Assembly: GCA_016742275.1 (NCBI GenBank)
Contig: JACVCD010000012.1
Location: forward strand, 1 to 64,000
Origin: Gemmatimonadaceae bacterium
GTDB taxonomy: Bacteria > Gemmatimonadota > Gemmatimonadetes > Gemmatimonadales > Gemmatimonadaceae
Direction of reading: 5' to 3'
DNA: 64,000 nucleotides
Made by a program: the position numbers and the translations under genes. The notes under the pieces were generated by a model. That model ran no database searches. It saw only the letters and a list, made by a program, of their open reading frames with translations, and had not been told where the DNA came from. The stretch's first letter is position 1, and every line of letters starts with the position of its first letter. Shown here one piece after another: positions 1 to 64,000 of this stretch.

Positions 1-427
1 CCGCCGTGACATGTGGCACCAATTCACGAGCTGCCGCCAGACTGACCAGACTCGTGGTGTAGGGGATATCGCCAAGTGACTGCGGGTCCGAGTCGGTACG
101 GACCAATCCCGCCACGGCGGCGCGCGCGATGGACAATCCCCACGTCACTCCGGAAGACCGACGCCATGAGCCACTCAGAATCTGCCCGTCGACACTCTGC
201 GCGGCCCCAGCAGCCAGAGAGGCCACTCCGAACCGGAAACGAGCGTCGGGGGTGAGCGCTATTGTGGCGGGATTCCAGAGGCCGGCGCCCGGTTCCACGG
301 CGATGGCAGGAGGCTCAAACAATGCCCCCAACGGGAATTCCCAAAGATCACGCGCGGGTACTCCCTGCGCGCGGCCCGGACTGGCCCACAGTAACGCAGC
401 AAGCCCGCCAACGAGCACGCGGCGCAT
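1..427 (-). CDS. Partial secreted/outer-membrane hypothetical protein, C-terminus beyond window start
   Basis: Manual reverse-strand translation from the ATG complementary to 425-427 is open to the window edge: MRRVLVGGLAALLWASPGRAQGVPARDLWEFPLGALFEPPAIAVEPGAGLWNPATIALTPDARFRFGVASLAAGAA... with a signal peptide (AxA-Q-like cleavage). Absent from the ORF track because it has no stop in the window. Confidence 0.7.
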   Translation of the reverse strand, partial: MRRVLVGGLAALLWASPGRAQGVPARDLWEFPLGALFEPPAIAVEPGAGLWNPATIALTPDARFRFGVASLAAGAAQSVDGQILSGSWRRSSGVTWGLSIARAAVAGLVRTDSDPQSLGDIPYTTSLVSLAAARELVPHVTA

Positions 428-527
428 GGGCGGATCCTAAACTCCGTCGGGAGCGCGATCAATAGCGTACGCCCTGTGATCTGCTACCAAGAGCACTGTA
501 AGCCATTTACTTTTCAACGTTTGCGTC

Positions 528-2429
528 TTGTCGATCCCATCAGGGCCTCATGCCGAGGCCATACGGGGGTCCATGCCCGGAGTATTCGCCTCGATGTCGT
601 CCTCGCCGGAACAGTCTTTCCTCGCCACATCCCTTCGCTCCGACACCTGCGGCCTGCTGCGTCGTACTGACGTGGGGCGCACGGTGCGACTCGGCGGATG
701 GGTGCATCGCAGTCGCGACCTGGGCGGACTGGTCTTCATCGATTTGCGTGATCGTACGGGCCTTGTGCAGTTGGCGTTCGGGCCGGCGTGGACGGCTGCC
801 GATGTTCAGTCGGCCGCGGCCGCGGTCGGCGTCGAATCGGTTGTGCTGGTAGAAGGCGAGGTGGTGGCGCGTGAAAGTGATCGTGTGAATCCCGAGATGC
901 CCACAGGTGAAGTGGAAGTTCGGGTGACATCACTCAAGGTCGTTGGTCCGGCGGTGACCCCCGCGTTGCCGGTGGCGCGTGGTCGTGGTGACAAGATGCC
1001 AGCCGAAGAACTGCGTTTGCGTCATCGCTATCTCGATCTGCGTCGTCCGGAATTGCAGGCCAACCTGGTCCTGCGCCATCGACTCATGCAGGTGACACGT
1101 CGTTTTCTGAGTGATCGCGGTTATCTCGAACTCGAGACGCCGATCCTCACCAAGCCGACACCGGAAGGGGCACGTGACTATCTCGTGCCAAGTCGCGTGC
1201 ATCCGGGTGAGTTCTACGCGCTGCCGCAGTCGCCGCAGATCTACAAGCAGCTATTCATGTGCTGCGGCTACGATCGGTACTTCCAGATTGCGCGTTGCTT
1301 CCGCGATGAAGATCTGCGCGCGGATCGTCAGCCCGAGTTCACGCAGATCGACATCGAAGCCTCGTTCATCGAGCGCGAAGATATTCTTTCGCTCGCTGAA
1401 GGTTTGATTGGTGCGTTGTGGCGTGAAGCGGGTCACGAAGCGCCGGCGCATTTCGATCGCATGAGCTATGCCGATGCCATGGAGTTCTATGGCTGCGATC
1501 GTCCCGACATGCGCTACGATCTCCGTCTGCGCGATTTCAGCAGTGTGTTCGCTCCGCTCGACTTTGCGGTCACCAGCAACGCACTCGCATCAGGTGCGCG
1601 CGTGCGTGGTCTGGTGGTGCCCGGTGGTGCGGCCTGGAGTCGCAAGCAGGTGGACGAACTTGAAGCGCTGGCCAAGGGTGCAGGGGCTGGTGGCTTGCTG
1701 CGCCTGCGTCGTGCCGACGGAGCGTATGATGGTCCCGTTGCGAAATTCCTGACCGATGATGCGCGCGACGCGTTTGGCCTCGCCGATGGTGATCTCGCGT
1801 TGTTTGTTGCGGCACCCGATCGCATCAGCAGTCCGGCGCTCGATCGTGTTCGACAGGAATGCGCACGTCGTCTCGAGCTCGTGGACGATGCCGCACAGCG
1901 TTTCCTGCTTGTGATGGACTTCCCGATGTTCGAGGAAGACCCCACAACAGGCGCGTTGGCTGCCGTACACCATCCGTTCACGGCTCCGCATCCGGAAGAC
2001 ATGAAGGCTTTCCCGGATACACCGGCGCGCTGGCGTGCGCTGGCCTACGATGTCGTGCTCAACGGCACCGAGCTCGGCGGCGGTAGCATCCGTACCAGCG
2101 ATCCGGCGGTGCAGTCGCGCATGTTTGCATTGCTCGGCATTGGTGACGAAGCCGAGCAGGAACGTCGATTCGGCTTCCTGCTTGAGGGGCTGCGCGCAGG
2201 TGCGCCGCCGCATGGTGGCATTGCTTTCGGTTTCGACCGTATTGCCATGCTGCTGTCGGGTGCGCCATCGCTGCGTGACGTTATCGCATTCCCGAAGACC
2301 ACGGCCGCGCGTTCGCTCTTTGAAGGCGCTCCAGTCGCGGTACCAGCCGACGATCTCGCGGAACTGCATATTGCAGTGCGTGAGGCCAGTCGAAGTCGGT
2401 CCGCCAACTCACCGGAAGGCACTGCGTGA
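528..2429 (+). CDS. aspS: Aspartyl-tRNA synthetase (true start probably 573 or 594)
   Basis: Class II aaRS motifs: RHRYLDLRRPELQANL, FLSDRGYLELETPILTKPTPEGARDYLVPSR, YALPQSPQIYKQLFM, FRDEDLRADRQPEFTQIDIE, ELGGGSIR, GIAFGFDRIAMLL. Confidence 0.96.
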   Translation: MSIPSGPHAEAIRGSMPGVFASMSSSPEQSFLATSLRSDTCGLLRRTDVGRTVRLGGWVHRSRDLGGLVFIDLRDRTGLVQLAFGPAWTAADVQSAAAAVGVESVVLVEGEVVARESDRVNPEMPTGEVEVRVTSLKVVGPAVTPALPVARGRGDKMPAEELRLRHRYLDLRRPELQANLVLRHRLMQVTRRFLSDRGYLELETPILTKPTPEGARDYLVPSRVHPGEFYALPQSPQIYKQLFMCCGYDRYFQIARCFRDEDLRADRQPEFTQIDIEASFIEREDILSLAEGLIGALWREAGHEAPAHFDRMSYADAMEFYGCDRPDMRYDLRLRDFSSVFAPLDFAVTSNALASGARVRGLVVPGGAAWSRKQVDELEALAKGAGAGGLLRLRRADGAYDGPVAKFLTDDARDAFGLADGDLALFVAAPDRISSPALDRVRQECARRLELVDDAAQRFLLVMDFPMFEEDPTTGALAAVHHPFTAPHPEDMKAFPDTPARWRALAYDVVLNGTELGGGSIRTSDPAVQSRMFALLGIGDEAEQERRFGFLLEGLRAGAPPHGGIAFGFDRIAMLLSGAPSLRDVIAFPKTTAARSLFEGAPVAVPADDLAELHIAVREASRSRSANSPEGTA

Positions 2430-3403
2430 CAGAACCTCGTTCGGATCGATCTGACATCACCACGGCGCGTGTCACCGTGGAGGGGGCAGATCTGCAAATG
2501 TTGGCCGGTGTCAACGATGGCAATCTCGTTGAACTCGGCCGAGCCACCGGCGCACGCGTCGCGTTGCGCGGTGACCATTTGTCACTGACTGGTGAAACGG
2601 AATCGGTGGCGAAAGCGGAAGCGGTCGCCACTGCGCTCGTGGCTTTGGTTCGCGATGGCAAGGTCATCACCGCCGATGATGTACTGCGTCTGGCTCTGAC
2701 GGAACGTCCAACCGATACGCCGGGTGCGGTTGCCGGCGCGCTGGTGCTTCCCGGCGCGCGTCGTGGTGTGCAGGCCAAGACGCCCGGACAGGCAGAGTAT
2801 CTGCGCAAGATCGCCGAACACGACATCGTGATCGGTATCGGCCCGGCGGGCACTGGCAAGACCTACCTCGCGGTAGCCGCAGCGGTCGATGCGCTGATGC
2901 GCAAGCGTGTGCGACGCATCGTGCTGGCGCGTCCTGCCGTGGAAGCTGGCGAAAGTCTGGGCTTTCTGCCTGGTGACATGCAGGCCAAGGTCGACCCGTA
3001 CCTGCGTCCCCTGTATGACGCGCTCGATGATCTCATTCCGTTCGAGCGGATTCAGAAGCTCATCGAAACGCGCACCATCGAAGTGGCGCCGCTTGCATTT
3101 ATGCGCGGGCGCACGCTGGGCGACTCCTTTGTCATTCTCGATGAAGCGCAGAACGCCACCGGCATGCAGATGAAGATGTTTCTCACGCGTCTCGGTGTGA
3201 ATTCCAAGATCGTCATTACCGGCGACAAAACGCAGGTCGATCTGCCACGGCGTGAAGACTCCGGACTCATGCAGGTGGAGCGTATCCTGCACGGTATCGA
3301 AGGCATTGCGTTTCACTATTTCAACGAGGCGGACGTCGTACGTCATCGTCTCGTGCGCGACATCATCCGTGCGTACAACGATGATGCGGCGGGTGGTGGA
3401 TGA
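2426..3403 (+). CDS. PhoH family P-loop ATPase
   Basis: GIGPAGTGKTYLAVA Walker A, RIVLARPAVEAGESLGFLPGDMQAKVDPYLRPLYDAL, DSFVILDEAQNAT, ITGDKTQVDLP; followed by ybeY as in many bacteria. Confidence 0.95.
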   Translation: MTEPRSDRSDITTARVTVEGADLQMLAGVNDGNLVELGRATGARVALRGDHLSLTGETESVAKAEAVATALVALVRDGKVITADDVLRLALTERPTDTPGAVAGALVLPGARRGVQAKTPGQAEYLRKIAEHDIVIGIGPAGTGKTYLAVAAAVDALMRKRVRRIVLARPAVEAGESLGFLPGDMQAKVDPYLRPLYDALDDLIPFERIQKLIETRTIEVAPLAFMRGRTLGDSFVILDEAQNATGMQMKMFLTRLGVNSKIVITGDKTQVDLPRREDSGLMQVERILHGIEGIAFHYFNEADVVRHRLVRDIIRAYNDDAAGGG

Positions 3404-3882
3404 GTCCGTCCGCCCGCTCAGCGCGAAGCCCAAAACACCTCGTGGAGGTGCAGCGGGAAACGGTCAGTGTCCCGGTTGCGTCTTCGCGACTTGCTGATTT
3501 GTCGCGCAATGTGTTGCGGGCGCTGCGTATTCCGCGCGCGATGCTGTCCATCACGTTCGTCAGTGCGCGGCGCATGGCGGCGCTCAACAAGCAGCACCTG
3601 GGCCATCAGGGCCCAACCGATGTCATCACGTTTGCGCTGGGCACCGATCCGGTGAATGGCGTGCAGGGAGACATCTACATCTGCCCCGAGGTCGCGCGCC
3701 GTCAGGCTGGCGAACACAGGGTGGGCGTGCGAGAGGAGATCGCACGGCTCGTCGTGCATGGAACGCTTCACGCCTGTGGGTGGGAGCATCCCGAAGATGA
3801 CGCACGGACGACGTCGCCAATGTGGCGACGCCAGGAGCAGCTCATGCAGCGCTTCTGGCTCACGCCAGCCCAGGGCGCATGA
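3400..3882 (+). CDS. ybeY: Endoribonuclease YbeY (rRNA maturation factor)
   Basis: Metal site HGTLHACGWEHPEDD; LGHQGPTDVITFALG; 4-nt overlap with the phoH stop. Confidence 0.93.
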   Translation: MSPSARSARSPKHLVEVQRETVSVPVASSRLADLSRNVLRALRIPRAMLSITFVSARRMAALNKQHLGHQGPTDVITFALGTDPVNGVQGDIYICPEVARRQAGEHRVGVREEIARLVVHGTLHACGWEHPEDDARTTSPMWRRQEQLMQRFWLTPAQGA

Positions 3883-5177
3883 GCGCACTTGCGAGTGCAC
3901 TTACGTGGGCGCTTGCTGCGGCGGGAGCCACGTTGGCCGCCATGGCGGCAGTGGCTGATGGAGCTTTGTTGGCCGAAGCTCCACTGCCAAGCAGCAGCGG
4001 CAGCGGTGAGCGCACGGGGTACAATGCGCCGACGCCCGGCGTCAGTCGTGTCGTGTCCAGTCGGGAGCAGACCCATCGCGCCCTCGCCTTCGCACGAGTC
4101 GTCGGGCATGTTGCGGCCGGTTGTGGATTGGCCGTGGCACTTGATCTTGCTGACGAAGCCACGCTGATCAAGATCGCGGCACTGGTCGGGTTGGGCCTGC
4201 TTACCGTGCTGGTGGCAGAAAGCGTAGCGCGCGTGGTCGGTGATGCGCTGGGAGACAACGCGGCGGCGCGACTCCACGGTTTTACGCGTTGGGTCGAGCG
4301 TACACTGGCTCCTGTACTTGCCCTCGGCAATTGGGCTGATCGATTGTTCGCTGAAGTGGTGACTGAAGCAGAAGCAACGCAGGAACGTCGTGATGAAGCG
4401 GCCGCGCAGTTTCGCGATGTCGTCACCAGTGAAGCCGATGTAAGCGGTGATGAGCGGGAATTGTTGCTCGGCGTCTTCGAGTTTGGTGAGACCACGGCTG
4501 AAGAAGTCATGGTACCGCGTGTCGATATGCTTGGTGTTGAGCGTGACACGCCGTGGTCGGAAATGCTCGATCGTGTGCGCAGTGCGCAGCACTCGCGCAT
4601 GCCGGTCTTTGACGGCACGATCGATGAGATCGTGGGCATTCTGTATGTGAAGGATCTGCTGCCGGCCGTGCTTGCCGACGAAGAGCCGGAAGGTGGGTGG
4701 CCGGCGCTTATGCGGCCTCCGGTATTCATACCGGCATCAAAACGTATTGCCGATTTGTTGCGGGAGTTCCGCGTCGCCCGCCGTCATATCGCCATCGTGG
4801 CCGATGAATACGGCGGAACTGCCGGTCTCGTGACCATTGAGGATGTACTCGAAGAATTGGTCGGCGAGATTCGCGACGAGCATGATGACGAAGAGCGACT
4901 GGTCGAAAATGAAGACGACGAGCGTTACTGGGTGTCCGGTCGTCTGACGTTGGACGATCTCTCGGACGCGTTACGTCATGACTTCTCGCGTGACGATGTT
5001 TCGACCGTTGGTGGTCTGGTTCTCGAACTGCTCGGGCGGGTGCCGCGGGCCGGTGAATCGCTGCAGGTCGGACCATTTCGTGTCATCGTTGAACGTGTGG
5101 TGCGACGCAAGATTGAGCGTGTCTTTCTCGAGCGTATCGCCGAGGAAAGCGACACCGGGCCGGAGGCCGACGAATGA
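3879..5177 (+). CDS. CNNM/CorC-like (HlyC/CorC) membrane protein with CBS pair and C-terminal transporter-associated domain
   Basis: TM N-terminus; FEFGETTAEEVMVPRVDMLGVERDTPWSEMLDRVRSAQHSRMPVFDGTIDEIVGILYVKDLL; EYGGTAGLVTIEDVLEELVGEIRDE; C-terminal CorC_HlyC-like FSRDDVSTVGGLVLELLGRVPRAGESLQVGPFRVIVERV. Confidence 0.9.
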   Translation: MSALASALTWALAAAGATLAAMAAVADGALLAEAPLPSSSGSGERTGYNAPTPGVSRVVSSREQTHRALAFARVVGHVAAGCGLAVALDLADEATLIKIAALVGLGLLTVLVAESVARVVGDALGDNAAARLHGFTRWVERTLAPVLALGNWADRLFAEVVTEAEATQERRDEAAAQFRDVVTSEADVSGDERELLLGVFEFGETTAEEVMVPRVDMLGVERDTPWSEMLDRVRSAQHSRMPVFDGTIDEIVGILYVKDLLPAVLADEEPEGGWPALMRPPVFIPASKRIADLLREFRVARRHIAIVADEYGGTAGLVTIEDVLEELVGEIRDEHDDEERLVENEDDERYWVSGRLTLDDLSDALRHDFSRDDVSTVGGLVLELLGRVPRAGESLQVGPFRVIVERVVRRKIERVFLERIAEESDTGPEADE

Positions 5178-6127
5178 GCGGCTTCGTGATGCTGATCTCT
5201 GTCGCATTTGTCGCGGTGCTCACGATGTCGGCGACATCGGTGCGCGCGGTAAGCCGTCTGTGGCTTCGGCACTGGATCGAACGCCGCACCGGTGGTGTGG
5301 GAGTCATGGCGCGTTATCTCGAGCGCCCCACGCGTCTGGTGCATGCCGCCGGCACCGCGGCGATGCTCATGATTTTCTCCACCGGTGCATGGCTGGCCAT
5401 GGCTCATGGCCTCGATGCGTGGAGTTTCATCCCGCGCGTGCTGGTGTTCCTCATTCTGCTGCTGGTGGCGGGGCAGGTACTGCCGCGCGCAATCGCCAGA
5501 CGATGGGCCGCCGTGTTGGTGCCGATCACGGTGCCATTGCTTCGCGTGGTGGATCTTGTGTTGACGCCGTTTCACCTCGTATCGCACGCGGTGCGGCGTT
5601 TCGTCGCGCGTCCCTCGCGCGCTGGTGTCGATGAAGAAGTCCGCGATGGCCTTGAAGAGTTGATGCGTGACGGCACGTTTGCAGACATCGGTACGACCGA
5701 GGAGATGGCCATTATCTCTGGCGTCATGCAATTCGGCGACAAGGTTGCGCGCGATGTGATGACACCGCGGCGTGACATGTTCATGCTGCGCGATGGACTG
5801 CCGGCGGCGGAGGTTGCCAGAGAAGTTGCAACCGCCGGATACAGTCGAGTGCCGGTCTACCGTGAATCACCAGATCAGGTGGTTGGCATGATTCACGTGT
5901 TTGATGTGTTTCGTCGCCGTGGCGAGTCGTTGCCAACTGTGCGTCCAGTGCCATTCACCACCGGTGACAAGCCGGCCAAGGATCTGCTCTTTGAGCTGCT
6001 GCGTTCACGGCGGCAATTGGCCATCGTTCGGGACGGACATACCGTGATCGGTATGGTAACGCTGGAAGACCTGCTCGAAGAGCTGGTGGGAGACATTCGG
6101 GATGAGCATGACGACAGCGGCGAGTAG
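5174..6127 (+). CDS. CBS-domain hemolysin/CorC-like membrane protein lacking the C-terminal CorC_HlyC domain
   Basis: MQFGDKVARDVMTPRRDMFMLRDGLPAAEVAREVATAGYSRVPVYRESPDQVVGMIHVFDV; ends right after VTLEDLLEELVGDIRDEHDDSGE. Confidence 0.87.
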   Translation: MSGFVMLISVAFVAVLTMSATSVRAVSRLWLRHWIERRTGGVGVMARYLERPTRLVHAAGTAAMLMIFSTGAWLAMAHGLDAWSFIPRVLVFLILLLVAGQVLPRAIARRWAAVLVPITVPLLRVVDLVLTPFHLVSHAVRRFVARPSRAGVDEEVRDGLEELMRDGTFADIGTTEEMAIISGVMQFGDKVARDVMTPRRDMFMLRDGLPAAEVAREVATAGYSRVPVYRESPDQVVGMIHVFDVFRRRGESLPTVRPVPFTTGDKPAKDLLFELLRSRRQLAIVRDGHTVIGMVTLEDLLEELVGDIRDEHDDSGE

Positions 6128-6166
6128 CGGACGGACGGTGGATTCGTTTGAGCAGGGCATTTTCCT

Positions 6167-6967
6167 GTGGGGGATGCATTGAGCCCCGCGCGAAAGACGG
6201 CGCCGGATCGCCAGCCGACCACGAAGCCCTGGTGGGCGACACAGTTTGACGCACAGTATTTGCACGAGTACGAGCCGTTGTTCGATCTCGTGCAGGACCG
6301 TCGTGAAGTGTCGCGCCTCATCGAGGTCCTGGCGTTGCCGGCCGGTGCACGCGTACTCGATTGTCCCTGCGGTCAGGGACGGCATGCCCATCTTCTGGCG
6401 GAAGCCGGGTTTGATGTCGATGGTCTCGATTACTCCGAAGATCTGCTGCAGGTCGCGCGCACGCGAGGCACGGGCAAGACGCTCCGTTACACGCAGGGCG
6501 ACATGCGTCGATTGCCATCTCGATGGAGTGGGCGATTCGATGCGGTGGTCAATCTCTTCACTTCATTCGGCTTCTTCGACGATCCGCGGGACGACCTGCA
6601 AGTACTCGAGGAATTCGCGCGTGTTCTCAAGCCGGGTGGCGTGCTTGTCTGGCATGGCGGCGCGCGTGATGGCGTCATGGCCAAGTTCCTGACGCGCGAC
6701 TGGTGGAGTGCGGCCGATGGAACGGTCTTCGGTCAGGAACGCTCCTTCGATCCGCTTTCCGGATTTCTCGAAATCACGTCCACCTGGCGTGGTCCCCAGG
6801 GACACGGCGAACGGTCCCACCGCATCCGTCTTTACAGTGCGTCCGAGCTGGCGCATCGCATGCGTGACGTCGGATTGGTCGTCGAGGCCGCTTTCGATTC
6901 CTGGCAGCCACGCCCCCTGACCCGGCGATCCAGCGAGATGATGCTGGTCGCGCGTAAAGAGAAGTAA
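6167..6967 (+). CDS. Class I SAM-dependent methyltransferase
   Basis: Motif I VLDCPCGQGRHAHLLAEAGFDVDGLDYSEDLL; NLFTSFGFFDD; VLKPGGVLVWHGG. Confidence 0.85.
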   Translation: MGDALSPARKTAPDRQPTTKPWWATQFDAQYLHEYEPLFDLVQDRREVSRLIEVLALPAGARVLDCPCGQGRHAHLLAEAGFDVDGLDYSEDLLQVARTRGTGKTLRYTQGDMRRLPSRWSGRFDAVVNLFTSFGFFDDPRDDLQVLEEFARVLKPGGVLVWHGGARDGVMAKFLTRDWWSAADGTVFGQERSFDPLSGFLEITSTWRGPQGHGERSHRIRLYSASELAHRMRDVGLVVEAAFDSWQPRPLTRRSSEMMLVARKEK

Positions 6968-7132
6968 CTATGTTTCGAGGCTGACTCCTGTTGGGTGCGC
7001 CGAACTGGAGTCCGCCGCCTTCCCTCGTACTCCCGGTCTGATGATTCGATCATTTCGAGAGCCCCGCACCCGTACGCCGAAGCTCGTGGATTGCATCCGT
7101 GGGTGTCTCCCGGCACGACAACTACACGACGC

Positions 7133-8749
7133 ATGAGTGGTCGTCTCAAGCAGCTCGCCGATGAACTCCGCGAGCTGGAAGGGCGGCTCCGCCTCGGTGG
7201 CGGGCCGGACAAGATTGCCAAGGAACACAAGCGCGGAAAGCTGACGGCGCGTGAGCGCGTCGATCGTCTGCGTGATCCCGATACCCCCTTCCTCGAAATC
7301 GGCCTCCTCGTGGCGCACGATCGCTACGATGGTCAGGCGCCCGGTGCCGGTGTCATCACCGGCATTGCGATGGTGGATGGACGCGAAGTGGTGGTCGTGG
7401 CCAACGATGCCACGGTGAAGGCCGGTTCGTGGTGGCCTGAAACCATCACCAAGACGTTGCGGGCGCAGGAAGTCGCCATGCGCTGCCGCATCCCCATCGT
7501 GTATCTCGTCGATTCGGCTGGCGTCAATTTGCCGTATCAGGGCGGCGTGTTTCCCGGTCAGTACGGCGCTGCGCGCATCTTCTACTACAACTCCATCATG
7601 CGGCGCTATTTGCGCATTCCGCAGTTCGCGGCCGTGATGGGGCAGTGTGTCGCAGGCGGTGCGTATCTGCCGGCGCTCAGCGATGTTATCCTGATGGTCA
7701 AGGGCACATCGTTCATGGGACTTGGCGGTCCCAATCTGGTGAAGGGGGCCACTGGTCAGACCGTCGACGGTGAAACGCTGGGTGGCGCCGTCACGCACAC
7801 CGAAGTGTCGGGCGTTGCCCACTACGCACTCGATGATGATGCGGCCTGTCTCGCCAAGCTGCGGGAATTGATCTCGCGATTGCCCGCGCCGGCACGTACG
7901 AGTGTCGCAGCATGGCGTCCGCCCGCCGAGCCGCCATCGACGTTGTACGATGTGCTGCCTGCCGATCATCGCATGTCATACGATATGCACGCGCTGCTAC
8001 GCGCGGTGCTCGATGAAGGCAAGCTGGACGAGTTCCAGCCCAATCTTGCGAAGGAGATGATCTGCGGCGACGCCTACATCGAAGGCATTGCTGTTGGTGT
8101 CATCGCCAATCAGCGCGGACTCATCAAGGGACGTCCAGGTGAGCGTCCGCGTTTCGGTGGCATCATCTACGCCGAAAGTGCGGAGAAGGTCGCGTACTTC
8201 ATCGAACGCTGCGACAAGCAGGGTATTCCCATTCTGTTCGTGCAGGACGTGTCCGGCTTCATGGTCGGTCCTGACGCCGAGCACGAAGGCATCATCCGAG
8301 CTGGTGCGCACTTCGTCGAAGCGATGGCGTGTGCACGTGTGCCGAAGATCGTGCTCACGGTGAATCACGCCAGCGGCGCAGGTTACTACGCCATGGCGGG
8401 GCAGGGTTTCGATCCGGATTTCATTCTGTCCTGGCCAACTGGACGCATGGCTGTGATGGAAGGCGAAGCCGCCATTCAGGCGGTGCATGGTCCCGCGCTC
8501 GACGCGGCGAAGAAGGCAGGAACGACGGCTGCACCCGAAGTGCTGGAAGCTGTAGATCAGATGCGCGCAGACTACGAGACACAGCTCGACGCCCGCTATG
8601 CGGCGGCGCGCGGTTTCGTAGACACCATCGTGTATCCCGAAGACACCCGTGATCTCCTGGCGATGGCGCTGCGCGCTGCCAGCCAGAATCGTGGTCCCCA
8701 TCTCGGCGCATTCGTGCTGCCGCCCATGCCCACATTCGGAGCAGAGTGA
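7133..8749 (+). CDS. Acyl-CoA carboxylase carboxyltransferase (beta) subunit, methylcrotonyl/propionyl-CoA carboxylase-like
   Basis: [133 protein letters not shown]. Confidence 0.92.
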
Positions 8750-10131
8750 TGTCGGAGTCGCAAAACAACGGGTCGCGCGTGGTTCGCGTGGCCAGCGGAC
8801 AAGGGTTCTGGGGCGATTGGCTGGAAGCCCCGCGCCGTCAGGTTGAAGGTGGTCAGGTCGACTACCTGATGCTCGACTATCTGGCCGAAGTCACGATGTC
8901 CATCGTGCAGAAGCAGAAGGAGCGCGACCCCCGCATGGGCTATGCGCGTGACTTCATCGGCGCGATGGAAAGTGTATTCCCCGCCGTTGCCGAGCGTGGC
9001 GTGAAGGTCATTGCCAACGCCGGCGGCGTGAATCCGATGGCGTGCGCTGATGCCGTGCTCGAAGCCGCAAGCAAGCATGGCGTGCGCGGCAAGATCCGCA
9101 TTGGTGTGGTCACGGGTGATGACATCCTGAGCCGTCTCGATGAACTGCTCGCCGCTGGCCACGAGCTCCGCAACATGGACACCAACGAGCCGCTCGCCAG
9201 CATCCGTGATCGTGTGCTGTCGGCCAACGCGTACATCGGCTCCACGCCGATTGTGGAAGCGTTGCAGCAGGGCGCCAATGTCGTGGTGACGGGCCGCAGT
9301 ACGGACACCGCGCTCACCATGGCGCCGTTGCGTCATGAGTTCGGTTGGGCAGCGGACGATTGGAATCGTCTCGCAGCTGGCATCGTGGCTGGCCACATCC
9401 TCGAGTGTGGCGCGCAGTGCTCGGGCGGCAATTGCCTGCACGATTGGCGCAACATCCCCGATCTCGCGAACGTCGGCTATCCCATCGCCGAAGCCAATTC
9501 GGACGGCACGTTTGTCATCACGAAGCATCCGAACACGGGTGGGCGCGTGAACGTGCCCAGCGTGACCGAGCAGCTGGTGTACGAGATGGGTGATCCCAAT
9601 GCGTACATCACGCCGGACGTGGTCGCCGATTTCACGAGCATTCGCCTCGAAGATGCAGGTGAGAATCGCGTGCGCGTGCACGGTATCACGGGCACGCATC
9701 CGACGCCGTTCCTCAAGGTGTCGATCGCCTATCGCTCAGGCTACAAGGCGGTGGGATCGTTGGTGTACTCGTGGCCCGATGCGATCGAGAAGGCGCAATT
9801 GGCCGATCGTATTTTGCGCGAGCGTCTCGACAATCTGGGCCTCAAGTTTGACCAGGTGTTGAGTGAGTTCGTTGGCGCCACGGCCACGCATGGTCCCCTG
9901 GCCGGTGATGGTCGCGAAGCACCGGAAGTGCAGTATCGCATTGGCGTGCGCGGCAGCGACCGTGCGGCCGTCGAGCGTTTCACGCGCGAGATTGCGCCGC
10001 TCGTACTGAACGGTCCGCCGAGTGTGACCGGCTTTGCCGGCGGCCGTCCAAAGGTCGAAGAAATCGTGGCCTACTGGCCCGCGCTGCTCGACAAGCGCGC
10101 CGTGTCCACCGCTGTCACCATCGTGGAGTAA
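8746..10131 (+). CDS. AtuA-like (acyclic terpene utilisation, DUF1446) family protein
   Basis: [89 protein letters not shown]. Confidence 0.85.
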
Positions 10132-10133
10132 TC

Positions 10134-10490
10134 ATGAAGGTTCGTTTGCTCGATATTGCGCATGCGCGCAGCGGCGACAAGGGCGACACGGCCAACGTCG
10201 GTCTCATCGCCCTCAAGCCCGAGTGGTATCCCATCATCGCGCGGTACGTCACGCGTGAGGCGGTCGTGGCACACTTCGCCGGCCAGATCGATGGCGATGT
10301 GGTTCGCTTTGAGCTGCCAAATCTCGGCGCACTCAACTTCCTGTTGCACGGTGCGCTCGACGGTGGTGGTACGCTTTCCCTCAAGACCGATGCACAGGGT
10401 AAGGTGTATTCCACCGCCATGTTGCGCTTGGTGATCACGGTGCCCGATGCCGAAGCGGCTGCGGCCGGTCTGCCGGCTTACGTCGCGTGA
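10134..10490 (+). CDS. Small AtuA-like C-terminal (ferredoxin-fold) domain protein
   Basis: MKVRLLDIAHARSGDKGDTANVGLIALKPEWYPII...LNFLLHGALDGGGTLSLKTDAQGK, resembling the C-terminal part of fused AtuA proteins. Confidence 0.8.
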   Translation: MKVRLLDIAHARSGDKGDTANVGLIALKPEWYPIIARYVTREAVVAHFAGQIDGDVVRFELPNLGALNFLLHGALDGGGTLSLKTDAQGKVYSTAMLRLVITVPDAEAAAAGLPAYVA

Positions 10491-10639
10491 TTATCCGCCT
10501 GCGTTTGCTGCTCATCGTTGCGGGTGTGGTGGCCTTCACCATGGCCCAGCGCATGGGCGACGAACGGCTGCGCTGGCTGGGCATCGGACTCGTTCTTGCG
10601 GCGCTTGCGCTTCGGTTTTTGAAGTTTCTCAAGCGATAG
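10487..10639 (+). CDS. Small (50 aa) predicted membrane protein
   Basis: GTG start overlapping the preceding TGA (GTGA); manual translation M/V-IIRLRLLLIVAGVVAFTMAQRMGDERLRWLGIGLVLAALALRFLKFLKR*; two hydrophobic segments. Below the size cutoff of the ORF track. Confidence 0.55.
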   Translation: MIIRLRLLLIVAGVVAFTMAQRMGDERLRWLGIGLVLAALALRFLKFLKR

Positions 10640-10680
10640 GCCCTCAATAGGGTCCATTACGTGGGTTGGTCCATCGATTC

Positions 10681-10716
10681 GGCCCCGGAAACGCCCCCAA
10701 CGGTGTTCCCGGGGCC
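10681..10716 (+). terminator. Hairpin between small membrane ORF and U32 gene (possible terminator or leader structure)
   Basis: GGCCCCGG (10681-10688) / CCGGGGCC (10709-10716) inverted repeat; no strong U-tract. Confidence 0.35.
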
Positions 10717-10730
10717 GTTAGATTTCCGGG

Positions 10731-13253
10731 ATGTCCCGCATGCCCGTTCCTGAACTCCTCGCTCCCGCCGGCACCCTCGATGCCGTGCGCGCCGCCGTGG
10801 CCAATGGCGCCAACGCCATCTACCTCGGCGCGTCCATGTACAACGCCCGTGATGAAGGGGCGCAGCTTTCCCTGGACGAGTTGGCGCAGGCCTGCGCGAT
10901 TGCGCACGCGCGGAAGGTACGGGTGTACCTCACGTTCAATGTGCTGATCAAGCCGCACGAGTTGCCGGAGGCCATGGCATATCTCGGCGAGTGCATTGAC
11001 CGTGGAATCGACGCCGCGATTGTTCAGGATCTCGGCGTGGTGCGGCTCATTCAGCAGGTGTATCCCCAGCTCGAAGTACACGGCTCCACGCAGATGACGG
11101 TGCACGATGTGGCCGGTGCCCGCGTGATGGAGCGACTGGGTGTGGAGCGCGTGGTGTTGTCGCGCGAGAACACGCTGGAGGACATTCGCGCCATTCGTGA
11201 GGCAGTTCCCGAGCTCAGCCTCGAAACGTTTGTGCACGGTGCGCTGTGCATTTCGTATTCGGGGCAGTGCTTCATGTCGGGCATGATCAGTGAACGTTCA
11301 GCCAATCGTGGTTCCTGCGCACAGTCGTGCCGCAAGGACTACACACTGAATGACGAGATCACGGGTGCCACACTCGATCGTGGATACCTGATCAGCACCA
11401 AGGATCTGGCGGCGCACGATCACCTTGAGGCCATCGCTGAACTCGGCGTGGGCTGCCTCAAGGTGGAAGGACGCAAAAAGAAGCCCGAATACGTCGCCAC
11501 GGTCACCAAGGCTTATCGTGGGTGGCTCGATGCGCTGGCCGCTGGTCAGCGTGGCCGCGCACCATCACCCGAAGAAGTTGAACCGCTGGTGCAGATCTTC
11601 AGCCGCGGCAATACGGGCGGCATGTATGGTGGCCGCCAGGGTCGCGAATACATCACACGTACTCAGCCGGACAATCGTGGGCTGACCATCGGCACGGTCG
11701 TTGGACAGGAAGGCACCGACTTGATTGTCGAGGTGTCGCGTGCGTTGGCGGTTGGTGATGGATTGGGCTTCGAATCGCCGGACGTGGGCTCCGCCGCATC
11801 CGTTGGCGGGACTGTACAGCGCGTGAAAACACTTTCCTCGCGCGGCGGTGTGTTCCGTCAGGTGGTGCAGGTGAAGAGTGGTCCGCGCACCGTGCGTGTG
11901 CAGGAGAGTTGGCGTGTTGTGCGCACCAGTGACGCCACATTGCTCGCATCGGCGCAGGCATCATTCGCCAATGTGCCGATGCCTGAACGGGTCGGGCTCG
12001 TGCGAATGGACGTGCGCTGCTTCGGGCATCCCGGCGGTCCGCTCAAGACGGTGTGGCGTTGTGGTGAGCTCGAAGTCACGGTGCGCAGCGATGTGCCGCT
12101 TGCGCCTGCCAGCAAGCGCGCGCTCGACATGAATCAGTTGCGCGAGCAGTTCGGCCGTTTGGGTGGTACGCAATTCAAGTTGGGGAGCGTGGATATCACG
12201 GGGCTCGCCACAGGATTGTTTCTCCCCCTCAGCGAATTGAACGCGCTGCGTCAGCAAGCCACGGAGCAACTCACCGAACAGCTGGGTTGGGAGCAATCGA
12301 CGGAGCGTGCACTGCGTGAAGCCCGTATCGCCGACAGCGTGCAGCTTGCGAATCCGACGGTGCCGCAAACGCATGTAGCGGATTGGGCGGAGAATGTCGG
12401 TAGCCTGCGCGCCATTGTGTACGACGTCGAGAGCGCACGCGCCGCCGCGCGTGGTGGCGCGACCGAGATCGTGCTCGACCCATTCCTGCGCCATCCCATG
12501 CCGCCGGTATCGCGGGTACAGGCGCTGCGTGATGAGCTGGCCGCTGATGGTGTGGCACTACGTCTCCGCACGCCAACCATTGTGCGGCCCGAAGAGCGCA
12601 AGCGCCTCAATAAGTGGTTGGCGTTGGGCTTGCCCGTACTGACGGGACATCTGGGCCTCGTCGCGGAACTCGGTGCGGCAGGTGTTGATGTGGTGGCGGA
12701 CTATGCCACCAATGTGTTCAATCAGCACACAGCGGCGCTGATGTTTGAGCTTGGTGCATCACGCCTGACGGCTTCTATCGAACTCACCACCGACGAACTT
12801 GGCCAGTTGGTGGCGCCATGGCAGGGCAGGGCATTCGATGTGCTGGTGTACGGTCGTACCGAAGGCATGACCATCGAGCATTGCGTACTGAGTGCCGCAT
12901 TCGACCGGGTACCGACCACGTGCCGTGATCTTTGCGTGCAGAAGCATACGAATGTCTCGCTGACGGATCCGGCGGGGTACACCTTTGGTGTCGCCACGGA
13001 CAGCGATTGCCGCAATCGCCTGCTGCATTCGCGTCCCATCGATGGCAGTGAACATCTGGCCGCATTGTGGCGGCATGGCATTCGTGGTTTCCACATGGTG
13101 TTCAATGTTCCGGGCGATCCCATTGAGGATATCGTGCGGGCCTACCGTGCGCAGCTCGACGCGCTGGCCAAGGGGGAGACGAGCGATACGACGGCTGTTC
13201 GTTCACTCGTGAATGGGGAGTTCACGCGCGGTCATTTTGCACGCGCGGTTTGA
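10731..13253 (+). CDS. U32 family peptidase / RlhA-like protein
   Basis: MPVPELLAPAGTLDAVRAAVANGANAIYLGASMYNAR; EVHGSTQMTVHDVAGARVMERLGVERVVLSRENTLEDI; SGQCFMSGMISERSANRGSCAQSCRKDY; KVEGRKKKPEYVATVTKAYR. Confidence 0.9.
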   Translation: MSRMPVPELLAPAGTLDAVRAAVANGANAIYLGASMYNARDEGAQLSLDELAQACAIAHARKVRVYLTFNVLIKPHELPEAMAYLGECIDRGIDAAIVQDLGVVRLIQQVYPQLEVHGSTQMTVHDVAGARVMERLGVERVVLSRENTLEDIRAIREAVPELSLETFVHGALCISYSGQCFMSGMISERSANRGSCAQSCRKDYTLNDEITGATLDRGYLISTKDLAAHDHLEAIAELGVGCLKVEGRKKKPEYVATVTKAYRGWLDALAAGQRGRAPSPEEVEPLVQIFSRGNTGGMYGGRQGREYITRTQPDNRGLTIGTVVGQEGTDLIVEVSRALAVGDGLGFESPDVGSAASVGGTVQRVKTLSSRGGVFRQVVQVKSGPRTVRVQESWRVVRTSDATLLASAQASFANVPMPERVGLVRMDVRCFGHPGGPLKTVWRCGELEVTVRSDVPLAPASKRALDMNQLREQFGRLGGTQFKLGSVDITGLATGLFLPLSELNALRQQATEQLTEQLGWEQSTERALREARIADSVQLANPTVPQTHVADWAENVGSLRAIVYDVESARAAARGGATEIVLDPFLRHPMPPVSRVQALRDELAADGVALRLRTPTIVRPEERKRLNKWLALGLPVLTGHLGLVAELGAAGVDVVADYATNVFNQHTAALMFELGASRLTASIELTTDELGQLVAPWQGRAFDVLVYGRTEGMTIEHCVLSAAFDRVPTTCRDLCVQKHTNVSLTDPAGYTFGVATDSDCRNRLLHSRPIDGSEHLAALWRHGIRGFHMVFNVPGDPIEDIVRAYRAQLDALAKGETSDTTAVRSLVNGEFTRGHFARAV

Positions 13254-13326
13254 CTCGCGATTTGACGCATCGTCCAATCTTCCTGACGGATTTGGTCGAT
13301 CTGCGTTGAATTGATGGCGCATCGCC

Positions 13327-15111
13327 ATGGGCATGCTCGTAGCATGTACCATGGCCACCATGGATATATCGCTTGCTGCGGCGAGCGCTGCCGAACGACT
13401 CGCGGCAGCACGCGCCAAACTGCTCGAATGTTTCGGCTATCCTGACTTCAGACCGGCGCAGATCCGGGCTGTCGAAGCCGTGTTATCTGGGCGTGATGCG
13501 CTACTGCTGCTTCCCACCGGAGGCGGAAAGTCACTGTGCTATCAGGTGCCAGCGCTGATTCGAGAGGGACTCACCATCGTAGTGAGCCCGCTCATCAGTC
13601 TCATGAAGGATCAGGTTGAGGCTCTCGAGCGTCGCCATGTGAACGCGGCTTACGTGAACAGCACACTGAGCAACAGTGCGGTTGCCGATCGATTGGCCCA
13701 GGCACGAGACGGTACGCTCAAGTTGCTCTATCTGTCACCGGAGCGAATGGACGCGGGGCGCATGCTGCAGCAACTCACGCAGATCGGCGTGGCATTGCTC
13801 GCTGTCGATGAAGCGCACTGTATCAGCGAGTGGGGACATGACTTTCGACCGAGCTATCGCCGAATCGGTGTGATGCGGGATCGCTTGGGAGGACCGCAAA
13901 CGGTTGCTCTCACCGCCACCGCCACACCGCACGTTCGCGAGGACATTGTACGTCAACTCGCATTGCGAAATCCCGACGTGGTCGTCGGCGGATTCGATCG
14001 CACCAATCTCACCTACCACGTGCGCTCCATTCGCACGCAGCACGACAAGGACGACACAGCCATTGATCTGCTGCGAAACGCGGAGGCCGCATCGGTCGTG
14101 TATGCCCCCACACGCAAGGCCGTCGAACGCGTAACTGCCACGCTGGTGCGTGGTCGTATTCGCGCGACGGCCTATCATGCAGGACTCGATCCCGACCGAC
14201 GTCAGCGCGCTCAGGATGCGTTCATGTCGGAACGAGCGCGCGTCATTGTGGCTACGAGCGCCTTCGGTATGGGCATCGATAAACCTGATGTGCGATTGGT
14301 GCTGCATCACTCCATGCCCGGCACACTTGAGGCGTACTACCAAGAGGCTGGACGGGCCGGACGCGATGGACAACACAGCACCTGCATCCTGTTGCACAAC
14401 TTCGCCGATCGTTTCACACACGAGTTCTTCATTGCCGGTTCGCACCCCGAACGCTCGGCGGTTGAACTGGTGTGGAAGCAACTGCGGCAGCGTGCTGACG
14501 CCGACGGCCTTGTCCCGATGACCGCCGAGGCTTTCGCCCGCACGCTACCGACGTCGGTTGGCGAACGAACCGGAGGTGCCGCGCTGCGTGTCCTTCTTGC
14601 AGCAGGCGCCTGCACCATCGAGTCGCCCGACATGGGGCGTGTGTTCGTTCGATTACTGGCAACGCCAGAGCGTATCGGAAGGGAATTGGTTGGCGAAAAA
14701 GCCTTCGATCGCGAAGTCCTCCGGGCACTCTGGCGCGCCGTCGGTCGCCAATTCGAGTCGGGAGCCAGTGTCGATCTGGACGGCCTGCCACCGGGATTCG
14801 GCGGTTCGATGGGTCTTGTCCCTGTTCTGGAGCGGCTGGAAGCCCGCCAGTTCGTCATGTGGACACGCTCAGGAGGAGGCATCCGTCTCCATGCGGACGC
14901 CCGCAGTCCGAAATGGATGCCAGTCGACTGGTCCACACTCGAGCGGCGACGTCGCTCGGAAATGACCCGATTGGACGCAATGCAACAATATGCGCTCACC
15001 AAGTATTGCCGCCGAGCCTTCGTCCTGCGCTATTTCGGTGACCCTGAGGCGCGAACCTTTTGTGGTGCCTGTGATCGCTGCCTGGGGGCTCGCACGTCGG
15101 CCGCGAACTGA
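13327..15111 (+). CDS. recQ: ATP-dependent DNA helicase RecQ (start may be at an internal Met)
   Basis: FRPAQIRAVEAVLSGRDALLLLPTGGGKSLCYQVPAL, VDEAHCISEWGHDFRPSYRRIG, ATSAFGMGIDKPDVRLVLH, YYQEAGRAGRDG; Zn-binding CRRAFVLRYFGDPEARTFCGACDRC. Confidence 0.94.
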   Translation: MGMLVACTMATMDISLAAASAAERLAAARAKLLECFGYPDFRPAQIRAVEAVLSGRDALLLLPTGGGKSLCYQVPALIREGLTIVVSPLISLMKDQVEALERRHVNAAYVNSTLSNSAVADRLAQARDGTLKLLYLSPERMDAGRMLQQLTQIGVALLAVDEAHCISEWGHDFRPSYRRIGVMRDRLGGPQTVALTATATPHVREDIVRQLALRNPDVVVGGFDRTNLTYHVRSIRTQHDKDDTAIDLLRNAEAASVVYAPTRKAVERVTATLVRGRIRATAYHAGLDPDRRQRAQDAFMSERARVIVATSAFGMGIDKPDVRLVLHHSMPGTLEAYYQEAGRAGRDGQHSTCILLHNFADRFTHEFFIAGSHPERSAVELVWKQLRQRADADGLVPMTAEAFARTLPTSVGERTGGAALRVLLAAGACTIESPDMGRVFVRLLATPERIGRELVGEKAFDREVLRALWRAVGRQFESGASVDLDGLPPGFGGSMGLVPVLERLEARQFVMWTRSGGGIRLHADARSPKWMPVDWSTLERRRRSEMTRLDAMQQYALTKYCRRAFVLRYFGDPEARTFCGACDRCLGARTSAAN

Positions 15112-15264
15112 ACTCCGTACGGACGGATCGCAAAACGCGACCGTCGTGTACGAACGCGGTCCCACCCTCGTGCGTAGCCTATCCGGACGCAACGTGTGTC
15201 GCGCAACAGGCGTCGCACGATGTGGCCCCCACCCGCTGTTTGCCCTGAAACCCCACCGTCGGCA

Positions 15265-16482
15265 ATGGACGATAGTTTGTACTTCTCCGAACAGCACCTT
15301 GCTGTTCGTGACATGGTCAGCGCCTTCGCGCGCGAGCACGTGGCCCCGGTGGCTGCCCAGCACGATGAGGCGTCCACGTTTCCCTGGGAAAACGTGAAGA
15401 AGATGGGGGAACTCGGCCTGCTCGGTGTTCCCTGGTCCGAAGAGCTCGGTGGCGCGGGTTTCGACACGATCAGTTTCATGATCGCGATCGAAGAACTCGC
15501 CAAGGTTTGTGCCTCGCACTCCATCACCATCAGTGCCCACACCACGCTCGGCACGTCTCCGATCGTGAAGTTCGGTACCAAGGATCAGCTCCAGCGCTAT
15601 GTGCCGCTCCTGGCCAGCGGCGCGGTGCTCGGCGGATTCGGTCTGACCGAAGAGGCGGCGGGCAGTGATGCCGGCGGCACACGCACCACGGCGGTCAAGA
15701 AGGGCGACCGTTACATCCTGAACGGCAGCAAGCGCTTCATCACCCATGCAGGTGTTGGTGAGATCTTCGTCGTTACGGCGGTGACCGACCCCACCCAGGG
15801 CACGAAGGGCATCTCGAGCTTCATCCTTACCAAGGAGTCGGTCGACGTCGCGACCTGCCGTGCTCTCGGCGTGGGCCACGATGACTCGCTGCCCAACATG
15901 GCGGGGTTCAAGGCCGGCAAGAAGGAAGACAAGCTCGGCTGGCGCGCCTCCGACACCCGCGAACTGCTGTTCGACAACGTCGAAGTGCCCGCCGAAAACC
16001 TCCTCGGCACGGAAGGGCTCGGCTTCATCAATTTCATGAAGACGCTCGATGCGGGTCGTATCGGCATCGCTGCGCTGTCTCTGGGTATCGCCCAGGGCGC
16101 GCTGGACGAATCGCTCAAGTACGCCAGCGTCCGCAAGCAGTTCGGTTCGGCTATCGCGAACTTCCAGGGGGTGCAGTTCCAGCTCTCGGATATGGCCACC
16201 GAAATCGAAGCCGGTCGTCACCTCATGTACCACGCGGCCTGGCTGTCCCAGAACGGCAAGCCGTTCGGTAAGGAAGCTGCCATGGCCAAGTTGTTCTGCT
16301 CGGAGCTCGCCATGCGGGCCACGATCAAGGCCATCCAGATCCACGGCGGGTACGGCTACACCAAGGACTATCCGGTCGAGCGCTACATGCGTGACGCCAA
16401 GATCTGCGAGATCGGCGAAGGTACCAGCGAAATTCAGCGTCTGGTCATCGCGCGTCACTTGCTGAAGAGCCTGTCGGCGTAA
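15265..16482 (+). CDS. Acyl-CoA dehydrogenase
   Basis: [73 protein letters not shown] open from 15196; ATG at 15265 fits family N-termini ([23 protein letters not shown]). Confidence 0.95.
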
Positions 16483-16508
16483 TCGGCAACTCGAAACTGA
16501 AAACTTTC

Positions 16509-16551
16509 ACTCAGAGCTCAAAGCTGACTGATTCAGCTTTGAGCTCTGAGT
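16509..16551 (+). terminator. Perfect 19-bp inverted repeat, probable (bidirectional-looking) terminator
   Basis: ACTCAGAGCTCAAAGCTGA ctgat TCAGCTTTGAGCTCTGAGT directly downstream of the acyl-CoA dehydrogenase, followed by ttgtgtatt. Confidence 0.7.
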
Positions 16552-17055
16552 TTGTGTATTGAGCCATGAGTCCGGGCTGTTTCTGGTGCCGGTGTCAAGC
16601 CCGAATCATTGCGGGAAACCCGCACCCCACAGTAGTTTGCGCCGTTCCTTCAAGCCGTCGCTTCTGGCGCCGGCGACCCGTGCGACTCGCGGGTCGTTTG
16701 CGTTTGTGGTGCGGGCCGGCCGGAGCCAGCGTGCTGCCGACCGACCCCACCACACGTCCCATCGCCCGACACACCTCGTGTGCGTCGATCGCGGAAGATC
16801 GTGTTTCACTTCCGGGTTCTGCGCCTCCCGCTGTCGTCAGCTCAGGCCTACGCCAATGCTGCGCCGCCGGATGGCCGCGTTTCCGGACACGCATCGTCCG
16901 TTCGATCGGTCGGTCCGCTGGGGGAGCCCTGTGACGTTCGTTCGTGCTGCCGCCACTTCCACTGGCGCGCGCGGGCCACATCGTTCGTTCACCGTGTTGT
17001 GCTGCAGCCCCGGCTCCTGGAGTCGCCAGTCGTCGGGCGCGTGCGGTTTGCGTAA

Positions 17056-18612
17056 ATGAAGAGAGAGCTCCTGGTGAATGCGACGCCGCGTGAGACGCGC
17101 GTCGCCATCATCGAGGACGGCCAGTTGGTGGAGTTGCTCGTCGATCGTCCAGATGCCCGCCGCATGGTCGGAGATGTGTATCTCGGAAAGGTCGAGGCAG
17201 TGCTCCCCGGTATTCAGGCTGCCTTCGTCAACATAGGTACCGAAAAATCCGCATTTCTGCATGCGGCCGACGTCGTGGTCGAGGACGCGCAGGTGTCCGA
17301 CGATGACGACGACGATGACGATGATTCAAGCGATGACAGTGGCAGTGGTCGCCGCGGTCGCCGCGAAGTCCGTCCCATTCAGGATTTGCTGAAGCGTGGA
17401 CAGGACATCCTGGTGCAGATCACCAAGGAACCCATCTCCACCAAGGGCCCGCGTGTAACCGCGCAAGTGTCGTTGGCCGGACGGTTTCTGGTCTACATGC
17501 CCTTCGCGTCGAAGGTCGGCGTTAGCCGCAAGATCGACGAGCGGGCCGAACGCCAGCGCCTTCGCGCCATGGTGGGCGAAATGCTCCCCGATGATGCTGG
17601 CGGCGTGATTGTGCGCACCGTGTCGGAAGACGCCACCAAGGAAACGTTCGAGCGTGAACTCAACACGCTCATGAACAATTGGAAGCGCATCAAGCGGAAG
17701 ACGCAGTTCATGCGCGCACCGGCCATGGTGCACCGCGAAACAAATGTGACGCGCGGCCTCGTGCGTGACCTGTTCAGTGCCAAGGTCGAACGTGTTTCGG
17801 TCGACTCCAAGCAGGTCTACAACGAGATCACCGAGTATCTGCAGGGCATTGCTCCCGATCTCGTCGAGCGCGTCAAGCTGTACGAAGCCAATGTGCCGCT
17901 ATTCGACAAGGAAGGCATCGAAACCGAAATCCGCGATCTGTTCAAGCGTCGCTGCGATCTGCCGAGTGGTGGTTACATCATCATCGAGCAGACCGAGGCG
18001 CTGGTTTCGATCGACGTGAATTCGGGCCGCTATACGGGCAAGCGCGACCCTGAAAAGACCATTCTCAAGACCAATACCGAAGCGGCGCGCGAAATCGCGC
18101 GTCAGCTGCGGTTGCGTGACGTCGGTGGCATCATCGTCTGCGACTTCATCGACATGGAGACGCAGTCGAATCGCGACAAGGTGCTGCACGAACTGCGCAC
18201 GCATCTGGGTCGCGATCGCGCTCGCACCAAGGCGTTCGCGGTGTCCGACCTCGGCCTGGTCGAAATGACCCGCCAGCGGGTCCGTCAGAGTCACTACCAG
18301 AGCATGACCGAGTCGTGCCCGACGTGCAGTGGTACCGGTCGTGTGTTCACGCCGGAAACCATTGTCCGGCGCACGGAGCGCGCGGTTCGCCGTATTGCCG
18401 CCGAAGGGCGCAAGGAACCGGTGCTGCTCCGTCTCCACCCGGAGGTCGCGCTCCATGTGCTGGAGCAGGAGCACGACTTCGTGAAGCGTTTGGAGAAGAT
18501 GGCCGGTTTTCCGTTGGAGCTCCGGGACGACCCGCTGCTCAAGCCCGACGAGATCAAGCTGGTGGTCCGTGGCGCCCAGCGGGACATCACCCAGCAGTAC
18601 GCGCTGGCCTGA
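17056..18612 (+). CDS. Ribonuclease E/G family protein
   Basis: MKRELLVNATPRETRVAIIEDGQLVELLVDRPDARRMVGDVYLGKVEAVLPGIQAAFVNIGTEKSAFLH; EQTEALVSIDVNSGRYTGKRDPEKTILKTNTEAAREIARQLRLRDVGGIIVCDFIDM; Zn-link CPTCSGTG. Confidence 0.95.
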   Translation: MKRELLVNATPRETRVAIIEDGQLVELLVDRPDARRMVGDVYLGKVEAVLPGIQAAFVNIGTEKSAFLHAADVVVEDAQVSDDDDDDDDDSSDDSGSGRRGRREVRPIQDLLKRGQDILVQITKEPISTKGPRVTAQVSLAGRFLVYMPFASKVGVSRKIDERAERQRLRAMVGEMLPDDAGGVIVRTVSEDATKETFERELNTLMNNWKRIKRKTQFMRAPAMVHRETNVTRGLVRDLFSAKVERVSVDSKQVYNEITEYLQGIAPDLVERVKLYEANVPLFDKEGIETEIRDLFKRRCDLPSGGYIIIEQTEALVSIDVNSGRYTGKRDPEKTILKTNTEAAREIARQLRLRDVGGIIVCDFIDMETQSNRDKVLHELRTHLGRDRARTKAFAVSDLGLVEMTRQRVRQSHYQSMTESCPTCSGTGRVFTPETIVRRTERAVRRIAAEGRKEPVLLRLHPEVALHVLEQEHDFVKRLEKMAGFPLELRDDPLLKPDEIKLVVRGAQRDITQQYALA

Positions 18613-18658
18613 TCAGGCGCGCCTGAAACGATCAGAACTGTTCAAAACCGATCAAAAA

Positions 18659-18676
18659 GACCGGCGAGAGCCGGTC
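18659..18676 (+). terminator. Small GC hairpin downstream of RNase E/G
   Basis: GACCGGC gaga GCCGGTC, 7-bp stem with GAGA tetraloop; no clear U-tract. Confidence 0.35.
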
Positions 18677-18683
18677 CACCCAG

Positions 18684-18712
18684 TTGACACCTAAACCGTG
18701 TTCCGGTAAGCT
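18684..18712 (+). promoter_or_regulatory. Candidate sigma70-type promoter for rplU-rpmA
   Basis: Consensus -35 TTGACA at 18684-18689, 17-nt spacer, weak -10 TAAGCT at 18707-18712, upstream of the rplU start at 18752. Confidence 0.5.
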
Positions 18713-18751
18713 TCTAGGCTACATCTGGAACGCATCTACCTGGAATCACCC

Positions 18752-19069
18752 ATGAGCTACGCGATCATCCGCACCGGCGGCAAGCAGTTCCGTGCCGAGC
18801 CGGGCAAGACCCTTCGGATCCCTTCGTTGCTCGGCGAAGCCGGCACGGCCGTCGAATTCAACGACGTCCTCCTCGGCTCCGACGGCGCGAACGTGCGTCT
18901 GGGCGTGCCCACGCTCTCTGGCGCCAAGGTCACGGCGGAGATCGTGAAGCATGGCCTCGAAGACAAGATCATCGTCTTCAAGTTCAAGCGCCGGAAGAAC
19001 TACGCCCGCAAGCAGGGTCACCGGCAGAAGTTCACTGAAGTTCGCATCAAGGACATCACCCTCGGCTAA
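18752..19069 (+). CDS. rplU: 50S ribosomal protein L21
   Basis: [26 protein letters not shown]...[25 protein letters not shown]. Confidence 0.97.
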
Positions 19070-19118
19070 GCGCCGGCGGTGCGCCTGACTGGCGCGCTGC
19101 CTCACTGGAGTATTCGTC

Positions 19119-19406
19119 ATGGCACACAAGAAAGGCGTCGGCTCCTCACGCAACGGCCGCGATTCCAATCCGAAGTACCGGGGAATCAAGAAGTACGGCG
19201 GTGAGTTCGTGACGGCCGGCAACATCATCCTCCGTCAGTGCGGCACCAAGTGGCACCCGGGCTCGAACGTGGGCATGGGCACCGACTACACCATCTACTC
19301 GCTGGTCGACGGTGTGGTGCAGTTTGCTCACAAGAGCAAGAAGGCCTACAAGGTCAACGTGGTGCCGGTGGAGTACGTGGAAGTCGAGGAGACGGTCGAG
19401 GCGTAA
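19119..19406 (+). CDS. rpmA: 50S ribosomal protein L27
   Basis: [69 protein letters not shown]. Confidence 0.97.
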
Positions 19407-19428
19407 GCTTCCCGTTCTGCAGTATCGC

Positions 19429-19467
19429 AGGCGAGTTGTCCTTCGGGATGACTCGCCTGTTTCTTTT
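19429..19467 (+). terminator. Rho-independent terminator after rpmA
   Basis: CAGGCGAGT...ACTCGCCTG stem, UUCG tetraloop (gtccTTCGggat), then TTTCTTTT. Confidence 0.88.
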
Positions 19468-19545
19468 GCGCCAATCGCATTCGTAACTTCTGGAGACTCG
19501 CGTCCGTAAGGTGCTCAAGACGCCACCCCTTCAAGGACGGAAACC

Positions 19546-19938
19546 ATGGCACTGTGGGACAAGGTCAAGCAGGGCATCGACAAGGCCGGCAAGGCAGCGC
19601 AGGATGTCTTCGACGAAGGCAAGCTGCGCATCGATGCCTATCGGGCTCGCGAGCAGGCGGACAAGGCCGCTGAGGCGCTTGGCTACGCCATGTTCCGGGC
19701 GCTGGAGGCAGGTGGTGAGCTCGATGCCGAAGCCCGTACGCGTCTCATGGACGCGCTGCGTCAGCGGGATATCGAAGCTCGCAAACTGGAAACGGATCTG
19801 GCCAACGCCAAGGAAGCGGCGACGGCCGCCGGTGGAGCACAGGAAGCTGCTGCGCCTTCAAGCCCGGCGCCGGAGTCTGCTCCGCAGCCTGCTCCGCCGC
19901 CTAGTGAGCCGCCTCCGTCCTGGTCACCCCAGGGCTGA
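19546..19938 (+). CDS. Hypothetical protein, helical with Pro/Ala-rich C-terminus
   Basis: MALWDKVKQGIDKAGKAAQDVFDEGKLRIDAYRAREQADKAAEALGYAMFRALEAGG...; no family recognised; intact ORF with plausible start. Confidence 0.65.
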   Translation: MALWDKVKQGIDKAGKAAQDVFDEGKLRIDAYRAREQADKAAEALGYAMFRALEAGGELDAEARTRLMDALRQRDIEARKLETDLANAKEAATAAGGAQEAAAPSSPAPESAPQPAPPPSEPPPSWSPQG

Positions 19939-20703
19939 TTACCCGGCCGAATACACGGCTGAACGCATCACTCCCGGAATATCGGTGCAGAGACCATCCA
20001 CGCCCCATGCCGCCAACTGACGTGCATGGGGTGTGTCGTTTGCGGTCCAGGCCATGATCTCGACGCCGAGCGTGTGCGCCTCCAGCACCAGCGCCTCGTC
20101 GATCTGTTCGACATGCTGCCACAGCGTGCGCGCTCCGCTGCCCGCCAGAAAAGACATCAGTGAAAGCGGGTAGGAGGTGCTGAGTAGACCAATGGGGGTC
20201 TGTGGACGGAGCGCACGAACTCGTGCGGGAATGCGATGATCGAATGCGTGCACCGCGCTGTCTACCTGGGGAAAGCGATCCAGCAGACGCGCGACCTCCT
20301 CCTCGAGCCCCCGGCCTTTGACTTCCACGTACACTGTGGCCCGCGTGCCAATGAGTTCAAACACCGATTCGAGCGTTGGAATCGTGTCTCCGCTGGCCAT
20401 GCGATGGGCGGTGAGCACGGATGTTGGCAGCGAGGCGATTGGTTGCAATGGGCTGGTGGGCCCGTCGAGCCGAATCGCCGGGTCATGATGCACGACCAGA
20501 ATCCCGTCCGAAGAACCGTGAACATCGAGCTCGATACCGTCTGCTCCCTGTTCGAGCGCCAGTTCGAAGGCCCGTATGGTGTTCTCACAGGCATCGCGAG
20601 ACGCACCCCGGTGACCCACAATGTGGGGGAATCGGCCATGGCCCTCGGCGGCCACTGGCGGGTATTGCACGGAAGTGCCCGGGGTTGGCTGATCGCTCGT
20701 CAT
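19939..20703 (-). CDS. Glycerophosphodiester phosphodiesterase family protein
   Basis: PHIVGHRGASRDACENTIRAFELALEQGADGIELDVHGSSDGILVVHHDPAI, YVEVKGRG, AWTANDTPHARQLAAWGVDGLCTDIPGVM. Confidence 0.94.
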   Translation of the reverse strand: MTSDQPTPGTSVQYPPVAAEGHGRFPHIVGHRGASRDACENTIRAFELALEQGADGIELDVHGSSDGILVVHHDPAIRLDGPTSPLQPIASLPTSVLTAHRMASGDTIPTLESVFELIGTRATVYVEVKGRGLEEEVARLLDRFPQVDSAVHAFDHRIPARVRALRPQTPIGLLSTSYPLSLMSFLAGSGARTLWQHVEQIDEALVLEAHTLGVEIMAWTANDTPHARQLAAWGVDGLCTDIPGVMRSAVYSAG

Positions 20704-20819
20704 GCGGCGAACCTCGGGGCGGGGCCGCGCCAGGTCAAGCCATTCCGGCCGGTCGCCCCCATATCCGGGGACCGGTGGTTAACATTGCCGAATCCGCAGC
20801 GTCCAACTCTCAGCACCGT

Positions 20820-21374
20820 ATGATCGACGCCACCCAGCAGGAGGATGCCAAGCTTGACGGCATGCTCATAGAACAGTGGAAGGCTGGTGACCAGCGATCG
20901 GCTTCGCTCCTTGTGGAGCGACATGCTGACGCGCTCGCCCGTTTCGCTGTGAAGCTCGGAGTGCGTGACGACATCGATGAGATCGTGCAGGACACGTTTG
21001 TGCGAGCGTTTGGCGCGTTGGATCAGTTTCGGGCGGATAGTTCACTACGAACCTGGTTGTTCACTATCGAACGGCGTTTGGTGATCGATCGGCGACGAAG
21101 TGAGGCACGGCGAGCGGGCAACGTGGAGTTGGATGATGCAGATGCGGTATCGGGCTATGATGCGCTCGATACGCTGGTGGCAGATGAACTTTCTCAGCGT
21201 GTGGCGCACGCCATGGCGAAGCTCACACGGATGCAACGGGAAGTGTTTCTGCTGCGTGTACAGGAAGGACGGAATTACCGGGACATTGCCGAAATACTCG
21301 GCACGAGCGAAGGATCGGCCCGGGTGCATTACCACAACGCGATGCGTGCGGTAAAGGAGTTTCTCGATGACTGA
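20820..21374 (+). CDS. RNA polymerase sigma factor, ECF/sigma-70 family
   Basis: IDEIVQDTFVRAFGALDQFRADSSLRTWLFTIERRLVIDRRR (region 2) and LTRMQREVFLLRVQEGRNYRDIAEILGTSEGSARVHYHNAMRAVKEFL (region 4); followed by a zf-HC2-like gene. Confidence 0.92.
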   Translation: MIDATQQEDAKLDGMLIEQWKAGDQRSASLLVERHADALARFAVKLGVRDDIDEIVQDTFVRAFGALDQFRADSSLRTWLFTIERRLVIDRRRSEARRAGNVELDDADAVSGYDALDTLVADELSQRVAHAMAKLTRMQREVFLLRVQEGRNYRDIAEILGTSEGSARVHYHNAMRAVKEFLDD

Positions 21375-22065
21375 GTGTCGCAACCCGGAGCTGCAGGATC
21401 TGCTCCCAGACTTTGCGGCGGAACTGCTGGATGAAGCGCAGACGGCGCAGGTTGCCGGCCATGTGGCGATGTGTCGCCCGTGTGCTGACGACTTGCAGTT
21501 GTTGCGTGTCGTGCAGCAGCTGCGCCCGACCGCGCCCAATCTGGACATTGCGCGAATCGTCGCGGCATTGCCGATGGCGGCGGGTCGGTCGACGTCGGGA
21601 GACGGCGCTGTGCCATCGATCGTGCGTGACATTGCCACGGCACCGTCGATGCGGACGCGGCCCGGATTGACGCCGCGCCGTGTGGAGAGCACTGGTGCTG
21701 CGCGTCGTTCGTTCTTCGCTGCGCCCACCTTGCGTGCGGCTGCTGTGCTCGGTGTGCTGCTGGCGGGTGCGGCGTCTGTTGTGGTCTCGCGTGAGGGGAT
21801 CAACGCGTTCGGTGGCGCTGGTTCCACCCCGGTCGCCGCTGAGAGCGTCATGACCATCTCGGCGCTTCCCGACAGTGAAGCCTTTGGCGCGGCCAATGGC
21901 AGCGTGTCGGACAACGAAGTGTCGGTGTCATACGGTGATCTCGGGAACTACACCGACGAAGAGTTGGAGCGTATGCTGGATCGCCTTGAGAAGTGGGATG
22001 GTGTGGTCAATACCGAGCCGCTGCAGTCTGGCTTGGTCAACACCGTCACGGGCGGGGCGCGATGA
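21367..22065 (+). CDS. Putative anti-sigma factor with zinc-finger-like N-terminus and one TM segment
   Basis: MTECRNPELQDLLPDFAAELLDEAQTAQVAGHVAMCRPCADDLQLLRVV (HxxxCxxC); TM AAAVLGVLLAGAASVVV; overlaps the sigma gene by 8 nt. Confidence 0.82.
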   Translation: MTECRNPELQDLLPDFAAELLDEAQTAQVAGHVAMCRPCADDLQLLRVVQQLRPTAPNLDIARIVAALPMAAGRSTSGDGAVPSIVRDIATAPSMRTRPGLTPRRVESTGAARRSFFAAPTLRAAAVLGVLLAGAASVVVSREGINAFGGAGSTPVAAESVMTISALPDSEAFGAANGSVSDNEVSVSYGDLGNYTDEELERMLDRLEKWDGVVNTEPLQSGLVNTVTGGAR

Positions 22066-22703
22066 ACGTGGCGTCGGGACGAACGTTGCCACGCTGGATG
22101 GTCGGTGCGGCTGGTGTGCTGGCGGCCGTTGTGATGGTGCTGCTTTCATCGACCAGTGCTTCCGCCCAGGGCGGAGGACCACCACCACAGCGTGGCGGCT
22201 TCAACAACGCGCGTGCCCAGGAACTCGAAAAGCGCTTTCGCGAACGGCTTGATTCGACCGTGAAGCATCGGTTGGCGCTCACTGAAGAACAGCACGGACG
22301 TCTTCGGGAAGTCGCGAGTCGCACCGAGCAGGAACGTCGCATTCTTCGCCGTGACGAGATGCGCATTCGCACGGAGTTGCGGCGGGAATTGACAGCTGGT
22401 GACAAGGTCAACGAAGCACGTGTCGGTGAACTGCTCGATCAGGTGCCGGTGCTTGAACGGCGTCGCCTTGAAGTGTCCGAGCAGGAGCTTCGTGAGTTGG
22501 CCAAGTTCCTTTCACCGGTGCAGCGCGCGCGCTATTTCGCGCTGCAGGAAGAGCTGCGGAACAACATGATCGAGTTCCAGCGTCGTCGCATGGAAGACGA
22601 GAAGAACGGAAAGCGCGGTGGAGATGAACGTGGTGGACGCAGCAAGAGTGATTCAGCGGGCTACAAGCGCGACACGCCCCGTCCGCCAGATGATCGCCAG
22701 TAA
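22062..22703 (+). CDS. Secreted hypothetical protein, Spy/CpxP-like helical
   Basis: Signal peptide MNVASGRTLPRWMVGAAGVLAAVVMVLLSSTSASAQ; ERLDSTVKHRLALTEEQHGRLREVASRTEQERRIL ... LAKFLSPVQRARYFALQEELRNNMIEFQRRRMED. Confidence 0.65.
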   Translation: MNVASGRTLPRWMVGAAGVLAAVVMVLLSSTSASAQGGGPPPQRGGFNNARAQELEKRFRERLDSTVKHRLALTEEQHGRLREVASRTEQERRILRRDEMRIRTELRRELTAGDKVNEARVGELLDQVPVLERRRLEVSEQELRELAKFLSPVQRARYFALQEELRNNMIEFQRRRMEDEKNGKRGGDERGGRSKSDSAGYKRDTPRPPDDRQ

Positions 22704-22735
22704 GTCCTGCAAGCTGCGATTCCCGTAAAAGCACA

Positions 22736-22766
22736 AAACCCGGCGCCGAACTTCGGCGCCGGGTTT
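22736..22766 (+). terminator. Strong hairpin terminator between the Spy-like gene and tRNA genes
   Basis: AAACCCGGCGCCGAA c TTCGGCGCCGGGTTT, perfect 15-bp inverted repeat; A- and T-tracts on either side could serve both strands. Confidence 0.85.
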
Positions 22767-22774
22767 CGTGTTAG

Positions 22775-22846
<72 letters not shown>

Positions 22847-22949
22847 TCATGGACCTTTCGACCAGTATTCGGACGATAGTCGATCCGCCGTTCTAACGCA
22901 TCTACCCAACGATTCGTTGGACGTCCTGCTCTGCACGTTTCGAACGGAG

Positions 22950-23033
22950 TGCCCAGAGTGGGGGTCGAACCCACAAGACCTTGCGGTCGGAGGATTTTGA
23001 GTCCTCTGCGTCTGCCAATTCCGCCATCCGGGC
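22950..23033 (-). tRNA. tRNA-Leu (CAA)
   Basis: Reverse complement GCCCGGATGGCGGAATTGGCAGACGCAGAGGACTCAAAATCCTCCGACCGCAAGGTCTTGTGGGTTCGACCCCCACTCTGGGCA; long variable arm, anticodon loop CTCAAAA. Confidence 0.95.
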
Positions 23034-23228
23034 AGGATGGTGCGCATGGGTGTGACCCAGCGCGAACGGACAAGTGTAAACGACCGGGGCGATCCACGCT
23101 ACCGTGTCGTGAGACCTCGCGCGCGATCTGGTGTACCCTCTAGCTTCCCACTTCCTTCACCGTAATCCGTGTCCTCTGTGGCCCCAATGGGCTTCGCAGG
23201 GTCCGCTCCCCAAACTGCGTGCAACATC

Positions 23229-24713
23229 ATGTCGCTTACGTTCGCGCTCGCCCACGGACAGCCCTCTTCGCTCGATACGCCCTTGTTGGTGGTGGTGCTT
23301 CCCGCTGACGCGTCGCTCACGAGTGCCATCCTGCCTCTCGACGCCCCCTTGAACGGGGCGTTGGCCCGCACCTTGGCGCGGCGTGATTTCCGGGGCGGAC
23401 GCGACGAGACGCTGTTGCTGGTGGGTGGGGAAGTCGGCGTGCAACGCCTGTTGCTGGTTGGGCGTGGCAGCGCGCCACTGACGCGGACAACTGCGCGCCG
23501 TGCGGCCGCCATTGCGGCTCGTCAGGCCAACAAGCTTGGGGTGACCGCCATGCACCTCTGGATTCCCGATGGTGCGGCGCAAGCCGACGCCGTCGAGGGC
23601 CTGGTCATCGGCGCAGCGGCCGGGACGTGGCAGTACGTCGATCTGCTCACGCCACCGCCTGAAAAAGATCGCCGCGCGCGTCTTGCCGCCGTGCACGTCG
23701 TGACCGACGACACGGATGCCATGCGTGATGCACTCGCCGCCGGTGAAGCGGTCGCTGCCGGTCAGGCCATCGCCAAGCGTCTGGGGCAGATGCCGGGTAA
23801 CTACTGCACACCCGACACCTTTGTTGAGGTGGGGCAGGATATCGCCTCGCGCCACGGTATGAAGCTCACAGTGCTTGGTCGCGCCGAGATGGAGAAGGAG
23901 CATATGGGCAGCTTCCTCTGTGTGGCGCAGGGCACATCACAGGAGCCGCGTCTCGTCGCACTTGAGTACCGCGGGGGACCTGCCGATCAGCAGCCCGTGG
24001 TGCTCATTGGCAAGGGTCTGTGCTTCGATACCGGTGGCATCTCCATCAAGCCGGCACCGGAAATGGAGTGGATGAAGTTCGATATGTCGGGAGCTGGTGG
24101 TGTCATGGGGGCGATGGAAGCCATTGGTCGCCTCAAGCTTCCCGTGAACGTGGTCGGCATCATCGGTTCCACTACCAACATGCCGTCGGGCGAAGCGGTG
24201 AAGCCTGGCGATGTGGTGCGTGCTTCCAATGGTAAGACAATCGAGATCATCAACACCGACGCTGAAGGCCGACTTGTGTTGGCGGATCTGCTCGTCTTCG
24301 CGAAGCGTTTCAATCCGGCCGTTGCGATCGATGCTGCAACGTTGACCGGTGCAATTGTGATCGGTCTCGGTCATAACGCCGTCGGTGTATTCGGCTCTGA
24401 TCAGGGCGCCATTGATGCAGTGCTCGCGGCCGGTCAAGCGGCCGGTGAACCTGGATGGCCGATGCCGACCTGGGATGATTATCGCGAGCAGATCAAGTCG
24501 GACGTTGCGGACCTCAAGAACACGGGAGGGCGCGCTGCTGGTTCTATCACGGCTGCGCTGTTCCTGCAGGAATTCGTTGATGGCTATCCGTGGGTGCACC
24601 TCGACGTGGCCGGTACCGCCTACTCGCAGTCGGACCTCGGTTGGATTCCCAAGGGACCGACGGGAACGCCGGTAGGCACGTTTGTGGAATTCGTGCGAGC
24701 CCGCGTTTCCTGA
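23229..24713 (+). CDS. pepA: Leucyl (cytosol) aminopeptidase, M17 family (upstream GTG start at 23169 possible)
   Basis: VVLIGKGLCFDTGGISIKPAPEMEWMKFDMSGAGGVMGAMEAIGRL, NTDAEGRLVLADLL, DAATLTGAIVIGLG, HLDVAGTAYSQ. Confidence 0.94.
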   Translation: MSLTFALAHGQPSSLDTPLLVVVLPADASLTSAILPLDAPLNGALARTLARRDFRGGRDETLLLVGGEVGVQRLLLVGRGSAPLTRTTARRAAAIAARQANKLGVTAMHLWIPDGAAQADAVEGLVIGAAAGTWQYVDLLTPPPEKDRRARLAAVHVVTDDTDAMRDALAAGEAVAAGQAIAKRLGQMPGNYCTPDTFVEVGQDIASRHGMKLTVLGRAEMEKEHMGSFLCVAQGTSQEPRLVALEYRGGPADQQPVVLIGKGLCFDTGGISIKPAPEMEWMKFDMSGAGGVMGAMEAIGRLKLPVNVVGIIGSTTNMPSGEAVKPGDVVRASNGKTIEIINTDAEGRLVLADLLVFAKRFNPAVAIDAATLTGAIVIGLGHNAVGVFGSDQGAIDAVLAAGQAAGEPGWPMPTWDDYREQIKSDVADLKNTGGRAAGSITAALFLQEFVDGYPWVHLDVAGTAYSQSDLGWIPKGPTGTPVGTFVEFVRARVS

Positions 24714-26626
24714 TGGTGTCTTTGTCTCGGGTGCGGGTCGCACTGCTGACCATGTCGCTGTTGCTCGGCGGCATGGTCACCGGCTTTGTCTCCACCCTGT
24801 CGGCTCAGGTTCAAACGCAGGCGCAGACAGACAGCGCTGCTGCGGACTCCGTCATGCGCGCACGCATTCTTGCGCGCGGTGACAGTGCGCGAAACGCCAT
24901 TCTCGCTGATTCCATCAAGTCACCGGTGGCGCGCTTTGAAATGCCGACCACCTACGATTTTGATGATCGGATACGATTTGTCGGCAAGGAAATTCTGAGC
25001 ACGGGTGCACTCAATCTCGCCGATCTGCTCGATCGTGTGCCCGGTGTATCGACATTCCGGAGTGGATGGATTCCGGGTATTCACGCCGCCACCTACAACG
25101 GCGACGCACGGCGCATCCGGTTGTTCATCGATGGCCTCGAGGTGGATGCCATCGATGTGCGCAATGGTGGTACAGTGGATCTCACCGACATTCAATTGTC
25201 AGCGTTCGATGAGATCACCGTGGAACGTGCTCCCGGCGAAGTGCGTGTGTGGATGCGCACGTCGTCGGTAGTAAAGACCACCCCGTTCACGCGTGTCGAC
25301 ATCTTCACCGGTGATCTCAACACCAACGGTTTTCGCGGAATTTTCGCGCGACGTTGGCGCAACGGAATGATGCTGCAGCTCGGAGGCCAGCAGGTCGCAA
25401 CACAGAACGGTCGTGTCTCGGCCTTTGGCACGCCGGGCGGTGAATCCACGGCGCGGCTGCGGAGTGACGGCACTGTACTCGGCTTCAATGGCCGTGTTGG
25501 TTGGGCGCGCAATAAGTGGAGCGTCGACATCTACGGCGACAATGTTTCGCGCGACCGCGATGCACACACGCCGCGTGAAGGGTTTGACACACTGCCATCC
25601 TACAAGGCGCAGCGACGTCAGGGCTACGTGCGCGTGGGCTATGGTGACACGCTGCGAGGTTTCTGGGCGCAGGGCATGAGCGGTGCATTGCGTGTGCGTT
25701 TGCAGGGCGACACCACCGGTTTCCTGCCGGATACGACTGATGAAGGCGACACCATCTACGTGTCCGCAGACACGCTCCGGTCGCAGACCCAGCACCTCGT
25801 TGCTGTGGGCTATCGTGGTGAGTGGTGGAATGCCTCGCTCACCAATCGTGCGCGTCCGGTAGACGGCTCCTTGCAGTTTGCACCGGCCATTCGCGCTGGT
25901 GCCCGGTGGCGGTTGCTCGATGTGGGCGGCTATGCCGAACGGTCCGGTCGCGACTCCACTGATCGCACAGACGTTTTTGCGCGAATGCGCCCCTTGCCAT
26001 GGTTGGCGCTGACGGCGGCCCACAGTATCCGAACGCCGGAGGATACCACGGGTCGTCCAAGCAGTTCGGCCTCCCGTGCCGAAGCTGCGGTGCGCCTCGG
26101 CCAGATGTGGCTAGGCGGTGGTCTCGTGCGCGAGGACGCAGCGCGGTACGACAACCTGATTCTGATTGGAGCGCCGCCAGCGGAACTGGCAAGCACCGCG
26201 TCCACAGGCACGCTGGTGAACGTCAGGGGACGTTTGTACAAGGATATCCATCTCGACGTGCAAGCCATTCGCTGGGAAGCGGCTCAATTCACGAGGCCGC
26301 AGACGCAGGTGCGAGCAGAGCTGGCATTGATCAGCGACTGGCGTCGCCGATTCCCGAAGGGTGAGTTCAGCATCAATACCCGCATCATGTTCGACCGCCG
26401 GAGCGGTGTACCGTTCTACTACGGCGAAGATGACGAGGGCACGCCGGACGTTCGCATTACGGAGCCGGCGCAGGTTGTCACCGGGTTGCTGGAGCTTCGG
26501 ATCCAGCGTGCCACCCTGTTCTACCAGTATCGCAACCTTACCGGCGGTCAGTACGAACAGATTCGCGGGATCACCATGCCGCCCGCCGTGCAGATGTACG
26601 GCGTGAGATGGGAGTTCTGGAATTGA
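24713..26626 (+). CDS. TonB-dependent receptor plug-domain outer-membrane protein
   Basis: Signal peptide; ILSTGALNLADLLDRVPGVSTFRSGWIPGIHAATYNGDARRIRLFIDGLEVDAIDVRNGGTVDLTDIQLSAFDEITVERAPGEVRVWMRT plug; alternating beta-barrel-like C-terminus. Confidence 0.8.
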   Translation: MVSLSRVRVALLTMSLLLGGMVTGFVSTLSAQVQTQAQTDSAAADSVMRARILARGDSARNAILADSIKSPVARFEMPTTYDFDDRIRFVGKEILSTGALNLADLLDRVPGVSTFRSGWIPGIHAATYNGDARRIRLFIDGLEVDAIDVRNGGTVDLTDIQLSAFDEITVERAPGEVRVWMRTSSVVKTTPFTRVDIFTGDLNTNGFRGIFARRWRNGMMLQLGGQQVATQNGRVSAFGTPGGESTARLRSDGTVLGFNGRVGWARNKWSVDIYGDNVSRDRDAHTPREGFDTLPSYKAQRRQGYVRVGYGDTLRGFWAQGMSGALRVRLQGDTTGFLPDTTDEGDTIYVSADTLRSQTQHLVAVGYRGEWWNASLTNRARPVDGSLQFAPAIRAGARWRLLDVGGYAERSGRDSTDRTDVFARMRPLPWLALTAAHSIRTPEDTTGRPSSSASRAEAAVRLGQMWLGGGLVREDAARYDNLILIGAPPAELASTASTGTLVNVRGRLYKDIHLDVQAIRWEAAQFTRPQTQVRAELALISDWRRRFPKGEFSINTRIMFDRRSGVPFYYGEDDEGTPDVRITEPAQVVTGLLELRIQRATLFYQYRNLTGGQYEQIRGITMPPAVQMYGVRWEFWN

Positions 26627-26649
26627 CCGGAATCGCCTAGGTTGTTGCG

Positions 26650-27525
26650 ATGATCCGATCGATGACCGGCTTCGGCCAGGCCGAGGGCACTGTAGGAACG
26701 CTGCGCGTGCACGTGGATGTGCGCACGGTCAATCACCGGTTCTTTTCGCCGAGCATCAAGGTGCCGGGCGCGTTCGGGCGCTGGGAAGCCGACGTGCGGG
26801 AGGCCATGCGTCTCATGGTGAGTCGCGGCCATGTGACGTTGACTGCGCGCAGTGAGCGTGTCACGGAATCCGCTGTTGGAATCGACGAAACGAGATTCGC
26901 TGCCGTTGCGGCGCAGCTGCAGGCACTCCACGATCGTCATGGTTTGAGTGGTGGTGTCGATATCGCGACTGTGTTGCGCATGCCAGACGTGATGTCTGCG
27001 CCGCGCGATGATGACGATACGGGAACCTCTGCCGAGCTGGTCGCGATCGTGGATCGTGCACTCGATGAACTGGCGCGCTCACGTGGTGATGAAGGGCAGC
27101 GACTGGCTACGGTGCTGCGGCAGCGACTCGATCTTGTGGAGCAGGCGCTGGTGCGTATTGCCGCCCGTGCGCCGGAACGGCTGATTGCGCACCGGGATCG
27201 GTTGCGGACGGCGGTCCGTGAGTTGACTGAGGGCGTGACCATTGATGAGGTGCGTCTCGCGCAGGAGATCGCGATTCTTGCCGATCGGATGGACGTGGCC
27301 GAAGAGATGGACCGCTTCCATTCACACATCACGGCTTTCCGCTCCACATTGAGCGATTCCGGTGGCGAGCCAGTGGGCAAGCGCCTCGGTTTCCTGCTTC
27401 AGGAGATGCTGCGGGAAGCCAATACGACGGGCAGCAAGGCCGCCGACGCGGCGATCCTTCATGAGGTGGTGGGGCTCAAGGAGGAGCTGGAACGAATCCG
27501 CGAACAGGTCGAGAACCTCGAGTGA
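26650..27525 (+). CDS. YicC family endoribonuclease
   Basis: MIRSMTGFGQAEGTVGTLRVHVDVRTVNHRFFSPSIKVPG ... GKRLGFLLQEMLREANTTGSKAADAAILHEVVGLKEELERIREQVENLE. Confidence 0.95.
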   Translation: MIRSMTGFGQAEGTVGTLRVHVDVRTVNHRFFSPSIKVPGAFGRWEADVREAMRLMVSRGHVTLTARSERVTESAVGIDETRFAAVAAQLQALHDRHGLSGGVDIATVLRMPDVMSAPRDDDDTGTSAELVAIVDRALDELARSRGDEGQRLATVLRQRLDLVEQALVRIAARAPERLIAHRDRLRTAVRELTEGVTIDEVRLAQEIAILADRMDVAEEMDRFHSHITAFRSTLSDSGGEPVGKRLGFLLQEMLREANTTGSKAADAAILHEVVGLKEELERIREQVENLE

Positions 27526-28169
27526 GCGCCTTCCCGGTCATTTTGTCCGCCCCGAGTGGCGGTGGAAAGACGACAATTGCCAAGCGTCTGCTGGAGCGAC
27601 GCGAGGATTTGGGTTATTCTGTGAGTTGCACCACCCGCGCTCCCCGTGAGGGGGAGGTGGATGGACGGGACTACCGGTTCCTTTCCCGGGAGGCGTTTCT
27701 CGACGCGGTTTCTCGCGGCGAGTTCGCCGAGTGGGCGGAGGTACACGGGAATCACTATGGCACGTTGCGGTCCGAGGTCGAGCGGGTGCTCGCCGCAGGT
27801 CGTCACGTGTTGATGGACATCGATGTGCAGGGCGCGCGGCAGTTCCATGCTGCGTTCCCCGATACCGTGCTGGTGTTTGTGCTGCCACCGTCGGGTGAGG
27901 TACTCAAGACCCGGTTGTCGGCGCGCAAGAGCGAGGATCGGGAGCGGTTGCTGGTGCGTCTGCGCAATGCCCGAGCCGAACTCGGGGAAGTGGGGCGCTA
28001 TCACTACGTGGTCGTGAACGACAATCTCGATCGCGCTGTGGAGCAGGTGAGTGCCATCATCGATGCGGAAGGACTGCGTCACGATCGTGTGCATGAAGTC
28101 GAGGCACAGGTCGAGGCGTTGATCGCGCAACTCGAGCAGGAAATCCACGTTTTCAGCAAGGGCGACTGA
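27522..28169 (+). CDS. gmk: Guanylate kinase
   Basis: VILSAPSGGGKTTIAKRLLERREDLGYSVSCTTRAPREGEVDGRDYRFLSREAF; HVLMDIDVQGARQ. Confidence 0.96.
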   Translation: MSAFPVILSAPSGGGKTTIAKRLLERREDLGYSVSCTTRAPREGEVDGRDYRFLSREAFLDAVSRGEFAEWAEVHGNHYGTLRSEVERVLAAGRHVLMDIDVQGARQFHAAFPDTVLVFVLPPSGEVLKTRLSARKSEDRERLLVRLRNARAELGEVGRYHYVVVNDNLDRAVEQVSAIIDAEGLRHDRVHEVEAQVEALIAQLEQEIHVFSKGD

Positions 28170-28375
28170 TGCAGGTTTTCACTCCGACGGATGTGGCGAA
28201 GCACGCCACCAACAAGTACTTGAGCGTGCTCATCGCGGCCAAGTTCGCACGTGTGCTGAACGAATTCCCGCGTGATCGTTCGCTGAACGAGAAGAAGCTC
28301 ACCACGCGCGCTCTTGAAGAGCTGTCGTCGGGCGAGATCGACTACAAGGTCGTGCCGCGTCGTCGTTCGGCCTGA
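28169..28375 (+). CDS. rpoZ: DNA-directed RNA polymerase omega subunit
   Basis: 68 aa MQVFTPTDVAKHATNKYLSVLIAAKFARVLNEFP...KKLTTRALEELSSGEIDYKVVPRRRSA; follows gmk. Confidence 0.88.
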   Translation: MQVFTPTDVAKHATNKYLSVLIAAKFARVLNEFPRDRSLNEKKLTTRALEELSSGEIDYKVVPRRRSA

Positions 28376-28427
28376 GGCCACCAGCTCGGGTAACTGAGTC
28401 GGCAGTACTACAATTGGTTCGCTCAAT

Positions 28428-28466
28428 GCGCCGCGCCGTGACATTGTCCCGGCGCGGCGCCGTTTC
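28428..28466 (+). terminator. Rho-independent-like terminator after rpoZ
   Basis: GCGCCGCGCCG (28428-28438) / CGGCGCGGCGC (28450-28460), 11 bp perfect, then cgtttctcc. Confidence 0.7.
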
Positions 28467-28533
28467 TCCCCCCGCACGGTCCGCAGCGCTGTGAGCTCCG
28501 TGTGTCGCTCCCATACCGTGCCTGGCGCCTCAC

Positions 28534-29685
28534 GTGGACGCTCGAGATAGACTGCGACGCTATCTGGAACAACGCCGCGAACTCGGTGAGTCCGAGTTCG
28601 TGCTCGATGGCATGCCAGTCGAAGACTTGCTGAAGCTGGTCGGAGCAAAGAGCACGGCACGTCGTTCGGGTGCGCGGGCGGAGGGCACGGCTCAGGCGCC
28701 GAATGAACGCGAGGTGATCGATAGCGCGATGGCGGAGCCTGCGGTCCTGCGTCCGATCGAGGACGCACCACCTCCGCCGCCCCCAGTGCCCGAAGCGCGG
28801 TTCGATCAGGGGGCGAGCACCGATTGGCGTGAGACGCTCCGTAACGCCGGGGCGATGAAGCCGTCTGCCGGAGCGCCTTCGTCGGGATCTGACTTGAGTC
28901 GTTCCGCGCCGTCAGGTGATCCGCTGGCCTCATCATCGGCACCATCTGCAGCATCATCTGCGGCATCTAGTACACCAACACCGGCACCAGCTCGATCAGG
29001 CGCGCGCGCGACGCTGCCTTCCTGGCTCGAGGCGCTCGGCATTCCTGCAGGATTCGAGGCGGGTGGAGTCGCTGTTCGCGATCTGTCTCCAGAGATTGCC
29101 GCGCTTCCGTCGCTGCAGGATGTTGCCGCGCACATTGGCGCATGCCAACGATGCGCGTTGTACAAGACCGCGCGGCATCCGGTGCCTGGTGAGGGCAACC
29201 CGCAGGCAGAGTTCCTGTGTGTTGGTGAAGCGCCTGGTGCCAACGAGGACATGCAGGGCCGTCCATTTGTCGGCGACGCCGGTCAGTTGCTGACGAAGAT
29301 TCTTTCGGCCATTCAGCTGAATCGCGAGGACGTGTTCATTCATAACGTTCTCAAACATCGTCCGCCGGGAAATCGCGATCCGTTGCCGGACGAAGTGCAT
29401 GCATGTCAGCCGTACCTGCTCCGTCAGATCGAACTCGTGCGTCCGCGCGTCATTCTGGCGCTTGGGCGATTCGCTGCGCAGACGTTGCTGCAGACGACCA
29501 CCGGTATTGGCAGCCTGCGCGGACAGATCCATCGCTTCCACGGAGTGCCACTGGTGGTCACCTATCATCCCGCGGCGCTGTTGCGCAACGAGGCGTGGAA
29601 GCGCCCGACGTGGGAAGACGTCAAACTGGCGCGTCGTGTGCTTGATGCGGCGCGCGTTGCTGAACCGACGAGATCGTCGGAGTGA
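28534..29685 (+). CDS. Uracil-DNA glycosylase, family 4 type, with long low-complexity N-terminal region
   Basis: [92 protein letters not shown]. Confidence 0.92.
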
Positions 29686-29692
29686 TGGACAC

Positions 29693-31222
29693 ATGACGAG
29701 TCTCGCTGTCACGACACAAGGCACGGCTGCAACGGCCGTCGCTGCGCCCACGCGCGATCCGTACAAGGAGCGTCGCCCACCCTGGTCCGAGGAAGCGGAG
29801 CAGGCCGTGTTGGGTGCCATGCTGCTCGATGCCGACGCCATTCTGCGCGCGGCCGAGCACGTGGATGACACGATGTTCTACCGCGAAGGACATCGCCGTT
29901 TGTTCCGCGCAATGTTTGCCATCACCGAACGCGGGAGTGTGGTAGACCCACTCACGTTGGCCGATGAGCTCGAGCGGCGCGGTGAGTTGGAGCACGCCGG
30001 CGGACGTGAGTATCTCGCGTTCTTGCTCGATGCCGTGCCCACGGTGGCCAACGTGGAGTACCACGCGCGTATCGTGAAGGAGAAGGCGCTCATGCGCCGC
30101 CTGATCGAAGTGAGCACGGAGATCGTGCAGGAAGCGTTTGAAGGACGCACTACTGCCACGGACCTGCTCGACAACGCCGAGTCCCGCATCTTCGGCCTTG
30201 GGCAGAGCAAGGAGAAGGGCGGCTTCGCGCGCATCAAGGAGTTGTTGTGGCCGGCCATGGAGAAGCTTGAGCTGTTGGCCCAGCGCGATCAGGCCATCAC
30301 GGGTTGTCCGACGGGCTTTACCGAACTCGATCACATGACGTCGGGCTTTCAGCCAGCCGACCTCATCATCGTGGCCGCGCGTCCGTCCATGGGCAAAACG
30401 GCGTTCACGCTCAACATCGCGCAGCATGCGGCTATCACGGCCAAGGTGCCGGTGGCGTTCTTCTCGCTCGAAATGAGCAAGGAGTCGCTGGTGCAGCGTA
30501 TGCTGGCAGCGGAAGCGCTCATCGATGCGCAGGCGTTGCGTAAAGGTGGTAGGGCGCTCGACGAATCGATGCCACGTTTGGCGCAGGCCGCTGGTATTCT
30601 GAGCCATGCGCCCATCTTCATCGACGACACTCCCGGTATCACGCTGCTCGACATGCGGGCCAAGGCCCGTCGTCTCAAGGCCGAACACGATCTCGGTCTC
30701 ATCATTGTGGACTACCTGCAGCTCATGACGGGTCCGGCCGGCGTGGAGAATCGTCAGCAGGAAGTGTCGCAGATCTCGCGTGGCCTCAAGGCGCTCGCGA
30801 AGGAACTGGGTGTGCCTGTTGTTGCTCTTTCGCAGCTCTCACGTGCGCCTGAACAGCGAACGGGTGATGACAAGGGTCGCCCGCAGCTCTCCGACCTTCG
30901 AGAATCGGGTGCCATCGAGCAGGACGCCGACGTCATCATGTTCATCTTCCGGCAAGAGGTGTATGCCGAGCGTGATGAGAATGGTCGACTCAAGGATCCC
31001 TCGCTCGAGGGCCGTGCGGAAATCATCATCGGCAAACAGCGTAACGGCCCGATTGGTAGCGCACGTCTCTACTTCCATAAGCAGTACACCCGGTTCGACA
31101 ATTTCTCGAATCGTCAGGAGTTTGGTGGCGGAGGAGGTGGTGGTGGTGGTGGCGGTGGTGGCTACGGCGGTCCCAAGTTGATGAAGGGATCCGACGACGA
31201 TTTCAGCGGCACGCCGTTCTGA
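29693..31222 (+). CDS. dnaB: Replicative DNA helicase DnaB
   Basis: EEAEQAVLGAMLLDADAILRAAEHV; GCPTGFTELDHMTSGFQPADLIIVAARPSMGKTAFTLNIAQHAA; IIVDYLQLM; VVALSQLSRAPEQR; LRESGAIEQDADVIMFIFR. Confidence 0.97.
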   Translation: MTSLAVTTQGTAATAVAAPTRDPYKERRPPWSEEAEQAVLGAMLLDADAILRAAEHVDDTMFYREGHRRLFRAMFAITERGSVVDPLTLADELERRGELEHAGGREYLAFLLDAVPTVANVEYHARIVKEKALMRRLIEVSTEIVQEAFEGRTTATDLLDNAESRIFGLGQSKEKGGFARIKELLWPAMEKLELLAQRDQAITGCPTGFTELDHMTSGFQPADLIIVAARPSMGKTAFTLNIAQHAAITAKVPVAFFSLEMSKESLVQRMLAAEALIDAQALRKGGRALDESMPRLAQAAGILSHAPIFIDDTPGITLLDMRAKARRLKAEHDLGLIIVDYLQLMTGPAGVENRQQEVSQISRGLKALAKELGVPVVALSQLSRAPEQRTGDDKGRPQLSDLRESGAIEQDADVIMFIFRQEVYAERDENGRLKDPSLEGRAEIIIGKQRNGPIGSARLYFHKQYTRFDNFSNRQEFGGGGGGGGGGGGGYGGPKLMKGSDDDFSGTPF

Positions 31223-31233
31223 TCGCGAGCGTC

Positions 31234-32631
31234 ATGGCCAAAGCGCGTTCGGTGTATCGCTGCACAGAGTGTGGCGCCGAGTATCCCAAGTGGGCGGGAC
31301 GTTGCGAGTCGTGCGGGGCGTGGAACACGCTTGGTGAGGAGGTCGTTTCAGTCGTTCCGACCAGCAAGCGGACAGCAGCACGCGCCGCAGCTGGTGTTGC
31401 AGCACCGACGGTGACGCTTGGCCGTGTGCACACGACCGAAACACCACGGTGGCGCACTGGGCTCGACGAATTCGATTTCGTGCTCGGCGGCGGCATCGTG
31501 CCGGGCAGCATGGTGCTTGTGGGTGGTGAACCTGGCATCGGCAAGAGCACATTGTTGCTGCAGGTCGCTGCACGACTTGAGTCTGCGGGTTTGTCCACGC
31601 TATACGTATCGGGCGAAGAGAGCGCGCTGCAGGTGCGATTGCGCGCCGATCGTCTGGCAGAAGATGCTGCCGCCGTCTCACTGCTTACGGAGACATCACT
31701 CGAAACGATTCTCGCTTCGGCTGCGCAGCCCACGTCTGATGGGCGACGCGCGCAGGTGCTGATTGTCGACTCCATTCAGACTGTGCACACGGAACTATTG
31801 GAGGGTGCACCGGGCAATGTAGGGCAGGTGCGCGAATGCGCGGCGCGGTTGATGCGTTTTGCCAAGGATACCAACACCACGGTGTTCGTGATTGGTCATG
31901 TCACGAAAGGCGGTGGCATTGCCGGTCCCAAGACGTTGGAACACATCGTCGATACGGTGCTGTATTTCGAGGGTGACGGCACACTCGATCATCGGGTACT
32001 CCGAGCAACGAAGAATCGTTTCGGCAGTGTCGACGAAATCGGTGTATTCCGCATGGTTGGCACCGGACTCATTCCCGTTGAGAATCCGTCTGCGCTGTTC
32101 CTGGGTGATCGTCGTGACGTGGCCAGCGGCAGTGCGGTGTGCGCGTTGATGGAGGGCACGCGCCCTGTACTCGTGGAAGTACAGGCGCTGGCGGCGCGCG
32201 CCGGATTTGGCACACCACAGCGTGTGGCGAATGGCATCGATAGTCGGCGTCTGGCTTTGTTGCTTGCCGTGCTCGACAAGCGCGGCGGCTTTTCCTGCGC
32301 GCAGCTCGACGTGTTCTGCAACGTGGTTGGCGGCATGCGGGTGCAGGAGCCCAGTGTCGACCTCGCGGTGGTTTCGGCTCTGGCATCGAGTGTGGTTGAC
32401 CGCCCACTTCCGGCGCAGGCGATCTTTTTGGGCGAACTCGGACTTGGTGGAGAGGTGAGACCGGTGTCGCAGGTTGAGCGACGTCTCGCTGAGGCCGCCA
32501 AGCTGGGCATGACTACCGCATTTCTGTCTGACCGTGCCATTCCGCGACGTGCGCCAGCTGACATGCAACTGATCGGTGTGCGTACGCTGAGTGAAGTATT
32601 GCAACGCACGTTGGGCAAGGACGCGGCATGA
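31234..32631 (+). CDS. radA: DNA repair protein RadA
   Basis: YRCTECGAEYPKWAGRCESCGAWNT zinc finger; GEPGIGKSTLLLQVA; IVDSIQTVHT; KNRFGSVDEIGVFRM; Lon-like C-terminus. Confidence 0.97.
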   Translation: MAKARSVYRCTECGAEYPKWAGRCESCGAWNTLGEEVVSVVPTSKRTAARAAAGVAAPTVTLGRVHTTETPRWRTGLDEFDFVLGGGIVPGSMVLVGGEPGIGKSTLLLQVAARLESAGLSTLYVSGEESALQVRLRADRLAEDAAAVSLLTETSLETILASAAQPTSDGRRAQVLIVDSIQTVHTELLEGAPGNVGQVRECAARLMRFAKDTNTTVFVIGHVTKGGGIAGPKTLEHIVDTVLYFEGDGTLDHRVLRATKNRFGSVDEIGVFRMVGTGLIPVENPSALFLGDRRDVASGSAVCALMEGTRPVLVEVQALAARAGFGTPQRVANGIDSRRLALLLAVLDKRGGFSCAQLDVFCNVVGGMRVQEPSVDLAVVSALASSVVDRPLPAQAIFLGELGLGGEVRPVSQVERRLAEAAKLGMTTAFLSDRAIPRRAPADMQLIGVRTLSEVLQRTLGKDAA

Positions 32632-32641
32632 CGAGAACCGG

Positions 32642-33457
32642 ATGACCGATCACAACGATTCAACTCACAACGATTCAGCAGCACAGGACGCGCCCATACC
32701 TCCGCGACGGATCATTCCGCCGCCGGCAGTGGCTTCCCGCGGAGAGGGGAAGCGGTCCGAGGATGGTGTTGTACGGGATGTGGGTGTTGTGATCGTAGCT
32801 GGTGGTTCAGGTACGCGTACTGGCAGCGCAGAACTCAAGCAATTCCGTTGGGTATCCGGGAAACCAGCGTTGTTGCACAGCGTGCAGGCGTTCATGGCGC
32901 GACCCGATGTGGCTGTCGTGGTGGTGGTGCTGCCCAAGGCTTACGCGGCCGATCCACCGCCCTGGCTTTTCCAGTGCGACGTCGATCGACTGCTGGTGTC
33001 TGTTGGCGGACGTGAGCGTCATGAGAGCGTCGTGAACGGTCTCGAGGACCTTCCGGAAGAAGTCACTATTGCGGTCGTGCATGATGCCGCGCGTCCTCTG
33101 GTGACGGATGCCACCATCGATCGCGTGATTGCCGCTGCGCGTGAAGGGCAAGGTGCCGTCGCGGCGCTTCCAGTGGTCGATACGCTGAAGGAAGTCGACG
33201 CTGATGGCCGCATCGTGCGCACGGTCGATCGCACGCATCTCTGGCGCGCACAAACGCCGCAGGCGTTTCCACGGCTCATGATCGAGCAGGCGCATATTGC
33301 GGCGCGGCGCGATGGTGTGGGAGCAACGGATGACGCGGCGCTATGCGAACGCCTTGGATTGCCCGTGGTGGTGGTGCGCGGCAGTGAACGTGGACTCAAG
33401 ATCACTGAGGAAGCGGATTTTGCGCGCGCGGATGCGTTGAGTTTGCTCGCTGAGTAG
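32642..33457 (+). CDS. ispD: 2-C-methyl-D-erythritol 4-phosphate cytidylyltransferase
   Basis: VVIVAGGSGTRTGSAELKQFRWVSGKPALLHSVQAF; GGRERHESVVNGLEDL; VVHDAARPLV; DRTHLWRAQTPQAF. Confidence 0.93.
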   Translation: MTDHNDSTHNDSAAQDAPIPPRRIIPPPAVASRGEGKRSEDGVVRDVGVVIVAGGSGTRTGSAELKQFRWVSGKPALLHSVQAFMARPDVAVVVVVLPKAYAADPPPWLFQCDVDRLLVSVGGRERHESVVNGLEDLPEEVTIAVVHDAARPLVTDATIDRVIAAAREGQGAVAALPVVDTLKEVDADGRIVRTVDRTHLWRAQTPQAFPRLMIEQAHIAARRDGVGATDDAALCERLGLPVVVVRGSERGLKITEEADFARADALSLLAE

Positions 33458-33464
33458 AAAGAAC

Positions 33465-34139
33465 GTGAATTCAGCGAACGCGCGGTCGACACCATTCTGG
33501 TCACCTGCCGAAGTTGATGCGGCAGTGCGTGAAGCCATTCTGCATCTCGAGAATCGTGGAGTGTTGGCCTATCCCACGGAAACGGTGTACGGCTTTGGTA
33601 CGGCGGTGGATCACGAATCGGTGGAAACACTGGTGCGCATGAAGGGACGGCCTCCTGGCAAGCCGTTTCTGCTGCTCATTGCCCATCCGTCGCAGATCGC
33701 GCGGCTCGATCTACACCTGCCCACGTATGCGGCCCACTTGTCTGCCCGGTTCTGGCCGGGACCGCTGACCCTGGTGTTGCCTGGCGGTGACAAACGGGTT
33801 TCTCCCCGCCTGCGCGGTCCGGAAGGTGGTGTAGCGGTGCGCTGGACACCACACGAGCCGCTGCAGCGACTCTTGCACGCCTATGGCGAGCCAATCACCA
33901 GCACGAGTGCGAATCGTCCCGGTGTGCCGCCTGCGACCATGGCCAGCGAGATTCTCGAGCAGTGGCCTGACATGATTCATCGTGGCATCCTCCATGTACT
34001 CGATGGCGGCCGACTTGCTCCTTCGCCGCCGAGCACCGTAGTGGACTGTACAGGACGCCGGCCGCGGGTCATTCGGCCTGGTGTACTGAGTGCCTCGGTG
34101 CTGCGCGACGTGGTGCCGGACCTCATCGGAGATCGCTGA
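33465..34139 (+). CDS. L-threonylcarbamoyladenylate synthase (Sua5/YciO/TsaC)
   Basis: GVLAYPTETVYGFGTAVDHESVETLVRMKGRPPGKPFLLLI; ARFWPGPLTLVLPG; TSTSANRPGVPPA. Confidence 0.93.
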   Translation: MNSANARSTPFWSPAEVDAAVREAILHLENRGVLAYPTETVYGFGTAVDHESVETLVRMKGRPPGKPFLLLIAHPSQIARLDLHLPTYAAHLSARFWPGPLTLVLPGGDKRVSPRLRGPEGGVAVRWTPHEPLQRLLHAYGEPITSTSANRPGVPPATMASEILEQWPDMIHRGILHVLDGGRLAPSPPSTVVDCTGRRPRVIRPGVLSASVLRDVVPDLIGDR

Positions 34140-34140
34140 C

Positions 34141-34605
34141 ATGCACATTCTGTTCGTCTGCACGGGTAATACGTGTCGGAGTCCGATGGCCGAAGCCATC
34201 ACGCGTCGTCTGATTGCGCAGCGCGGACTCTCCGATATGCATGTGGAGAGCGCCGGTACAAGTGCCTGGCCCGACGCGCCTGCATCAGATGGCGCGCTGC
34301 TTGTGGCACTGGAACGCGGCATGGATCTCAGTATGCATCGCGCTCGGCAGTTGTCGCCGGAAATCGTGGCCGGTGCTGATCTGATTTTCACCATGGGGCC
34401 GCATCACCTCGAGCGGGTGCAGGCATTGGGCGGTATGGGCCGCGCGCATCTGGTGACCGCGTATGCCGGCAACGACCCGCGTCCGGTCAGTGATCCGTTC
34501 GGTGGTGACCTGGGTGTCTATCGCGCCACAGCTGAAGAACTCGAGCAGGAGATCAGCGCGATTCTGGATAAAGTGGCAGCCGATCGCGCCAATCCCTCCC
34601 GTTAG
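34141..34605 (+). CDS. Low-molecular-weight protein tyrosine/arginine phosphatase
   Basis: MHILFVCTGNTCRSPMAEAITRRL P-loop (CxGNxCRS) and DPFGGDLGVYRATAEEL. Confidence 0.92.
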   Translation: MHILFVCTGNTCRSPMAEAITRRLIAQRGLSDMHVESAGTSAWPDAPASDGALLVALERGMDLSMHRARQLSPEIVAGADLIFTMGPHHLERVQALGGMGRAHLVTAYAGNDPRPVSDPFGGDLGVYRATAEELEQEISAILDKVAADRANPSR

Positions 34606-34619
34606 TTCGCGCGATAGAC

Positions 34620-35498
34620 ATGTCGATACCATGGGGTGGGTTTGTCATTCTGGGGCATCCAGTCGCGCACTCGCTCTCGCCAACATTTCAGAATGCGGCC
34701 CTCGAGGCCATTGGCGCACGGCAGCAATACGAGCGTCTCGATGTGCCACCTGCTGCACTGGCGCAGACTGTGGCGACGCTCGGTGTGCATCGTATTGCCG
34801 GCAACGTCACCATTCCGCATAAGGAAGCAATGGCCGGACTGGCGTCACGATTGACCGAAACGGCGCAGGCCACCGGAGCGGTGAACACGTTCTGGTGGGA
34901 TGCTGAAGGGTTGGTGGGTCACAACACCGATGTCCTCGGCGCGGAGGCTACGATACGCGCCTTGCTGCCAAATGGCGCTCAAGGACCGGTGGTCGTGCTC
35001 GGTGCGGGAGGCAGCAGTGCTGCTGTGTTGCATGCGCTGCGGCTTTGCGGGTGTAGTGACGTGCACATGGTTGCTCGCACGCCGGCTCGGGCAACTGCGT
35101 TGCTTGAACGCATGACAATATCGGGGGCCGTGCACGCAGAGGACGCAACAGGAGCACTCGCTCCGGCACTTCTCAGTGTGCTGCAGGATGCCGCGCTGGT
35201 CGTGAACTGCACGCCCGTTGGACTTTCTGGAGATCAGCAACCCATCGCGCTCGATGCCATTGGCACGCAGGCCGCGATCTTCGATCTGGTCTATCGTCGA
35301 ACCGGAACGGCTTGGGTACGTGAAGCGCAGCACCAGCAGCGTCGTGCAGAAGACGGCATGCGCATGTTGGTGGAGCAGGGGGCTGCGGCGTTTGAAGCGT
35401 GGACCGGTGTCGCGGCGCCGCGAGACGTCATGTGGCGAGCACTTGGCGGGACGGTGCCTGATGCGCAGACTCCGCGCATGTTGGCGCCGACAACCTGA
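34620..35498 (+). CDS. aroE: Shikimate dehydrogenase
   Basis: GHPVAHSLSPTFQNAALEAIG; GNVTIPHKEAMAGLA; TGAVNTFWWDAEGLVGHNTDVLGAEA; VVLGAGGSSAAVLHAL. Confidence 0.94.
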   Translation: MSIPWGGFVILGHPVAHSLSPTFQNAALEAIGARQQYERLDVPPAALAQTVATLGVHRIAGNVTIPHKEAMAGLASRLTETAQATGAVNTFWWDAEGLVGHNTDVLGAEATIRALLPNGAQGPVVVLGAGGSSAAVLHALRLCGCSDVHMVARTPARATALLERMTISGAVHAEDATGALAPALLSVLQDAALVVNCTPVGLSGDQQPIALDAIGTQAAIFDLVYRRTGTAWVREAQHQQRRAEDGMRMLVEQGAAAFEAWTGVAAPRDVMWRALGGTVPDAQTPRMLAPTT

Positions 35499-36333
35499 CA
35501 CACGTCGCAACGAGCGTCAGGTGACGATCACGCCCAGTCTGCCGCGGAGTCTGTCGCAGGGATTGCTGCAACTCCTGCTACCTGCCGCATGTGCCATCTG
35601 TCGTGCGCCCCATGAGCCTGATGCCGACGGCATTGTCTGTGGCGCGTGTGTATCGCGTCTCGTTCCGCTCACGATGCCGCAGTGCGGGCGCTGTGGCCAT
35701 CCGCGCTATTCATTGGCCGTTCCGCTCCCAGCAGCCGCACCGGGGGAGCAGGTGGTTGGTACGCCAGCCTGTGCATGGTGCGCTCGACTGCATCCGGCCA
35801 TGCGGGCCGTTCGGTCGGTGGCGCGCATGGACACGGGTACAGGAGCAGATCTGGTGCACGCACTCAAGTATCAGGGATGGTCACGCGTGGCTCCGGCCAT
35901 GGCTCGACGTATGGCGCGCCTAGCGTGGCCCGAGGACGTCGTGACGGAACGGGCCGCCCTGATACCGGTTCCGCTCTCCCGGGAACGGCGGCGGCAGCGG
36001 GGATACAATCAGGCGGAGTTGCTGGCTCGTGCGCTGGCGCCACACTGGGAGTGTCCGGTCTGGAACGATGTGCTCGTGCGCACCCGCGATACCCAGTCCC
36101 AAGTGCGGTTGACACCATCAGAGCGAGCGGGCAACGTTTCACGGGCATTTGCCGTGCCGACAGGCCGGCAGGTGCAGCTGCGCGGACGACACCTCGTGCT
36201 GGTGGATGACGTCATCACGACCGCCGCGACGCTCAATGCCGCAGCCGACGCCCTCGTGGCGGGCGGCGCGCGCATTATCAGTTGTGTGACCTTCGGGCGA
36301 GCGCCGGATCCCGGCGATCGCGCCATTTCCTGA
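35461..36333 (+). CDS. ComF family protein / phosphoribosyltransferase (GTG 35521 is an alternative start that avoids aroE overlap)
   Basis: LLPAACAICRAPHEPDADGIVCGACVSRL...CGRCGHP; PVPLSRERRRQRGYNQAELLARAL; LVLVDDVITTAATLNAAADAL PRPP loop. Confidence 0.9.
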   Translation: MRRLRACWRRQPDTRRNERQVTITPSLPRSLSQGLLQLLLPAACAICRAPHEPDADGIVCGACVSRLVPLTMPQCGRCGHPRYSLAVPLPAAAPGEQVVGTPACAWCARLHPAMRAVRSVARMDTGTGADLVHALKYQGWSRVAPAMARRMARLAWPEDVVTERAALIPVPLSRERRRQRGYNQAELLARALAPHWECPVWNDVLVRTRDTQSQVRLTPSERAGNVSRAFAVPTGRQVQLRGRHLVLVDDVITTAATLNAAADALVAGGARIISCVTFGRAPDPGDRAIS

Positions 36334-36362
36334 CTTCGTTCTTTTTCCGGATCTGACACGAC

Positions 36363-37373
36363 ATGGGCATTCGCGTTGGCATCAACGGCTTCGGCCGCAT
36401 CGGTCGGCAGGTGCTCCGCGCCGCCAAGCAGCAGGGCGTCGCCGACATCGAATTTGTGGCCATCAATGACCTCACGGACACCGCCACGCTCGCGCACCTC
36501 TTCAAGTACGACTCAGTGCACGGCAAGTTCGACGGCCAGGTGGGACATGAGGCCGATGCCATCACGATCGACGGCGACAAGGTGAAGATCCTCGCCGAGC
36601 GCGAGCCGTCGAAGCTGCCCTGGAAGGATCTGGGTGTCGATATCGTGCTCGAGAGCACGGGTCGCTTCACTGCGGCTGCCGATGCACGCAAGCACATCGA
36701 AGGCGGCGCAAAGAAGGTCATCATCTCGGCCCCGGCCACGAACGAAGACATCACGGTCGTGATGGGTGTGAACAGCGACAAGTACGATCCGTCGTCGCAC
36801 CACATCATCTCGAACGCCTCGTGCACGACGAACTGCCTGGCGCCGATGGTGAAGGTGATTCGCGACAACTTCGGTTTCGTGCACGGCTCGATGGTCACGA
36901 TCCACAGCTACACGAATGACCAGTCCATCCTCGATCTGCCGCACAAGGATCTGCGTCGCGCCCGTGCGGCGGCGGTGAGCATGATCCCCACGTCGACGGG
37001 TGCCGCCAAGGCCACGTCGCTCGTGCTGCCGGAAGTGAAGGGTAAGATCGATGGTGTGGCTGTGCGAGTGCCCACGCCTGACGTGTCGCTTACCGACCTG
37101 ACCTGTGTGGTCGAGCGTCCGGTGACGAAGGAAGAAGTCAACGCGGCGTTCAAGGCGGCCTCGGAAGGCGCGCTCACGGGCGTCATGGGCTACAGCGAAG
37201 TGCCGCTGGTGTCGGTGGATTACATCGGTGACCCGCATTCATGCACGCTCGACGCGCTGAGCACGATCGTGATCAACGGCACGCTGGTGAAGATCTCCGG
37301 TTGGTATGACAACGAGTGGGGTTACTCGTCGCGTTGCGTGGATCTGCTGCGCTACGTTGGCGCGCGTCTCTGA
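36363..37373 (+). CDS. gap: Glyceraldehyde-3-phosphate dehydrogenase, type I
   Basis: MGIRVGINGFGRIGRQVLRAA; ISNASCTTNCLAPMVKVI; WYDNEWGYSSRCVDLLRYVG. Confidence 0.97.
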   Translation: MGIRVGINGFGRIGRQVLRAAKQQGVADIEFVAINDLTDTATLAHLFKYDSVHGKFDGQVGHEADAITIDGDKVKILAEREPSKLPWKDLGVDIVLESTGRFTAAADARKHIEGGAKKVIISAPATNEDITVVMGVNSDKYDPSSHHIISNASCTTNCLAPMVKVIRDNFGFVHGSMVTIHSYTNDQSILDLPHKDLRRARAAAVSMIPTSTGAAKATSLVLPEVKGKIDGVAVRVPTPDVSLTDLTCVVERPVTKEEVNAAFKAASEGALTGVMGYSEVPLVSVDYIGDPHSCTLDALSTIVINGTLVKISGWYDNEWGYSSRCVDLLRYVGARL

Positions 37374-37399
37374 TACGAGGCGTAGTCCACTAGTCGTCT

Positions 37400-37433
37400 G
37401 AACAGCGCACGCGGCTCTGCGTGCGCTGTTCTT
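37400..37433 (+). terminator. Hairpin terminator/attenuator between gap and pgk
   Basis: GAACAGCGCACGC ggctct GCGTGCGCTGTTC, perfect 13-bp stem. Confidence 0.75.
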
Positions 37434-37474
37434 GCAAAGTGTCCCAACCTTCCATTCTTCGCCGTAACGCACTG

Positions 37475-38671
37475 ATGTCCACCAAGACCATCCGCGACCT
37501 CTCGCCCGCCGAGCTACAGGGCAAGCGCGCACTCGTGCGTGTCGACTTCAACGTGCCCCTCGACGATCAGGGGCGTGTGAGTGACGACACGCGCATTACC
37601 GCGGCGCTGCCCACGATCACGACCTTGCTTGATGGGGGTGCACGCGTCGTCCTGCTGGCGCATTTTGGTCGTCCGAAGGGGGCGCCGGAGGCGAAGTATT
37701 CGCTCGCGCCTGTCGCCGCGCGGCTTCGCGAGTTGTTGCCGCGCCCCGTGCATTTCCTTGGTGAGACCGTCGGGCCGGCCGCGGTCGCCGCGACACAGCA
37801 GTTGGCAGCGGGCGAGGTGTTACTGCTCGAGAACACCCGCTTTCTCGCTGGTGAAGAGAAGAACGACAACGCGCTCTCGAAGCAGTTGGCAGAGCTTGGT
37901 GATTTCTACGTCAACGATGCATTTGGCGCCGCGCATCGTGCGCATGCGAGTACGGCTGGAGTGGCACAGTATTGCCGTCCCGCTGTGGCCGGTCTGTTGA
38001 TGGAGAAGGAACTCGCGTATCTCGGTGGCGCGCTGGCAAACCCCGAGCGTCCGTTTGTCGCCATTCTCGGCGGCTCAAAGATCAGCGGTAAGATCGATGT
38101 TGTCGAAGCATTACTCCCCAAGGTCGACAAGCTGCTGATCGGCGGCGCCATGGCCTGCACATTCTTCAAGGCGATGGGTTTTGAGACGGGCAATTCGCTG
38201 GTCGAACCTGATCGTCTCGACATGGCCAAGGATCTGCTCGCCCGTGCTGGCGACAAGCTGGTGTTGCCGGTGGATGCCATGATCGCACCGGCCATGGACG
38301 CGGGTGATCAGGCGACCGCCGTATCGCGCCAAGCCATTCCCGCAGGACAGGCCATGTTCGATATCGGTCCGGCCAGCAGCGACACGTATCGCGCGCTGGT
38401 CACCGGTGCACGCACGGTGCTGTGGAATGGACCGATGGGTGTGTTCGAAAAGCCGCCGTTCGACGCTGGCACTCGCACGGTGGCACTGGCCATGGCGGCT
38501 GCTACGGCCAATGGCGCCACGACGATCATTGGCGGTGGCGATTCTGCTGCGGCCGTGGCGGACGCCGGACTCGAATCGCAGATGTCTCACGTGTCCACCG
38601 GTGGTGGTGCCTCGCTCGAATTCCTCGAGGGCAAGGACCTTCCGGGCGTCAGTGCCCTCGACGCGAACTGA
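37475..38671 (+). CDS. pgk: Phosphoglycerate kinase
   Basis: [93 protein letters not shown]. Confidence 0.97.
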
Positions 38672-38719
38672 ACGCAGCACACGCGCGTCTCGCCACTTCA
38701 CATTCATCGCACCTCGACC

Positions 38720-39475
38720 ATGCATCTCAAGCCGGTCATTGCGGCAAACTGGAAACTCAATCACAGCCCGACGGATGCGAAGGCGTTTCTGCAGCGGTTT
38801 CTCGCGCAGTCGCCCAAGCTGAACGAGCGGACGCTGATTTTTTTCCCTTCGGCCATCACCATCACGACGGTCATTGAGGGCCTGCGTGAACGCCCCGATG
38901 TCTGGGTCGGTGTACAGAACGTTCACAGCGAAGCACAGGGCGCATTCACCGGAGAAAACTCCGTGCTGATGGCACGTGATGTCGGTGCGCGCGTGGTGCT
39001 CGTCGGTCACTCGGAGCGTCGTCATGTCTTTGGTGAAACCGATGCCATAACCACGAAGAAGATGGCCCTTATCGCACAGGCACGATTGACCGCCATGCTT
39101 TGCGTGGGAGAAACGCTCGAGGAGCGTGAAGCCGGTCGCACGGCCTCGGTGGTGGAGCGTCAGCTCACGGCCGGATTGGCGGAGCTCGATGATGCGCAGG
39201 TCGCGAGCGTCATGCTCGCGTATGAACCCGTATGGGCGATTGGCACGGGTCGCACGGCCACCCCTGAAGATGCCAGTGAAATTCATGGGGTGCTGCGCCG
39301 CGCGCTCGTCTCGCGGGTTGGGGAGAAGGTGGCGGCCGGAATTCCCATTCTGTACGGCGGTTCGGTCAATCGCGGTAATGCCTCGCTGTTGCTGGCGGCG
39401 GCCGACGTGGACGGCTTGTTGGTGGGTGGCGCGTCCCTTGATGCAGACAGCTGGGCCAGCATTGTGCGCGCCTGA
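38720..39475 (+). CDS. tpiA: Triosephosphate isomerase
   Basis: KPVIAANWKLNHSP; VVLVGHSERRHVFGE; AYEPVWAIGTGRTATPEDA; ILYGGSVNRGNASLLLAAADVDGLLVGGASLDADSWASIV. Confidence 0.97.
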   Translation: MHLKPVIAANWKLNHSPTDAKAFLQRFLAQSPKLNERTLIFFPSAITITTVIEGLRERPDVWVGVQNVHSEAQGAFTGENSVLMARDVGARVVLVGHSERRHVFGETDAITTKKMALIAQARLTAMLCVGETLEEREAGRTASVVERQLTAGLAELDDAQVASVMLAYEPVWAIGTGRTATPEDASEIHGVLRRALVSRVGEKVAAGIPILYGGSVNRGNASLLLAAADVDGLLVGGASLDADSWASIVRA

Positions 39476-39527
39476 CGTGTATCTGACGCATTGAGACACT
39501 TGCAACAGGCAGGTCAATCGGTGATTT

Positions 39528-39570
39528 TTCGAGGCTCCGGCAAAGCGTCCGGGGCCTCGAACCGTTTTTT
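39528..39570 (+). terminator. Rho-independent terminator after tpiA
   Basis: TTCGAGGCTCCGG (39528-39540) / CCGGGGCCTCGAA (39549-39561) with one G:U, then ccgTTTTTT. Confidence 0.87.
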
Positions 39571-39600
39571 CGATTCGTTTCTCGATTCCGCATCGGCGAC

Positions 39601-39984
39601 ATGTACACGTTTCTGCTGACTCTCCTCATTCTCGACGCCTTTGTTCTGGTGATCGCAGTCCTTCTCCAGGCGGGCAAGGGCGGTGGTTTGGCTGCCAGCT
39701 TTGGTGGCGCGAGCTCGTCGGCGGACTCGGTGATCGGCAGCCGTCAGGCCGGCAACCTGCTCACCAAGGCCAGCTGGTGGTGTGGTGGCATCTTCCTCGG
39801 CCTCGCCTTCATCCTGCAGATGATGTCGTCGCGCTCGGCGGCGCCCAAGTCGGTGCTTGATCGTCTTGCGGCTCCTGCCGCTGCCCCGGCGGCTCCGGCC
39901 ACGGGCGGTGCGGCTGCTCCGGCGGCTCCGCTTACGTCGACACCTGCTCCGGCCGGTCAGCAGGCCGCGCCGCCGCAGCAGTAA
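39601..39984 (+). CDS. secG: Preprotein translocase subunit SecG
   Basis: LLQAGKGGGLAASFGGASSSADSVIGSRQAGNLLTKASWWCGGIFLGLAF; Ala/Pro-rich C-terminal tail. Confidence 0.93.
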   Translation: MYTFLLTLLILDAFVLVIAVLLQAGKGGGLAASFGGASSSADSVIGSRQAGNLLTKASWWCGGIFLGLAFILQMMSSRSAAPKSVLDRLAAPAAAPAAPATGGAAAPAAPLTSTPAPAGQQAAPPQQ

Positions 39985-39989
39985 CCGCG

Positions 39990-41102
39990 GTGGTTACTTC
40001 GCTGCCCAAAGGGTTCCTCCTCCTCGAGGACGGAACCCTTTTTTCCGGTCGGATCGTGGGTCCCACCGAGCCGTCCGTTGCCGAAGTGGTTTTCACGACC
40101 AACATGACCGGCTATCAGGAGGTGTTCACGGACCCCTCCTATCGCGGTCAGATCGTGGTCATGACGGCGCCGCAGATCGGTAACTACGGCATCAACACCG
40201 ACGACCCCGAATCGGCGCATCCGCAGGTGGCCGGTGTGGTGTGCCGGGAACTGTCGCCGACCTATTCCAACTGGCGCGCCACGGGTGGCCTGACGGAATG
40301 GCTGGCGGCTGGCAATGTGCCGGTGCTGACGGAGGTCGACACCCGTCGCCTCACCAAGCATCTGCGTAGCGTCGGTGTCATGAAGGGCGTCATCGGGGCA
40401 GGTGAGACGCCGACCCGTGAAGCGCTCGCAGCGCTGGATGCCTGTCCGAGCATGGAAGGACTCGACCTGGCTACGGTCGTGTCCACTCGTGAGCCATATG
40501 CCTTCGGGCACTCGGAGGCTCCGTTCCATGTTGTGGCATACGACTACGGTATCAAGCGCAATATCCTGCGCCTGTTCGACGCCCACGGGATTCGGGTGAC
40601 GGTTGTCCCATCGGAGACAACCGCCAACGAAGTGCTGGCGATGAATCCGGACGGTGTCTTTCTGTCCAATGGCCCGGGAGACCCGGCCGCCGTGACATAT
40701 GCTCCGGGGACCATCCGGACTCTGGCTGAGCAGCAGATCCCCATTTTTGGTATCTGCCTCGGTCATCAGCTGCTGGGTCTGACCTTTGGTGGTCACACCA
40801 TCAAGATGCCCTATGGGCATCGGGGCGGAAATCAGCCCGTAAAGGACCTGGAGACGGGCAAGGTGCTCATTACCTCCCAGAACCATGGCTTTGCCGTGGC
40901 TGGCTCGCCGGATGGCGTGGAAGGGGCGCCAGACCTGGCTGTGACCCATATCAACCTCAATGATCAGACGGTTGAGGGGCTCAAGCACCGTTCGCTCCCG
41001 ATCTTTGGGGTCCAGTATCACCCCGAGGCCGCTCCGGGGCCGCACGATGCGGTCCCCTTGTTCGACCAGTTTCTCGGGGCCTTGAGAAATCGTCGTGGGT
41101 GA
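39990..41102 (+). CDS. carA: Carbamoyl-phosphate synthase small subunit
   Basis: FLLLEDGTLFSGRIVG; EVVFTTNMTGYQEVFTDPSYRGQIV; VVAYDYGIKRNILRLF; FGICLGHQLLGLTFGGHTIKMPYGHRGGNQPV; GTG start. Confidence 0.96.
   Translation: MVTSLPKGFLLLEDGTLFSGRIVGPTEPSVAEVVFTTNMTGYQEVFTDPSYRGQIVVMTAPQIGNYGINTDDPESAHPQVAGVVCRELSPTYSNWRATGGLTEWLAAGNVPVLTEVDTRRLTKHLRSVGVMKGVIGAGETPTREALAALDACPSMEGLDLATVVSTREPYAFGHSEAPFHVVAYDYGIKRNILRLFDAHGIRVTVVPSETTANEVLAMNPDGVFLSNGPGDPAAVTYAPGTIRTLAEQQIPIFGICLGHQLLGLTFGGHTIKMPYGHRGGNQPVKDLETGKVLITSQNHGFAVAGSPDGVEGAPDLAVTHINLNDQTVEGLKHRSLPIFGVQYHPEAAPGPHDAVPLFDQFLGALRNRRG
40008..40044 (+). terminator. Terminator-like hairpin embedded in the 5' end of carA
   Basis: AAAGGGTTCC (40008-40017) / GGAACCCTTT (40032-40041) stem, palindromic TCCTCGAGGA in the loop, followed by a run of T to 40044. 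Confidence 0.6.
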
Positions 41103-41214
41103 GGTGGCCCAAACGCTTGACTGATAAGCACTAAGGCCATACGTTCGCTTCGCGGGCACCGAGCGACTGCTTGGTGCTCGCCGCGTTTCTGCTCCGATTC
41201 TCATCGCCCGCCTC

Positions 41215-41553
41215 ATGACCAAAGCCGACCTGGTCGAGAACGTCACGGCTCGAATTGCCCGGACCGCCGGACCGACCATCTCCAAGAAGGATTGCGCGCG
41301 TGTTGTCGATGCATTCCTTGATGCGATCAAGGAAGCGTTGCAGGAGCAGAAGAACATCGAAGTCAGAGGCTTCGGCACCTTTAAGATTCGTCAGCGGAAG
41401 ACGCGCATGGCGCGCAATCCACGCACCGGTTCGCCGGTCGAGGTATCCGCGCGTCCCGTGCCGGTGTTCAAGCCCAGCAAGGAGTTGCGTGCCATGGTCG
41501 CCGGCGTGGATGCCTCCATGCTTGAAGACGACGGGGACGATCTCAACGATTGA
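41215..41553 (+). CDS. HU/IHF family DNA-binding protein
   Basis: MTKADLVENVTARIARTAGPTISKKDCARVVDAFLDAIKEALQEQKNIEVRGFGTFKIRQRKTRMARNPRTGSPVEVSARPVPVFKPSKEL. Confidence 0.95.
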   Translation: MTKADLVENVTARIARTAGPTISKKDCARVVDAFLDAIKEALQEQKNIEVRGFGTFKIRQRKTRMARNPRTGSPVEVSARPVPVFKPSKELRAMVAGVDASMLEDDGDDLND

Positions 41554-41707
41554 TCACGTGCGCGCGACACGCGTTCGAGCTCAGATCGAAGCTGACGCCC
41601 TGTTCCGAATGCTCGGAGCAGGGCGTTCATGTTTTTCCATGTCGTCTGCACGCTGCGGCACTCCCTGCGGAACTCCTTTCGCATTCGCGCGCTATCTTCA
41701 AGTAATC

Positions 41708-41950
41708 ATGAGTGTTCCGGTCCTGCTCTTCGCGTCTTACGCTGACGCCTTCGGTGCCCGTCGTGTCGAGGTGCCGGTAGAGACTCCTATTGCCGTCAGC
41801 GCCCTGGTTGCGGCCATGCGCCAACTGCCTGGCGGCGATCGCCTGCCGGCACGCCCGCTGGTGGCCGTGAATCGCACGTGGGTGGACGACGCTGTGATCA
41901 TCGCTACGAACGACGAGGTGGCGGTGATACCGCCTGTTGCTGGTGGCTGA
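41708..41950 (+). CDS. moaD: Molybdopterin synthase small subunit / MoaD
   Basis: MSVPVLLFASYADAFGARRVEVPVE...LVAVNRTWVDDAVIIATNDEVAVIPPVAGG: beta-grasp with terminal Gly-Gly; adjacent to moaE. Confidence 0.9.
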   Translation: MSVPVLLFASYADAFGARRVEVPVETPIAVSALVAAMRQLPGGDRLPARPLVAVNRTWVDDAVIIATNDEVAVIPPVAGG

Positions 41951-42428
41951 TGTGACGCCTACTTCCGGCGTGGTGCACGCGGCCATCGTGAGCGAACCGA
42001 TTGATCTCATGACGCTCGTTGGAACAGCGCAGCATGCGGGTATCGGCGCGGTTTCGATTTTTCTTGGTACGGTGCGCGATCTGAACGAGGGGCGCGCCGT
42101 TACCGGCATGGACTACGAAGCGTACGAGTCGATGGCAGCGTCCGAGTTGCGTGCCGTGGCGCATGAGGTGTGCGAAGCAACACCGGGGCTTCGTGTATGC
42201 ATCGAACATCGCATTGGCACACTGGCGATCGGCGATGTGAGCGTGGCCATTGTCGCCGCGCATGCACACCGTGGGCAGGCATGTGATGGGGCCCGCGCGA
42301 TCATCGAGTCACTCAAGCAGCGTGTCCCGATCTGGAAGCGGGAGCACTACGTCGACGGAGAATGGGCCTGGGTCGATCCCACGCGACAGGCGCTCGCCCA
42401 GGCATCCGTTCAGGAGCAGAAGGCCTGA
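41937..42428 (+). CDS. moaE: Molybdopterin synthase catalytic subunit MoaE
   Basis: GAVSIFLGTVRDLNEGRAVTGMDYEAYESMA; HRIGTLAIGDVSVAIVAAHAHRGQACDGARAIIESLKQRVPIWKREHYVDGEWAWV. Alternative GTG starts at 41943 or 41952. Confidence 0.94.
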   Translation: MLVADVTPTSGVVHAAIVSEPIDLMTLVGTAQHAGIGAVSIFLGTVRDLNEGRAVTGMDYEAYESMAASELRAVAHEVCEATPGLRVCIEHRIGTLAIGDVSVAIVAAHAHRGQACDGARAIIESLKQRVPIWKREHYVDGEWAWVDPTRQALAQASVQEQKA

Positions 42429-43399
42429 TGCAGGACCAGTTCGGCCGTCGTATCGAGTATCTGCGGATCTCTGTCACCGATCGTTGCAACTTTCGGTGCC
42501 AGTACTGCATGCCGCTCGAAGGACTGCCGTGGCTGCCGAAGCAGGAGATTCTGCGGTATGAAGAGATCACCGAGATCGTGCGTCAACTCGCGCCGCTCGG
42601 GCTTCGGCGATTGCGCATTACGGGCGGCGAGCCGACCATTCGGCCGCAGTTGGCCACGCTGATCTCCCAATTGCGCGCCATTCCCGGTATCGAGGATATC
42701 GCGCTTTCCACCAATGGAGTGAAGCTGCCAGAACTCGCTCCTGCGTTGGCGGCGGCGGGTCTCGATCGGGTGAATATCAGCGCGGATTCGCTACGTCCGG
42801 AGCGTGTGGTGCAGATCGCCCGCCGCAATCTCGACTTCGACCTGGTGCGCGCGGCACGGGCTGCGCAGGACGCGGGCATCGGCCCCATCAAGATCAATGT
42901 CGTTGTGATGCGTGGCATCAATGACGATGAGATTGCCGATTTTGCGGCACTCACACGAGAGAACCCGTGGCATGTGCGTTTCATCGAACTCATGCCGGTG
43001 GGCGAACTTCGGGAATTGACGTGGGAGCATGTGGTGCCCACCGATGAAGTGCTGTCACGGGTGAGGGTATTGGGCGACATCGTGCCCGACGACGGACCGG
43101 CGCGCGGCAATGGACCGGCCGTGTACTACCGCTTTCCAGGGGCTGCAGGCACGGTGGGAGTCATTACGCCGATGACGCATACGTACTGCGAGCGCTGCAA
43201 TCGCGTACGGCTAACGGCTGATGGTCGTCTGCGCACCTGTCTCTTCGGCGACCACGAGGTGCTGCTCCGCGATGCGCTTCGAAACGGGGAGCCACTGGCA
43301 CCACTCTTTGTGCAGGCGCTGGCTGAAAAGCCGAAAGAGCATGAGCTGCTGCAGATGCGCGTCGGCGGTCTGCGCGCACTCAGTCAGGTGGGCGGCTGA
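42428..43399 (+). CDS. moaA: GTP 3',8-cyclase MoaA (radical SAM)
   Basis: YLRISVTDRCNFRCQYCMP; RRLRITGGEPTIR; CERCNRVRLTADGRLRTCLFGDHE; terminal GG. Confidence 0.95.
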   Translation: MQDQFGRRIEYLRISVTDRCNFRCQYCMPLEGLPWLPKQEILRYEEITEIVRQLAPLGLRRLRITGGEPTIRPQLATLISQLRAIPGIEDIALSTNGVKLPELAPALAAAGLDRVNISADSLRPERVVQIARRNLDFDLVRAARAAQDAGIGPIKINVVVMRGINDDEIADFAALTRENPWHVRFIELMPVGELRELTWEHVVPTDEVLSRVRVLGDIVPDDGPARGNGPAVYYRFPGAAGTVGVITPMTHTYCERCNRVRLTADGRLRTCLFGDHEVLLRDALRNGEPLAPLFVQALAEKPKEHELLQMRVGGLRALSQVGG

Positions 43400-43499
43400 C
43401 GCTCAGCCCTGTGTCAAGAGGAACACCGCTGGGCCGTGTTGCTCGGTGCCGCGTCACACTCTAAGTTGAGCCTACGACACTCCCCTCTGGGCACCGTGA

Positions 43500-44531
<1,032 letters not shown>

Positions 44532-44537
44532 TCACAT

Positions 44538-44580
44538 GAAACCGGCGCGATCACTTCGGTGATGGCGCCGGTTTCTCTTT
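44538..44580 (+). terminator. Terminator after mdh
   Basis: GAAACCGGCGC / GCGCCGGTTTC stem with inner ATCAC-TTCG-GTGAT (UUCG tetraloop), followed by tcttt. Confidence 0.85.
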
Positions 44581-44590
44581 CCCTCCGCTT

Positions 44591-45277
44591 ATGTACGCAC
44601 TTTCGCGTTTTTGGCAGAGCACGATCGGCAAGAAGATCGTGATGGCTGTGACGGGGATCGTCGGGATCCTGTTCGTCCTCGGCCACATGTCTGGCAATTT
44701 CCTGATGTTCAAGGGTCAGGGTGCCATGCACGACTACGCACAGTTGTTGCGTACGAGCATGCCATTGTTGTGGGCCGTACGCGCGGGCCTGATCGTAGCG
44801 GTGGTCCTTCACGCCGTCGCTGCCTACCAGCTCACCATGCGTTCGCGCGCCGCGCGTCCGCAGGATTACGCGGTCAAGAATCCGCAGGTGACTACGCTTG
44901 CAGCCAAGACCATCCGCTGGGGTGGTGTGCTGCTGCTCGTGTTCATCGTGTACCACATTCTGCACATGACGGTGGGCACGGTGCACCCGCAGTTCACGCA
45001 CCTTGATCCGTACAACAACCTGAGCATCGGCCTCCGCAATCCGCTGGTTGCCGGCTTCTATGTGCTCGCGATGGCGGCACTCGGGTTGCACCTCTATCAC
45101 GGAGGCTGGGCCGTGATGCGCACGCTGGGTGTCGCACGTCCTTCGGCCTCCCCGCTCAAGCGCCGCGTGGCGCTTCTTCTGGCCATCGTGGTCGCAGCGG
45201 GTTTTGCTGCAATCCCGATTGCCACGCTCGCCGGGATGTTCCCGGAAGCGCCGGCGCTGCAGGTGGAGACGCACTGA
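44591..45277 (+). CDS. sdhC: Succinate dehydrogenase cytochrome b subunit (single-anchor, type B-like)
   Basis: [34 protein letters not shown]; multiple TM segments with conserved His; directly upstream of sdhA. Confidence 0.9.
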
Positions 45278-45278
45278 G

Positions 45279-47192
45279 ATGCTTGACCTGAACTCCAAGA
45301 CCCCGAGCGGTCCGCTCGAACAGAAGTGGGACAAGCATCGCTTCGAAATGAAGCTGGTGAATCCCGCCAACAAGCGGAAACACTCCGTCATCATCGTTGG
45401 TGCTGGTCTCGCCGGTGCTTCGGCCGCCGCGACGATGGCGGAACTCGGCTACAACGTGTCGTGTTTCGTGTTCCACGATTCGCCGCGCCGTGCGCACTCC
45501 ATTGCTGCGCAGGGTGGCATCAACGCGGCGAAGAACTACCAGAACGACGGTGACTCGGTCAAGCGTCTGTTCTACGATACGATCAAAGGTGGCGACTTCC
45601 GCGCGCGTGAAGCGAACGTGTATCGCCTCGCGCAGGTGTCGGTGAACATCATCGACCAGTGCGTGGCGCAGGGCGTGCCGTTTGCGCGTGACTACGGTGG
45701 TCTGCTTGCCAATCGTTCGTTCGGTGGCGCGCAGGTGTCGCGCACATTCTACGCGCGTGGTCAGACGGGCCAGCAGTTGTTGCTCGGTGCCTACTCGGCA
45801 CTCGAGCGTCAGATCGGTCTCAAGAAGGTGCAGATGCACACCTTCGAAGAGATGCTCGAGCTGGTGGTCATCAACGGGCAGGCGCGTGGTATCGTGACGC
45901 GCAATCTGCTCACGGGCAAGATCACGTCACATGTGGCCGACGCTGTGGTGCTTGCCACGGGTGGCTACGGCAATGTGTTCTACCTGAGCACGAACGCGCT
46001 CTACTCGAACGTCACAGCCTCGTGGCGTGCGCACAAGAAGGGCGCCGCGTTTGCGAATCCATGCTACACGCAGATTCACCCGACGTGCATTCCGGTGCAC
46101 GGCGACAGTCAGTCGAAGCTGACGCTGATGTCGGAGTCGTTGCGTAACGACGGTCGGATCTGGGTGCCGAAGAAGAAGGGTGACAATCGGCCGCCCGCGC
46201 AGATTCCGGAAGCCGAGCGTGACTACTACCTCGAGCGCAAGTATCCGAGCTTCGGCAATCTCGCGCCGCGTGACATTGCGTCGCGTGCCGCCAAGGAAGC
46301 GTGCGACGACGGGCGTGGTGTAGGCCCCGGCGGTCTCGGTGTGTATCTCGACTTCGCCGATGCCATCAAGCGCCTGGGCGAGCAGACCATCCGCGAGCGC
46401 TACGGCAATCTGTTCGACATGTATCACCGCATCACGGACGAAAATCCGTACAAGCAGCCGATGCGTATCTACCCGGCTGTGCACTACACGATGGGCGGCC
46501 TGTGGGTGGACTACAACCTCATGAGCACCATCCCGGGCCTCCATGTGGCCGGTGAAGCCAACTTCTCCGATCACGGTGCCAACCGTCTCGGTGCGTCGGC
46601 GCTCATGCAGGGGCTGGCGGACGGTTACTTCGTGTTGCCGTACACCATCGGTGACTACATCGCGAGCAACAAGTTCGAGAAGGTTGACACGTCGCACCCG
46701 GAGTTCCGGGCAGCAGAAGCGGCGGTCACGCAGCGTCAGACGCAGTTCCTCGGCATGAAGGGCAAGCGCACGGTGGACTCGTTCCATCGTGAGCTCGGCA
46801 AGGTCATGTGGGAGTACTGCGGTATGGCGCGTGATCGTGCCGGTCTTACGAAGGCCATTGGACTCATCCAGAATCTCAAGGAAGAGTACTGGAAGGATCT
46901 CAACGTGCCGGGCAGTGCAGACTCACTCAATCAGTCACTCGAGAAGGCTGGCCGCGTGGCCGACTTCATCGAGCTGGGCGAGTTGATGTGCCGCGACGCG
47001 CTGCACCGTGAAGAATCGTGCGGTGGTCACTTCCGCACCGAATATCAGGAAGACGGTGAAGCCAAGCGTAACGACGATGAGTTCGCGTACGTTGCGGCTT
47101 GGGAGTATGCAGGTGAGGGCAAGGACCCGATCCTCAACAAGGAACCGCTCGAGTACGAGAACGTGAAGCTTTCCACGCGGAGCTACAAGTAA
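45279..47192 (+). CDS. sdhA: Succinate dehydrogenase/fumarate reductase flavoprotein subunit
   Basis: [121 protein letters not shown] at 45279. Confidence 0.96.
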
Positions 47193-47968
47193 TGAAGATC
47201 ACGCTCAACGTATGGCGCCAGCCAGCTTCACAGGCGCCCGGAAAGATCGAGACATACGTGCTCGATGGCGTCAGCCCCGACATGTCGTTCCTCGAAGCGT
47301 TCGACATGCTGAACGAGAAGCTCACGAACGAAGGCAAGGAGCCGGTGGCTTTTGCTCACGATTGCCGTGAAGGCATTTGTGGTTCGTGCGCGATGATGAT
47401 CAACGGTCAGGCGCATGGACCGTGGAAGGGCGCTGCGACATGTCAGTTGCACATGCGTGCGTTCAAGGATGGTGACATCATCACGGTCGAACCGTGGCGC
47501 GCGTCGCCGTTCCCGATCGTCAAGGACCTCGTGGTCAATCGTGGCGCGTTCGATCGCATCATCCAGGCTGGTGGCTACATCTCGGCCAGCACGGGCGGTG
47601 CGCGTGACGCCAACGAGATTCTGATCGGCAAGGATATCCTCGAAGAGTCAATGGATGCCGCTGCGTGCATCGGTTGCGGTGCGTGTGTGGCGGCCTGCCC
47701 CAATGCATCGGCGTCGCTGTTCACGGGCGCCAAGGTGACGCACCTGGGTCTGCTTCCGCAGGGTCAGCCGGAGCGCGAGAAGCGCGTGCTGGCGATGGTG
47801 GAACAGATGGATCTCGAAGGCTTTGGTCACTGCACGTTGGCTGGTGAGTGCCAGGAGTCGTGCCCGAAGGAGATCAGCATCGACGTGATCAAGCGGATGA
47901 ACCGTGACTACCTCGTGGCGAGTGCCAAGCGCCTGGAGCCGCGCGCGACGTCCGGTGGTGCGGGCTGA
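47192..47968 (+). CDS. sdhB: Succinate dehydrogenase iron-sulfur subunit
   Basis: [66 protein letters not shown]. Confidence 0.96.
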
Positions 47969-48066
47969 TATTCAGTTCTGCCCGGTTGGGTGGTGAATCC
48001 AGTGGCCTTCGATGCTTCGGTGTCGAAGGCCATTGTCGTAATGACGATTGTGTCCGAGTATTGGGT

Positions 48067-48963
48067 ATGACGCCTTCTGTTCTTCGGTCGAGAGTACTGC
48101 TTGCCGCAACCTGTGTTGGCGCGTTGTTCGCGGCGTGTGTTGCGGGTGATCGCGCAAACTCGAGTGCGAGTTCACGCGCTGATTCGCAGGAGGCTGCGGA
48201 TTCCGTGAGCAGTGTTTCACAGGGCGATGCCGTACGCGGTCTCGCGCTGCTGACGGCGTTCGGAGACTCACTGCCAGGCAATCGTGGCAATGGCCTGCGC
48301 TGTACCAGTTGTCATCTCGACAACGGCACGCGCGAAACGGCGTTGCCGTGGCTGGGCAGTGCGGCGCGATATCCGCAATATCGTGCGCGTCCCGGCTACT
48401 CCGAGAACATGGAGCGGCGCATCAACGAGTGCATTGCGCGGAGTCTTGCCGGCAAGATGATTCCGGAAGCAGGCCGTGACATGCGCGACATGGTGGCGTA
48501 CATGGAATCGTTGCGTGAACGTTCACGTCCTGCCGAGCACGAGCCGATCAAGCTCGTAGGCAATGTCGCTTCGGGTCGTGACGGCTACGTCGCGCAATGC
48601 GCGCGGTGTCACGGCGCAGCAGGGGAGGGCGTTGTTGGCCTCGCTCCAGCGGTATGGGGCGCGGAGAGCTATTCCGTTGGTGCGGGTATGGCGCGGCAAT
48701 TCACCATGGCCACGTTTCTCAGGCACAACATGCCGTACGATCGTGCCACGGTGCTCACTGATCAGCAGGCCGCTGATATCGCGGCCTATGTGCTGACCCA
48801 GCCACGCCAGGATCATCCAGGCAAAGAGCGCGACTGGCCCAAGGGCGATCCGCCGGCAGACGTGGCATACGCCACTGATTCCGCGCGAGCCGCTGGCAAG
48901 CCGATGCCTGCTGCGCGGCCGCTGTTGCCACGTCGTGTATCACCCGATTCGCTCAGCCGCTGA
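48067..48963 (+). CDS. Diheme c-type cytochrome, thiosulfate dehydrogenase (TsdA)-like lipoprotein
   Basis: Lipobox-like LFAACVAG; heme motifs CTSCH and CARCH; GNGLRCTSCHLDNGTRETALPWLGSAARYPQYRARPG, RRINECIARSLAGK, SYSVGAGMARQFTMATFLRHNMP. Confidence 0.82.
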   Translation: MTPSVLRSRVLLAATCVGALFAACVAGDRANSSASSRADSQEAADSVSSVSQGDAVRGLALLTAFGDSLPGNRGNGLRCTSCHLDNGTRETALPWLGSAARYPQYRARPGYSENMERRINECIARSLAGKMIPEAGRDMRDMVAYMESLRERSRPAEHEPIKLVGNVASGRDGYVAQCARCHGAAGEGVVGLAPAVWGAESYSVGAGMARQFTMATFLRHNMPYDRATVLTDQQAADIAAYVLTQPRQDHPGKERDWPKGDPPADVAYATDSARAAGKPMPAARPLLPRRVSPDSLSR

Positions 48964-48968
48964 TTGTC

Positions 48969-49628
48969 ATGACTACCGATCGCACACACGAAAACAACAT
49001 GCGTGACCGACGCCACTTTCTTTCGCGCCTTGCCGCGCTTGGTGCGGCACTCGGACTGGCGCCGCGCGCAGCCGAGGCGGCCGCGACTCCCGATACGCTC
49101 GATACCCTGCGCACTGCGGCCACCGATGACCCGTGGGTTGCCAAGCTCACGGGCAAGCATCGTGTGGTGTTTCACTCGCATATGCCGACCGAAGGATTGG
49201 CCGTTCGTTGGGCGCAGACATTTCTCGACACGCAGAAGAATTCGTATGGACTCACCGATCGCGATTCGAGTGTGATCGTGGGTCTCAATGGGCGATCGAT
49301 CGGCTGGTTCTTCGGTGATGAACTGTGGGCGGAACAGTCGGTGATTGGCGAGGTGATGGGCGCCCCCGGTGCACGAAATCCGCAGCGTGAGTTGGTCGCA
49401 GCTCTGCGAACGCGCGGTGTGATCCTGCTTGCGTGCGGCAATTCCATTCGTGCGTCGGGGCAGCGGTTTCTTCCAGCTCCGTCCCGCGATAACAACGAAG
49501 CGCGCACCGCTTTTGCCGAGCGGGTGCGCGCCACGTTGTTACCAGGCGTTGAAGTTGTGCCGTCGATGGTGGTGACGTTGCAGCAGGCGCAGGATCGCGG
49601 GTGCCGCTACATCTACGCTGGCGGATAG
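48969..49628 (+). CDS. Tat-exported DsrE-like family protein
   Basis: Tat-like signal RDRRHFLSRLAALGAALGLAPRAAEA; RGVILLACGNSIRASGQRF ... LLPGVEVVPSMVVTLQQAQDRGCRYIYAGG as in DsrE-fold proteins. Alternative start MRDRRHF at 49002. Confidence 0.75.
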   Translation: MTTDRTHENNMRDRRHFLSRLAALGAALGLAPRAAEAAATPDTLDTLRTAATDDPWVAKLTGKHRVVFHSHMPTEGLAVRWAQTFLDTQKNSYGLTDRDSSVIVGLNGRSIGWFFGDELWAEQSVIGEVMGAPGARNPQRELVAALRTRGVILLACGNSIRASGQRFLPAPSRDNNEARTAFAERVRATLLPGVEVVPSMVVTLQQAQDRGCRYIYAGG

Positions 49629-49743
49629 TTTCTGTTCTGCGAGCTACAAGCTCTCAATTGAGGTGGAAATCAAGTTCCTGTGCTAGTAACACCTGTTCAG
49701 TCATTCTGCTCCACACCTAACCAACTGTTGAGGTTAACTGCTT

Positions 49744-52700
49744 ATGATCGTTCGCCCACATATTGTCGAGCAGTTAAAGCGTTCCCTTTCGCCTGGTTCA
49801 CTCTGCGTCATTAAAGGAGAAATAGGAGTTGGAAAATCTACCTTCTGCAAGGAACTGCTATCGTCGATAGAGTCCGCAATCTTTGTAGAGGTCTCGCCTG
49901 ATACAATTTATGGCTACGACCAGGACCACTTTGCTGAGAAGTTGGGTCGTGAGTACAGTCGGGTCTCGGGCATGCCGTACACGCTGGAGGATGAGGCGAC
50001 TCCAATTACATCACTTCCGCGACACTTACGAGCGGTCATCCGTAGTCTAAAGAAGGATCAACTTCTACATGTGATCGTTGACGGTATTGCGGATATTGCC
50101 GAATCTTCCACTACGGCTGCGAGGCAACTACTTCAGCTAATACCCAGTGGGGAGAAATCGGTCTGTGCTGTACTTGCAGGCGGCGCCACGGCAATCCCGT
50201 TCGGAAACAATGCTCAATCTCGAGTCGAGGTATTCACTCTTCCAGCTCTGAGTCAACAGGAAGCTGCAAATCTGATTGCGGACTCCGGAGTTCATTCTGA
50301 CTTTCTAGATACAATTCAACGCATTGGTCAAGGCAATCCGGGAAAGCTTTCTTCTCTATGCCGCCTTGTGCTTGGGGCGTCATCTAGCACCGCCTCAGTG
50401 CCGTCGGGGAATTCCCTAGCTGAACTCTACCGCACAGAGCTGGATGCCGTGCAATCGCTCGACCAAAGCATAAGGCTTGCTCTAGCTATCCTTGCAAGTG
50501 ATGCAACCTTCTCCGACTTGGCAGCACTCAAGAAGGTGGCGAATCTCCATAGTGAGTTTGAGGCAACGTTGCAAGGACTCAGTTTCTTGACCATCAGTCA
50601 TGAAAAGGCTGCATACATTAACCAGTCAATTCGGATTGCCGCACAGCACTATTTTGGCGAACTTAGAGAAGAAGCTCTTCGTGCCATTACACGATACTAT
50701 GAGGAACACCCTGACGCTGACGTAGCACTCGGCCGTCTCGCCAAACTCCTCCAGCAGCAAGGGGAAAGTGAAAAAATTATTGTCCATCTGTCAAACGACC
50801 AAATCAGTGCAGCGGTGCAACGAGCTGCTTCTACAACAGTATTGCTCGACGCAACACTAGTTGGAGTCGATGCCGCACGTAGCCTTGGACGTGAATTCGA
50901 TACCTGTAGATTAGCTATTGCTAGCACTGCGTTAAGGTCAGCAGTTACAGACGCATCTGTATTGAAGCGTGCCAGAGCGCTTGCTTGGTTAGATCGTGTG
51001 GATGAGGCTCTTATTCTTGCACGGTCAATTCCAATCTTGGAACTTCGCATTGAAGTGTTTTGCGCAGTGCTCGCGGCGATCGCAGAGAGGGCGGATGTCG
51101 TAGATGAGGCTCTTGTAGCTGAACTTGATCGTGATATTGGAATACTCAAGCCAGGCGCATTTGGCGACCGAGCGGGCGAACTTGGTGCTCAGCTACTTCG
51201 TGTTTCTGCATCTAGTGCGATCGAGATGATTCGAAGATCCGTCGGAGAGGATCAGACTGGTACGAGGCTGGATCTAACTTTCGTTCGTCTTGCAATTGCC
51301 GGCGCGCGAAAGCCCGGAGCTGGTGCAGGATCTCTCGAGCTTGCCGCGAATAACGTGCAAGATCCAACGCTTCGAACGCTTCTCGCTAGTAGCGCAAACG
51401 CACTAGAGGGAGCGTCAGCGTTAGCTGTGATTGAACATACCCGAACACTCGATCGTACGGACGAGAGAATGTTCCTTCTTGAGTCGTGGATGCGATCGAA
51501 TTCATCGAGATCTGGGGCCATGCAGGTTCTGAGGCATGCTCTGGATGAAGGCAAAAAATCTGGAGGGTACAATGTCAATGCCCTTTCGCTCTATGCGCTA
51601 GCGGAGGCACTACTATTTGAGAAGTCGCGACAGAGTGTATCAACTTTCATTAATGAAATTGATCAACTCAAGCCTGCAGCAAAGGCGAATAGTCCAGCCA
51701 CGGACCTAGTGGCATTAGAGTGTCGACTTGCGCGCGCAGAAGTGCACTCTGGTGACGCCGATGCTGCGTACAAGAGAATAGCCTCGGTCGCCGACTCGGT
51801 TCAGAGGCAAAGTTCGCTAGTGGACCAACTTGCTGGCCTCTCACTAGTGGTTTCAACACTAGCTTCTAGCGATGAGATTCGATTCTTCGACAAGGATCTA
51901 GACTTAGAGAGTTACTGCGTTTTGCAGATTGAAGCTCTGTCAAGGTCACTACTTGAGGATACAGCAGATCACTATGAGGTCTTTGGCCCTGCGTGTAGAG
52001 TCCTCGCACGACGTCGGCCAGATCTTGCTAGAAAGCTTGCAGGTTCACTAAACCTAAGCTTCAGAAGGAACGCGTGTTTGCGCGACATTGTTCGCAATCA
52101 CACTCGCATGCCAATTGCTAGTTGGAGTTTGGAGGAGCTAAGAGCTGCGCTCACCGAGATCGAGGATGTAGTGTATCGTGATTCCGCTGTCGAAGTCACT
52201 CTTGCCGCCGTCTCGGGGCAGGCCCTGAATCACTGCTCAGATGAACTACTATCTCTCTTGGAGTTCGCCGCAACGTCCTCTTCAGCGCCGCACATTCGAT
52301 CAAAAGCTTATGCGCAACTCGCCTGTCTCGATTTTCCGCTAAAGGAAGAATTCAGGAAGTTGTCTATCGCCCGGTGCAATGAGGCGCTAGCGCAAATAGC
52401 ATCACCGTCTGATCGATGCAGTGCCATTTACTCCATTGTACCCATACTCGCACGTTTTTCGAAATCTGATGCCGACGTAGCGTTCGGAGTCGCTGACTCT
52501 TTACGCCGACAACATCCCGTAGAGGACGTTGAAGAAGATTCTGGCATTCTCTCTCTAGAGCTTGCAATTCGCTGCCTACAGGCTACTGCAGACGAATACC
52601 CATCCCGGATGGTCAATGAAGTTTGTCAACAGGTTCATTTAGTCGCGAGCTCTCCTGCAAGAGCTCGGCTATGGTCCTTGCTATCTGGTGCAGTGCGAAA

Positions 52701-54552
52701 GGCCGGGTATCCACAAGAGGCGCTATCGCTTGCGACGTCGTATCTGATTCCGCTCCTGTCTACAGAGTCTAGAGCTGATCTACTCTCACATTATGAGACC
52801 CTTGTCCACGCTGCGCCGTCTCTGTGGCGTGAGGCAAGGTCCACTCTGCAAATACATCTCGACACACTTCCAGACAGTCTTCATACTCGAATTGTTAGTC
52901 GACTGGCGGACTACGTGGCTTGGCCAGTATTTGACGGAGACCCGATCGACCCAATCGTTCGTGGCACACCTCGCCTAGAATACACACAAGTCTGCGATCT
53001 TCTTCTCCTAGCAGCATTGAGTCGCGATGATGCTATGACAGCAAACATCTCGCGAAGAATATTTTCGGCTTCACAGCGAGCCAAGGCTTCTCTGACTCGG
53101 ACACAGTTAACGTACATAGGTGCAGAACTCTGCAGGCTGGCGCTACGCTTTCCAGTAGAGAACGGTGGTATTCAGCATGAGGGCTGGAGAATCGTTATCG
53201 AGTCTCTTGGCCGAAAGATAAAGGGGGAGGCAAACGATGCCTACAAACGCGAGATACTTGAACGGGCGAGAAAACTACCGAATCGAGCGGATATCCCCTT
53301 CGTTCTTACGCATATCGCTGTAGATGTCTCAAGCGCGAAAGAACGAGATGTGCTGATCGACGAAATTATGGATCGTTGTTCAAAACTCACGTTCGCGGGA
53401 GATGCGATTGATCGATTCTTGTATCTGGCTGAAAGCTTGGCCGCAGAATCATCTCCGTCTACTAAGCGGGTGTACGGCCGCCTCGCGACCTTTGTTAAGG
53501 AATCCACTATCGCTGAAGACGAAAGGAGGGAGCATCGAATCGTTCAAAGCGCATATGCGTTTGATCAAGAGTTGGGCGCGCAGGTAGCATCTGTGCTTGA
53601 CTCTGATCTTTCAAAGAGGACCAGTCGTGATGAAGGAGATTTCCGTTCGGCGAAGAGTAAATACAATGCTCGAGACGCAGGATTTGCCCAAGCATTGGCC
53701 GCTGATGATGTCGAGCAGATTTGCGAAGCATTGCTTGGCTCCCTCAGTGGATCCAGAATCTCCTTTGCGCGAAGTGAGCTCCGCGTTGAACTCCTCCGCC
53801 ATGCGGCTTCACTGCCTACGCGGGACGCCTACTGGACCATGTCCTTCGTAATCGAAAGTGCTGTTGCTGAATCGAAGGCCACGCGTGGCGCACTGCATAC
53901 GGCAGCTACGATGTTCGATGCATGCCTGCGCGGTGCGCGAGTAAGTGAATCGCTTAGAAGGAGGGTTGGTAACCGAGGAAAGACAATGCAGGACCCGGAA
54001 GTCACATCAGCAGGCGAAGTTTCCAACCTAGTTGTATCTGCGGTGCATGAAATAGCCAAGGCAGAGGCAAAACTCTTTGCTTGGCTTCAGTCAGTTGGAT
54101 CAGAGCCGATAATCATCGTCGACCCGTTCTTCAAACCCGATGATCTAGGGTATGTGGTAAAGGCTCGTCAGAATTGCCCAGATGCACCGATAAGAATTCT
54201 GACTGGATTACAGCAAGGATATAGCTTCGAAAACGCCTCCGCATTCAAAGAGGCTTTGATGGTGCAATGGAGAAGGTTCTCCGCTGAACCCGCACAAGAT
54301 ATTATTGTTGCGGTCTATATGACCGAGGCCTCTCGAAAGTGCCCGTTTCATGACCGTTGGTGGCTGTCTACAAACAGCGGTATGCGCCTTGGGACATCGT
54401 CATCCGGAATAGGGAACCGCATCGCGGAGATCTCGGAGCTCGCCGACAACGAGCTCCGTAACCTGCAAGACAATTGTCTTCCTTATAGCAGACTGGAAGC
54501 GCGCTTCTTTCAGGACGAGCGACTCCTGCGCCAGATCATCTCGCTTGAGTAG
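49744..54552 (+). CDS. Large (1602 aa) P-loop NTPase with helical-repeat-like middle and C-terminal PLD-like module; candidate STAND-type conflict/defence protein
   Basis: N-terminal Walker A KGEIGVGKSTF (G25-T33) and Walker B-like LLHVIVDG; wHTH-like IRLALAILASDATFSDLAAL; long amphipathic Ala/Leu/Arg repeats; C-terminal IIIVDPFFKPDDLGYVV...IRILTG...CPFHDRWWLSTNSGMRLGTSSSGIGNRIAEISEL. Clearly AT-richer than neighbours. Confidence 0.75.
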   Translation: MIVRPHIVEQLKRSLSPGSLCVIKGEIGVGKSTFCKELLSSIESAIFVEVSPDTIYGYDQDHFAEKLGREYSRVSGMPYTLEDEATPITSLPRHLRAVIRSLKKDQLLHVIVDGIADIAESSTTAARQLLQLIPSGEKSVCAVLAGGATAIPFGNNAQSRVEVFTLPALSQQEAANLIADSGVHSDFLDTIQRIGQGNPGKLSSLCRLVLGASSSTASVPSGNSLAELYRTELDAVQSLDQSIRLALAILASDATFSDLAALKKVANLHSEFEATLQGLSFLTISHEKAAYINQSIRIAAQHYFGELREEALRAITRYYEEHPDADVALGRLAKLLQQQGESEKIIVHLSNDQISAAVQRAASTTVLLDATLVGVDAARSLGREFDTCRLAIASTALRSAVTDASVLKRARALAWLDRVDEALILARSIPILELRIEVFCAVLAAIAERADVVDEALVAELDRDIGILKPGAFGDRAGELGAQLLRVSASSAIEMIRRSVGEDQTGTRLDLTFVRLAIAGARKPGAGAGSLELAANNVQDPTLRTLLASSANALEGASALAVIEHTRTLDRTDERMFLLESWMRSNSSRSGAMQVLRHALDEGKKSGGYNVNALSLYALAEALLFEKSRQSVSTFINEIDQLKPAAKANSPATDLVALECRLARAEVHSGDADAAYKRIASVADSVQRQSSLVDQLAGLSLVVSTLASSDEIRFFDKDLDLESYCVLQIEALSRSLLEDTADHYEVFGPACRVLARRRPDLARKLAGSLNLSFRRNACLRDIVRNHTRMPIASWSLEELRAALTEIEDVVYRDSAVEVTLAAVSGQALNHCSDELLSLLEFAATSSSAPHIRSKAYAQLACLDFPLKEEFRKLSIARCNEALAQIASPSDRCSAIYSIVPILARFSKSDADVAFGVADSLRRQHPVEDVEEDSGILSLELAIRCLQATADEYPSRMVNEVCQQVHLVASSPARARLWSLLSGAVRKAGYPQEALSLATSYLIPLLSTESRADLLSHYETLVHAAPSLWREARSTLQIHLDTLPDSLHTRIVSRLADYVAWPVFDGDPIDPIVRGTPRLEYTQVCDLLLLAALSRDDAMTANISRRIFSASQRAKASLTRTQLTYIGAELCRLALRFPVENGGIQHEGWRIVIESLGRKIKGEANDAYKREILERARKLPNRADIPFVLTHIAVDVSSAKERDVLIDEIMDRCSKLTFAGDAIDRFLYLAESLAAESSPSTKRVYGRLATFVKESTIAEDERREHRIVQSAYAFDQELGAQVASVLDSDLSKRTSRDEGDFRSAKSKYNARDAGFAQALAADDVEQICEALLGSLSGSRISFARSELRVELLRHAASLPTRDAYWTMSFVIESAVAESKATRGALHTAATMFDACLRGARVSESLRRRVGNRGKTMQDPEVTSAGEVSNLVVSAVHEIAKAEAKLFAWLQSVGSEPIIIVDPFFKPDDLGYVVKARQNCPDAPIRILTGLQQGYSFENASAFKEALMVQWRRFSAEPAQDIIVAVYMTEASRKCPFHDRWWLSTNSGMRLGTSSSGIGNRIAEISELADNELRNLQDNCLPYSRLEARFFQDERLLRQIISLE

Positions 54553-54595
54553 GCACGCTCTTTAGTTCACAGTGCCAAAGCTGTCCACACTTCGG

Positions 54596-55150
54596 CTAGA
54601 TGCGCGGCAGCGTTACGCCGTGCTGTCCCTGATACTTGCCCTTCTTGTCGCCGTAGCTGACTTCGGGATCTTCGTCGCCGGTGAAAAACACCACCTGCGC
54701 GATGCCTTCGTTCGAATAGATCTTTGCGGGCAGCGGCGTGGTGTTGGAGATTTCCAGTGTCACGTAGCCTTCCCATTCCGGCTCGAACGGCGTCACGTTG
54801 GTGATGATGCCGCAGCGGGCGTACGTGCTCTTGCCCACGGTGAGCGTGAGCACGTTACGCGGGATGCGGAAGTACTCGACACTGCGCGCCAGTGCAAACG
54901 AGTTGGGAGGAACGATGCAGACATCGCCTTCAAATTCCACAAAGCTCTTCGGATCAAACTGCTTGGGATCCACGATGGAGCTCAACACGTTGGTAAAGAT
55001 CCGGTACTCGGATGCGACACGCATGTCGTACCCGTACGAGCTCACGCCATAGGAGATGACGCCCTGGCGGACCTGACGGTCTTCGAACGGATCGATCATG
55101 CCATGTTCGCGTGCCATACGCGTGATCCAGCGGTCTGAGCAGAGCCCCAT
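54596..55150 (-). CDS. dcd: dCTP deaminase (ORF extends to 55234; Met at 55150 preferred)
   Basis: [104 protein letters not shown]. Confidence 0.95.
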
Positions 55151-55453
55151 GTGGCGAGAAGTGCTGAGGGTGGGTTGGTGCAGGTAGGACCGCATGGTCC
55201 TACGCCAGTTTTCTTTCAGTGGAGGGCCGGACAAGGTGCGAAACTTACGAGTGTGCCTCCGGCGGTGCCATCGGCACCCTGATTCGCATCACCAAACAGC
55301 GTTAGCCGGTTACTTCGCGCGAAAACATTTTTGTGAGCCGTTGAGCGCGGCCGGTCCCGCAGATAGCTTCTTCCAGATCCTTTGTGAATTCTTTCACGAA
55401 CTCCGGGACGCACCGGAATTCGTGACCGCTCGTCGCATCTTAGCTACACCCTG

Positions 55454-55858
55454 ATGCTCCGATCCTATCTGCCGGTCCTGCTGCTCCTCGGCTTCGTCAT
55501 TCTCAACGCGGTACTGATCCTCGGGATCAGTCACCTGACGACCAAGGCCCAGCCCACGCCGGTCAAGTCTCAGCCGTACGAATCCGGCATCAGCCCGCTC
55601 GGCGATGCACGCGACCGGTTTTCCGTCAAGTTCTATCTGGTCGCGATGCTGTTCATCGTTTTCGATATCGAAACGGTGTTCATGATTCCGTGGGGCGTAC
55701 ACTATCGACAGCTCTCGTGTCAGATCCCATTGGTCAATGGGATTTGCCCCACAGGGCAGCTGTCGTTCTTTGGCCTGGGTGAGATGCTGGTGTTTGCACT
55801 CATCCTCGTCGTGGGTTTCATCTATGTCTGGAAGAAGGGAGCGCTGACATGGGACTGA
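55454..55858 (+). CDS. nuoA: NADH-quinone oxidoreductase subunit A
   Basis: [49 protein letters not shown] terminus. Confidence 0.95.
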
Positions 55859-56475
55859 CCCAGCCAGCTGACCATCGCATCGTACAGATGGATCCGGGCG
55901 CGCATGATGGGTGGGTAACCACGCGCCTCGACTTTCTCGTGAACTGGGCGCGTGCGGGCTCCATGTGGCCGATGCCATTTGGCACCGCCTGCTGCGCCAT
56001 CGAGTTCATGGCGACCGCTGCGAGCCGCTTCGATCTCGCACGCTTCGGCATGGAGCGTTTGAGCTATTCACCGCGTCAGGCCGACGTGCTGCTCTGCGCG
56101 GGTCGTGTGCCGCTCAAGCTCGCGCCGGTTCTGCGTCGCATCTATCAGCAGATGCCGCAGCCCAAGTGGGTCATCTCCATGGGTGCGTGTGCATCGACGG
56201 GTGGCATGTTCGACAACTACGCCGTAGTGCAGGGCATCGACACCATCATTCCTGTGGATGTCTACGTACCGGGCTGCCCGCCGCGCCCGGAAGCCCTCAT
56301 GCACGCCATCATCATGCTGCAGAAAAAGGTGATGACGGAGCGACTCAAGGACAGCACCCGACACGTCGAGATCGTTCCGGATCCGACGAGTCAGCTGTAC
56401 ATCCCGCCTTCGCGCATCGACGAATTGTCGGAGCCGTTTGGCAATTCCGTGCATCAGACCCGGTCGGCACCGTGA
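55849..56475 (+). CDS. nuoB: NADH-quinone oxidoreductase subunit B
   Basis: [92 protein letters not shown]. Confidence 0.97.
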
Positions 56476-57194
56476 CCGTACCGGCTACTACCGCTCCCAT
56501 CATGGCGGCTGTTGCCGCCGATGCGAATGGTGCACCTATCACGCCGGTGAATGTGCCACGTAGCGGTGCGCCGGCCAGTTCTACGGCTGCTGCACTAAGC
56601 GCACGGTTTGGCGATGCCATCGTGCGTGTGGATGTGGTGTGGGGCGAGACGAATGTGGTGGTGACGCGCGAATCGGTGCACGACATCATTCGCTGGCTCC
56701 ACGATGAACCGACCGAGCGCTACGACTACCTCGTCGACGTGACGGCCGTTGAATTCCGCGACGCGTCGCTCCCGCTCGAAGTGGTGTGGCATTTGCGTGC
56801 GCTGGCCAATCGTCGCTTCCTCCGTCTCAAGGTGGAGCTGCCGCGTCGCGGGCCACTCAGTGTACCGAGCATCATGGACATCTACACCGGTGCCAATTGG
56901 CTCGAACGCGAATGCTACGACATGTTCGGCATTCAGTTCGAAGGGCATCCGGACATGCGCCGCATTCTGATGTGGGAGCAGTACCGCGAAGGCTATCCGC
57001 TACGGAAGGACTTCCCGTTGCGTGGCCGGTTTTCGCGCGCTGAGCAGCTCAAGCAGGCGCTCGCTGCCGATCCGGAAGCTCGCTATTCGATGGAAGAACT
57101 CAGCATCGCGGAAGCGTTCGACTCGCTCCCTGAGGACATGAAGCGTCGTCTGTCGGAACAGGCCGCGCTCGGTCCACTCAAGGAGGGCGAATGA
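56472..57194 (+). CDS. nuoC: NADH-quinone oxidoreductase subunit C (GTG start)
   Basis: [80 protein letters not shown]. Confidence 0.94.
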
Positions 57195-58513
57195 GCGCGC
57201 GTCGTACCATCGAAGTCGCGCTGGGCACGAGTGGTCTCGATGCCCAGGGACGGCCGCTGCGTGCACCGCTGGTGCAGCAGGGCGGGCAGGCGGTGGCGCT
57301 TGAAGCGCTGGAAGGTCAGCGCATCTCGACGATCGAGCCCGAGCTCGATGCCGACCACATGCTCATCAACATCGGACCGCAGCACCCGGCAACACACGGC
57401 GTGTTGCGTTTGGTGCTCGAGCTCGATGGCGAAACCGTGGTGCGTTGCATTCCGCACATCGGCTATCTGCACTGCGGCTTCGAGAAGATCGGTGAGTATC
57501 GCCAGTACAATCAGATCATTCCCTGGACCGACCGCGAAGACTATCTGAACTCGCCGGGCAACAACGTTGCCTTTGTGTTGGGTGCGGAGCGGTTGTTTGG
57601 TGTGGGCATGACCGAGCGCACGAAGGTTTTGCGGGTGATGCTGATGGAGTTGTCACGCATTATGTCGCACATCGTGTGGCTTGGCACGACATCAGTAGAC
57701 ATTGGTGCTTTCACGCCGTTCCTGTGGTTGTATCAGGAACGCGAGAACATCTACAACCTGCTCGAAGGCTGGGTCGGTGCGCGCCTCACGACCACGGCCA
57801 CGCGTGTTGGTGGCATGGCCGCCGACATTCCAGACGGCTGGCTCGAAGGTCTGCGTGCATTCCTCAAGGGGTTCTCGCGCACGCTCGAGGAATGCGTGAG
57901 CATGCTCGAAACCAATGCCATTTGGGCCGGGCGTACGGTCGGTCTTGGTGCACTGAGCGCGCATGAAGCGGTGAACGCCGGTATGTCGGGACCGATGCTG
58001 CGTGCGTCGGGCGTTGCCTACGATGTGCGCAAGGATTTCCCCTATCTCGACTACGAGACGTACGACTTTGATGTCGTCGTGGGAACGCAGGGCGATGTGT
58101 ACGATCGATTCCTCGTGCGTGTCGAAGAGATGCGGCAGAGCGTGCGCATTCTCGAGCAGACGTTGCAGCGGTTGCCCGATGGTCCGATCAATATCGACGA
58201 CCCGCGTCTCATTCTGCCGCCCAAGCACAAGGCAACGAGTGAGATGGAATCCATGATCCATCACTTCAAGGTGGTCATGGAAGGCCCGCGTCCGCCGGCT
58301 GGTGAGTGCTACGTGGCCGTCGAAAGTCCAAAGGGTGAGAAGGGTTACTACTTCGTGAGCGACGGCACCAGCAAGCCGGTGCGTTGGCGCATCCGTCCGC
58401 CCTCGTTCGTCAACCTGTCGGCCATTCCGCAGATGGTCGAAGGCCATTTGTTGTCTGACGTGATCGCGATCAACGCGAGCATCGATATCGTCATGGGAGA
58501 AATCGACCGATGA
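57191..58513 (+). CDS. nuoD: NADH-quinone oxidoreductase subunit D
   Basis: INIGPQHPATHGVLRLVLELDGETVVRCIPHIGYLHCGFEKIGEYR; ESPKGEKGYYFVSDGTSKPVRWRIRPPSFVNLSAIPQMVEGHLLSDVIAINASIDIVMGEIDR. Confidence 0.97.
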   Translation: MSARRTIEVALGTSGLDAQGRPLRAPLVQQGGQAVALEALEGQRISTIEPELDADHMLINIGPQHPATHGVLRLVLELDGETVVRCIPHIGYLHCGFEKIGEYRQYNQIIPWTDREDYLNSPGNNVAFVLGAERLFGVGMTERTKVLRVMLMELSRIMSHIVWLGTTSVDIGAFTPFLWLYQERENIYNLLEGWVGARLTTTATRVGGMAADIPDGWLEGLRAFLKGFSRTLEECVSMLETNAIWAGRTVGLGALSAHEAVNAGMSGPMLRASGVAYDVRKDFPYLDYETYDFDVVVGTQGDVYDRFLVRVEEMRQSVRILEQTLQRLPDGPINIDDPRLILPPKHKATSEMESMIHHFKVVMEGPRPPAGECYVAVESPKGEKGYYFVSDGTSKPVRWRIRPPSFVNLSAIPQMVEGHLLSDVIAINASIDIVMGEIDR

Positions 58514-59061
58514 GCCACGGCCCCTCGGCGAGTGGTGGCGCGATCGTCGCAGCGCCGCCGCATGGCCATCATCACGATGAACCGCACGAGCCGGTGTTCG
58601 TTGGTGCGGCACGCGAAGAACTCGATCGCATTTTGTCGCGCTATCCCACCAAGCAGGCCGCACTGCTTCCAGCTCTCTGGATTCTGCAGGATGCGCGCGG
58701 GTGGGTAAGCGAGAAGGGCATCGAAGAAGTGGCGCTGGCGCTCGAGATTACGCCCGCCTACATCAAGGGTGTGGTGAGTTTCTACACCATGTACCACCAG
58801 CATCCAGTAGGTCGCCACTTCATCCAGGTGTGCACCACCACGCCGTGCAACGTGTGCGGCGCTGAAGATGTGGTGAAGAGCTTCCTCGATCATACGGGGT
58901 GCGGCGATCTCGGTCTCACGAGCGCCGACGGCAAGTACACGGTTATCGAGGTCGAGTGCCTCGGTGCATGCGGCTTTGCCACGCCGGTCATGATCAATAA
59001 CGACTTCATCGAATCGGTCACTCCCGAATCGGTGCCGCGCATTCTGTCGGAGCTGAAGTAA
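58510..59061 (+). CDS. nuoE: NADH-quinone oxidoreductase subunit E (24 kDa, 2Fe-2S)
   Basis: YPTKQAALLPALWILQDARGWVSEKGIEEVA; VCTTTPCNVCGAEDV; VECLGACGFATPVMIN. Confidence 0.96.
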   Translation: MSHGPSASGGAIVAAPPHGHHHDEPHEPVFVGAAREELDRILSRYPTKQAALLPALWILQDARGWVSEKGIEEVALALEITPAYIKGVVSFYTMYHQHPVGRHFIQVCTTTPCNVCGAEDVVKSFLDHTGCGDLGLTSADGKYTVIEVECLGACGFATPVMINNDFIESVTPESVPRILSELK

Positions 59062-60389
59062 TGGGATATCCACATCCCTCGCATCCGCGCGAAACGCCGG
59101 TGCTCTCGAAGTATTTCGGTGATGCCGAAGCGCGCACGTTGGCTGGCTGGCGTGCGCGTGGCGGCTACGAAGCATTCGAGAAGGCGTTGTCCATGGATCC
59201 GCAGGACATCCAGAACGTCGTGAAGGAATCCGGTCTGCGTGGCCGTGGTGGCGCCGGCTTCCCAACGGGCATGAAGTGGTCATTCATGCGTCCGGACGGC
59301 AAGACGCACTACCTCTGCTGCAACGCCGACGAGTCGGAGCCCGGTACGTTCAAGGATCGCGAGATCATGCGCTGGACGCCGCACGGTCTCGTGGAAGGTG
59401 TGGCGCTCGGTGCGCACGCCATCTATGCGGAAACGGCGTACATCTACATCCGTGGTGAATTCACGGAGCCGTATGCGCGCATGACTCAAGCCGTGGAAGA
59501 AGCTTACGCTGCCGGTATTCTCGGCGCGAATGCCATGGGCAGCGGCAAGCGTGTGGATGTGCACGTGCATCGTGGTGCAGGGGCCTACATCTGCGGCGAA
59601 GAAACGGCGCTCATGAATTCGCTGGAAGGCCGTCGCGGCAATCCGCGCATCAAGCCGCCGTTTCCTGCGGTGGCCGGATTGTTCGGCAAGCCGACCACGA
59701 TCAACAACGTGGAAACGCTCACCGCGGTCCCGTACATCCTCAAGAACGGCGCCGAGTGGTACAAGCAGTTCGGTCGTCCGGATAATCCCAAGAGCATCGG
59801 CACGAAGTTGTTCTCGGTGTGCGGCAACATCACGCGCCCGGGTAACTACGAAGTAGCGCTCGGATTTCCGTTCAAGGATTTCCTGTATGATCTGTGCGGT
59901 GGACCGCTGCCTGGTCGTGAGATCAAGGCGGTGATTCCTGGCGGATCTTCCGTACCCATTCTGACGCGCGAAGAAGCCGAAGGCGCGCTCATGGACTACG
60001 AGGGTATGGTCGCCGCTGGGACGATGCTGGGTTCCGGTGGTGCGATCGTGTTTGATGATCGCCAGTGCATGGTGCGGCAGATTGCGCGCCTTACGCGCTT
60101 CTACGCGCACGAGAGCTGCGCGCAGTGCTCACAGTGCCGCGAAGGCACGGCATGGATCACGCGCATCATGGAACGCATCCGTGACGGCGAAGGCACCGCG
60201 GAAGATCTCGATACGTTGCTGTCGATTGCCGACAACATGAGCGGCAAGACGATCTGCGTATTGAGCGACTCGTGCGCCACACCGGTCATTTCGGGTCTCA
60301 AGAAGTTCCGCCACGAATTCGAGGCAAAGATCGCCGCGAATCCGTCGAGGGTCACTGTTTCCGCGGCGCTGCGCGCCTCGGCGGCCTGA
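59061..60389 (+). CDS. nuoF: NADH-quinone oxidoreductase subunit F
   Basis: VKESGLRGRGGAGFPTGMKWSFM; GAGAYICGEETALMNSLEGRRGNPRIKPPFPAVAGLFGKPTTINNVETL; ESCAQCSQCREGTAW. Confidence 0.97.
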   Translation: MGYPHPSHPRETPVLSKYFGDAEARTLAGWRARGGYEAFEKALSMDPQDIQNVVKESGLRGRGGAGFPTGMKWSFMRPDGKTHYLCCNADESEPGTFKDREIMRWTPHGLVEGVALGAHAIYAETAYIYIRGEFTEPYARMTQAVEEAYAAGILGANAMGSGKRVDVHVHRGAGAYICGEETALMNSLEGRRGNPRIKPPFPAVAGLFGKPTTINNVETLTAVPYILKNGAEWYKQFGRPDNPKSIGTKLFSVCGNITRPGNYEVALGFPFKDFLYDLCGGPLPGREIKAVIPGGSSVPILTREEAEGALMDYEGMVAAGTMLGSGGAIVFDDRQCMVRQIARLTRFYAHESCAQCSQCREGTAWITRIMERIRDGEGTAEDLDTLLSIADNMSGKTICVLSDSCATPVISGLKKFRHEFEAKIAANPSRVTVSAALRASAA

Positions 60390-60396
60390 GGGACGC

Positions 60397-61992
60397 ATGG
60401 CAGAATTAAAGATGGTGAACCTCACGATTGAAGGTCGTCCGGTGCAGGTGCCGGAAGGTCTTTCGATTCTGGAGGCCGCCAAGACGGCCGGCGTGCTCAT
60501 TCCGCACTACTGCTACCACCCGGGTCTTCCGGTGGCGGGTGTGTGCCGCATGTGCCTCGTCGAAGTCGAGAAGATGCCCAAGCTGGCGCCGGCGTGTGCG
60601 ACGTCGGTGATGGAAGGGCAGGTGGTGCACGTGCATTCCCCCAAGGCGCTTGAAGCGCGCAAGGGTGTGCTCGAGTTCCTGCTTATCAATCACCCGCTCG
60701 ATTGCCCGATCTGCGATCAGGCCGGCGAGTGCGAACTGCAAGACTACACGTTTGCTGAAGGTCGTTCGGATTCACGCTATCGCGAACCCAAGCGTTTCAA
60801 TCCCGTCGAGGATTTCGGCGGCGACGTGTTGTATGTGCAGAATCGCTGCATTCTTTGCACACGCTGCGTGCGTTTCATGACGGACGTGGCGCAGGATCCG
60901 GTGCTCAATGTGTCCGAGCGCGGCGATCGTGCGTTCATCGGCAAGGCTGAGGGACACGATCTCACCAATCCGTGGGCGTCGAACGTCATCGATCTGTGCC
61001 CGGTTGGTGCGTTGCTCAGCAAGGATTTCCTGAACAAGGCCCGTGCGTGGGAGCTCGATCGCGCGCCGACTGTGTGCACCGGTTGCAGCCAGGGTTGCAA
61101 CGCCGTGGCCGAGTCGCGCGACAATGTGATCGTGCGTCTCAAGCCGCGCGCCAACGACGCCGTCAATCAGTACTTCATGTGCGACACCGGTCGTGCCACG
61201 TATCGCGAGTTCAATCGCCGCGATCGGGCTGACCAGCCGCATGTGCGCGTGGGCTCCACATTGCAGATCGCGGAGTGGGACGATGCGATCCAGGCGGCGG
61301 TATCGGCGCTGTCCGGCCGTTCGCTCAAGGTGCATGTGTCGGCCAACCTGTCGAACGAAGCCCTATTCCTTCTTGAGCGTGTGATTGCGCACGTGGGCGG
61401 CAAGGGATCGTTCTCCGTTGTGCGCGGCGCGGAGTCTCCGCTGCCCGGCGCATCCGATCTTGCACTGCGTGCCGAACGCGCGGCCAATGGTACCGGTGCT
61501 CGTCACCTTGGCTACAGCGAAGTGGGTGGGTTGGCTGACGTGGTGCGTGACGGTGATGCGGTGCTCGTGGTCGGTGATGATCTCAGCACCGTTGATGCTT
61601 CCGTGCTCGCCCGTGCTGGGTCGTTCGTCTACATCGGAACGACGCTTCCCGCGGCGGCTGTTGCACACGCGTCGGTGATTCTCCCGATTACGAACACGCT
61701 CGAGGAAGAAGGCTCCTTTACCAATCTCCGTGGTCGCGTGCAGCGTTTCATGCAGTCACGCACGGCGCCCGGTGTCGCACGTCCGAGCTGGTTCGTGTTG
61801 GCGGATTTGTTGGCAGCCTTCGGTGGCGAGGGCCGTTTCTATCTGCCGTCGGAAATCTTTGCGGCACTGACGCACGTGCATGCGACATACGCTGGTCTCG
61901 AATACGAAGCGCTGGGCCTCAAGGGACTCCCGATTCTTGAAAGCAACGCCGGTGTGAGCGAAGCGGCCGGTGCGGCGGGAGTGTCGGCGTGA
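60397..61992 (+). CDS. nuoG: NADH-quinone oxidoreductase subunit G
   Basis: IPHYCYHPGLPVAGVCRMCLVEVEKMPKLAPACAT; DCPICDQAGECELQDY; CILCTRCVRF; VCTGCSQGCNAV. Confidence 0.96.
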   Translation: MAELKMVNLTIEGRPVQVPEGLSILEAAKTAGVLIPHYCYHPGLPVAGVCRMCLVEVEKMPKLAPACATSVMEGQVVHVHSPKALEARKGVLEFLLINHPLDCPICDQAGECELQDYTFAEGRSDSRYREPKRFNPVEDFGGDVLYVQNRCILCTRCVRFMTDVAQDPVLNVSERGDRAFIGKAEGHDLTNPWASNVIDLCPVGALLSKDFLNKARAWELDRAPTVCTGCSQGCNAVAESRDNVIVRLKPRANDAVNQYFMCDTGRATYREFNRRDRADQPHVRVGSTLQIAEWDDAIQAAVSALSGRSLKVHVSANLSNEALFLLERVIAHVGGKGSFSVVRGAESPLPGASDLALRAERAANGTGARHLGYSEVGGLADVVRDGDAVLVVGDDLSTVDASVLARAGSFVYIGTTLPAAAVAHASVILPITNTLEEEGSFTNLRGRVQRFMQSRTAPGVARPSWFVLADLLAAFGGEGRFYLPSEIFAALTHVHATYAGLEYEALGLKGLPILESNAGVSEAAGAAGVSA

Positions 61993-63353
61993 CCGCACTT
62001 CCCATGCTCGCGGCGCTGGATCTGGCCTCGTGGTTCCCGCGTGCCAATCCGCAGGTGGCGCCTGAAGCCATTGGCACGTTCGTAGCAGCCAGTGTCATCA
62101 AGATTCTGGTGTTCTTCGGCGTGTATCTGTTGACGGTGGCCATGCTCACGCTGCTCGAGCGCAAGCTGGCGGCGTGGTTTCAGGATCGTCGCGGTCCCAA
62201 TCGTGTCGGTCCATTCGGTTTGCTGCAGCCGGTGGCGGACGGTCTCAAGAATTTCATGAAGGAAGAGACCAACCCGCCGTTTGCCGACAAGTGGTTGTTC
62301 ATCATCGCGCCGGCGTTGGCGTTCATTCCGGCACTGCTCACGTGGGCCGTGATTCCGTTTGCGTCGCCACTGCCGACACCTTGGGGCCTGGTGGACATGG
62401 CCATTGCGCCGTTGCCCGTGGGTTTCCTGTTCACGCTCGCGATTTCGTCGCTTGGTGTGTACGGCATCGTGTTGGCTGGTTGGGCGTCCAACAACAAGTA
62501 CGCGCTGCTCGGCGGTCTTCGCTCGAGCGCGCAAATGGTGTCGTACGAAATCGCGATGGGCATGTCCACCATTCCAGTGCTGCTGCTTGCCGGCAACGTG
62601 TCGCTTACCGCGATCGTGCAGCAGCAGTCGTCGATGGGCTGGAACGTGCTGTCGCTGACCGTGGCGTGGTTCACGTTCCTCGTGGCTGCATTCGCCGAAA
62701 CGAATCGTCTGCCGTTCGACTTGCCCGAAGCTGAGTCAGAACTCGTGGCAGGTTATCACACGGAATACAGCGGCATGAAGTTCTCGATGTTCTTCATCGC
62801 CGAGTACGCCAACATGCTCACTGTAAGTGGTCTGACGGCGGCGCTGTTCTTTGGCGGATGGGACGTGCCCTTCACGCAGTGGGACAACGTGCCGCCGTTC
62901 ACGGTGATCAAGACGTTGGTGACCCTGCTGTCGATGGCCGCTAAGATCGGCTTCTTCATCTTCCTGTTCATGTGGATTCGCTGGACGTTGCCGCGCTTCC
63001 GCTATGATCAGCTGATGTCCCTGGGGTGGAGCATCATGTTGCCGCTCGCGCTGGCGTACATCGTGATTATTGCCACTGCCACATTGGCGCTGGACATGAT
63101 GGGCGTGGCGCGCGGTCCGGTGTTCTCGCTTGCGTTGCTCGGCCTCAATGCCTTGATCATTGCGGTGCTGCTGTTCTGGCTGGACAAGGGCAAGCTGATC
63201 AGCCCCGCCAGTGCGCGTGTGGCGCCCACGGATCTCGAGCGCCTGCGTGCTCGTGGTCTCGATCTTTCCCGCCGTCAGTTGACGGCGCCGCAGACCACAG
63301 CTGGCACCGTGGCTGCGACTACTGCTGGTGCATTGACGGAGGGTCGCGACTGA
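61989..63353 (+). CDS. nuoH: NADH-quinone oxidoreductase subunit H
   Basis: LERKLAAWFQDRRGPNRVGPFGLLQPVADGLKNFMKEE; FAETNRLPFDLPEAESELVAGYHTEYSGMKFSMFFIAEYANM. Confidence 0.97.
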   Translation: MTALPMLAALDLASWFPRANPQVAPEAIGTFVAASVIKILVFFGVYLLTVAMLTLLERKLAAWFQDRRGPNRVGPFGLLQPVADGLKNFMKEETNPPFADKWLFIIAPALAFIPALLTWAVIPFASPLPTPWGLVDMAIAPLPVGFLFTLAISSLGVYGIVLAGWASNNKYALLGGLRSSAQMVSYEIAMGMSTIPVLLLAGNVSLTAIVQQQSSMGWNVLSLTVAWFTFLVAAFAETNRLPFDLPEAESELVAGYHTEYSGMKFSMFFIAEYANMLTVSGLTAALFFGGWDVPFTQWDNVPPFTVIKTLVTLLSMAAKIGFFIFLFMWIRWTLPRFRYDQLMSLGWSIMLPLALAYIVIIATATLALDMMGVARGPVFSLALLGLNALIIAVLLFWLDKGKLISPASARVAPTDLERLRARGLDLSRRQLTAPQTTAGTVAATTAGALTEGRD

Positions 63354-63850
63354 TGGCGATCGGTGTAAAGGTCATGGCGCGTCCGCTCGACCAGGTGAGC
63401 TACATTCGCGCCACGCTCAAGGGCATGGCGACGACGCTCAAGCACATGGTCGATCCGCACAAGGTCACCATGCAGTATCCGGAGACCAAGTGGGATTTGT
63501 CGCCGCGGTGGCGCGGTACGCATCGCATGCTCACCACGGAAGACGGCAAGGCCAAGTGCGTGGCGTGCGGTCTGTGCCCCACGGTGTGCCCGGCCAACTG
63601 CATCAAGCTCACGCCGGGTGAGGATGAGCAGGGCAACCGCTACCCACTGGTGTTCGAGATTGACGAATTCCGTTGCATCTTCTGTGGCTACTGCCAGGAA
63701 GTCTGCCCGGAAGAAGCCATTCATGTTGGACGTCACTACGAGAACGCCGAGTTCGATCGCGCGTCGTTCGTCTACGACCTCGAGCGTCTGACAGCGCAGA
63801 CGCATCCGGTCAGTGAGTTGTGGGATCCCGCAGACCCGAAGGGCGAATGA
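63353..63850 (+). CDS. nuoI: NADH-quinone oxidoreductase subunit I
   Basis: CVACGLCPTVCPANCIKL and CIFCGYCQEVCPEEAI 4Fe-4S motifs; ATG at 63353 overlapping the nuoH stop. Confidence 0.95.
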   Translation: MAIGVKVMARPLDQVSYIRATLKGMATTLKHMVDPHKVTMQYPETKWDLSPRWRGTHRMLTTEDGKAKCVACGLCPTVCPANCIKLTPGEDEQGNRYPLVFEIDEFRCIFCGYCQEVCPEEAIHVGRHYENAEFDRASFVYDLERLTAQTHPVSELWDPADPKGE

Positions 63851-64000
63851 CCGGCTTCTTCGAGTTTCAGTTCTATCTCTTCGCGCTGCTGGCGATCGTG
63901 TCGGCACTGTTGTTCGTCACGCGAAAGAATCCGGTGCCGGCGGCACTCTGGCTGGTCAATGTGATGTTCGCATTGGCCGGACTCTACGTGATGCTCGATG
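63847..64000 (+). CDS. nuoJ: NADH-quinone oxidoreductase subunit J (partial, runs off window)
   Basis: MTGFFEFQFYLFALLAIVSALLFVTRKNPVPAALWLVNVMFALAGLYVMLD; position after nuoI. Confidence 0.85.
   Translation, partial: MTGFFEFQFYLFALLAIVSALLFVTRKNPVPAALWLVNVMFALAGLYVMLD

Follow-up and report, generated by a model that had tools for sequence, protein, structure and literature searches.

A horizontally acquired, solitary STAND-type protein with a PLD-like C-terminal domain: a candidate defence gene in a Gemmatimonadaceae genome

A foreign single-gene cassette between dsrE and dcd

The window, which is the whole 64,000-nucleotide stretch of the Gemmatimonadaceae contig that we analysed, carries a gene for a giant 1602-residue protein between a dsrE-like gene and dcd:

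49625 to 54597, no strand assigned: foreign single-gene cassette reaching from the dsrE-like gene to dcd (break in homology with same-genus genomes; GC dip)
49744 to 54552, forward strand: gene for the 1602-aa STAND-NTPase/repeat/PLD-like protein (open reading frame call; full-length homologues)

The frame is single and uninterrupted, with exactly the coordinates given in an earlier note on this DNA, and its open extension upstream is only two codons long. Its homologues align end to end; because the 12 other members of its family do so along the full length or along the part present on their contig, the frame is not a chance one. The gene has a GC content of 0.51 against 0.61 around it and makes the sole GC dip in the 64-kb window (0.50-0.54 against about 0.62); its third-position GC is 0.47, compared with 0.67-0.78 in the neighbours tested. 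Genomes of the same genus share a conserved gene order here: cytochrome c, the dsrE-like gene, dcd, nuoA and nuoB. Homology between the window and these relatives breaks off near 49624 and is picked up again at 54596-54598. The foreign segment is thus a single gene flanked by about 120 bp upstream and 45 bp downstream, which bears out the earlier statement that no partner gene is present. Neither a target-site duplication nor inverted repeats were found at the cassette ends (the longest common direct word has 7 bases), and no mobile element was seen around this copy, whose flanks are housekeeping genes. The 1602-aa gene is a horizontally acquired single-gene cassette.

The gap between dsrE and dcd varies within the genus (L074, L076, L084, L085, L080, L082): it is empty or short in many genomes, contains other genes in two relatives and is occupied by the giant gene in the window. 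In four same-genus relatives it holds a membrane protein gene that we take to be of the DUF389 type, of which no remnant was found in the window.

Domain architecture of the protein

The features recognised within the gene, all on the forward strand, are as follows:

49744 to 50238, forward: P-loop NTPase core, residues 1-165 (Pfam AAA_22 2.8e-7, AAA_16 7.5e-7; AlphaFold model)
49816 to 49839, forward: Walker A GEIGVGKS, residues 25-32, with K31 as its Lys (alignment)
50068 to 50085, forward: Walker B HVIVDG, residues 109-114 (D113 and G114 invariant in the alignment)
50239 to 50448, forward: helical segment, residues 166-235, with the STAND GxP-type motif GNPGK at about 198-202 (alignment, model)
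50449 to 50658, forward: winged-helix-like domain, residues 236-305 (model)
50659 to 54018, forward: TPR-like alpha-solenoid, residues 306-1425, putative sensor (two models; Foldseek matches to solenoids and to STAND-TPR 6mfv)
53176 to 53184, forward: HEG motif specific to the family, at residues 1145-1147 of the repeat region (its H and G do not vary in alignment A2)
54019 to 54549, forward: PLD-like C-terminal domain of HDR type, residues 1426-1602 (NF040700 1.2e-4, fold search, hhalign)
54121 to 54132, forward: DPFF motif, residues 1460-1463 (all 13 of 13 members keep D1460 and F1463)
54349 to 54357, forward: HDR motif replacing HxK, residues 1536-1538 (R in 13 of 13; H and D in 12 of 13)

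Judged by its motifs and predicted structure, the N-terminal region is a STAND-type NTPase followed by a winged helix. Several features that characterise STAND proteins are present together: a P-loop with a Walker B of the form hhhhD[GDE], a GxP motif, a winged helix and superstructure-forming repeats. Our AlphaFold model of residues 1-1195 (mean pLDDT 72, five sequences in the alignment) has an alpha/beta NTPase at about 1-165, GNPGK in the helical segment that follows, a winged helix at about 241-303 (helices 241-252, 259-266 and 272-277, hairpin 282-291, helix 294-303) and then hairpins to its end. The Walker A motif, the Walker B-like motif and the wHTH-like stretch proposed earlier from the letters have all been located. 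The Pfam NACHT model scores 12.1 bits on the window protein, below its cut-off of 26.7, and relatives match NACHT (best 7e-7), NB-ARC (2.8e-4) and nSTAND models. The P-loop Lys is retained in 9 of the 11 members possessing that part; it is absent from the Prevotella (L008, GIGTTT) and Aromatoleum (L010, GDGATT) proteins, the rest of which is conserved. A candidate for the sensor arginine after strand 4 appears in L003 only (SGR) and is not conserved across the alignment.

Behind the winged helix, the earlier note had seen about 1000 residues of helical repeats. Both models contain the repeats, but their extent is corrected to about 306-1425 (roughly 1100 residues), with the second model (residues 1080-1602) adding further hairpins to about residue 1400. 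The best Foldseek matches of the first model are TPR/HEAT solenoids and the STAND-TPR structure 6mfv, with NLRP9 and NLRP14 lower in the list; their TM-scores are low, probably because the curvature of the solenoid is uncertain. Inducer sensing in STAND proteins is usually carried out by C-terminal repeats (PMC7159879), and by analogy the solenoid is a putative ligand sensor.

This arrangement recalls MalT and PH0952 (6mfv), STAND proteins with a TPR sensor that likewise have an N-terminal NTPase, a winged helix and a TPR-like solenoid; MalT also places its output after the sensor. The solenoid of the 1602-aa protein is, however, several times longer, and a PLD-like tail replaces the LuxR-type HTH. 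With Avs/AVAST and bNACHT proteins it has in common the STAND core, the long helical sensor and the coding by a large, solitary, defence-associated gene, whereas the N-terminal effector of Avs/AVAST is missing and the effector candidate is C-terminal: the NTPase starts at residue 1, and relatives have only a short extension ahead of it. The order with the NTPase first and the effector last had been called inverted. This holds in comparison with Avs proteins, but MalT-type STAND proteins share the order, which is therefore unusual among defence STANDs and precedented among STANDs. In our searches the NCBIfam Avs4 model gave E 0.09 and 9.9 bits on the window protein (cutoff 1500), PADLOC Avs1b was matched by only one member (3.8e-5), and no significant full-length Avs match was found.

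The C-terminal tail forms an alpha/beta domain in the model of residues 1080-1602, with pLDDT mostly 80-90. PDB matches to it include TrmBL2, FAM83A (TMt 0.56), SauUSI, BfiI, a Streptomyces PLD and PPK1, and envelope PLDs and a NucT-like nuclease are among the matches in viral structures; E-values are weak or modest (best 3e-3), partly because much of the searched model is solenoid. The sequence profile of the same stretch weakly matches CDP-diacylglycerol-serine phosphatidyltransferase (E 0.039), and the kinship to MIT_C that we had presumed was not shown by the PDB searches. The earlier reading depended on the prediction of an NTPase and a PLD fold; the models give both, the latter with weak fold-search E-values, and a PLD fold of the tail is supported at the level of prediction. 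The module thus stands as a distinct C-terminal PLD-like domain, but its boundary is now 1426-1602 and it holds one HxR half-motif rather than HKD.

Conservation along the protein is highest in the tail (28% mean pairwise identity versus 18-24% elsewhere): besides D1460 and F1463, R1538 and G1550 are invariant, and H1536 and D1537 are nearly so. Conservation this strict speaks for a functional site, whether for catalysis or for binding. Like the PLD superfamily nucleases BfiI, SauUSI and NucT, the tail has the fold and the H, G and S positions, but it differs from them in carrying HxR for HxK and a single half per chain, with no second motif. The position of the HKD Lys is Arg in all 13 members, preceded by His in 12 and replaced by KxR in the thirteenth (L006, His lost), and none of the tails contains the catalytic motif HxK(x)4D. 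The second motif for an active site could come from oligomerisation. Because a change of Lys to Arg at the HKD site inactivates classical PLDs, nuclease or classical PLD chemistry of the tail is doubtful, and owing to the HDR motif the effector claim is weaker than the earlier note stated. Indeed, K898R of PLD1 and K758R of PLD2 serve as inactive PLD mutants (PMC3648575). Once clustered by oligomerisation, the tails may cleave nucleic acid, have a lipid substrate or serve for binding alone.

The tail domain has a counterpart in the VPA1262 family (NCBIfam NF040700/NF040699). VPA1262_N is matched by 6 of the 8 members tested, and in the window protein the match falls at the end of the model; NF040700 gives 20.9 bits there against a cut-off of 80, with only the last ~120 positions matching. 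An hhalign comparison of the tail profile with two VPA1262_N proteins gave E 8e-16 over 142 columns, and the signature DPYF...HDR[WF]...LGTS is common to both. The two VPA1262 proteins have an N-terminal part of their own, without a STAND NTPase or long solenoid. The Prevotella genome that carries a family member also encodes, in a prophage-like region (L071, 6955-8541), a VPA1262_N protein bearing the HDR domain.

Distribution and neighbourhoods of the family

We found 13 members of the family, which come from Gemmatimonadota, Bacteroidota, Bacillota and Betaproteobacteria; most of the others share 17-25% identity with the window protein. Two further Gemmatimonadota genomes (G032 and G103) have one, as do Paenibacillus, Prevotella and Hymenobacter (the last copy cut by a contig end); members in the Bacteroidota genomes G883 and G1068 are whole or divided across contig ends. 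The member in G1043, also of the Bacteroidota, is interrupted by an IS21 element, whose istA/istB-like pair splits it (L065, 9253-11554). Four members (Exiguobacterium, Carnobacterium, Cytobacillus and Aromatoleum) lie on plasmids, some near integrases, and the window copy and most of the others are chromosomal. Full-length members occur in at least 3 of 349 Gemmatimonadota genomes surveyed (window genome counted), 4 of 396 from the Bacteroidota and 1 of 398 from the Bacillota (centre genome counted in each of these two); these are lower bounds because the first pass scored few candidates per genome. Survey matches at E 1e-3 to 1e-12, mostly to the NTPase end only and two to the tail only, were excluded from membership.

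None of the other same-genus genomes sampled carries the gene, and scans of genome contigs and viral contigs with a single protein as query returned no matches. In phage records, one query gave only a weak match to LP65, covering 8% of the protein, and another gave none, so that no phage or prophage copy was found in these records or in the single-protein viral contig scans. The members examined occupy differing loci, with no conserved neighbour or operon. We looked for a single syntenic housekeeping locus across the phylum, which the earlier note would have taken as evidence against its proposal, and found members patchily distributed at varied loci, for which reason we rejected a housekeeping role. 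No Pfam, NCBIfam or PADLOC family spans the whole protein, in agreement with the earlier view that it is undescribed, and no description of the family was found in the accessible literature that we searched. It is apparently a rare, widely transferred NLR-like family, unnamed so far, and the case for a new family of the known STAND kind is convincing.

Several members stand beside defence genes, here adjoining or within ~6 kb unless stated. These neighbours are TmtA (8e-136) and AriA/OLD (2e-37) in G883; PDC-S69 (1e-105), PDC-S68 (4e-98) and a McrBC-like pair in Paenibacillus; AbiEi/AbiEii in Prevotella; an NsnA-like DUF262 protein (2e-56) in Exiguobacterium; Fic PDC-S04 (1e-94) in Carnobacterium; and CHAT in Cytobacillus, with KwaB-like and HEPN-MNT genes somewhat farther off. 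Another STAND or Avs-like gene is near the members of G032, G103 and Aromatoleum (weak matches). In G032, what matches ShosA may be no more than an ordinary DprA. A divergently transcribed 1400-aa neighbour in L068 (12278-16480), with a weakly LmuA-like N-terminus and nSTAND_NTPase5, looks from its sequence like another STAND defence protein, and a 1486-aa STAND-like protein with a weak Avs4 match (L010, 4041-8501) lies near the Aromatoleum copy between integrase clusters.

The survey of genomic context proposed earlier gives a mixed answer: several members have defence genes at their side, but the window copy has none, its flanks and those of the G1068 copy being housekeeping, and the control is small. 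At E 1e-8 or better, 54 flanking proteins matched 172 PADLOC families, and 44 were matched by 90 control proteins drawn from 8 randomly chosen stretches of these genomes, in a set so redundant that a single OLD protein matches over a hundred families. The control matches included a PD-Lambda-5 pair and a methylase, and one control stretch was the Prevotella prophage-like region with a VPA1262_N gene. Given this redundancy and the small sample, the defence association is suggestive and not proof.

Proposed function and alternatives

From its spread on plasmids and its adjacency to anti-virus genes, the family is probably a one-gene defence system. On balance, we favour the reading that this solitary gene came in by horizontal transfer and encodes a STAND switch (NLR/MalT-like) that most likely serves anti-phage or anti-plasmid defence, with a C-terminal non-canonical PLD-like output. 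STAND proteins at rest are ADP-bound monomers that multimerise upon binding an inducer (PMC6468293). In our scheme, the solenoid would keep the protein in this resting state; when it binds a product of the invader, ATP would open the protein, and the opened form would oligomerise and bring the C-terminal half-PLD domains together. The gathered tails could then form a composite, non-canonical phosphodiesterase, or could work by binding nucleic acid or phospholipid as a cluster; either way, the infected cell would be stopped.

One alternative, possible though we would not bet on it, keeps the defence role and takes the tail for a pseudo-PLD that serves as a second binding or multimerisation domain, the killing being done by nucleotide depletion through the NTPase or by a recruited host factor. 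The lone half-motif, the universal Arg and the lost His of L006 fit this, as do the non-catalytic proteins FAM83A and TrmBL2 among the fold matches; yet the tail is conserved better than the NTPase, down to its invariant residues, and the two members without the P-loop Lys are hard to reconcile with NTP depletion. Two further readings are improbable, to about the same degree. A MalT-like STAND regulator of transcription or signalling, with no defence role, would have the same order of NTPase, winged helix, TPR sensor and C-terminal output, and PLD-like domains are present in TrmB-type regulators too, but no C-terminal HTH was found in the protein, and a rare, mobile family with plasmid-borne copies, defence neighbourhoods and no conserved neighbour or operon is not what such a regulator leads one to expect. 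A selfish or stability function for the carrier element, such as plasmid maintenance or the exclusion of rival elements, would suit the four plasmid copies and the nearby integrases, and is at odds with the chromosomal position of the window copy and most others and with the lack of an element around the former. Decay without function, to which the IS21 insertion and the two missing P-loop lysines might point, is very improbable for frames of ~1600 codons that stay open in different phyla and keep their motifs at 20% identity.

Within the favoured reading of a defence switch, a more specific version is conceivable, though less likely than not: a new single-gene NLR-like defence family in which a half-PLD of a new HDR type, found also in VPA1262, may be a non-canonical effector that forms composite sites across protomers on oligomerisation. 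If this is true, the family would represent another route from sensing to killing among NLR-like proteins of bacteria, and the unexplained domain of VPA1262 would gain a testable role.
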